The position numbers and the translations under genes were made by a program. A stretch of 39,538 nt of DNA from Methylophilaceae bacterium (GTDB lineage: Bacteria; Pseudomonadota; Gammaproteobacteria; Burkholderiales; Methylophilaceae). The stretch lies in assembly GCA_014190615.1 (NCBI GenBank), contig BJGS01000003.1, positions 1-39,538 of the forward strand. Reading direction: 5' to 3'. The notes under the pieces are model-generated. The model made no database searches, had not been told where the DNA came from, and saw only the letters and a list, made by a program, of their open reading frames with translations. Below are positions 1-39,538 of the stretch, piece by piece (position 1 is the stretch's first letter; every line of letters begins with the position of its first letter).

Positions 1-1707
1 GTAAAAAAAGGCTACGCGTTTAAGATTGACCTTCAAGATTACGGAAGGTTTACAGATGGATTTCCATTTGAGGAGACGGAGGATCAATTAGCAGCTATTA
101 ATGCTGTAATTCTGGATATGGAATCTGCTAAACCGATGGATCGTCTCATTTGTGGTGACGTTGGTTTTGGTAAAACAGAAGTGGCATTAAGGGCCGCATT
201 TATTGCAGCCAATGATGGCAAGCAAGTAGCTATATTAGTGCCTACTACACTTTTAGCTGAGCAACATTACAATAATTTTATGGATCGCTTTTCTGATTCC
301 CCTATCAAAATTGCAGAAATTTCTCGCTTCAAATCTAAAAAAGAACAAGCTGAATCCCTAGTGAAGCTTGCCAATGGTGAAATTGATATCATTATTGGCA
401 CACATAGACTGATTCAAAATGATATTAAGTTTAAAAATTTAGGATTGATTATCATTGATGAAGAGCATCGTTTTGGAGTTCGGCAGAAAGAATTACTTAA
501 GGCAATGCGCGCAGAAGTAGATGTTTTAACACTCACAGCAACACCAATTCCTCGCACCCTATCTATGGCTATGGAAGGATTACGAGAGTTTTCAATTATT
601 TCGACTCCACCACAAAAGCGATTGTCGATCAAAACTTTCGTAAATAACTATTCGGAAGGCATTATTCGAGAAGCGGTATTAAGGGAATTTAATCGAGGGG
701 GGCAAGTATATTTCCTACATAACGATGTGGATACGATTGTCTCAATGAAAGACAAATTAGAGAAATTGATTCCTGAAGGTCATATCGAAATTGCGCACGG
801 ACAAATGCGTGAGCGAGAGCTTGAAAGAGTGATGCATGATTTTTATCAGCAAAAAGCTAATATTTTGCTTTGCACAACCATTATTGAAACAGGTATTGAT
901 ATTCCATCAGCCAATACGATCATTATGAATCGTGCAGATATGTTTGGACTAGCTCAGCTTCATCAACTAAGAGGAAGAGTGGGTAGGTCACATCATCAAG
1001 CATACGCATATTTACTTATCGATCCAGATAGAAAGATAAGCCGCCACGCCCAAAAACGCCTAGAGGCAATCCAACTTCTTGAAGATTTAGGGGCGGGATA
1101 CTATCTCGCCATTCATGATTTAGAAATTCGAGGTGCAGGAGAGCTCTTAGGCGATAATCAAAGTGGACAAATGCATGAGATCGGATTTAACCTCTATATT
1201 GAGATGCTTAACTACGCTGTTAAACAGCTTAAAATAGGAAAAAAATTAAGTCTTGATACCCCACTTCAAAAGAATACAGAGATTAATCTTCATACCCCAG
1301 CCATTATTACCAATAGTTATTGTGGAGATATTAATGAAAGGCTTGTACTTTATAAGCGTTTATCGGGACTTAATAATTCCGAAGATCTTATGGAGATGAA
1401 AGAAGAGTTGATTGATCGCTTTGGTGTGATGCCAGAACAAACTCAGTCACTTATTTCATTTCATGATTTGAGAATCTTTATTCAACTTTTAGATATTAAG
1501 AAAATAGACGCGAGCGATGTTTCGATTCAAATTAGTTTTGCTAGTGATTGTAAAATAGATCCATTAAAGCTTATTAAGTTGCTAAATGAAGACAAGCGTT
1601 GTCGCATGAACGGACCAGATAAGATTAAAATATCAGTTACGCTTTCTGACGTTCTAGAGCGAGTTAAATTTATTAAAGATTTTTTAAATAAAATATTTTT
1701 AACATGA
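1..1707 (+). CDS. mfd: Transcription-repair coupling factor Mfd, C-terminal half (5' end outside window)
   Basis: Mfd is a DNA translocase that removes RNA polymerase stalled at lesions and recruits UvrA. The frame is open from base 1, so the ATG at 118 in the ORF track is internal; codons before it read FPFEETEDQ, the conserved lead-in to the motor domain. About 568 residues of a protein that is usually about 1,150 long are visible. Motor motifs appear in order: Walker A GDVGFGKTE, Walker B IIDEEHRFG, motif III LTATPIPRTL and motif VI QLRGRVGRS, followed by the translocation (TRG) region and the C-terminal D7 domain. The N-terminal UvrB-like and RNA-polymerase-interacting domains lie upstream of the window. 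The stop overlaps the next start as ATGA, implying translational coupling. Identification is secure from motif order and the RecG-like but Mfd-specific D7 tail. Confidence 0.96.
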   Translation, partial: VKKGYAFKIDLQDYGRFTDGFPFEETEDQLAAINAVILDMESAKPMDRLICGDVGFGKTEVALRAAFIAANDGKQVAILVPTTLLAEQHYNNFMDRFSDSPIKIAEISRFKSKKEQAESLVKLANGEIDIIIGTHRLIQNDIKFKNLGLIIIDEEHRFGVRQKELLKAMRAEVDVLTLTATPIPRTLSMAMEGLREFSIISTPPQKRLSIKTFVNNYSEGIIREAVLREFNRGGQVYFLHNDVDTIVSMKDKLEKLIPEGHIEIAHGQMRERELERVMHDFYQQKANILLCTTIIETGIDIPSANTIIMNRADMFGLAQLHQLRGRVGRSHHQAYAYLLIDPDRKISRHAQKRLEAIQLLEDLGAGYYLAIHDLEIRGAGELLGDNQSGQMHEIGFNLYIEMLNYAVKQLKIGKKLSLDTPLQKNTEINLHTPAIITNSYCGDINERLVLYKRLSGLNNSEDLMEMKEELIDRFGVMPEQTQSLISFHDLRIFIQLLDIKKIDASDVSIQISFASDCKIDPLKLIKLLNEDKRCRMNGPDKIKISVTLSDVLERVKFIKDFLNKIFLT

Positions 1708-1961
1708 GAAAAATATTAATCATTTGTTATTTTTTGAGTTTATGTCATTGCTCTTCAATTTCATCGATTGATAAAGGGAGAGAGCCTGTTTTAGGTGATT
1801 CATCAGAATTTATTATGAAACATTCATCATGGGGTAAACCAAAAGACAAAAAAATTATTGTCAGAAGTAATGGCACGGACGAAGAGTGGATTTATGAAAG
1901 AGGTATTCTGTACATTAAGGGTGGTGAACTCACTTCTATTCAGGAGTTTAAGCCTAAATAA
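1704..1961 (+). CDS. Small exported protein, possibly a lipoprotein with a BamE/OmlA-like fold
   Basis: An 85-residue protein coupled to mfd by an ATGA overlap. The first ~16 residues form a short hydrophobic export signal ending in two cysteines (LSLCHCSS). Neither cysteine has a textbook lipobox, because Leu or His sits at -1, so lipidation is plausible but unproven. The remainder has the pattern WGKP...EEWIYERG...GGELTSIQEF. This resembles the SmpA/OmlA (BamE-like) arrangement of a G-x-P turn, an E-x-W-x-Y strand and a terminal strand, at about the minimum size for that fold. It converges on the addA-like gene with only 11 bases between stops. I do not recognise a named family. Function is unknown; an envelope role is inferred only from the signal and the weak fold resemblance. 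Confidence 0.7.
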   Translation: MRKILIICYFLSLCHCSSISSIDKGREPVLGDSSEFIMKHSSWGKPKDKKIIVRSNGTDEEWIYERGILYIKGGELTSIQEFKPK

Positions 1962-1972
1962 AGCACATTTTT

Positions 1973-4618
1973 TTAAAACTTCAATCGTAAAAGTTTTGGA
2001 ACGAAGTCCTCAATTTTAGTGCTTAATCCCTCTATTTCAATAGTTTCAATAGCTTTAGATTTGTCAAAATGATGCCCATAAATAGCCCACAACATAGATA
2101 AAAATGAATTTGATGCAGGCTTTATTTCATCTTTAAATCGGACTGAGCCTACAAGATGGAGATTCTGTTTTGCTCTTGTCATAGCAACATAAAGCAATCT
2201 CTTCAATTCATTGTCTTCCCTATCCTTTTCTATTCCATAAATTAAATCATACAAATGGGGTGATTTATTTTCAGGCTCACTGAATGCTGTGACATCACAA
2301 GTGAAATTAGTTTTCATAAACTGATCAAAAATAATCATTTTTTTATCGGACGCTCGTGTAGTTGAATTCAATGACGGAATAATCACTGTATCAAATTCAA
2401 GACCTTTAGCTTTATGAATGGTAAAAAATTGGATTCGCTCTTCAGCTGAAGGAATATCAGATAAATATGTTTTAGTAATTTGATACTCAACCAATTCAAA
2501 ATCAATAGCGATCGGAGAGCTTGATGATTGAAGGATATCGAAAAATTTATTTATGTCTACAATGTCATTTGGGCTATGAAGGCATAGTTCGCCACCCAAA
2601 TTCATCCATACTGATTCAATAAGCCTCCTAATATGCGTTTTATTTCTATGTTCAAATGCATTTTTTAAAATATCTATAAGGCGTTGAATTCGCATCCGGC
2701 CATCTGAGGAAATTTTGTTCATTTTATTTGGATCATTAATAATTTCCCATACAGTGGTTATGTGATCCTCTTGGAAGAGAAGCGCAAGATCGTTTAATGT
2801 AATACCGCACCAAGGTGCCCTTAAAATTGCAAGCCAATGAATTCTGTCGCTTAAATCAAGAATAGCGTAGCTTAAGGAAAGAATATCTTGAATTGACTGG
2901 TGTTGATCTAAGGCATCGATTTCTATAGCATTAAATTTCAAAGCCGGTTTAAATTTTCGTATGTAGGTGATCAACTCAGAGAGATGGCTTCTTGATCTTG
3001 TGAGAATGGCAATTTTTTCATTTTCAGAAAACGTATCAATGAGATTGCATACGTATTTTGCTTCCTCAATATCAATATCTTCAGCGCTATCTGAAAATGT
3101 TAATGCATGAAATTTAAATTCACTTATTTTTTGATTACAATCTTTTTTTACTGAGATAAAAGGTTTGTAGCTCACAGCACCTGCTTGGATAGAATCTTCC
3201 TTGGGTAATATTTTCTCAAATACTTGATTTATCTCATTTACGATAAGCGAAGAGGAGCGCCAATTATCTTTTAGCCTTAAAGTTTCTAGTGGAATTGTAT
3301 TAAAACCCTGTTTTTTCGCTTCAATAAATATACTGACATCAGCTTCTCTAAATTTATAAATAGACTGCATTGGATCGCCTACGCAGAAGATAGTTTTCTG
3401 AGCTTCTGGCGTCCAACCATCTACAATTTTTTTTAAAAAATTAAAATGACTTCTGTTCGTATCTTGAAATTCATCAATCAGAATGTGTGATATTTTGTAA
3501 TCTAACGATAATAAGAGTTCGCTCGCTGATTGATTTTTACCCAGTGCCTCGTTTGCAATTTCAATGATTTCGATAAAATCTACAGTACTTCTCTGTCTAA
3601 ATAGGAGTTTTAAACTTTTTTCACATTGCAGAAGAAGATTCGCAATAGATTTTAGTTTAATTACATATACTTCATCGATGAGAGGTGGAATATCTCTTAT
3701 TGCAGTTAAGAAGCTAATTTCTGGTAGTTCGCGACATATATTTTTATAAATTTCACCTTCTTTATCATTCTTAAAGCCCTCTCGCTTAGTCATTTGTTCA
3801 CGTCTAGTATTTTTCTCTGTGAATAAAATTTCAGTAATTGTTTGCCATAAAGCAACTTCATCTGTATCGAAATTAAAGCTAGTTTTATCTGTAACCTTTA
3901 AATCTTCTCTGAGATTTGTATTTTTAATATAGTGAAGCACTTGCATAAGGCTATTAAGAGCCTCTGGATTAAGTGTTTCTTTGATTTTCTGATATATAGG
4001 CTTAACTAAATCATTAAGGTAGGCATTGCTTTCAATAATAATTTGTTCATTTGTTTTTTGAGTAAGTTTGTTGCAGCGATTTTTCCATTGATCTCGGGTT
4101 GACATCATCGCTATTAAGCGACGATTAATCTTTTCATATTCATTATCGTAGTGAGTAAAGACGGTATTAATATCATTAACACTCTCTTTAGACTGCAAAA
4201 CTTTTTTGACACATTCTTCATAGAATTTTTCAGGTGTATCTGTGATATTCGGTTTATCGCCCATCTGACTTAAAACAGGAATTTGCCCTACAACTTGATG
4301 ACAAAACTTATCAATAGTCATTACTTTAATTCGCGTCAAGTTACTTTCGATGTCCCAGCCTTTTTCTTTTGAGCGTTCTAAAATGATTTTCGCAAATGAA
4401 TCATCACTTTTTTTAATCCGCTCTAGAATCCTAGCTTTCATTTCTGAAGCGGCTTTCTTGGTGAAAGTAATAGCTAAAATTTCTTCAGGGGTCTCCACTA
4501 TAGAAAGTAGCTTTAAGTATCGATCAGTAAGTAAGCTTGTTTTTCCAGAGCCTGCAGGAGCTTCCACTATAAACGAGCTTAAATTAAGTGCTTTTTCTCT
4601 TAATACATTGTCGCTCAT
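1973..4618 (-). CDS. UvrD/RecB-family helicase, AddA-like subunit of a double-strand-break repair enzyme
   Basis: A superfamily 1A helicase of 881 residues with the full motif set: Walker A EAPAGSGKTS at ~19-28, Ia ITFTKKAASEM, II ILIDEFQDTN, III VGDPMQSIYKFREAD, IV LKDNWRSS, V IHKAKGLEFD and VI LLYVAMTRAKQ. It probably unwinds broken DNA ends for recombination together with the nuclease encoded just upstream, to which it is coupled by an ATGA overlap (its start on that gene's stop). AddA and RecB are usually 1,100-1,200 residues with a C-terminal PD-(D/E)XK nuclease. Here the chain ends about 60 residues after motif VI with no visible nuclease motif, so cleavage would rest on the partner alone. 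This matches shortened AddA-like helicases seen in some betaproteobacteria. The symbol addA is withheld because true orthology cannot be shown from the sequence alone. Confidence 0.88.
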   Translation of the reverse strand: MSDNVLREKALNLSSFIVEAPAGSGKTSLLTDRYLKLLSIVETPEEILAITFTKKAASEMKARILERIKKSDDSFAKIILERSKEKGWDIESNLTRIKVMTIDKFCHQVVGQIPVLSQMGDKPNITDTPEKFYEECVKKVLQSKESVNDINTVFTHYDNEYEKINRRLIAMMSTRDQWKNRCNKLTQKTNEQIIIESNAYLNDLVKPIYQKIKETLNPEALNSLMQVLHYIKNTNLREDLKVTDKTSFNFDTDEVALWQTITEILFTEKNTRREQMTKREGFKNDKEGEIYKNICRELPEISFLTAIRDIPPLIDEVYVIKLKSIANLLLQCEKSLKLLFRQRSTVDFIEIIEIANEALGKNQSASELLLSLDYKISHILIDEFQDTNRSHFNFLKKIVDGWTPEAQKTIFCVGDPMQSIYKFREADVSIFIEAKKQGFNTIPLETLRLKDNWRSSSLIVNEINQVFEKILPKEDSIQAGAVSYKPFISVKKDCNQKISEFKFHALTFSDSAEDIDIEEAKYVCNLIDTFSENEKIAILTRSRSHLSELITYIRKFKPALKFNAIEIDALDQHQSIQDILSLSYAILDLSDRIHWLAILRAPWCGITLNDLALLFQEDHITTVWEIINDPNKMNKISSDGRMRIQRLIDILKNAFEHRNKTHIRRLIESVWMNLGGELCLHSPNDIVDINKFFDILQSSSSPIAIDFELVEYQITKTYLSDIPSAEERIQFFTIHKAKGLEFDTVIIPSLNSTTRASDKKMIIFDQFMKTNFTCDVTAFSEPENKSPHLYDLIYGIEKDREDNELKRLLYVAMTRAKQNLHLVGSVRFKDEIKPASNSFLSMLWAIYGHHFDKSKAIETIEIEGLSTKIEDFVPKLLRLKF

Positions 4619-7218
4619 TGTTTAGTTTGCTCAAATTGGAGGATTCGCTCAGGAAGTCTTAGGATAGGTTTAACGTGACAATAAGCCATATCTTTATCTC
4701 GCGCATACTGAACAGCAGCATTGCCTTCTTCGTAGCCTTTGATGGCGTCGTGAATACGACATTTCCAGAAATCGAGCAATTCGTCCCATGACTTATAAAG
4801 AATGGAGGCGGGAGTATCCTTAATGCCTTGAAGAAGATCTTTATCTCGTCCTATACCAACCCATTGAGGTTTTGATGCATTAATCACGCCAATTGCTATA
4901 GCATCGATAGGTTTGTTTGAAGCAAAAAGCGCATAAAAGGGCATTTGAAGTTCGCCATAACTATTTAAGAACCACTCATTTAGGGTTTTGGTTGTTCCGG
5001 ATTTATAATCAATCACTATGTTGTTTTCATTGACTTTATCAATGCGATCAATTTTTATATTGAAATTGAGACAACCTATATGAACTGGTATGTTTTTTTC
5101 AGTCTCAATAACTTCAAAATCTCCTCGTTTTAATTCATGTTGAACCCATTTCTCCAGATAACTTATCATGCGTATTTCTTCGATATTAAAAAATGCAGGC
5201 ATGATTCTTGGATACTTTTTCTTTTCATTTAAAATTGCTTTATGTGTAATGTCTTCTATTTTTTCTGAAAGTTCTTTTTCAGTTAAAGCCCTTACAAGAG
5301 ATGCTGATTTATGCTCCGTCCAAAATTGCTCTAAGATTTTATGGAAAAGATTTCCGCGTAATCTAGTTGTTAAATTTTCCTCATCTTCATCCTCTAATTT
5401 CTTAGCACCAAGTCTAAATTCATAAAATGCCCAAGCAGGGCAGATGGATTGTGCTTCGAGTAGTTTAATGCCGGATTTTACGGCTTGTTGAGCATCCATT
5501 TTAATTGAAGTATTATCTTCAATATATTCTATAAATACTTGTTTTAATGAATTTTTTTTATATTCAAAATTCGTATCTTCATGTAATTTCGAAGATATTA
5601 CAGTATGCAAGGTGGACGACGGAAATATATCTTCTTCACCCATTTTTTTAGCATAAGAGAGCACTACATTAGGCGATGTATGGGTGAATTTCTCTAAGAT
5701 TTTCGAGGCATGTAGCTGATATTTTTCGTGTGTGAAAATATTGGTATCTTGCTGAATTTTGACTGGAATAAATGGATTGAATTCGTGAGGCGCAGGCCAG
5801 TGATGCTCATTTAAATTCATAATCCAAGTGGCGTCATAAGCTTCAAAAGTGCTTTCATGAAAACCTAAAATATCAATCTTAAAGTTACCCTGGTGCTCAT
5901 TTTGATGCGTAGTTTTTTTAAGATAATACTGAAATATGTCAAACATATCCTGAATAGATACTTCACCCATAAGACTGTCTAGCGAAGACAATGTCTCAGT
6001 AACTTTCTTCCAGGCCCCATAAATACTTTCCTCATAAGCATCTTTAGGTTTCAGAAGGCTAGAATCGATAGCTTTTAAATATGTTTCAAATGCTTTAATC
6101 CATCCGGAAGGGTTCCGTTTGATTCGCCATTCGTTATGAGCACTTTGTATATGGCTTAAATGTATCTCTAAGGAAGGCGTCAGATCGCTTAAGCCATTTT
6201 CTGACGCATACATTTCAATTAAATCCTTTATTGAAATATTTCCTTTTCGTTTTCTCTCTAATGCGTTAATAAGCCTATATCGCTGAGAGATCTCTTGACT
6301 ATCTGACCATCCACTATGACTTAAGACACTTTTAAGGTTTTTAATATCAGCAAAACCTCGAACGCTTAATTCTATTAAACTTAGATTTAGATAAATCATA
6401 GATAAATGAAATAAGGGTGTATTTAAAGAAAACTGATAAATTCTTTTTTCTTGTGCCAAGCTTGGCGTAAATGTTTCGGGATGGAATGCTTTGTCAAGAA
6501 GGCTTGAGAGCCGATCGATGATTTGATCAAGCTGCGGCGTTACAATAAGTATTTTTTTATTATGCTCTATTTGAGTTTTGCACCACTCGACGACTCTCAT
6601 ACATTCATGTTCTTCATTAACAAAGGCGCGTGACTCAATACAGGGCTCAATTTTGGGCTCTTTAAAAAATGTCACATCAATTTGAGATTTACATGCTTCA
6701 ATAAACAATTCTTCAGTTGGTGTTGTAAATTCAAAACCTACAAGGGTGATAGGTTGATCAATAGAAATATTGCGACTTTCAATATGCTCTATCACTATTT
6801 TGATAAGAGCATGAAAAGTAGTTACGTCTTTATCATGACAGTATTTATTAAAAATTAAACGCCAAGCATTAAAAAATGAATGTTCTTCACTGCGCTCTTC
6901 GTTCTTGAGAGTATTTTCAGTGATATTAAATTGATCTATAAGTCGGTTTGCTTGGCTCGCAGTCTCACTTAAGCTATTGATGTTAGATAAATCAAATGAT
7001 GATTTTTTAAATTGTTTGATGCTACTTTCCCATAACAATTTTTCTTCGATACCATTCAAAATTCGATGCGGCATTTTGATATTCGGATGTTTTTTAATTA
7101 AGCTTTCAATAAAATCATGAAGTGTTTGCACTTTTATAGTTAAGTCAAAGTATTGGCTTAGTTTAAAAGCTTCTTTTGAATTACGGCATAGATAGATGGT
7201 GTTTTGGTCAGAATGCAT
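4615..7218 (-). CDS. AddB-like PD-(D/E)XK nuclease, 'probable DNA repair protein' family
   Basis: An 867-residue protein, first gene of a two-gene operon with the AddA-like helicase. The N-terminal two thirds have a degenerate helicase layout without a Walker A GKT/S motif, so this subunit is probably not an active ATPase. The C-terminal third is a RecB-like nuclease: SICPAWAFYEFRLGA, then RGNLFHKILEQFW (His at ~625), then the IDRID strand and VIDYKSG (Asp/Lys at ~733-735). Size and order fit the AddB-related family described as a probable DNA repair protein of about 900 residues. The AddB iron-sulfur cysteine set is not obviously complete; I see one Cys before the nuclease and one near the C-terminus (AYCHVKP). 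Its start lies 44 bases from the divergent greB start. Nuclease assignment is firm; equivalence to AddB is inferred. Confidence 0.85.
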   Translation of the reverse strand: MHSDQNTIYLCRNSKEAFKLSQYFDLTIKVQTLHDFIESLIKKHPNIKMPHRILNGIEEKLLWESSIKQFKKSSFDLSNINSLSETASQANRLIDQFNITENTLKNEERSEEHSFFNAWRLIFNKYCHDKDVTTFHALIKIVIEHIESRNISIDQPITLVGFEFTTPTEELFIEACKSQIDVTFFKEPKIEPCIESRAFVNEEHECMRVVEWCKTQIEHNKKILIVTPQLDQIIDRLSSLLDKAFHPETFTPSLAQEKRIYQFSLNTPLFHLSMIYLNLSLIELSVRGFADIKNLKSVLSHSGWSDSQEISQRYRLINALERKRKGNISIKDLIEMYASENGLSDLTPSLEIHLSHIQSAHNEWRIKRNPSGWIKAFETYLKAIDSSLLKPKDAYEESIYGAWKKVTETLSSLDSLMGEVSIQDMFDIFQYYLKKTTHQNEHQGNFKIDILGFHESTFEAYDATWIMNLNEHHWPAPHEFNPFIPVKIQQDTNIFTHEKYQLHASKILEKFTHTSPNVVLSYAKKMGEEDIFPSSTLHTVISSKLHEDTNFEYKKNSLKQVFIEYIEDNTSIKMDAQQAVKSGIKLLEAQSICPAWAFYEFRLGAKKLEDEDEENLTTRLRGNLFHKILEQFWTEHKSASLVRALTEKELSEKIEDITHKAILNEKKKYPRIMPAFFNIEEIRMISYLEKWVQHELKRGDFEVIETEKNIPVHIGCLNFNIKIDRIDKVNENNIVIDYKSGTTKTLNEWFLNSYGELQMPFYALFASNKPIDAIAIGVINASKPQWVGIGRDKDLLQGIKDTPASILYKSWDELLDFWKCRIHDAIKGYEEGNAAVQYARDKDMAYCHVKPILRLPERILQFEQTKQ

Positions 7219-7262
7219 GCTTCTATTGTAAACTTATCCCCGTTAATTATTATTAAAAAAAT

Positions 7263-7748
7263 ATGACTGAACGTAAAAATTACATTACAAAGCAAGGGTA
7301 TCAGCACCTAAAAGACGAACTTGATTTTTTAGTTAAAGTTGATCGGCCTAAAGTTGTCGCTGATGTGTCTTGGGCCGCCAGCAATGGAGACCGAAGCGAG
7401 AATGGAGATTATATATATGGCAAGAAACGCTTACGTCAAATAGATGCGCGAGCTAAATTCTTATTTGGACGGATTGATGAAGCAGTGGTGATTGACCCAT
7501 CAACTCAAGAGCAACAAGATAAGATCTTTTTTGGTGCGTGGGTTATCTTGCTCAATGAATCAGATGACTCTGAGCATTCTTATCGAATCGTAGGGCAAGA
7601 TGAAATTGATACTGAAAAGGGCTTTATTAGCTGGGTGTCACCAATTGCAAAAGCGCTTTTGGGCAAAAATTTAGATGATGAGGTAAAAGTTGAAACGCCT
7701 GGAGGTTTAGTGAAATTTAGAATTATTGATGTGACTTATCATGACTAA
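7263..7748 (+). CDS. greB: Transcription elongation factor GreB
   Basis: GreB enters the secondary channel of backtracked RNA polymerase and stimulates cleavage of the extruded RNA 3' end. The 161-residue protein has an N-terminal coiled coil with the acidic tip SNGDRSENGDYIYGK, which supplies the metal-coordinating Asp/Glu, and a C-terminal FKBP-like domain with the SPIAKALLGK signature. YGKKRLRQIDARAKFL favours GreB over GreA. The ATG at 7263 is the only sensible start, but it has no visible Shine-Dalgarno; the leader is simply A/T-rich. A weak sigma70-like pair (TTGTAA, 16 bases, TATTAT at 7226-7253) would put the transcript start almost on the ATG, so leaderless translation is conceivable. 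It overlaps earP by 8 bases. Confidence 0.95.
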   Translation: MTERKNYITKQGYQHLKDELDFLVKVDRPKVVADVSWAASNGDRSENGDYIYGKKRLRQIDARAKFLFGRIDEAVVIDPSTQEQQDKIFFGAWVILLNESDDSEHSYRIVGQDEIDTEKGFISWVSPIAKALLGKNLDDEVKVETPGGLVKFRIIDVTYHD

Positions 7749-8841
7749 TCGTAGGCCTATCACTTGCCATTTAATTTGTAAGGTAATCGACTTTTTTGGT
7801 GATATTGGTGTTGCATGGCGAATAGCAAAACAACTTAAGGCTGATTTTAATGTTGAAGTTCATCTTCTTGTAGACGATCTTATAACCACCCAAAAGTTAA
7901 TACCTTCTCTTGATATTTTATTAAAGAAACAAACGATTGATGGAATATTTTTGCATCATTGTGATTTTAGCGAAAATTCTGACTCGCTTCCTGCACCTCC
8001 ATTATTTGTTTTTAATCTTTTCAACATTGATTTACCGCATCAATATAAATCTCTTATTCAAAGGGAAAAATCAAGATACATTGCTATTGAATATCTTTCA
8101 GCCGAACCTTGGGTAGATAATTTTCATCTAAAACCCTCTATAGACGCTCAATCAGGTCTTATTAAAACTTTTTTTTATCCTGGCTTTACGAATCAAACAG
8201 GTGGACTTATTCGGGAGAAAAATTTACCCTTAGATCGAAAAGCCTTTAGTCTCAAGCAGCGCGAAGATGTAATTCATTCTTTAGATGGTGATCCGAGTTT
8301 TTTTTCAATTTCACTCTTTTATTACCCAAGTCAAAAAATAGATATCTTCTTGGACTTAATGGAGCGCATGAAGAGATCTATTCAGTTTTTTATACCTCAA
8401 TATTTGTTTGATCTTTTAAACATAAAAAAGAGTTATCAATATATTCGTATCATTCCGTACCAATTTCTAAGTCATGATGATTTTGATCGATTACTTTGGT
8501 CTTGCGATCTTAATTTTGTTCGTGGCGAAGACAGTTGGATAAGAGCGCTTTGGGCAGGTAAGCCTTTTATCTGGCAGCCCTATATCCAAGAAAATAATAT
8601 TCATTTGATTAAACTTAAGGCTTTTTTAAAGCTTTACTGTGAGAGCTGCAATCAAGAACTGTCAGATTGGTTAATTAAGGCACATGAAGATTGGTCGCAT
8701 AATGAGTTTAACGAAACTTTATGGCGTCAATTTTTTACTCACCAATCTGGCTTGCAGGATTTTGCATTGGAGCAAAGTCGCAACTATTCTAAAGAGGCGT
8801 CATTTGTAGAGAGTTTGGTAGATTATTGTTCTGAAACATGA
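7741..8841 (+). CDS. earP: EF-P arginine rhamnosyltransferase EarP
   Basis: EarP transfers rhamnose from dTDP-rhamnose to Arg32 of elongation factor P, the modification that lets EF-P rescue ribosomes stalled at polyproline. The 366-residue size is typical. The N-terminal signature VIDFFGDIGVAWRIAKQL contains the conserved aspartates (D17 and D21 here), and the C-terminal donor-binding signature NFVRGEDSWIRALWAGKPF is intact, with the acidic pair near residue 263. The target gene efp follows 54 bases downstream, and that EF-P has Arg at position 32, so modifier and substrate match. The start overlaps greB by 8 bases. This family was long annotated as DUF2331. The organism must supply dTDP-L-rhamnose from genes outside the window. 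Confidence 0.95.
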   Translation: MTNRRPITCHLICKVIDFFGDIGVAWRIAKQLKADFNVEVHLLVDDLITTQKLIPSLDILLKKQTIDGIFLHHCDFSENSDSLPAPPLFVFNLFNIDLPHQYKSLIQREKSRYIAIEYLSAEPWVDNFHLKPSIDAQSGLIKTFFYPGFTNQTGGLIREKNLPLDRKAFSLKQREDVIHSLDGDPSFFSISLFYYPSQKIDIFLDLMERMKRSIQFFIPQYLFDLLNIKKSYQYIRIIPYQFLSHDDFDRLLWSCDLNFVRGEDSWIRALWAGKPFIWQPYIQENNIHLIKLKAFLKLYCESCNQELSDWLIKAHEDWSHNEFNETLWRQFFTHQSGLQDFALEQSRNYSKEASFVESLVDYCSET

Positions 8842-8855
8842 TTTTCGAGTATAAT
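8826..8855 (+). promoter_or_regulatory. Probable sigma70 promoter for efp
   Basis: A perfect -10 hexamer TATAAT at 8850-8855 is preceded, after 18 bases, by TTGTTC at 8826-8831. The -35 lies inside the end of earP. Transcription would begin near 8862, leaving a leader of about 34 bases with AGGA as ribosome binding site before the efp ATG. A separate promoter makes sense because EF-P is needed in far larger amounts than its modifying enzyme. Assigned by pattern only. Confidence 0.5.
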
Positions 8856-8895
8856 TTTCCCTTTTATTTGGTAGGCATTCCCTAGGATCAATATT

Positions 8896-9453
8896 ATGAA
8901 AATCGCTCAAGAACTTCGTGCTGGTAACGTTATTATGGTTGGCAATGATCCTATGGTTATTCTAAAAGCCGAATATAACAAATCAGGTCGAAGTTCAGCT
9001 GTTGTTAAGATGAAAATGAAAAATCTTCTTACAGAAGCACCGAGTGAGAATGTATATAACGCTAGCGATAAATTTGAAGTGATCGTTCTAGATAAAAAAG
9101 ATGTGACTTATTCTTATTTCTCAGATCCTGCTTATGTATTTATGGACAGCGAATACAATCAATATGAAATAGATGCTGAAAATATGTCTGAAGCTTTAAA
9201 TTTCCTTGAAGATAATATGCCTTGTGAAGTCAAATTTTATAATGGAAAAGCTATTTCCGTTGAATTACCTAATTCTGTAACGCGCGAAATTACTTATACC
9301 GAACCTGCAGTAAAAGGTGATACCTCAGGTAAGGTAATGAAGCCGGCAAAAATAAATACAGGCTTTGAAGTGATGGTCCCTTTATTTTGTAATACTGGCG
9401 ATAAGATTGAAATTGATACGCGTACTTTAGAATACAAAAATCGCGTTCTATAA
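8896..9453 (+). CDS. efp: Translation elongation factor P
   Basis: EF-P binds between the P and E sites and promotes peptide-bond formation at consecutive prolines. The 185-residue protein has the expected three-domain length: an N-terminal KOW-like domain ([19 protein letters not shown]), two OB folds and the C-terminal signature [13 protein letters not shown]. The modification loop reads KSGRSSA, with Arg at exactly position 32. That places it in the EarP-modified (arginine-rhamnosylated) branch rather than the EpmA/lysyl-lysine branch, in agreement with earP just upstream. It probably has its own promoter at 8826-8855. The stop is only two bases from the convergent tldD stop, with no room for a terminator hairpin between them. 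Confidence 0.98.
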
Positions 9454-9455
9454 TT

Positions 9456-10892
9456 TTAAGCAGTTCCACCTATAACTAAACCATCAATTTTGATTGTAGG
9501 TTGACCGACACCTACAGGCACACTTTGGCCTTCTTTTCCACAGGTCCCCACGCCTGAGTCTAATGACATATCATTTCCAATCATACTGACTTTCTTTAAA
9601 ACTTCAGGACCATTTCCAATTAAAGTTGCGCCTTTAACAGGGTAGAGTAATTTGCCATCTTCAATCATCCAAGCCTCTGCTGCAGAAAATACAAATTTAC
9701 CGCTGGTTATATCGACTTGCCCACCTCCGAAATTTACAGCATATATACCCTTTTGAACTGATTTAATAATCTCGTCAGATGTTCTTGTTCCATTGAGCAT
9801 GTATGTGTTTGTCATTCTCGGCATCGGAAGATGCGCGTAAGATTCTCTTCTCGCATTGCCAGTAATAGGCATATTCATGAGGCGCGCATTTAATGTATCT
9901 TGCAGATACCCTTTAAGAACACCATTTTCAATAAGAACGGTTCTTTGAGTTTCATTGCCTTCATCATCAATATTCAGTGAGCCTCTTCGATCCTTAATAG
10001 TGCCATCGTCAACGACGGTAATATCTTTAGCTGCCACTTGCGTACCAATTTTATTACTAAATGCAGAACTTCCTTTTCGATTAAAATCACCTTCCAAGCC
10101 ATGGCCAATAGCTTCATGAAGAAGAATACCTGGCCATCCAGGTCCTAAAACTACCGTCATACTTCCAGCAGGTGCTGGCTTAGCATTAAGATTTGTTGTG
10201 GCCTGATGAACTGCTTCATGTGCATATTGCTTTAATATTTCATCTGAAAAATATTCAAATCCAAATCGACCGCCTCCTCCTGAAGATCCTTGCTCTCGTT
10301 TGCCGTTGGATTCAGCGATAACATTGATTGAAAGCCTGACTAGAGGCCTAATATCTGCTGCAATTTTTTGCTCATTATTAATGACGAATATAACTTCATA
10401 CTCTCCAGCAATAGATGCAGTGACTTTAGTAATGCGTTCATCCATTTTTTTTGCATAATTTTCTATTTTTTCAAGAATATTAATTTTTGTTTCTGCAGGC
10501 ATTGCAGACAGCGGATCTTTTGGGCTATATAAATTTGCAATTATCTTTGGATGATTAAGTTTTTGACTGTGATTAATATTCTTTGATGCAATCGCTTTAG
10601 CGATATTCGAGGAAGAAAGAAGCGCTTCGATCGATATATCATCAGAATAAGCAAATGCAGACTTGTCTTTATTTACAGCTCTTACACCGACGCCTTGGTC
10701 GATTGAGAAGCTCCCTGACTTTACCTGCCCTTCCTCAAGGCCCCAGTATTCACTTTTAGTATATTGAAAGTAAAGATCTGCGTAATCAACACCATAAGAC
10801 ATCATGCCATCGAGTATTTTATTTAAATCATGAATTTCGATACCAGACTGTGCAAGTAGTAAATCTTTCGCGTGTGCAATTTTATGATCCAT
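9456..10892 (-). CDS. tldD: Metalloprotease TldD
   Basis: TldD forms a heterodimeric zinc protease with TldE (PmbA) that degrades unfolded peptides and processes microcin- and CcdA-type substrates in the cytoplasm. The 478-residue protein matches the family length. The active-site helix reads LLHEAIGHGLEGD, giving His259, Glu260 and His264, and the conserved C-terminal segment SGVGTCGKEGQSVPVG provides the third-ligand cysteine. It lies 8 bases after the nitrilase-family gene and is the last gene of the yhdP-nitrilase-tldD cluster. No tldE/pmbA is present in the window. Ordinary full-length copy, no anomaly seen. Confidence 0.96.
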   Translation of the reverse strand: MDHKIAHAKDLLLAQSGIEIHDLNKILDGMMSYGVDYADLYFQYTKSEYWGLEEGQVKSGSFSIDQGVGVRAVNKDKSAFAYSDDISIEALLSSSNIAKAIASKNINHSQKLNHPKIIANLYSPKDPLSAMPAETKINILEKIENYAKKMDERITKVTASIAGEYEVIFVINNEQKIAADIRPLVRLSINVIAESNGKREQGSSGGGGRFGFEYFSDEILKQYAHEAVHQATTNLNAKPAPAGSMTVVLGPGWPGILLHEAIGHGLEGDFNRKGSSAFSNKIGTQVAAKDITVVDDGTIKDRRGSLNIDDEGNETQRTVLIENGVLKGYLQDTLNARLMNMPITGNARRESYAHLPMPRMTNTYMLNGTRTSDEIIKSVQKGIYAVNFGGGQVDITSGKFVFSAAEAWMIEDGKLLYPVKGATLIGNGPEVLKKVSMIGNDMSLDSGVGTCGKEGQSVPVGVGQPTIKIDGLVIGGTA

Positions 10893-10900
10893 ATACGCCG

Positions 10901-11755
10901 TTATTTGATGGTGCGATGTTTAAGAGCCGGAAGAGATTTACGCACAGACTCAATATATCCTTTATTTAAGAATCCTGTAATCACACCAGATCCTCGCGGA
11001 AGTCGGTCGAGGATAGTTCCCCATGGGTCAACAATCATTGAGTTGCCATGCGTTTCTCTTCCTGATAAATGGTACCCGCCTTGAGCAGGAGCAAGCACGT
11101 AACATTGATTTTCAATCGCTCTTGCTCGAATCAAAATTTCCCAATGTGCTTTTCCAGTCGTTTCTGTAAAAGCTGAAGGAATCACAAGAAGATCGATACC
11201 TTTCATCGATCTAAATAACTCTGGAAATCTAAGGTCATAGCAAATTGCAATTCCAATTTTTCCAAAGGGTGAATCAACTACAACAACATCAGAACCTGCT
11301 TCAATTAATTTATCTTCACGATAATACTCATCTCCCATATCAAAACCGAATAGATGAATCTTATCGTAGCGGTGAACTAAATTTCCTTTGTCATCATAAA
11401 TAAGACAACTATTTCTTATTTTATTTTTATCTTTTGAAATTAAGGGAATGGAGCCACCAATAATCCATACTTTATTTTTCTTTGCTTGTTTGGATAAAAA
11501 AGATTGCACGAGACCTTGGTTAGGCTTTTCTCTAGCCTTTAGTTTTTCCGAATCTTTCGAGGACATAATTGAAAAGTATTCAGGAAGGGCGATAAGTTTG
11601 GCGCCTTGATTAGCAGCTATCGTAATTAAATTTTCAGCTTCATTAAGATTCGATTTGATATCTGGACCAGAAGCCATCTGGATACCAGCAATTTTAATGA
11701 TATCTTTATTAACTAACCTTGCTTTAGTTGTTTTTATTTTTGATTTAATGGCCAT
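10901..11755 (-). CDS. Nitrilase-superfamily carbon-nitrogen hydrolase (Nit1/deaminated glutathione amidase-like)
   Basis: A cytoplasmic amidase of 284 residues with the complete Glu-Lys-Cys triad: Glu59 in ALPEYFS, Lys132 in YDKIHLFG and Cys172 in IAICYDLRFPELFR. The YDKIHLFGFD and ICYDLRFPE motifs are those of the Nit branch (NIT1/YbeM), whose known activity is hydrolysis of deaminated glutathione, a metabolite-repair reaction. The exact substrate here is inferred. The start at 11755 is separated by one base from the yhdP stop; the first ~19 residues are a basic extension (KSKIKTTKARLVNKD) before the conserved IKIAGIQM strand, so a later start is possible but no good alternative Met is present. 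Its position between yhdP and tldD is a recurrent arrangement in beta- and gammaproteobacteria. Confidence 0.9.
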   Translation of the reverse strand: MAIKSKIKTTKARLVNKDIIKIAGIQMASGPDIKSNLNEAENLITIAANQGAKLIALPEYFSIMSSKDSEKLKAREKPNQGLVQSFLSKQAKKNKVWIIGGSIPLISKDKNKIRNSCLIYDDKGNLVHRYDKIHLFGFDMGDEYYREDKLIEAGSDVVVVDSPFGKIGIAICYDLRFPELFRSMKGIDLLVIPSAFTETTGKAHWEILIRARAIENQCYVLAPAQGGYHLSGRETHGNSMIVDPWGTILDRLPRGSGVITGFLNKGYIESVRKSLPALKHRTIK

Positions 11756-11756
11756 T

Positions 11757-14700
11757 TTATTTTTTGTCAGTAAATAAATTCTTAGTATTATCGATGGTGG
11801 TTTTAATTTTGTCTGAGGGTGAATTATTTACTTCTTCTGGATTTTCCCACGTCCCAATAATACGATATTCAGAAGTAAGCACTTTATTAAGCGGATCCTT
11901 AAGAATTTTTTGCGCTATAAATGCTGCAGCACCCACAAGCGGACCACCTGCGAGAGCTGCAATTGATAAACTATCACTAATGTGAGGTGTTACTTTTACA
12001 TTAAGGTCTTGTGTTTCTTTGATGATATTCGTTTCTCCGGACATAAATACTTCTGCAGCAGGTCCGTTCATTCTAAAGTTACTTGTTTTAAGAGTGCCAT
12101 TATTTAAGCGGACTGAAGCATTCATACTGTCAAGTACAAAGCCACTACCAAAAAGATCTCTAAAGTCTAAACTTAATCTTCTAGGTAAGCTCTGAAGCGT
12201 GACAAGGCCAAACAGTCTTCCTATTCCAGGTTCTACTTTCTGAATTACACCTTTATGCACATCGAGATTGAATGAGCCATCGACTTTTGTTTTATCGAAT
12301 TCAAGAGGATTACCTTGCCATTTAAATTGACCTGATATATCAGCTTCACCATCTTTTACAAAATTTGGGTAACCAAGAAAGTTAAGTGTGTCGCCTAGAT
12401 TATTAATTTTCCAACTAAAATTTATATTAGTTTTGGAATTCTTATTCCAATCCATCCATTCACCATCTGCTTGGAAAACATTTTTATCGTTAATGACTCT
12501 AAATTTTTGAATATTAATATTTTGTTTTAAAGTGCTTGAGACAAGCTCAATCTTACCAATTTTTTTACTATCGATCTCAAGTGAATCAATTTTGATATCC
12601 AGGTTAGGGATTTTTTGATTACCGGGGCTCTGAGATGAGCTAATTTTTTTTATTTCGCTAGGTAATTTAAGCGCATTTAATCGAGCTGTTAATCTATTAT
12701 CTTTCTCAGTCCATAGGAGGTTGCCTGACGTTTCATTTGAGCTAATCTTAAATTTTGTGCTTCCATTGACAGGTGCTATTTCTATTTTAAGATTGTTAAA
12801 CCTTCTATCAAATAGATCGGCATTTTTTAATACGATATCTGCTTTATCGACTTTAAATCCGCTAGAAGTATCGCCTCCGCTATAAATGCTCATAAAGTCA
12901 TCGAGGTTTGCATAAGGTAAATTAGCCTTTAGATAGAGTCCTTTTTGTGTATTTGTTTTGATATCTGAGTTAATTGAAATAAACCCTTTGTCGACTATCA
13001 TTACATTATTTTTTTCAAGGCGTGATATTTTTGAATTGACGATATTGCTGTACTTAAATTCAATATCATCACTTTTTGGATTGTTTTGTTTTTTCGAGAA
13101 GAAGAATTTTTCTTCTTTGTCTCGAGCTTTATTAAACGGAGCAGGGTAGCTCATCTCGACCCCTTTTAAATCTGAAGTTATTTGTATATTAAGTAAAGGC
13201 TTTTTATATTCAATACTGCCTTCCCAGTCCGCGGAGCCATTTAACTTTGAAAAGCTAGTCCCAAATTTTTCCTCAATACCTTTACTGGTAAATTTTCCAT
13301 TTAATTTCACTTTAATGATTTTGCTTGGATCTGAAACAATTGAAATATTGGTATTGCCACCAAACAAAGTACCACTGAGGTTTTCTGTCTTTACATTCTT
13401 TTCGTCAAATATGACAAAACCTTTTATTTTTTCTATATTAGGAATGCCTATCGAAGAATTGTTAAGCGTGCTGTCCATAAACTGATAATTACCTTTAAAT
13501 GTTATTGCGTCGATATTGTCCATAGGTATATCTATATTAACTTTCAATCTACCTTCTCCAGAACCTGAAGCTTCATCAAATAAATGTTGGACAGACTCTT
13601 TTATAGGGCTGTTATTAATAAACTTAACAGTTTCACGTATTGGACTATTAAGGGTGCCTTCAAGATTTAAAATTGGATGCTCTATAGCTATTGCAGAGAT
13701 GGTTGCCTTAAGCTCTTTGATTGTATTGCCAAGAAACTGACCTTTTTTACTCAGTAGTTCGAAGGTGCCATGATTGATAGAGGCCGTAAAATCAAATTTT
13801 TCGACTACCGGCCATCCTGTTCCATATTCTATTAATGTATTTTTACCAGTACTTGTGACAACAAATGAACCCTTGTTAGGATCAGGCTGGTTATTAGCAT
13901 CGACAAAAGGAAATTCGGCTGCTGAGCCTTTGATTGAAATCAACGTATTTTCTAGACTACCTTCAAGAAGAGATGTATCTAACCAATGAAGGCTTTCAGC
14001 GCCCATTATTTTTGGGTAATAAGCCTTTGCATGTTTAAAATCGACGAACGGAATTGATGCTTGAATATCTAAATAGGGTATATTTTCAGTCGCATTTTTT
14101 ATACTGCCATTGATAGATCCGTTAATAAAAGCGTTGTTAAAGCTAACATTTTTTAACATCAGATAGTTCTCAGTCCATTTCAGATCGCCATACAAATTAT
14201 TAAACGTAAGTTGTTCCCTAAATAATTTATTGTATGTAAGAGACACATCCGTAGATTTAAATTTTAGTGATCCATCTTGATTCGATATGTGAATAGAACC
14301 TGTAAGATTTTCAAAGCCTGGGAAATCTTCGAAAGCTTTTAAGCTTAATTTATCGAATTGGGCAGCTAAGTTTAATTCAGTTTTCTTACTATTTGCCCAC
14401 TTTAAATTTACATGAGAAAGAGAACCTGAAGGCTGAATATCGTTTACTTTACTTTTAACGTCATCGAAGTAAGGGATAGTTTGCAAAATTTCATTTGCAG
14501 CATCAAGTTGAATTTTATTAACCTTGAGTGAGAATGCTGTTGGCTTATTGGTCTCATTTGAAATGGTGATTGCAGTATCAGCACCTTGAATATTAATACC
14601 ATTATTAGTTAATAAAAAAAGATTTTCAAAAGAAATTTGATAGTCCTTTGTATTTGCAAGCCAAATTACATCACCAGAAAAATTCTTTAGGTTAAGCTCG

Positions 14701-15584
14701 TTTTTATGAGCTTGATTTAGTTCTATTTTCAAACTTATAAGTTTAAGTGATGCTTTAATCTTGGTAATTGCTGCATTAGTAATATTTGCAGTTAAGTTCA
14801 AATCGCCCGTGCCAGAATTAATTTTAACTGGATAATTAATCCATGGCATATACGCTGCTAAGTTAATATTGCCAGCTTTAATTCTAATTTCGGAATCCCA
14901 TGATTTAATATCTTCAATTGACTTTGCATAAATTTTACCGTTAAGATCAATAAACTGGTTGTCACTGTTACTAATCCTAAAATTCAGATCAAACTTATGT
15001 TTGCCAATGACCTGATTAATAAATGGCGTTTTATAACTAAAATTTAAATCTTTTAATGTGAGTGCAGGAGCTTGCCTATATTCATCATGCCAGTCAATTT
15101 CACCTTGTTGTATGGAAACCTTTTTTTGATTAAGTAGCCAATTAGTTAATTTGTTATTGCTAGATCCATCAATTGATATACCACCAATAAAGATTTTATT
15201 ATTTGCATCTCGTTTAATTAGAAGTTTAGGGCCTTGCAATCTAATTTCTGAGAGTGTGGGTTTTAAATAAAATGGACTTAGCCATGAAAAATCTGCGCTA
15301 ATTTCTTTTAATTCCAAGGAGGTATTGTTTTGACTGTCTTTAAATACAACTTCATTAAGTGCTATTTCTGGATTAATGAAATCCCATCGGCCATTGAGTG
15401 AATTTATTTTAATAATTTGACCTGTAGCTTGCGAAGCAAGATCTTCAATTCTAGTTTTGTAATTATTTAAATTAGGTTTAATGTAAAACTGAAATGCAAG
15501 GCTAGATAGAATGATAAAAAGTGCATAGGTAATGGCGAATGCAATACCAATTTTTTTTACGTAAGGAAGTATTTTTTGCTTCAT
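11757..15584 (-). CDS. yhdP: YhdP-family AsmA-like envelope protein
   Basis: A 1,275-residue protein of the YhdP family, AsmA-like bridge proteins thought to carry phospholipid from the inner to the outer membrane. One N-terminal transmembrane helix (IGIAFAITYALFIILSSLAF, ~12-31) anchors a long periplasmic region of repeated beta-strand segments typical of AsmA/Vps13-like lipid-transfer grooves. The C-terminal segment with GLVTLQSLPRRLSLDFRDLF and the following SGFVLDSMNASVRL is the clearest YhdP hallmark. The length equals that of E. coli YhdP. It follows acs by 44 bases on the same strand, with AAGAAAGA near its start as a weak ribosome site, and leads directly into the nitrilase gene. Assignment is firm at family level; the transport role is from the literature on the family. 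Confidence 0.92.
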   Translation of the reverse strand: MKQKILPYVKKIGIAFAITYALFIILSSLAFQFYIKPNLNNYKTRIEDLASQATGQIIKINSLNGRWDFINPEIALNEVVFKDSQNNTSLELKEISADFSWLSPFYLKPTLSEIRLQGPKLLIKRDANNKIFIGGISIDGSSNNKLTNWLLNQKKVSIQQGEIDWHDEYRQAPALTLKDLNFSYKTPFINQVIGKHKFDLNFRISNSDNQFIDLNGKIYAKSIEDIKSWDSEIRIKAGNINLAAYMPWINYPVKINSGTGDLNLTANITNAAITKIKASLKLISLKIELNQAHKNELNLKNFSGDVIWLANTKDYQISFENLFLLTNNGINIQGADTAITISNETNKPTAFSLKVNKIQLDAANEILQTIPYFDDVKSKVNDIQPSGSLSHVNLKWANSKKTELNLAAQFDKLSLKAFEDFPGFENLTGSIHISNQDGSLKFKSTDVSLTYNKLFREQLTFNNLYGDLKWTENYLMLKNVSFNNAFINGSINGSIKNATENIPYLDIQASIPFVDFKHAKAYYPKIMGAESLHWLDTSLLEGSLENTLISIKGSAAEFPFVDANNQPDPNKGSFVVTSTGKNTLIEYGTGWPVVEKFDFTASINHGTFELLSKKGQFLGNTIKELKATISAIAIEHPILNLEGTLNSPIRETVKFINNSPIKESVQHLFDEASGSGEGRLKVNIDIPMDNIDAITFKGNYQFMDSTLNNSSIGIPNIEKIKGFVIFDEKNVKTENLSGTLFGGNTNISIVSDPSKIIKVKLNGKFTSKGIEEKFGTSFSKLNGSADWEGSIEYKKPLLNIQITSDLKGVEMSYPAPFNKARDKEEKFFFSKKQNNPKSDDIEFKYSNIVNSKISRLEKNNVMIVDKGFISINSDIKTNTQKGLYLKANLPYANLDDFMSIYSGGDTSSGFKVDKADIVLKNADLFDRRFNNLKIEIAPVNGSTKFKISSNETSGNLLWTEKDNRLTARLNALKLPSEIKKISSSQSPGNQKIPNLDIKIDSLEIDSKKIGKIELVSSTLKQNINIQKFRVINDKNVFQADGEWMDWNKNSKTNINFSWKINNLGDTLNFLGYPNFVKDGEADISGQFKWQGNPLEFDKTKVDGSFNLDVHKGVIQKVEPGIGRLFGLVTLQSLPRRLSLDFRDLFGSGFVLDSMNASVRLNNGTLKTSNFRMNGPAAEVFMSGETNIIKETQDLNVKVTPHISDSLSIAALAGGPLVGAAAFIAQKILKDPLNKVLTSEYRIIGTWENPEEVNNSPSDKIKTTIDNTKNLFTDKK

Positions 15585-15628
15585 TGGTCTTTCTTAAACT
15601 TAAACCGCTTAAGCTATTTTACTTTAAA

Positions 15629-17605
15629 TTATTGAATTGTTTGTTTTAGTTGTTCAAGAATAGATGGGTTATCAAGGGTTGAAATATCAGAAGTGATCTC
15701 TTCTCCCTTGGCGAGAGAGCGTAAAAGTCTTCGCATGATTTTACCTGAGCGAGTCTTGGGAAGATTGTCACCAAATCGTATGTCATCAGGCTTAGCGATC
15801 GGGCCTATCTCTTTAGCTACCCAGTCTCTTAATTGACTTACAATCGCTTTAGCTTCATCGCCTTCAGGTCTTTTACCTTTAAGTACGACATAAGCTACGA
15901 TTGATTCACCTTTAATTTCATGCGGTTTTCCTACGACTGCAGCCTCTGCCACTAACGGACTTGAAACTAATGAAGACTCAATTTCCATAGTACCTAGGCG
16001 ATGGCCTGATACACTTAATACATCATCGATACGTCCCATGATTGTAAAGTAGCCCGTTGACTTATCCCTGATGGCGCCATCGCCAGCGAGATATACTTTT
16101 CCGCCTAATTCTTCGGGATAGTAGCTTTTTTTGTAGCGTTCGGGATCACCCCAAATCGTTCTAATCATAGAAGGCCAAGGCTTTTTAATAACCAATAATC
16201 CGCCAGTACCCCAAGGGACTTCATTACCAACTTCATCAACAATGGCTGCATCTATTCCAGGGAAGGGAAGTGTGCATGAGCCTGGAACTAATGGCGTTGC
16301 TCCTGGCAAAGGCGTGATGACATGACCACCTGTTTCCGTTTGCCAAAAGGTATCTACAATAGGACAGCGGTGATGCCCAATTTTTTCGTAATACCACATC
16401 CATGCTTCAGGATTAATAGGCTCTCCTACAGAACCTAAAAGGCGAAGGCTAGATAAATCATAAGTATCCGGATTAGATTCTTGGTTTAATTCAGACGCTT
16501 TTATTAGTGAGCGAATTGCTGTAGGCGCAGTATAAAAAATACTGACATGATGCTTTTCAATCATTTGCCAAAAACGCCCCGCATGAGGGTGGGTTGGAAT
16601 ACCTTCATAGATAAGCTGTGTCGCTCCCATTGCAAGTGGACCATATACGACATAGGTATGTCCTGTAATCCATCCTACATCAGCTGTACACCAGTAAACA
16701 TCATCATCTTTAATATCAAATGTCCATCTCATCGTATTCATTGCATGAAGCAGATAGCCTGCTGATGAATGCTGAACTCCTTTTGGGGTTCCAGTAGAGC
16801 CTGAGGTATAAAGAAGAAATAAAGGATGTTCAGCATTTACATAAACCGGATCACAATCAGTAGATTGGTTTTTAATTAAGTCATGCCACCAAGTTTCTTT
16901 AAATTTTAATGCGACCGTATCTTTTGATTTTTTAAGTATTACAGTATTAATAATAGATTCAGACCCGCCCAAATTAAGCGCTTCATCAACAGCAGCTTTT
17001 AGGGGTAATGTTTTGCCACCTCGATATTGAATATCCGATGTGATGACAAGTTTTGCTTTAGCATCTTTAATGCGTTCCTGGATACTTTTTGCGGAGAATC
17101 CTCCAAATACGACAGAGTGAGTTAGCCCAATTCTGGAGCAAGCTAGCATTGACACAACAGCTTCAATGCCCATAGGTAAATAAATGACAACTCTATCGCC
17201 TATATTTAAATTAAATGTTTTTAGACCATTTGCAAATTGACATACTTGTTCGTAGAGTTCTTTGTATGTTATTTGCGAGACTTCGCCGTTATCTGCTTCA
17301 AAAATAATAGCAATTTTATTGGGTTGAGTATTTAGATGCTTATCAAGGCAGTTATATGAAACGTTTAATTCACCATCTTCAAACCATTTATAGAATGGTG
17401 CATCAGAGCCATTTAATGTTTTAGTGAATGGTTTTTTCCATATAATTAACTCGCGAGCAAGATCAGCCCAGAATTTTTCATAATTTTCGTTTGCAGCAGC
17501 ACAAAGTTTTTCATATGCTGCCATGCCAGATACATTAGCTCGATCAACAAATGCTTGAGCAGGATGAAATATTCTATGTTCGTTTAGGATTGACTCGATA
17601 CCCAT
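15629..17605 (-). CDS. acs: Acetyl-coenzyme A synthetase (AMP-forming)
   Basis: Converts acetate, ATP and CoA to acetyl-CoA through acetyl-AMP. The 658-residue length is standard. Visible motifs are the N-terminal [15 protein letters not shown], the P-loop-like [36 protein letters not shown] and the C-terminal lid motif [14 protein letters not shown], whose lysine is the target of protein acetylation in characterised Acs. WQTETGG with a Trp-containing acyl pocket fits acetate specificity over longer acids. The gene is divergent from a sensor kinase/response regulator pair, with 167 bases between starts. In pseudomonads acs is controlled by a LuxR-type regulator, so control by the neighbouring pair is a reasonable inference. 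yhdP lies downstream on the same strand. Confidence 0.97.
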
Positions 17606-17772
17606 ACGTTTTACTCAAATTCAACTTAATGACTAAACCTAATTATTAGTAGTAATTTATTTTATGTAAAGCAAAAAAATTACACTTGAATTATTTTCAT
17701 TATTTAACGCTTGTGAGCGAGCCTTTATGTGTGGTAAAAGTCATCCATCACCATGATTAATATCATTACATT
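17606..17772. promoter_or_regulatory. Divergent intergenic region between acs and the sensor-kinase gene
   Basis: 167 A/T-rich bases that must hold promoters for both directions. For the kinase side the best sigma70-like pair I see is TTGTGA (17711-17716), 18 bases, TAAAAG (17735-17740), which is weak. On the acs side only poor matches are visible. A seven-codon frame ATG ATT AAT ATC ATT ACA TTA TGA starts at 17753, and its stop overlaps the kinase ATG. AATTA-N7-TAATT at ~17641-17657 is a small imperfect dyad. No RNA gene is seen. Confidence 0.4.
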
Positions 17773-19497
17773 ATGAATTTAAGAGTTAGATTAAATCTTT
17801 TAATTACAGTTATTTTGTTGATCTTCTTTGTTTCGATGGGTTACACCATTATGAAAGGATCAAGAGAATCTATTCAAGAAGGCGTTGAATCAGCTAACCG
17901 AGTAACTATGCAGTTGTTAGAGACGGTCATTATTAGTTCTTCCCAAAATCCAGAATGGGGATATACCCACGATGTGTTAAAGAAATTCTTAGAAGAATTA
18001 GGCCACGTGAGAAGTAGTGATATTTATTTATTTAATCTTCAAGGTGATCTTCTTTATAATTCACCCCCCTCGAAGTATCGTTCAGATGATCTACCTCCAC
18101 CAAAATGGTTTGTAAGTTCGCTAACACCGAAAGAAGAGATCAATACGAGAGCAATACGATTTGGGAAATTGGTTGTTAAAACAAACTCATCCGGCGCTAT
18201 TAAAGAGTCCTGGTCAAAGATGCATCATTTATTTTGGATTGTCCTCATATTTTTCATAATGTTAAATATTGCCGTGAATTGGATGCTTGGTTTTTGGTTA
18301 AGACCCCTTGAGCCTATGGTCGAAGCAATTAATAAAATGGGCGAAGGCGATTTCTCGGCAAGATTACCTAACTTTGATTTGCCTGAATTTGCATCTATAG
18401 CTTCAAACTTTAACCGAATGGGCAATTCACTTCAATCCAAAATTCGTGAAAATCAGAAATTAGCTTTGATTGCTCAACAAACGGCAGATGCCATTATTAT
18501 TCATGACCTACAATCTAAAATATCTTTTTGGAATGCATCAGCTGAAAGAATATTTGGCTATTCTTCGAAAGAAATATTAGGTAAGTCAGCTTATCTTCTG
18601 ACATCCAAAGCTAACGAAAATGAATTAAGAAAAAATTTCAAATCCACACATAAGGGAAAATATATTCACAATATTGAAAGTCAGCGGGTTAAAAAAAATG
18701 GTGAAGTGGTAGATGTCGCCATATCGTTTTCTCCGCTTATCGATCCTATCAATAAAAAAATCATTGGCGATATTTGTAGCATGAGAGACATTAGTGAGAA
18801 AAAAATTGCAGAGGAATCAAAACTTAAACTTGAAGAAAATAGAAAGTTTACACAGTTAATTCAGAGTCATATTGAAGATGAGAGAAGAAGTTTAGCAAGA
18901 GAGCTTCACGATGAACTAGGTCAGTATGTCTCAGCTATTAAAATTTTTGCATCAAATATTTCGAATAAAGCCAAAAAAGTATCACCTGAAATTGAAAAGA
19001 ATGCTGATTCTGTGATTTCTGCTGCAAATCAAATTTATGATGGTATGCATAGCATTATTAAACAATTAAGACCGAGTTCACTAGATAATTTAGGATTAGC
19101 AGAAACATTGAAAGATACTGTGCATACTTGGCAAAAGCAGTATCAGGATTTAAAAATTAAATTATTAATTAAAGGCGATATTGATCATTTAAATGAAACT
19201 TTAAATATTAATATATATCGAATTATTCAAGAGGCTATGAATAATGTGCTTAAGCATGCTAAAGCTGAAGAGGTTAGTATTAATATAGTGCTCACTAAAA
19301 AAGGTGTTTTGGAATTATCTTTCAACGATGATGGAAAAGGTATGGATCTTAATAAAGTAGATCAAACAAAAAACTTTGGTATTTTAGGTATGCAAGAACG
19401 CATTCAATCTTTAAATGGTACATTCGAATTAATTTCTAAAAAAAATCAGGGCACACAGATTCTGATTTCTGTGCCATTCAAAAAGGATAAAGATTGA
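17773..19497 (+). CDS. MoxY/NarX-type membrane sensor histidine kinase with HAMP and PAS domains
   Basis: A 574-residue sensor kinase. TM1 lies at ~7-27, a periplasmic domain at ~28-150, TM2 at ~152-172, HAMP at ~173-225, PAS at ~232-345, a HisKA_3 phosphoacceptor around RRSLARELHDELGQ with His379, and HATPase at ~460-570 (N box IIQEAMNNVLKHA, G1 DDGKGMD, G2 GILGMQERI). The periplasmic part has an SSDIYLFNLQGDLLYNSPPS pattern followed by PPPKWF, which I recognise as the LapD/MoxY N-terminal type. MoxY-like kinases regulate methanol oxidation in some methylotrophs, but whether this one does is unproven. The response regulator follows with a TTGA stop/start overlap. No clear Shine-Dalgarno precedes the ATG. 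It is divergent from acs, so control of acetate or C1 metabolism is the leading inference. Confidence 0.88.
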   Translation: MNLRVRLNLLITVILLIFFVSMGYTIMKGSRESIQEGVESANRVTMQLLETVIISSSQNPEWGYTHDVLKKFLEELGHVRSSDIYLFNLQGDLLYNSPPSKYRSDDLPPPKWFVSSLTPKEEINTRAIRFGKLVVKTNSSGAIKESWSKMHHLFWIVLIFFIMLNIAVNWMLGFWLRPLEPMVEAINKMGEGDFSARLPNFDLPEFASIASNFNRMGNSLQSKIRENQKLALIAQQTADAIIIHDLQSKISFWNASAERIFGYSSKEILGKSAYLLTSKANENELRKNFKSTHKGKYIHNIESQRVKKNGEVVDVAISFSPLIDPINKKIIGDICSMRDISEKKIAEESKLKLEENRKFTQLIQSHIEDERRSLARELHDELGQYVSAIKIFASNISNKAKKVSPEIEKNADSVISAANQIYDGMHSIIKQLRPSSLDNLGLAETLKDTVHTWQKQYQDLKIKLLIKGDIDHLNETLNINIYRIIQEAMNNVLKHAKAEEVSINIVLTKKGVLELSFNDDGKGMDLNKVDQTKNFGILGMQERIQSLNGTFELISKKNQGTQILISVPFKKDKD

Positions 19498-20132
19498 GCC
19501 AAATTACAATATTACTCGTTGATGATCATGCGATTGTCCGCATGGGTTTTAAGATGTTAATCGAGGCAGAAGAGGGTATTAAAGTCATTGGTGAGGCAGA
19601 AAGTGGTGAAATAGCAATCAAGTTATTTCAAGAACTTAAACCCGATATTATTGTGATGGATATTACAATGCCTGGCATCGGCGGTCTTGAAGCGATTGAT
19701 CGCATCATGGCGAAAGATAAAAATACTAAAATACTTGTTTTGTCTGCCCATGAAGATTCGGTTCATCCTAAACGCGCACTTAATGCTGGCGCTATGGGCT
19801 ATTTGACAAAGAGAAGTGCTGCGGAAGAATTGATTAAGGCCATTAAATCTATTCATCAAGGTAAGCGATATCTAGAACCTAATATTGCCCAACAGATGGC
19901 TATTACTCAGTTATCGGGCGAAAGCAATCCTGTTGAAATTCTTTCAGATCGAGAGTTTGATGTGTTTATAGCTTTAGCTAAAGGTAAAAGTACAAACGAA
20001 ATTGCTGATACTTTATGCCTTAGTCCTAGAACAGTGGGAACTCACTTATATAATATTAAACAGAAATTAAATGCAAATAATTCAGCAGAGATAGCGCTAA
20101 TTGCAATTCGCTGTGGCTTAATTGACGCTTGA
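19494..20132 (+). CDS. LuxR/NarL-family response regulator, partner of the upstream kinase
   Basis: A 212-residue two-domain regulator. The receiver has the acidic pair Asp10/Asp11, phosphoacceptor Asp56 in IIVMDITMPG, Ser84 in VLSAH and Lys106 in YLTKR. The C-terminal LuxR-type helix-turn-helix at ~150-210 reads LSDREFDVFIALAKGKSTNEIADTL then SPRTVGTHLYNI. The start is TTG at 19494, overlapping the kinase stop as TTGA. No in-frame ATG precedes the conserved ITILLVDDH strand, so translation is probably coupled to the kinase. This NarL architecture matches MoxX and ErdR, the latter a regulator of acs and ethanol oxidation in pseudomonads. Its 3' end overlaps the convergent EamA gene by 15 bases. 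Family secure; regulon inferred. Confidence 0.92.
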   Translation: MSQITILLVDDHAIVRMGFKMLIEAEEGIKVIGEAESGEIAIKLFQELKPDIIVMDITMPGIGGLEAIDRIMAKDKNTKILVLSAHEDSVHPKRALNAGAMGYLTKRSAAEELIKAIKSIHQGKRYLEPNIAQQMAITQLSGESNPVEILSDREFDVFIALAKGKSTNEIADTLCLSPRTVGTHLYNIKQKLNANNSAEIALIAIRCGLIDA

Positions 20133-20981
20133 TTTTAAGCTAATATTTGATGCGATAGCTCCACTTAAAATAATCATCAAAGCACCAATGATATCTTCCA
20201 TTCTCATCGTTTCATTAAAATACATAAGACTGATGAGACTCGAAAAAACTATAGTTAAATAAGATAGAGCGCCTATGGTAAGAGTGTTACCAAGCCTATA
20301 TGCCCTTGTCATTGCAATTTGAGCAATAGTTGCTGATAAGCCAAGCGGTATTAATATCCAAATATCATTGATTGTAATTTTTTGATGATGAGTAAAGCCA
20401 ATCCATAATCCTGAAGCAATTGTAGATACGAGCGTAAAATAAAAAACTGTTCGCCAATCAGGCTCATTTAGTTTGCCTAATTGTATGACATGAATGTAAG
20501 CTAAAGCCGCACCGATCCCTGATACCAAGCCTACTAAACCAGCAAACCAACTCTGCCATTCTCCATGAGGATCTAAGATGAGCAGAGCGCCAATAAATCC
20601 AATAATGGTACATAGAAAAATAGATTTTTTTATTTTTTGGTGGGAAATAAAAGGCAAGAAAAACCCAAGAAAAATAGGCGATGTGTAATTTAGTGTCATT
20701 GCAGAACCTAAGTTGAGATGAGCTATTGCATAAAAGAAAAAAGCTAAAGATAAGAATCCTACAACACCGCGATCAATTTGTTTTCTAAGATGGGGTGTTT
20801 TGATTTCTTTTTGGCTAGCCACAATATAAATCAAAAGAAAGAGCAAGCTGATAAATGAGCGGTAAAACACAAGCTCTATGCTAGAGAAATGGTTAGCACC
20901 AAGCTTAACAAAAGAACCCATGAGTGAAAAAAAGAAGGTAGCTACGACGATCCATAACATCCCTTTTTTTTGATCTGTCAT
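20118..20981 (-). CDS. EamA-family (drug/metabolite transporter superfamily) permease
   Basis: An inner-membrane permease with about ten predicted transmembrane helices in two EamA repeats; the first begins near MLWIVVATFFFSLMGSFVKL and the second after AGLVGLVSGIGAALAYIHV. Homologues export amino acids, nucleotide-related metabolites or drugs, but the substrate cannot be read from sequence. The ORF track starts at 21011. I prefer the internal ATG at 20981, because it overlaps the upstream Rieske stop as ATGA and gives MTDQKKGMLW directly before the first helix (287 residues); neither start has a good Shine-Dalgarno. Coupling to the oxygenase gene suggests a shared substrate or product. The 3' end overlaps the response regulator on the opposite strand by 15 bases. 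Confidence 0.88.
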   Translation of the reverse strand: MTDQKKGMLWIVVATFFFSLMGSFVKLGANHFSSIELVFYRSFISLLFLLIYIVASQKEIKTPHLRKQIDRGVVGFLSLAFFFYAIAHLNLGSAMTLNYTSPIFLGFFLPFISHQKIKKSIFLCTIIGFIGALLILDPHGEWQSWFAGLVGLVSGIGAALAYIHVIQLGKLNEPDWRTVFYFTLVSTIASGLWIGFTHHQKITINDIWILIPLGLSATIAQIAMTRAYRLGNTLTIGALSYLTIVFSSLISLMYFNETMRMEDIIGALMIILSGAIASNISLKSSVN

Positions 20982-22096
20982 AGATAGGGAGTCATTTCTG
21001 TTTGATACCATTGATGAAAATGTTTTAAACCATCTTCTAATGGCTCATGATAGGGACCCATATCCTCTTGTTTATTTTTAAACAGCAATCGCCGTCCTTC
21101 GTGCATTTTTTCGCAAATAATTTTATCTTCGACAGCTGTTTCGTTATATGCAGCTTGTTGAGCCGCAATGTAATCTTGATCAAAAAGAATCGTTTCTTCA
21201 GGGTAATAAAATTCAATAATATTTCTGCAATGATCCACATCATCCGGAATGAGGTGCGAAACCACAATGACATTGGGATACCATTCCACCATAAAGAATG
21301 GATAGACCGTGAGCCAGATAGCACCAAATTCAGATTTTGTATCACCGCTATTTGCATTGATTTTAGATTTCCATACATCGTAGATCTCTGAACTTTGAGA
21401 ATGATTTTTTTCTCTAAAAGGTACTTTTTGTATAGATGAAAAAGATTTAAATTCCCAAATAAGATTGTCACAATCAACGACATTATTAAGGCCTGGATGA
21501 AATGCCCAAACATGATAATCCTCGAGATAAACTTCAATAAATGTTTTCCAATTGAAATCATAGTGATCAATTTTGATACTATGTAATTTGTAATTGTCAA
21601 AATTTAGTAGGTTACTTATTTGCTTAAATTCCATAGCATCTTTGATATTCATTTCTGATGGCTTATGCGTTTGCTTAAAAATGAGGTCGTGTATTACTTC
21701 AGTTTGAAATGACTCCAAATTTAAACATGGATTTTCTTTGAAATATGGCGCCCCCTCTAGTTTGCCATCCAAACCGTAAGTCCAACGATGGAGTGGGCAA
21801 ACAATATGCGAAGTTGAGCCTTTATTCTCAAACATAAGCGCTTGCCTATGACGGCAAATATTACTCATCACGTTTATTTTTCCGTTGTTATTCAATAAGA
21901 TAGCGGATTTATCTAAAGCTTCTAAAACCTGGTAATTGCCGTGTTGAGGCACCATTAAGCGATGCCCTAGATACTTTGGGTAATTAGCGAAAATAGTCTT
22001 TTTTTCTATCTCGAAAATATGAGGATCTATGTAGCTATGAACTGGTAGCTGACTGAAAATTTTAGCTTGGGATGGAACTGACTTGAGTGTCAACAT
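20978..22096 (-). CDS. Rieske non-heme iron oxygenase, alpha (catalytic) subunit
   Basis: A 372-residue ring-hydroxylating-type oxygenase subunit. The Rieske [2Fe-2S] ligands are Cys81 and His83 (CRH) and Cys100 and His103 (CPLH). The mononuclear iron site shows EVYLEDYHVWAFHPGL with His195 and His200, and Asp324 in VEDKIICEKMHEG is the likely carboxylate ligand. All cofactor residues are present, so the enzyme should be active. The family covers aromatic dioxygenases as well as demethylases and choline/carnitine monooxygenases; the short overall length and absence of a beta subunit next door fit the homotrimeric alpha-3 type. No ferredoxin or reductase gene is in the window, so the electron donor is unknown. 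It is translationally coupled to an EamA permease. Substrate not determinable. Confidence 0.9.
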   Translation of the reverse strand: MLTLKSVPSQAKIFSQLPVHSYIDPHIFEIEKKTIFANYPKYLGHRLMVPQHGNYQVLEALDKSAILLNNNGKINVMSNICRHRQALMFENKGSTSHIVCPLHRWTYGLDGKLEGAPYFKENPCLNLESFQTEVIHDLIFKQTHKPSEMNIKDAMEFKQISNLLNFDNYKLHSIKIDHYDFNWKTFIEVYLEDYHVWAFHPGLNNVVDCDNLIWEFKSFSSIQKVPFREKNHSQSSEIYDVWKSKINANSGDTKSEFGAIWLTVYPFFMVEWYPNVIVVSHLIPDDVDHCRNIIEFYYPEETILFDQDYIAAQQAAYNETAVEDKIICEKMHEGRRLLFKNKQEDMGPYHEPLEDGLKHFHQWYQTEMTPYL

Positions 22097-22267
22097 ACGT
22101 GATTATTAACTATTGGGAAATGTTTTTTAAAATCTAGGGCAATTTTGCCTTAAATTGGTTTTTTTGCAAACTTAATTTAGCTTTTAAGCCCGCTATCTTG
22201 CTTAAATCAGCTATTTGAGCTACTCTCAACCTTTGAATATTTATGCATTTTTTTAGAGGAGTTTTAG
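22097..22267. promoter_or_regulatory. Divergent intergenic region between the Rieske gene and the small membrane-protein pair
   Basis: 171 bases containing the start signals of two divergent units. At ~22136-22152 a small hairpin is possible (GGGCA, ATTT, TGCCT). The best sigma70-like pair on the plus strand is TTGCTT (22198-22203), 17 bases, TACTCT (22221-22226), a weak match. At the right edge AGAGGAG (22255-22261) is a strong ribosome binding site, six bases before the ATG of the 31-residue ORF. No RNA gene is recognised. Confidence 0.4.
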
Positions 22268-22363
22268 ATGAAAAATCCACTTGATTCAATCTTAGGAACA
22301 ATCATTTCAGGCTTGGTTCTAACATTAATACTTTACGCTTTTCTTAAAAACTTTATTTTGTAG
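22268..22363 (+). CDS. Unlisted 31-residue single-pass membrane peptide
   Basis: An ORF too short for the ORF track: ATG at 22268, stop TAG at 22361-22363, translation MKNPLDSILGTIISGLVLTL followed by ILYAFLKNFIL. It has one of the best Shine-Dalgarno sequences in the window (AGAGGAG, six-base spacer). Its composition is a short polar N-terminus plus one hydrophobic helix of about 20 residues with lysines near both ends. The stop codon is part of the TAGGAG ribosome site of the PuuD-like gene that starts 11 bases later, so the two are almost certainly translated from one message. Tiny single-helix proteins beside multi-span membrane proteins are often accessory subunits (as CydX and KdpF are), and that is my inference here. 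I know of no named family for it. Confidence 0.72.
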   Translation: MKNPLDSILGTIISGLVLTLILYAFLKNFIL

Positions 22364-22374
22364 GAGTTTAAATA

Positions 22375-22866
22375 ATGGAATTTATACCTGGACTTGCTAG
22401 ATGGCTTCACATTGTGGCTGGTATCACATGGATTGGTTTACTTTATTACTTTAATTTAGTGCAGATTCCTGCAATGAAAGATGCAGCAGCAGATGGTTCT
22501 GCAGCTGGTATTTCAAAACATGTAGCACCTAGAGCGCTATTATGGTTTAGATGGGCTGCTGTCGCGACATGGTTAGCAGGTGCAGCACTCCTCCAAGAAG
22601 GCTTCATTAGCGCGTTTACCTTACAAACCGGATACGAAGGTATTGGTATTGGTTCTTGGTTAGGTACTATTATGTTATTTAATGTTTGGGTCTTGATTTG
22701 GCCAAACCAACAAAAGATTTTAGGTATGGTTCAAGCTTCAGATGATGAAAAAGCTAAAGCTCGTAGAGTCGCTTTTCTAGCATCGAGAACCAACTTAGCG
22801 CTTTCACTCCCAATGCTTTTCTTTATGGCAAATGGATGGAGTCACCGCGCATTAATCGGTCTTTAA
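22375..22866 (+). CDS. Small four-helix membrane protein resembling the PuuD (urate hydroxylase) membrane domain
   Basis: A 163-residue inner-membrane protein with about four hydrophobic segments (~8-28, 54-73, 92-110, 138-153). The N-terminal pattern LARWLHIVAGITWIGLLYYFN and later APRALLWFRWAA and NGWSHRALIG resemble the membrane part of PuuD-type proteins and small membrane proteins annotated from it. His12, His49 and His157 are candidate heme or metal ligands. True PuuD is about twice as long and ends in a cytochrome c domain; no CxxCH motif is present here, so urate oxidation should not be assumed. A clear TAGGAG ribosome site lies eight bases before the ATG. It is preceded by the 31-aa peptide and followed by a strong hairpin, making a two-gene transcription unit. 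Function unknown. Confidence 0.75.
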   Translation: MEFIPGLARWLHIVAGITWIGLLYYFNLVQIPAMKDAAADGSAAGISKHVAPRALLWFRWAAVATWLAGAALLQEGFISAFTLQTGYEGIGIGSWLGTIMLFNVWVLIWPNQQKILGMVQASDDEKAKARRVAFLASRTNLALSLPMLFFMANGWSHRALIGL

Positions 22867-22884
22867 TTTAATTTAAGCTGAAAT

Positions 22885-22908
22885 AAACGGAGGCTTAAGC
22901 CTCCGTTT
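22885..22908. terminator. Perfect palindromic hairpin after the PuuD-like gene
   Basis: AAACGGAGGCTTAAGCCTCC plus GTTT is a perfect 24-base palindrome, giving a 10-bp stem around a TTAA loop, 18 bases after the stop codon. The descending arm ends in TTT and is followed by GTATTTATAA, so the U-tract is short. It is the clearest terminator-like structure in the window and separates the small membrane-protein unit from argD. Its symmetry would let it work on either strand. Confidence 0.75.
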
Positions 22909-22932
22909 GTATTTATAAGTACGGAAAATTGT

Positions 22933-24111
22933 ATGTCAAAAATGATGGATACCTATGCTAGACAACCTGTAACCTTTGAAAGAGGCGAGGGTGTATGGTT
23001 GTGGGCTAAAGATGGTAAAAAGTATTTAGATGCTCTGTCCGGTGTTGCTGTCAACGGACTAGGGCATGCACATCCGAAATTAGTGAAGACCATTCAAGAG
23101 CAAGTATCAAAACTAATTCATGTATCGAATGTGTACCATATTGCTGAACAAGAAAAATTAGCTGAAAAGCTCACAGCTATTTCTCATATGGACAATGTGT
23201 TTTTTTGTAATTCTGGATGTGAAGCTAATGAGGCGGCTATCAAATTAGCAAGGCTTTTCGGACATCAAAATGGCATTGATACACCAGAAATTATAGTGAT
23301 GGAAAAAGCATTTCATGGCCGAACTATGGCAACCCTATCCGCAACTGGTAATCGAAAATCGCAAGCTGGTTTTGAGCCACTCGTGGGCGGATTTATTCGA
23401 GTCGCTTTTGATGATTTAGAAGCTATTCAGCAGATTGCTTCAAGAAAAAATAATGTGGTTGCAATTCTTTTGGAGCCAATTCAAGGTGAGGGGGGCATTA
23501 ACATCCCAAAGAATATTCAAGATTATCTTAAAGGTTTAAGGGAAATCTGTGATCAACATAATTGGTTATTAATGTTAGATGAAGTGCAAGGTGGTATTGG
23601 CAGAACTGGAAAGTGGTTTGTACATCAACATACTTCCATCAAGCCTGATGTCATGACTCTAGCTAAAGGATTAGGCTCCGGCGTTCCCATTGGCGCTTGT
23701 CTCGCAAAAGGAAAAGCAAGTCATGTCTTTTCGCCAGGTAAGCATGGTTCAACATTTGGAGGTAATCCGCTTGCGACCGCAGCAGGTTTTGCGACGCTTA
23801 ACATTATTGAAGAGGATAAGCTTTGTAGTCATGCATCTAAAATGGGCATATTGATTAATAAAGCTTTTACAAAAGAATTGAAAGATTGTCCTCAAGTTAA
23901 AGCGATCCGTAATTTAGGTCTCATGATTGGCATAGAGTTAGATCAGCCATGCGGCGAATTAACAAAATTAGCTTTAGATGAGGGGCTTCTTATTAATGTG
24001 ACCGCAGATAAAGTGATACGTCTCTTACCGCCTCTTATCATCAAAGAAGAGGAAGCTCTGGAATTAGTCGGGAGATTGTCTCAAGTGATTAAAATTTTTT
24101 TAGTAAAGTAA
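22933..24111 (+). CDS. argD: Acetylornithine aminotransferase
   Basis: A PLP enzyme that transaminates N-acetylglutamate semialdehyde to N-acetylornithine in arginine synthesis, and in many bacteria also acts in lysine synthesis. The 392-residue class III aminotransferase shows NSGCEANEAAIKLAR, FHGRTMATLSATG, LDEVQGGIGRTG with Asp216, and the PLP lysine Lys245 in TLAKGLGSGVPIGA. The short ArgD length and the following argF and argG genes support this over GABA or ornithine-omega aminotransferases. The start at 22933 has no strong ribosome site; Met4 and Met5 are alternatives. First gene after the palindromic terminator, so a promoter is expected in the ~25 bases before it, though none is convincing. 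Spacing to argF is 19 bases. Confidence 0.94.
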   Translation: MSKMMDTYARQPVTFERGEGVWLWAKDGKKYLDALSGVAVNGLGHAHPKLVKTIQEQVSKLIHVSNVYHIAEQEKLAEKLTAISHMDNVFFCNSGCEANEAAIKLARLFGHQNGIDTPEIIVMEKAFHGRTMATLSATGNRKSQAGFEPLVGGFIRVAFDDLEAIQQIASRKNNVVAILLEPIQGEGGINIPKNIQDYLKGLREICDQHNWLLMLDEVQGGIGRTGKWFVHQHTSIKPDVMTLAKGLGSGVPIGACLAKGKASHVFSPGKHGSTFGGNPLATAAGFATLNIIEEDKLCSHASKMGILINKAFTKELKDCPQVKAIRNLGLMIGIELDQPCGELTKLALDEGLLINVTADKVIRLLPPLIIKEEEALELVGRLSQVIKIFLVK

Positions 24112-24130
24112 TATAAGTAGAGTTCATTTT

Positions 24131-25054
24131 ATGAAAACAAAACATTTTTTAAGATTTAACGATCTCAAGCGCGATGAGTTTGAATATATTTTCGCAAGAG
24201 CCAGTTGGATTAAAAAGCAATTTAAAGAATACAAACAGTACTGGCCTCTTGCTGATAGAACTCTAGTCATGATTTTTGAAAAGGCAAGCACAAGAACACG
24301 ACTGTCTTTTGAAGCGGGCATTCAGCAGTTAGGCGGCTCAGCGATTTATTTAAATACTAGAGACTCTCAGTTAGGTAGAGGTGAGCCGGTAGAAGATGCA
24401 GGCCAAGTGATCTCTCGCATGTGCGATCTTGTAATGATCCGAACATTCGAGCAGGACATTATTGATCGATTTGCACAAAACTCTAGAGTGCCCGTGATCA
24501 ATGGATTAACGAATGAATATCATCCATGTCAAATTCTTGCAGATATTTTTACCTACATTGAACATAGAGGTTCGATCCAAGGAAAAACAGTCGCTTGGAT
24601 TGGTGACTCAAACAATGTATGCAATACCTGGCTTCAAGCAGCAGAAGTATTAGATTTTAATGTGCATGTTTCAACACCTAAAGGTTACGAAGTGGAAGTT
24701 GAGCGAGCTGGTCTATATGGCGATAAACATTTCGAAGAGTTTGAAGATCCTATGGATGCTGCAAATGATGCAGATATTGTGACCACAGATGTATGGACAA
24801 GCATGGGATTCGAATCTGAAAATGAAGAGCGCCTAAAAGATTTTGCTGATTGGCAGGTAGATCAAGAAATGATGTCTGTCGCATCATCTAATGCTTTATT
24901 TATGCATTGCTTACCTGCACACCGAGGTGAAGAAGTAACTGCAGAAGTCATTGATGGCCCTCAAAGCGTGGTTTGGGATGAAGCTGAGAATCGTCTTCAT
25001 GTTCAAAAGGCACTGATGGAATACCTATTATTAGGAAAAATGAAAAATGAGTGA
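24131..25054 (+). CDS. argF: Ornithine carbamoyltransferase
   Basis: Forms citrulline from ornithine and carbamoyl phosphate. The 307-residue protein carries the carbamoyl-phosphate site [13 protein letters not shown], the HPCQILAD motif (here [10 protein letters not shown]), DVWTSMGFE in the ornithine-binding SMG loop and the catalytic [11 protein letters not shown]. The SMG loop distinguishes it from aspartate carbamoyltransferase, and the plain DxxxSMG form from N-acetylornithine carbamoyltransferase. It lies between argD and argG and overlaps argG by 8 bases, so the three steps are probably co-transcribed. Typical length and no anomaly. Confidence 0.97.
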
Positions 25055-26261
25055 TATTAAAAAAGTTGTTTTAGCTTACTCTGGTGGATTAGACACGTCT
25101 GTCATTTTAAAGTGGCTTCAAGAAACCTACCAATGTGAAGTGGTAACTTTCACAGCTGATCTAGGACAAGGTGATGAATTAGAGCCAGCAAGAGAGAAAG
25201 CCAAAGCAGCAGGCGTTAAAGAAATTTTTATTGAAGACTTAAGAGAAGAGTTTGTAAGCGATTTCGTATTTCCTATGTTTAGAGCAAATACAGTGTATGA
25301 GGGCGAATATTTACTTGGTACTTCAATTGCAAGACCACTAATTGCTAAACGTTTAATTGAGCTTGCAAAAAAAACGAACGCTGATGCTATTTCTCATGGC
25401 GCGACAGGGAAGGGAAATGATCAAGTACGGTTTGAATTAGGCGCGTATGCACTTAATCCTGATATCAAAATTATTGCACCATGGCGTGAGTGGGATTTAT
25501 TAAGCCGAGAAAAATTACTTCAATATGCTGAGAAAAATAATATTCCAGTTGAAATGAAGCATAAAAAAGGTGGAAGCCCTTACAGTATGGATGCAAACTT
25601 ACTTCATATTTCTTACGAAGGAAGACACCTTGAAAATCCAGGTGCAGAGCCTGAAGAAGACATGTGGCGATGGACAGTTAATCCTGAAAAAGCAACAAAC
25701 GAATCAGAGACTATTGAGATTCAATTCAAAAAAGGCGATCCAGTCAGTTTAAATGGCAAGGCAATGAAATCGCATGAATTATTAGCAGCATTGAACCAAT
25801 TAGGCGGCAAGCATGGCATAGGTAGATTAGATCTTGTTGAAAATCGTTACGTAGGGATGAAATCGAGAGGCTGTTATGAAACGCCAGGCGGCACAATTTT
25901 ATTAAAAGCCCATCGAGCGATTGAGTCTATTACACTCGATCGAGAAGTGGCTCATCTTAAAGATGATTTAATGCCTAGATATGCTTCATTAATTTATAAC
26001 GGTTATTGGTGGAGTCCTGAGAGATTAGCTCTTCAAACGTTCATTGATCATACGCAAATGAATGTAAATGGATGGGTGAAATTAAAACTATACAAGGGTA
26101 ATGTGATGGTGATTGGAAGAGACAGCGTAACCGACTCTCTCTTTGATACAACAATTGCGACTTTTGAAGATGACCAAGGAGCCTATGATCAAAAGGATGC
26201 AGCAGGTTTTATTAAATTAAATGCATTAAGAATGAGAATCGCAGCAAAAATTAAAAAATAA
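25047..26261 (+). CDS. argG: Argininosuccinate synthase
   Basis: Joins citrulline and aspartate using ATP, the penultimate step of arginine synthesis. The 404-residue chain begins with the ATP-pyrophosphatase loop [16 protein letters not shown] (Ser12-Ser18), followed by [15 protein letters not shown] and [14 protein letters not shown], and later by [15 protein letters not shown], all diagnostic of the shorter ArgG subtype common in bacteria. The start overlaps argF by 8 bases. The downstream neighbour ppnP follows after 11 bases and is not an arginine gene. argH, which completes the pathway, is not in the window. Confidence 0.97.
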
Positions 26262-26272
26262 GGTGAATTTAA

Positions 26273-26584
26273 ATGGCTCAATTTGATAATGTAAGTGTAA
26301 AGAAAAAAGCAAATATTTATTTTGATGGTAAATGTGTAAGTCATACCATTCTTCTTCCAAATGGAACAAGAAGCACGATCGGTGTTATTTTTCCAAGTAC
26401 GCTAACTTTTAATACGCAAGCAGCTGAAGTAATGGAAATATTAGCAGGACACTGCCGCGTAAAAGTTCAGGGTGCTAACGATTGGAGCGAATACAAAGAA
26501 GATGAAAAATTTTCTGTAGCCGCTAACTCATCATTTGAAATTGTAACAACAGAAACACTTCACTACGCTTGTCACTTTGAATAA
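26273..26584 (+). CDS. ppnP: Pyrimidine/purine nucleoside phosphorylase PpnP (YaiE family)
   Basis: A 103-residue single cupin-like barrel, the full length for this family (formerly DUF1255/YaiE). It phosphorolyses many nucleosides to base and ribose-1-phosphate. Family marks include FDNVSVKKKANIYFDGKCVS, PNGTRSTIGVIFP, EVMEILAGHCRVKV and the C-terminal ETLHYACHF. It sits 11 bases downstream of argG and 34 bases before yajQ, on the same strand. Salvage of nucleosides has no evident link to arginine synthesis, so the location is probably operon fusion by genome compaction. No anomaly. Confidence 0.93.
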   Translation: MAQFDNVSVKKKANIYFDGKCVSHTILLPNGTRSTIGVIFPSTLTFNTQAAEVMEILAGHCRVKVQGANDWSEYKEDEKFSVAANSSFEIVTTETLHYACHFE

Positions 26585-26618
26585 GCAAACTTAAATTAAT
26601 TAATTAAGGAGATTTAAT

Positions 26619-27113
26619 ATGCCATCTTTTGACATTTCATCCGAAGTAAATATGGCTAACTTAACTAATTCAATTGATGTAGCGTCTCGCATGATTATTA
26701 ATCGATACGATTTTAAGGGTACGACTGCAAAGGTTGAATTTTCTGAAAAAGAGTTAACAATTACGCTTTATGGCGACTCCGATTTTCAATTGGGACAAAT
26801 CAAAGATATTTTATTGCCCGCTATGGAAAAGAAAGAAGCGGACAGTGCTAAAAGATTAGAGCCTCAAAGCATTCAAACGGTATCTGGTAATAAAGTAAAA
26901 CAATTAATTAAATTGAAATCAGGTATTGACAGTGAGCTTGCAAAAAAAATCGTCAAATTACTTAAAGATAGCGGTTTAAAAGTCCAAGCAGCTATTCAAG
27001 GGGAAAGCGTTCGTGTTTCAGGCGCGAAAAGAGATAACCTTCAAGATGCAATTGCTTTTGTCAAAAAAAGCATTACAGACTTTCCACTTCAATTTGGAAA
27101 CTTTAGAGATTAA
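26619..27113 (+). CDS. yajQ: YajQ-family nucleotide-binding protein
   Basis: A 164-residue protein of the UPF0234/DUF520 family. It begins [20 protein letters not shown], the near-invariant family signature, with [13 protein letters not shown] shortly after and [11 protein letters not shown] at the C-terminus. Family members have two RRM-like folds; some bind cyclic di-GMP and act with LysR-type regulators, others bind nucleotides or tRNA. It has an excellent ribosome binding site, AAGGAG, about eight bases before the ATG, stronger than those of most neighbours. leuC starts 8 bases after its stop. Family certain; ligand here unknown. Confidence 0.93.
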
Positions 27114-27121
27114 TTAGACGT

Positions 27122-28525
27122 ATGCAAGTCAAAACACTTTATGAGAAATTATTTGAGAGCCACATTGTTAGAGAAGATGCTGGCACCTATCTCATCTATA
27201 TTGATCGCCATCTTGTTCATGAGGTAACTAGCCCACAAGCATTTGAAGGTTTAAGAATTAATCATAGGCCTGTGTGGAGAAGTAAATCTATTTTAGCGGT
27301 GCCTGATCATAATGTTCCTACGACAGATCGATCACTTGGTATTTCTGATCCGATATCTAAAATACAAGTTGAAAAATTAGATGAAAATTGTAAGCATTTT
27401 GGGTTAACACAATTTCCTATGAATGATAATCGTCAAGGTATCGTGCATGTTATTGGCCCTGAGCAGGGAAGTACGCTTCCAGGTATGACGATTGTATGTG
27501 GAGATTCTCATACAAGTACTCATGGTGCATTTGGTGCCCTCGCAATTGGTATTGGCACATCTGAAGTTGAGCATGTGTTAGCAACCCAATGCTTAATTCT
27601 AAAAAAATTCAAAACATTCGAAGTGCGTGTAGATGGAACATTAAATAGAGGCATTACCGCAAAAGATATTGCTTTAGCTCTTATAGGAAAAATTGGTACT
27701 GCAGGTGGAACCGGACATGCCATTGAGTTTACCGGCGAATCTATCCGCTCATTGTCTATGGAAGGAAGAATGACTTTATGTAATATGGCTATTGAGGCTG
27801 GCGCTCGGGCAGGTATGGTTGCTGTTGATGATGTGACGATTTCATACATTAAAGATAGACCTTTTTCACCTAAAGGTGAAGAGCTTGAAAAAGCTAAAGT
27901 GTATTGGAAAACTTTACATAGTGATAAAGATGCTCAATTTGATAAGACAGTCATTTTGAACGGAAATGAAATTCTACCGCAAGTCACCTGGGGCACTTCA
28001 CCTGAAATGGTAGTGAGTATTGATGGTATGACGCCTGATCCACAGCAAGAAAATGATCTTTCAAAAAGAAAAAGTATTGAAGATGCATTAGCTTATATGG
28101 GCCTTGCGCCAAATCTTCCAGTATGTGAGATTCATATCGACAAAATTTTTATTGGGTCATGCACAAATTCTCGTATTGAAGATTTGAGAGAGGCTGCACA
28201 TGTACTTAAAGGCAAAAAGATTGCAAAAAATATTAAACTAGCACTTGCGGTTCCAGGATCAGGCCTTGTCAAAATTCAAGCAGAGAAAGAAGGCTTAGAT
28301 AAGATTTTTATTGAAGCAGGTTTTGAGTGGAGAGAGCCAGGGTGTTCTATGTGTTTAGCAATGAATGCTGACAGATTAAATCCCGGAGAGCGATGCGCAT
28401 CAACCTCGAATAGAAATTTTGAAGGCCGTCAAGGTCAAGGAGGCAGAACACATTTAGTTAGTCCTTCTATGGCTGCGGCAGCAAGCGTTTATGGTCATTT
28501 TGTAGATATACGAACTTTAAATTAA
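27122..28525 (+). CDS. leuC: 3-isopropylmalate dehydratase large subunit
   Basis: With LeuD it isomerises 2-isopropylmalate to 3-isopropylmalate in leucine synthesis. This 467-residue aconitase-family protein shows the [4Fe-4S] cysteines in [16 protein letters not shown] and [11 protein letters not shown], plus [21 protein letters not shown] near the active site. The N-terminus [16 protein letters not shown] and the LeuC-type ending [18 protein letters not shown] separate it from aconitase and homoaconitase. It opens the conserved betaproteobacterial block leuC-leuD-leuB-asd-fimV. Only 8 bases separate it from yajQ, so no leader attenuator can be present here; leuA is elsewhere. Confidence 0.97.
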
Positions 28526-28528
28526 CTT

Positions 28529-29164
28529 ATGAAGCCATTTATTTCATATACCGGCATTGTTGCACCGCTTGATCGTGCAAATGTAGATACCGACGCAATC
28601 ATTCCAAAACAATTTTTGAAATCCATAAAAAAGACAGGTTTTGGGCCGCATCTTTTTGATGAGTGGCGATACCTCGATCATGGTGAGTCTGGAATGGATA
28701 TGGCTCAAAGGAAAAAAAATCCTGAATTTGTTCTTAATCATCCACGGTATGAGAAAGCTACTATCTTGATTGCGCGAGAGAATTTTGGATGCGGCTCTAG
28801 CCGTGAACATGCACCATGGGCAATAGAAGACTATGGATTTAGAGCAATTTTAGCTCCTAGTTTTGCTGATATTTTTTTTAGTAATTGTTTTAAAAATGGC
28901 TTATTGCCAATTGTTTTACCTGCCGAAACTATTGATGATTTATTTAAAGCTATAAATAAACAAGAAGGCTACTCATTAACTATTGATTTAGAGAATCAAT
29001 CTGTTATTTTGCCTTCAAATAATAAAATTAATTTTCAGGTGGATGCATTCAGAAAGCATTGTTTAGTAAATGGTTTGGATGATATTGGTTTGACGATGCA
29101 ACATAGTGAAACTATTAAAGCATTTGAAAAAAGTTATTATCAAAAAAATTCATGGTTACTTTAA
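28529..29164 (+). CDS. leuD: 3-isopropylmalate dehydratase small subunit
   Basis: The swivel domain partner of LeuC, 211 residues, normal length. Key motifs are [16 protein letters not shown] near the N-terminus, the substrate loop [17 protein letters not shown], and [17 protein letters not shown]. It starts 3 bases after the leuC stop, so equal expression of the two subunits by coupled translation is expected. Betaproteobacteria often carry a tiny entericidin-like gene between leuC and leuD; none is present here. leuB follows after 22 bases. Confidence 0.97.
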
Positions 29165-29186
29165 ATAAGAAAGATTTTTATATAAG

Positions 29187-30245
29187 ATGAAAATTGCAAT
29201 CTTACCTGGTGATGGTATTGGCCCTGAAATTACTAAGCAGGCAGTTAATGTATTAAAAGCACTTAACTTAGGCGCTGAATTAGTTGAAGCTCCTATAGGG
29301 GGTGCTGGTTATGAAAAGTATGGAGATCCACTCCCAGATTCTACACTCGACTTAGTAGTTAAATCAGATGCAGTGCTTTTGGGTGCTGTAGGTGATTGGA
29401 AATATGACACACTTCCTCGAGAAAAAAGACCTGAACGCGGATTACTTCGCATCCGAAAAGAGTTAAATTTATTTGCCAATCTTCGGCCCGCTATTTTGTA
29501 CCCTGAGCTTGTCGGTGCATCCACACTTAAAGCCGATATTGTTTCGAATCTCGATATCATGATTGTGAGAGAACTGACAGGCGATATTTACTTTGGCCAG
29601 CCCCGCGGTATCCAAACTAATGAAAGTGGAGAGCGAGAAGGCATCAATACCATGCGCTATTCAGAGACTGAGATTAGACGGATAGCTCACGTAGCTTTTC
29701 AGATTGCAATGAAGCGATCCAAGAAATTATGTTCTGTAGATAAAGCAAATGTTTTAGAGACAACAGAATTATGGCGCCAAATAATGATTGAGATGTCCAA
29801 AGAGTATCCAAAAATTGAATTAACACATATGTATGTGGATAACGCTGCTATGCAGCTTATTAAAAATCCAAAGCAATTTGATGTGATGGTTACAGGCAAT
29901 ATTTTTGGTGATATTTTATCTGATGAAGCTTCTATGTTGACAGGTTCAATTGGCATGTTGCCATCAGCGTCTTTGGATAGTAATAATAAGGGTATGTATG
30001 AACCTAGCCATGGTTCAGCGCCAGATATTGCAGGGAAGAATATTGCTAATCCATTAGCGACAATTTTATCTTTGGCTATGATGTTTAGATACACATTCAA
30101 CGATGATAAGCATGCAAATAAAATTGAATCCGCAGTTAAGAAAGCCCTGAGCTTAGGTTATCGAACAGCAGATATTTTTTCTCCCGGCGATAAGCAGGTG
30201 ACTTGTACTGAAATGGGTGAAGCTGTAATTGCCTCACTTAACTAA
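29187..30245 (+). CDS. leuB: 3-isopropylmalate dehydrogenase
   Basis: Oxidatively decarboxylates 3-isopropylmalate with NAD+, producing 2-ketoisocaproate. The 352-residue beta-decarboxylating dehydrogenase has [12 protein letters not shown] at the N-terminus, the substrate arginines in [16 protein letters not shown], the IPMDH-type segment [32 protein letters not shown] and the NAD-binding [13 protein letters not shown]. These distinguish it from isocitrate and tartrate dehydrogenases. The ATG has only a weak purine-rich ribosome site (AAGAAAG). asd follows after 19 bases. Confidence 0.97.
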
Positions 30246-30264
30246 TTAAAGAATAGGATATTTA

Positions 30265-31380
30265 ATGATGCATGTTGGTTTTGTCGGATGGCGAGGAATG
30301 GTTGGATCGGTTCTCATGCAAAGAATGCAAGAGGAAAATGATTTTAAAGAGTTTAACTCAACCTTCTTCTCTACTTCCCAAACAGGAAGTCCAGCGCCTG
30401 CATTTGCAGGTAGTCATAGCGCATTAAAAGATGCACACAATGTGCTTGACCTTTTGGCAATGGATATTATCCTTTCATGCCAAGGGGGTGACTATACTTC
30501 TGATATCTACCCACAATTAAGAAATGCAGGATGGCAGGGGCATTGGATTGACGCAGCCTCTTCATTAAGAATGGATAAAGATGCGGTGATTGTTTTAGAT
30601 CCAGTCAATGGCGATCTTATTCAAGAAGCCATTAAAAAAGGTAATAAAAATTGGATTGGTGGAAATTGCACTGTATCTCTGATGCTTTTAGCGCTCGATG
30701 GATTATTTAAACAAGATCTTATTGAATGGATCTCTTCCATGACCTATCAAGCAGCAAGTGGAGCAGGAGCTCAAAATATGAGAGAGCTTATTTCTCAGAT
30801 GGGAACAATTTATCATCACTCGAAAAACCTGGTCGAAGACCCTAAGACTTCAATTCTAGACATCGATCGAAACGTGTCGTCTACAATTAAGTCGAAAGAT
30901 TTCCCAGTAGATAATTTCGGCGTGCCTTTAGCCGGAAGCCTTATACCTTGGATTGATAAAGATTTAAATAATGGACAAAGTAAAGAAGAATGGAAAGGAT
31001 CTGCTGAAACAAATAAGATTCTTGGTAAGACAGACCATCCAATTGTTATTGAAGGTTTATGTGTAAGGGTCGGCGCAATGCGTTGTCATAGCCAAGCATT
31101 CACAATTAAATTAAAGAAAAATATTTCTTTAGAAGAAATTAATGAAACTATCAGCAGCGCTAATGCTTGGGTAAAATTAATTCCAAATGAGCGTGAAATT
31201 TCAATGAAGGAGTTGAGTCCTGCATCAGTAGCTGGAAAACTTTCTATCCTCATAGGCAGAATTCGAAAGCTCAACATGGGCCCTGAATATATTTCTGCTT
31301 TTACAGTAGGTGATCAATTGCTATGGGGAGCAGCAGAGCCGCTTAGACGTACTCTAAGAATACTTATTCAATCCACTTAA
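30265..31380 (+). CDS. asd: Aspartate-semialdehyde dehydrogenase
   Basis: Reduces aspartyl phosphate to aspartate semialdehyde, the branch point to lysine/diaminopimelate, threonine and methionine. The 371-residue length and the [18 protein letters not shown]-terminus mark the Gram-negative (E. coli-type) subfamily. The catalytic cysteine is Cys135 in [10 protein letters not shown], and a catalytic His sits near 274 in [10 protein letters not shown]. The ATG at 30265 is placed seven bases after AGGATA; the next codon is also Met. It lies in the conserved leuB-asd-fimV order, with fimV starting on the base after its stop. Confidence 0.97.
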
Positions 31381-33066
31381 ATGAAACTTATGAATCAATA
31401 TATTAAAAAATTATTTTTGCTTTGCTTACTTTTATTTCCTCTCACAGGCTTTACACTTCAGTTAGGTAAAATTGTAGTGACTTCATCACAAGGTCAGCCT
31501 CTTAATGCTGAAATTGAAATGATGGTAACCCCTGGTGAAGATACTTCTAAACTTCAAACATCTATAGCCTCAAAAGAAAATTATGAGGCTCAAGGTATAG
31601 AGCGTTTAGCTATCCATAATAATATTTCAGTAGAGTTACAAAAGAACGAGAAAGGCTTAACTGTTCTTAAATTAAAAAGCACACAACCTGTTCCAGACCC
31701 ATTTTTAGATTTGCTAATTCAAGTAGATTCTAGCAAAGGAAGAAATTATCGAGAATATACAGTATTACTTGACCCTCCAGAAACGCCGATTATTCAACAA
31801 GAAAAAATTATAGCTTTAGATAAAACAAATCCTGCGCCGATCATTGAAAAGAAAGAAATAAGAGAAATTGCCGAAAAAACTAAGGTTATGTCTGAAAAAG
31901 AAATTAAGAATAATCCTAAACTTATTGATAAAAGCAAATCTCTTGATGCAACTTCTAAATCTATTACAATTAAGCCGGCAGATACAATATATAAAATTGC
32001 ACGTGAAAACAAAATTGCAGATATCACAACCGAGCAAATGGTTGTAGGTATTTTTAATCTCAATGAACTTGCTTTTACCGCTAAGAATATTAACGGCTTA
32101 GAAGTTGGACAAAAGATCATCTTGCCAACTAAAGACGATTTTATAAATCTAAGCCATGCTAAAGCAATGGCTGAAATTAAAATTCAGATGGCACAGTGGA
32201 ATAAATTTAGCGTAAAAACTGCGGAATCTGTTGCGGATGGCGCTAAGGTAAGCACTCCAAAATCTGAAACGCCACCAGTACCTGTCACAATTGTTCAAAA
32301 TCAACCTGCTGCCCCTTTGCCAAGAATTAAACTAACAGGCGATACTTTAACCATTGATAAAAATAGCAAAGAAGTAGCTCAGAAGGAAATCAATCAGATT
32401 AATGATGATAAGACCGCATTAGAAAAAAATATTGAGGATGCTCAGCAAAAAATTCTGCTATTAGAGAAAGAGCTTGTTGATGCAAAGAAAATACTAGCCC
32501 TTTCAAATCAGGCCCTGTTTGAACTGCAAGAAAAATCCAAACAAGTAAATCAAACAAAAGATGTAGCTAATAAGCCACCTGTTATTGAATCTAAACCTGA
32601 TTTAAATTCACTCATAAATAAACCTAATGAGTCTGATATAAATAAAAATGATTCGCCTGCTCCAGCTGATACTTCATTTAAATCTTCTATTTATGATGGC
32701 CCGAATGACGAAAAAACAAATGCGCAACTAGCTTCTGACAAAGAGCCCACAAGCTCATCTTCATTTAATGAGCTATTTATTTACTTGGGCGTTCTTTTCG
32801 CTATCTTAATTATGTTGTTTGTTATTAAATCCAAAAAACAAAATGAAAAAAAAGAACTTATTCAATCTATTAATATTGAGCCTGTTGCTAAGACTAAGAA
32901 ACAAGAAGATATGAAACCATCTATTGAAAGTATCGATATCAATCTTTTAAAACATCCTAAGATTACAACCAATACTGAATCATCAACACCTAAAAAAAAG
33001 GATTCTTTAGAAGATATCGATTTGTCAGGTATTGAAATTAATTTATCTAATAAAGACCAGAATTAA
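31381..33066 (+). CDS. FimV/HubP-family membrane protein, short form
   Basis: A 561-residue protein with an N-terminal signal peptide or anchor (KLFLLCLLLFPLTGFTLQLG) and the FimV N-terminal domain (LGKIVVTSSQGQPLNAEIEM ...), then a LysM-like peptidoglycan-binding segment (ITIKPADTIYKIARENKI to GLEVGQKIILPTKDD, ~195-250), a coiled coil (~335-390), a Ser/Pro/Asp-rich linker, a transmembrane helix (LFIYLGVLFAILIMLFVIKS) and a ~90-residue acidic cytoplasmic tail ending in DIDLSGIEINLS. FimV/HubP proteins organise cell poles, type IV pili and chemoreceptors. Pseudomonas FimV is over 900 residues with a C-terminal TPR; here that tail is missing, as if trimmed. Position between asd and truA is the standard location. 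ATG abuts the asd stop directly. Confidence 0.88.
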   Translation: MKLMNQYIKKLFLLCLLLFPLTGFTLQLGKIVVTSSQGQPLNAEIEMMVTPGEDTSKLQTSIASKENYEAQGIERLAIHNNISVELQKNEKGLTVLKLKSTQPVPDPFLDLLIQVDSSKGRNYREYTVLLDPPETPIIQQEKIIALDKTNPAPIIEKKEIREIAEKTKVMSEKEIKNNPKLIDKSKSLDATSKSITIKPADTIYKIARENKIADITTEQMVVGIFNLNELAFTAKNINGLEVGQKIILPTKDDFINLSHAKAMAEIKIQMAQWNKFSVKTAESVADGAKVSTPKSETPPVPVTIVQNQPAAPLPRIKLTGDTLTIDKNSKEVAQKEINQINDDKTALEKNIEDAQQKILLLEKELVDAKKILALSNQALFELQEKSKQVNQTKDVANKPPVIESKPDLNSLINKPNESDINKNDSPAPADTSFKSSIYDGPNDEKTNAQLASDKEPTSSSSFNELFIYLGVLFAILIMLFVIKSKKQNEKKELIQSINIEPVAKTKKQEDMKPSIESIDINLLKHPKITTNTESSTPKKKDSLEDIDLSGIEINLSNKDQN

Positions 33067-33103
33067 ATTTACCTTGACTAGACTATTTAACGATTAAAAT
33101 ATC

Positions 33104-33727
33104 GTGCATGCATTAGTTAAACTTGTATGTATCTTTTGTACTTTATTGCTTATCAATAAATATAATTTTAATTTCAATATTCTTTTATCTTTCCTTATTA
33201 TAATTTTTTCGTTTTATACAAAGTTTTCAATTCCTAAACTTATATTCAAGCTCAAATTTTTTCTCATTATCACTTTTTTACTTTATGTCTTTAATACGCC
33301 TGGTGAATATATAGTCGTTTGGCCTTATCTTTCACCCTCTTATGAGGGACTGTCGCTAGGTTTAACTCAAATCGTTCGGCTTCTAAATTCTGTAGCTATT
33401 ATTACGATGATGATCTCACTTATGAGTTATGAAACATTGATTGAGACTTTTTATCTAATCATGAAACCACTAAGACCATTAGGGATTGATGCAAAGCGTT
33501 TTGCTGTGCGTCTTTATTTGACGATGGAATATGTCAAAGTCTTTAAATCTAAACGTAAATTACGTTTTAGTTTTAAGGAGTTGTCTTCATTACTTTTATA
33601 TTCGTATAACAAAGATGCTGTGAAGCATGCCTTTTTTAAAATTAAGCAAGAAAGAGTAAATGGTGGATCTCAGCTGCTGATTTTTGTTATGTTATCCATT
33701 ACATTTTTTTTAATTTTTTATAGATAA
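33104..33727 (+). CDS. EcfT/CbiQ-like energy-coupling membrane protein
   Basis: A 207-residue integral membrane protein with about five hydrophobic segments (~2-18, 24-42, 50-65, 84-106, 189-206). The cytoplasmic-loop pattern SYETLIETFYLIMKPLRPLG followed by AKRFAVRLYLTMEYVKVF resembles the CbiQ/EcfT transmembrane subunit of energy-coupling-factor transporters, which couples two ATPases to a substrate-binding S component. No EcfA ATPase or S component is in the window, so partners must be elsewhere or the protein is repurposed. The start is GTG at 33104; no in-frame ATG occurs before the second half, and no Shine-Dalgarno is evident. It lies between fimV and truA and ends 5 bases before truA. 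The call rests on weak loop similarity and topology. Confidence 0.6.
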   Translation: MHALVKLVCIFCTLLLINKYNFNFNILLSFLIIIFSFYTKFSIPKLIFKLKFFLIITFLLYVFNTPGEYIVVWPYLSPSYEGLSLGLTQIVRLLNSVAIITMMISLMSYETLIETFYLIMKPLRPLGIDAKRFAVRLYLTMEYVKVFKSKRKLRFSFKELSSLLLYSYNKDAVKHAFFKIKQERVNGGSQLLIFVMLSITFFLIFYR

Positions 33728-33732
33728 AGCAT

Positions 33733-34539
33733 ATGAGAATTGCATTGTGTATTGAATATGATGGCTCTGACTTTTCTGGATGGCAAAAGCAGAATGATGT
33801 TGAATCTATTCAAGGCGATATTGAGAAAGCTCTTGAAAGTATTGCGCTAGAAAAATTAGACACTTACGCTTCAGGCCGCACAGACACTGGTGTTCATGCG
33901 CTTATCCAAATCATTCATTTTGATACCAACATTGAAAGGCCCATCACCGCTTGGGTAAGAGGTGTTAATACTTTTCTTCCACCTTCTATTCGAGTTTTAT
34001 GGGCTCAAGCAGTGGATGATACATTCCATGCGCGGTATTCTGCCACACAGCGTCATTATGAATATTTGGTATATAACGCTTCTATGCCGTCTGCGTTATG
34101 GGCAAATAAAGCCGGATGGATTCACGATGCTCTTGATTTTAATAAAATGAAAGAGGCGATTCACCACTTTCATGGTGAGCATGATTTTAGTGCGTTTAGA
34201 TCTTCAGAATGCCAAGCCAAGAGCCCAATAAGAACAATCACGCATACGTCAATTGAAAATTACCATCCTTTTTATCTTTTTAAATTTTCAGCGAACGGAT
34301 TCTTGCATCATCAAATTAGAAATATGATGGGCGCTATTCTCTATATTGGCAAAGGTAATTACCTGAGCGACTATATTAATGAATTGCTCTTATCAAAAGA
34401 CAGAACAAAATCACCACCCACATTCTTACCCGACGGACTTTATCTATCCGGCGTTGATTATGATGCCCGTTATGTTTTTCCATTGATGCGCCGAACCGTC
34501 AATATTTTTGACAATAATCATTCAAGGCTAGATCGTTAA
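33733..34539 (+). CDS. truA: tRNA pseudouridine(38-40) synthase
   Basis: Converts uridines 38-40 of the tRNA anticodon stem-loop to pseudouridine. The 268-residue protein has IALCIEYDGSDFSGWQKQ at the N-terminus, the catalytic Asp51 in SGRTDTGVHAL, FHARYSATQRHYEYLV and the C-terminal NGFLHHQIRNMMGAIL, all TruA-specific. Located between the EcfT-like gene (5-base gap) and trpF, its usual place in betaproteobacteria. Length and domains are ordinary. A probable promoter for trpF overlaps its 3' end. Confidence 0.97.
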   Translation: MRIALCIEYDGSDFSGWQKQNDVESIQGDIEKALESIALEKLDTYASGRTDTGVHALIQIIHFDTNIERPITAWVRGVNTFLPPSIRVLWAQAVDDTFHARYSATQRHYEYLVYNASMPSALWANKAGWIHDALDFNKMKEAIHHFHGEHDFSAFRSSECQAKSPIRTITHTSIENYHPFYLFKFSANGFLHHQIRNMMGAILYIGKGNYLSDYINELLLSKDRTKSPPTFLPDGLYLSGVDYDARYVFPLMRRTVNIFDNNHSRLDR

Positions 34540-34549
34540 TCCTTATAAT
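34521..34549 (+). promoter_or_regulatory. Possible sigma70 promoter for trpF-trpB-trpA
   Basis: A perfect -10 TATAAT at 34544-34549 follows TTCAAG (34521-34526) at the ideal 17-base spacing; the -35 is inside truA and matches the consensus in only three positions. Transcription would begin near 34556, about 24 bases before the trpF TTG start. It would let tryptophan genes be expressed apart from truA. Pattern evidence only. Confidence 0.4.
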
Positions 34550-34579
34550 GAATATCTTTCTTTTTGAATTGATTTCATA

Positions 34580-35203
34580 TTGAGAACACGCACTAAAATT
34601 TGTGGCATTACGCGTTTAGAAGATGCACAAGCCTCTATAGAAGCAGGCTGTGATGCGCTTGGCTTTGTTTTTTATAAAGAAAGTCCTCGTTATATTGCAT
34701 TAGATGCTTTTAAGGCTATCGCTAAAGCATTACCCCCATTTGTGACCAAAGTAGCCTTGTTTGTAAATGCTGAGCCTGCTGATATTCAAAAGGCGATTCA
34801 ATCAGGACTCATTGATCTTATTCAGTTTCATGGAGAGGAAACCCCTCAATTTTGCAGGCAGTTTGAATTTCCTTACATCAAAGCATTGGGCGTTTCATCG
34901 TCAGTGAATTTGTTACAATATGAGAAAGATTTTTATGATGCTGAAGCTTTACTGCTCGACGCATCACATGAGTATCTCAAAGGCGGGACAGGTCAAACAT
35001 TTGATTGGAATTTAATTCCGAATTCACTCTCCAAGCCAATTGTACTAGCAGGTGGTCTTACTGCAGATAATGTGAAAGAAGCCATAAGCCAAGTGAAGCC
35101 TTACGCGGTAGATGTGAGTGGTGGTGTTGAAGAATCGAAAGGTATTAAAAATTCTCTTAAAATTCAAGCATTTATAAAGGAAACTCAAGATGAAGCCGTA
35201 TGA
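34580..35203 (+). CDS. trpF: Phosphoribosylanthranilate isomerase
   Basis: Isomerises phosphoribosylanthranilate to CdRP in tryptophan synthesis, a TIM-barrel enzyme of 207 residues. The catalytic Cys8 lies in [12 protein letters not shown], the general-acid Asp in [15 protein letters not shown], and the phosphate-binding end is [14 protein letters not shown]. The start is TTG at 34580: an in-frame stop (TGA at 34565) lies 15 bases upstream, and no ATG precedes the conserved KICGIT strand. No clear Shine-Dalgarno precedes it. It overlaps trpB by 14 bases. trpE, trpG, trpD and trpC are not in the window, matching the split trp arrangement usual in betaproteobacteria. Confidence 0.96.
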
Positions 35204-36392
35204 TATGCCAGATGAAAAAGGCCATTTTGGTCAATTTGGAGGGGTGTTTGTCGCAGAAACCTTAATTGAGGCTCTTGATGAGTTAAGGATGACGTATGAA
35301 AAATATCGTCACGATCCTGATTTTCTTAAAGAGCTTCACTATGACCTCAAGCATTTTGTAGGGCGTCCAAGCCCCATTTATCATGCTAAAAGATGGTCTG
35401 ATCGAGTCGGTGGCGCTCAGATTTATTTAAAGCGCGAAGATTTAAATCATACTGGGGCACATAAAGTTAACAATACGGTAGGCCAAGCCTTGCTAGCAAA
35501 GCGCATGGGGAAGCCCCGCATTATTGCTGAAACAGGTGCAGGACAACACGGCGTTGCCACAGCAACCATTTCTGCTCGCTTGGGTCTTGAATGTGTCGTT
35601 TATATGGGGGCAGAAGATGTGAAAAGACAAGCGCCTAATGTATATCGTATGAAACTTCTTGGCGCAACAGTTGTGCCCGTAGAGAGCGGATCTAAAACTT
35701 TAAAAGATGCGCTTAATGAGGCGATGCGCGATTGGGTCACTAATATCTCAACCACATTTTATATTATTGGTACCGTAGCAGGGCCTCACCCTTACCCCAT
35801 GATGGTGCGAGATTTTAATTCAGTTGTTGGTGTGGAATGTAAATCACAAATGAAAGAAATGTTAGGCAGGCAGCCTGATGTTGTTGTTGCTTGTGTAGGC
35901 GGCGGCTCTAATGCGATGGGTATTTTTTATCCTTACATTGACTTACCTGATGTTAGATTAATTGGTGTTGAAGCTGCAGGGCATGGCATCGAAACAGGCA
36001 AGCATGCAGCACCTTTAACAGCTAATAGCCCGATCGGCGTTTTGCATGGCAACCGAACTTATTTAATGCAAAATGCAGAAGGTCAAATTATTGAAACACA
36101 TTCAATTTCAGCAGGCCTTGATTATCCTGGTGTGGGCCCAGAACATGCTTGGTTGAAAGATATTAAGCGCGCTGAATATGTGGCTGTAACAGACACAGAA
36201 GCTTTAAATGCGTTTCATAGTTTATGTCTTACCGAAGGTATTATTCCAGCGCTTGAAACTAGCCATGCGCTAGCGCATGCAGAAAAGCTTGCGAAGACCA
36301 TGAAGCCCGATCAAGTGATTCTTGTTAATTTATCTGGCCGAGGTGATAAGGACATTAACACTGTGGCTAAAATTTCAAATATCAGTCTATAA
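35190..36392 (+). CDS. trpB: Tryptophan synthase beta chain
   Basis: PLP enzyme that condenses indole with serine to tryptophan, receiving indole through the tunnel from TrpA. The 400-residue protein has the TrpB1 features [15 protein letters not shown], the PLP lysine Lys92 in [10 protein letters not shown], the [13 protein letters not shown] loop, [10 protein letters not shown] for cofactor phosphate binding and LSGRGDKD at the C-terminus. I keep the start at 35190, inside trpF, because AAGGAAA stands at a correct distance; a second Met at codon 6 is an alternative. Coupled to trpF by a 14-base overlap and followed by trpA after 7 bases. Confidence 0.98.
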
Positions 36393-36399
36393 AGTTTAT

Positions 36400-37194
36400 A
36401 TGTCGAGAATTGCAAATACATTTAAAGCGCTTAAAGAAACACATAGAAAAGCTCTAATTCCTTATATAACTGCAGGTGATCCTCATCCTGATCTAACGGT
36501 ATCTATGATGCATGCCTTAGTAGATTCCGGCGCTGACATGATTGAGTTAGGCATTCCTTTTTCAGATCCCATGGCAGATGGCCCTACGATTCAAAGAGCA
36601 AGTGAAAGAGCTTTAGCGCATCATGTGGGCTTATCTCATGTATTTAAGATGGTTAAAGCTTTTAGAGAAAAAAACACTCAAACGCCTATTATTTTAATGG
36701 GTTACGCTAATCCTATTGAAGCGATTGGCGCTGAGGCTTTTGTGGAAAGAGCTAAAGCTGCTGATGTGGATGGCATTATTACGGTAGATTACCCACCTGA
36801 AGAATGTATGCAATTTACAAAACTTCTTAAAGAAAAAAATATCGATAGTATTTTTTTATTATCGCCAACCTCAGAATTGGACAGAGTAAAATTAATTATC
36901 GAGCAAGCCTCTGGATTTTTATATTACGTCTCATTGAAGGGCGTCACAGGTGCGGCCAATATTGATATTGAGCAGGTAAAGTCCAAAGTAGGCATAATTC
37001 GGGAATTAACGGATCTTCCTATTGGCGTTGGTTTTGGGGTGAGAGATGCGGCAACAGCAAAAGAAGTTGCTAAGATTTCTGATGCCGTTGTCGTGGGAAG
37101 TCGCATGGTGCAGGAAATTGAGAATTCAAATAAAGATAATTTAATTCAAAATATTTCGAAGTTAATGAAAGAATTAAGAGAAGCAGTAAATTAA
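36400..37194 (+). CDS. trpA: Tryptophan synthase alpha chain
   Basis: Cleaves indole-3-glycerol phosphate to indole and glyceraldehyde-3-phosphate. The ORF track begins at a TTG at 36322, but that adds 26 residues that only retranslate the end of trpB. The ATG at 36400 gives [12 protein letters not shown], the normal TrpA N-terminus, and a 264-residue protein of usual size. Catalytic residues are Glu49 ([11 protein letters not shown]) and Asp60 ([11 protein letters not shown]), with phosphate-binding [15 protein letters not shown]. It begins 7 bases after trpB. accD follows after 16 bases, as in other betaproteobacteria. Confidence 0.97.
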
Positions 37195-37210
37195 TGATTC
37201 GAGTCTATCT

Positions 37211-38068
37211 ATGAGCTGGTTAAAAAATGTCATACCTCCAAAAATAAAACATATTGTTGGAAGTGTTTCTAAAAAAAATATCCCCGAAGGTTTATGGTGT
37301 AAATGTTCTTCATGCCAAGCGGTACTTTATCGAACAGATCTTGAGCAAAGCATGGAAGTATGCCCAAAATGTTCTTTCCATAACCGTATTTCTGCACGCA
37401 TACGAATAGATACCTTATTAGAGAAAGAAAAAAGAAAAGAAATAGGCGCACAAATTCAACCTTTAGATACTCTTAAGTTTAACGATACGCAAAGTTATGC
37501 AGATCGCATTAAATCATCACAGAAAGATCTGAATGAAAAAGATGCGATCGTTGTCATGCAAGGATTTATGGAAAACAAGCCTGTTGTCGTAGCCGCTTTT
37601 GAATTTAAATTTATGGGTGGTTCAATGGGTTCTGTCGTCGGTGAAAAATTTGTACGAGGTATTCAAGCCGCAATAAAAGCTAAGGCTACATTTATTTGTA
37701 TTTCTGCTAGCGGCGGGGCACGGATGCAAGAAGGGCTTTTGTCTCTGATGCAAATGGCAAAAACCAGTGCAGCATTAACAAAATTAAGTGAAGCAAAATT
37801 ACCTTTCTTTTCAATTCTTACCGATCCTACCATGGGCGGTGTTTCTGCAAGTTTTGCAATGCTAGGTGATATTATTATTGCTGAACCTAGAGCGTTGATC
37901 GGTTTTGCAGGTCCGCGTGTCATCGAACAAACCGTTCGTGAAAAATTACCTGAAGGTTTTCAGCGGTCTGAATTTCTTTTAACGCATGGCGCGATCGATA
38001 TGATTGTAGATCGACGCGATATGAAAAAGAAACTTGTCAATTTAATATCTAAATTATCTAAAAATTAA
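37211..38068 (+). CDS. accD: Acetyl-CoA carboxylase carboxyltransferase beta subunit
   Basis: Together with AccA it transfers the carboxyl group from biotin to acetyl-CoA, the committed step of fatty-acid synthesis. The 285-residue protein has the N-terminal four-cysteine zinc ribbon (Cys32/Cys35 and Cys51/Cys54 in CKCSSC and CPKC), the crotonase-like core with [25 protein letters not shown] for acyl-CoA binding, [16 protein letters not shown] and [12 protein letters not shown]. Typical length. It starts 16 bases after trpA and is followed by folC, the standard order. No anomaly. Confidence 0.97.
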
Positions 38069-38102
38069 TTTAACGTCCTCTAAGCCTTTATTTAAACACC
38101 CT

Positions 38103-39359
38103 ATGACTCTTAAAGATTGGCTAGGGTATATCGAATCGATTCATCCTTCTTCGATTGATCTAACTTTGGATCGCATCAGGGTTGTGATTGATCGCCTGGA
38201 TATAAAAATTTCTGCTCCAGTGATTACTGTAGGTGGCACCAATGGCAAAGGTTCAACATGCGCTATTCTTGAATCCATCTATAAAACAGCTGGGTATAAA
38301 GTTGGATGCTATACCTCACCCCATTTCCTAGCGTTTAATGAGCGTATTAAAATCCAAGGTATTGAAGTTTCCGACGAACTTATTTGCGAAGCTTTTGAAA
38401 AAATTGAATCTGCAAGAGAAGGGGTGTCACTTACTTATTTTGAATACGGCACACTCGCGGCCATGATGATTTTTTCAGAAACAAGCATTGATATTATTAT
38501 TCTTGAAGTAGGTTTAGGCGGCAGATTGGATGCGGTAAATGTTTTTGATTCGGACTGTGCCATTGTAACGACTGTCGATCTTGATCATATGGATTATCTT
38601 GGCCATACACGTGAAGCCATTGGATTTGAGAAAGCAGGCATTTATCGGTCTCATAAACCGGCTATTTGTGGTGACTTAAATCCACCTCAGTCATTAATTG
38701 AATATTGTGAATCTATTCAGGCACCATTAAAATTAATAGGCCAGCATTTTGGTTATGAACTACATCATGATTCGTTTGATTTTTTAATTGAATCATCCTT
38801 TGTGATGAATCTACCTCTTCCTAAATTACAAGGAACGTTTCAGCTAAACAATGCAACAAGTGCTTTAATGGCTATAAAAATACTTGATGATAAATTACCT
38901 TTAAATGAAAGTGCAATTCAAAAAGGAATTACATCAACTTTATTACCTGGACGTTTTGAGGAAGTACAAACCAATCCTTCCTTAGTTTTTGACGTTGCTC
39001 ACAATCCCCAAGCGGCTTTATCTCTAAGTGATAATTTAAAAGCCCACGCCATACAAGGAAAAACCGTTGCAGTATTTTCAATTCTTAAAGATAAAGATAT
39101 TTCAGGTGTGATTAAAGCGCTCATTCATGATATTGATTATTGGTATATTGCTCAAATTGAGCACGAAAGGGCGGCAGACCTCGACACTATTTCTGGGGCT
39201 ATCAAAAATATCAGCCCAGTTTCTCTTGTGAAATCATGTAAAAACATTACTGAAGCTTATCAATTTGCATCCAAAGAAGTGGCTAGCAATGATAGAATAA
39301 TCGTATTCGGTTCTTTTTTTACAGTTGCCGATATTATGAAACTTATTCCTAAGTTATGA
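38103..39359 (+). CDS. folC: Folylpolyglutamate synthase / dihydrofolate synthase
   Basis: Adds glutamate to dihydropteroate and extends folate polyglutamate tails. The 418-residue Mur-ligase-family protein has the ATP loop GGTNGKGST (44-52), GCYTSPHFLAFNERIKI, LEVGLGGRLDAVNV, TTVDLDHMDYLGHTREAIGFEKAGI and FDVAHNPQA, all bifunctional FolC marks. It lies 34 bases after accD. Polyglutamylated folates are important if the host is a C1-using organism, but the gene is universal. Its stop overlaps the next start as ATGA. Confidence 0.97.
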   Translation: MTLKDWLGYIESIHPSSIDLTLDRIRVVIDRLDIKISAPVITVGGTNGKGSTCAILESIYKTAGYKVGCYTSPHFLAFNERIKIQGIEVSDELICEAFEKIESAREGVSLTYFEYGTLAAMMIFSETSIDIIILEVGLGGRLDAVNVFDSDCAIVTTVDLDHMDYLGHTREAIGFEKAGIYRSHKPAICGDLNPPQSLIEYCESIQAPLKLIGQHFGYELHHDSFDFLIESSFVMNLPLPKLQGTFQLNNATSALMAIKILDDKLPLNESAIQKGITSTLLPGRFEEVQTNPSLVFDVAHNPQAALSLSDNLKAHAIQGKTVAVFSILKDKDISGVIKALIHDIDYWYIAQIEHERAADLDTISGAIKNISPVSLVKSCKNITEAYQFASKEVASNDRIIVFGSFFTVADIMKLIPKL

Positions 39360-39538
39360 GCGAAGACAATTCAACACAACCCCAAGAAGATAAGCTGATT
39401 AGTCAAGCCAAGAAGAGGCTTTTAGGCGCGAGTGTTATTTTATTTATTCTTCTTATATCAGCTCCGTTTGTTCTAAAAAATCGCAATCAGGAAGGCCCCA
39501 CAGAGCCTATCAAAATTACCATGGAAAGTTCTCCCGTT
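39356..39538 (+). CDS. DedD-like inner-membrane protein, N-terminal 61 residues (cut by window end)
   Basis: The ORF begins with an ATG overlapping the folC stop and runs open to the last base. It is absent from the ORF track because it is incomplete. The visible part has a charged cytoplasmic N-terminus (SEDNSTQPQEDKLISQAKKR), one transmembrane helix (LLGASVILFILLISAPFVL) and the start of a periplasmic linker. This architecture, directly after folC, fits DedD, a divisome protein with a C-terminal SPOR domain that binds denuded peptidoglycan. The SPOR domain would lie outside the window, so the name rests on synteny and topology. Confidence 0.75.
   Translation, partial: MSEDNSTQPQEDKLISQAKKRLLGASVILFILLISAPFVLKNRNQEGPTEPIKITMESSPV

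Follow-up and report, generated by a model that had tools for sequence, protein, structure and literature searches.

A conserved 31-residue microprotein upstream of a PuuD-like gene in Methylophilaceae is probably the detached N-terminal helix of a split membrane protein

Organisation of the locus

The stretch of DNA analysed here (the window) comprises 39,538 nucleotides of a Methylophilaceae genome. In its central part, a 31-codon open reading frame (ORF) is located directly upstream of a gene for a PuuD-like membrane protein. The following features were identified at this locus and next to it:

20978-22096, minus strand: Rieske-type ring-hydroxylating oxygenase, 372 aa, divergent from the microprotein/PuuD-like pair
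22255-22261, plus strand: AGAGGAG, resembling a Shine-Dalgarno site, 6 nt upstream of the microprotein ATG
22268-22363, plus strand: 31-codon ORF, MKNPLDSILGTIISGLVLTLILYAFLKNFIL, for a 31-aa single-helix microprotein, the putative detached helix 0 of a short PuuD-like protein
22362-22366, plus strand: AGGAG, ribosome site for the PuuD-like gene; overlaps the stop codon of the microprotein
22375-22866, plus strand: short DUF989/PuuD-like four-helix membrane protein, 163 aa (PF06181, E = 1e-20)
22885-22908, plus strand: perfect 24-nt palindrome AAACGGAGGCTTAAGCCTCCGTTT after the PuuD-like stop, a probable terminator
22933-24111, plus strand: argD-like ORF (this name and the next two by sequence reading, not family search)
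24131-25054, plus strand: argF-like ORF
25047-26261, plus strand: argG-like ORF

The original prediction, which was made from the sequence of the window, described a strong ribosome site in front of the ORF and a stop codon embedded in the ribosome site of the next gene. Both were found as described: the TAG stop occupies positions 22361-22363 and runs into the AGGAG that precedes the PuuD-like ATG (22375) by 8 nt. The same layout is common elsewhere, with AGGA, GGAG or GAGG present within 18 nt upstream of the microprotein ORF in 82 out of 90 loci with a separate microprotein gene, and a distance of 1-15 nt between the microprotein stop and the PuuD-like start in most such betaproteobacterial loci. 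The perfect hairpin predicted downstream of the pair is also present. While it is absent from the list produced by a terminator scan, it is kept in 30 Methylophilaceae loci, with compensatory substitutions in both arms of the stem, and is therefore probably a terminator. The divergent promoter region fared only partly as expected, since the upstream gene is indeed divergent but promoter-like matches in the upstream region are no more frequent than in shuffled sequences (3 found versus 2.7 expected).

The 163-residue product of the downstream gene scored 74.8 bits against PF06181 (curated cut-off of 26.9) and is the one PF06181 protein found in the genome from which the window is derived; all 63 members of our alignment A2 match this family. 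Contigs of Candidatus Methylopumilus are among its best named relatives (91-94% protein identity), which marks the source of the window as a Methylopumilus-like genome. The protein belongs to the short DUF989 group, whose members were described as having four helices, which correspond to I, II, V and VI of PuuD, and no cytochrome c (Doniselli et al. 2015, PMC4562309). These homologous helices and the conserved cytosolic loops are shared with PuuD, whereas PuuD itself has eight helices plus a cytochrome c and acts in purine catabolism, neither of which applies to the gene studied here.

The microprotein gene and its association with the PuuD-like gene

The microprotein frame is intact in all 15 genomes of the genus Candidatus Methylopumilus that were compared. 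Variable columns are distributed as 8/2/13 over the three codon positions, and mean dN and dS are 0.014 and 0.230, respectively, giving a dN/dS of ca. 0.06 that resembles the mean value of the PuuD-like gene (0.034/0.635). In 38 diverse copies of the microprotein, residues M1, L5 and G15 are invariant and N3, P4, S7, G10, T11 and L18 are nearly so; the length of the separate microproteins varies between 25 and 47 aa. The ORF proposed originally, said to be of a size that databases probably miss and encoding 31 residues with a single helix, was thus recovered at its exact coordinates, with both frame and amino acids conserved, and none of the genomes examined combined a broken frame with an intact PuuD-like gene. 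The lysines said to flank the helix are present in this microprotein but are not a general feature, K2 being absent in many gammaproteobacterial copies. We conclude that positions 22268-22363 are a real, strongly conserved gene under purifying selection.

No family in Pfam or NCBIfam matched the microprotein above threshold, and a literature search by its sequence motifs and by Methylopumilus small proteins retrieved no description of it. The analysis adds to many genomes a conserved microprotein for which we found neither a family model nor a published account. Identity with an Fst-type toxin was considered and rejected (NF033608, 15.5 bits versus a cut-off of 26).

In order to see how the two genes are associated, we collected 110 loci solely by similarity to the PuuD-like protein; since no other criterion was used, the microprotein played no part in their selection. 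In 90 of these loci the microprotein ORF lies directly upstream (split loci), in 19 it is fused in frame to the N-terminus of the PuuD-like protein, and the single remaining locus (L093) is cut by a contig end, the contig beginning 19 nt before the PuuD-like gene. Methylophilus methylotrophus (L042), a relative that can be cultured, has the two genes separate. Within Methylophilaceae, the list of genomes with the PuuD-like gene and the list of those with the microprotein are identical (61 genomes); about 29 genomes, a count of negatives that is partly inferred, have neither gene, and none of the genomes sampled was found to have just one of the two. Two Methylophilaceae genomes (G026 and G032) carry a second PuuD-like copy, and a second microprotein is located upstream of it as well. 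The microprotein gene is inseparable from the PuuD-like gene. The second pairs (G026:C1 and G032:C12) are divergent, with 40-45% identity.

One-gene and two-gene forms of the short DUF989 protein

Many Gammaproteobacteria, like the marine Methylophilaceae, make the PuuD-like protein as a single chain of ca. 200 aa that starts with MNPL.S..GTI..G.VL, and such fusions occur widely across Pseudomonadota. Out of 48 fused N-termini, a profile built from split microproteins only (database size set to 5000) recognised 41 at E <= 10; for 21 of these the E-value was below 1e-4, and the best was 4.5e-14. Nearly all beta- and gammaproteobacterial fusions gave values between 4.5e-14 and 2.6e-5, and helix 0 of the alphaproteobacterial fusions was just marginally recognised. 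As judged from these profile matches, the microprotein is homologous to the N-terminus of its fused PuuD-like relatives. We also sampled 29 more short DUF989 proteins from across the phylum, and every one of them has an extra N-terminal hydrophobic segment. Because the profile finds the fused N-termini and all 29 additional proteins have the segment, we conclude that the short DUF989 protein is a five-helix protein; the group was reported with four helices, and here an additional N-terminal helix is either carried in the chain or supplied by a paired gene. This corrects the published layout from four helices to five. Since the same helix forms the N-terminus of the PuuD-like protein in many relatives, we consider it likely, with a probability of roughly 85%, that the microprotein is the detached helix 0 (the first transmembrane helix) of a five-helix short DUF989 protein that is encoded here by two genes.

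A maximum-likelihood tree of the PuuD-like core (quick search, trait columns excluded, unrooted) requires six changes of the split/fused label, at least two of which are forced by strongly supported branches. The fused proteins of marine Methylophilaceae (L048, L049 and L053) are nested among split relatives, and at least one change in this group was therefore probably a fusion. Its broad distribution suggests that the fused form came first. The microprotein and its partner are an exceptionally clear example of a membrane protein that changes between one-gene and two-gene forms, with several such transitions on a single tree. Split pairs from bins of Eremiobacterota and Nitrospira (L068, L069 and L087) fall inside proteobacterial clades of the same tree and may represent gene transfer or mis-binned contigs.

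AlphaFold2 predicted a confident five-helix fold for a natural fusion (pLDDT 90, pTM 0.84, ca. 90 in the helix 0 region) and for the split pair L018, which was modelled as one chain by reading through the in-frame stop (pLDDT 92.5, pTM 0.85, 92-94 in the helix 0 region). A sequence search of solved structures yielded nothing convincing, and a fold search of the PDB gave no match at E <= 0.001. The formate dehydrogenase cytochrome b subunit (1kqf_C), which had the highest probability among the matches listed (0.60, E = 3), was discarded as not usable evidence. Many fused proteins have lysines or arginines just before helix 0, and such residues also occur in the I-II and III-IV loops. The positive-inside rule would accordingly place helix 0 N-in/C-out and helix I N-out. 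For helix I, this agrees with the topology published for PuuD.

According to this model, translation of the two adjacent genes is probably coupled; helix 0 would insert with its N-terminus inside and its C-terminus outside and would pack against the four-helix PuuD-like core. The pair would in this way rebuild a structure that is made elsewhere as one chain of ca. 200 residues. Very probably, the microprotein and the PuuD-like protein work as one split membrane protein.

Alternative readings and possible function

The original prediction saw in the ORF a small subunit of a membrane complex and likened it to CydX and KdpF. The ORF does look translated, is conserved and is coupled to the PuuD-like gene, but its product appears to be a split piece and not an added accessory. 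It is improbable, in our estimate, that the microprotein is an independent accessory or regulator of the CydX/KdpF/AcrZ type, tuning a PuuD-like enzyme that is complete without it, and that the fusions are secondary joins. Such a role would fit the same small size, the single helix and the invariable position next to the target gene, as well as the probable secondary fusion in marine Methylophilaceae; CydX and KdpF, too, are single helices of ca. 30-37 residues whose genes share an operon with that of the membrane partner. However, the 29 short DUF989 proteins from across the phylum carry the additional helix in the same chain without exception, and therefore helix 0 looks like a part of the basic architecture; no genome with a PuuD-like gene but without helix 0 was encountered among those checked. 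A CydX/KdpF-type accessory of a complete enzyme is contradicted by the same helix being the PuuD-like N-terminus in many relatives. We know of no lineage in which CydX or KdpF forms the N-terminal part of its partner. A paper on CydX conservation makes no mention of fusion. The adjacent gene here is DUF989 and not cytochrome bd oxidase, so the microprotein is not of the CydX type.

A closer parallel to the detached helix 0 may be subunit IIa of B-type (ba3) cytochrome c oxidases, which is explained by gene fission or fusion and often goes unannotated (PMC3128077). As a split-off helix the microprotein seems to be analogous to it. The two differ in protein family, and in polarity, which in IIa is opposite to that of the helix it replaces, whereas in-frame fusions imply that the microprotein has the same polarity as the fused helix. 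In addition, IIa has been seen in crystals, whereas the helix of the microprotein is predicted from sequence.

Could the pair form a urate-oxidising complex, with the PuuD-like protein as a urate oxidase like PuuD and the microprotein as one of the subunits? Membership of PF06181 points in this direction, as do automatic annotations of distant relatives, for example "urate hydroxylase PuuD". Nevertheless, the 163-aa protein has no CXXCH motif and no cytochrome c domain and so does not qualify as a PuuD urate oxidase. None of the 16 genomes of the genus searched, 9 of which are near complete, encodes either of the next two enzymes of the urate pathway, HIU hydrolase (PF00576) or OHCU decarboxylase (PF09349). 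The genomic context of short DUF989 genes also differs from that of puuD (Doniselli et al. 2015, PMC4562309). Since the cytochrome c domain and both enzymes are missing, oxidation of urate by the pair is unlikely, and the reading as a whole is very improbable. The name "urate hydroxylase PuuD" in such genomes is probably wrong and probably denotes another protein. A plasmid collection yielded two distant PuuD-named matches only.

It is barely credible that the ORF is a leader peptide whose translation merely controls the PuuD-like gene and whose product has no role: the stop codon does overlap the next ribosome site and the short ORF does lie upstream of an operon, but it is the amino-acid sequence itself that is conserved (dN/dS 0.06; invariant residues in 38 copies), and in fused species this sequence is part of the protein.

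As to what the split protein does, the PuuD-like core has many invariant residues. A polar set (N27, Q30, R59, Q112, R138 and N140) is invariant or nearly so and would face the cytosol; M151 and H12, the latter the only invariant histidine, would lie on the outer side. In hhalign comparisons the core showed weak similarity to HemJ (PF03653; E 9e-4, probability just 23%) and to DUF2269 (PF10027; E 2e-3, probability just 14%), and 5 of the 63 members of alignment A2 matched UPF0093 at E <= 1, the best at 0.026. HemJ and DUF2269 proteins are likewise small four-helix proteins with a conserved histidine early in helix I, but the similarity of the PuuD-like protein to them is below any membership threshold, and Methylopumilus has its own HemJ. 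The idea that the PuuD-like protein is a missing HemJ did not hold, as a HemJ is encoded both here and in 59 of 61 relatives. HemJ and DUF2269 themselves align with E 3.6e-7 and a probability of 93%, and the Pfam model of DUF2269 also matches the HemJ genes L182, L183 and L185 (E 2e-4 to 8e-4); the alignment and this cross-match suggest a shared superfamily.

On the basis of the residue pattern and the weak HemJ/DUF2269 similarity, we put forward, at rather less than even odds, that the pair is a membrane redox protein. It would keep the cytosol-facing polar pocket of PuuD, H12 in the outer leaflet would be a possible haem ligand, and electrons would be handed to a separate partner, since the pair lacks the cytochrome c domain that PuuD carries. 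More doubtful still is the full proposal, in which the pair is a membrane oxidoreductase of two genes that has so far escaped recognition and occurs widely in Beta- and Gammaproteobacteria. Its haem-binding DUF989 core would require a separate helix 0, and a methylotroph whose streamlined genome measures 1.2 Mb would have kept it for some function near arginine biosynthesis.

Homologous neighbours of the pair are argD (50 of 80 loci), argF (43 of 80) and argG (33 of 80); grxD, pyrC and nadC are the neighbours in other lineages (all names by sequence reading). This neighbourhood, mostly of arginine biosynthesis, gives no pointer to redox chemistry. Homologues of the divergent Rieske-type gene adjoin 13 of 80 loci; its nearest NCBIfam model is glycine betaine monooxygenase GbcA, at 84.5 bits versus a cut-off of 670.

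In several loci of alphaproteobacterial type, genes for membrane-anchored proteins of ca. 93-103 aa with two CXXCH motifs each (L126, L138, L139 and L140, all of one family, f75) are located upstream of the PuuD-like gene on the opposite strand. Their product could be a stand-in for the missing cytochrome c, or a candidate partner. Finally, genes that by eye appear to encode Fe/Mn superoxide dismutases adjoin short DUF989 genes (L085, L086, L118, L119 and L120), an adjacency seen in several unrelated lineages.
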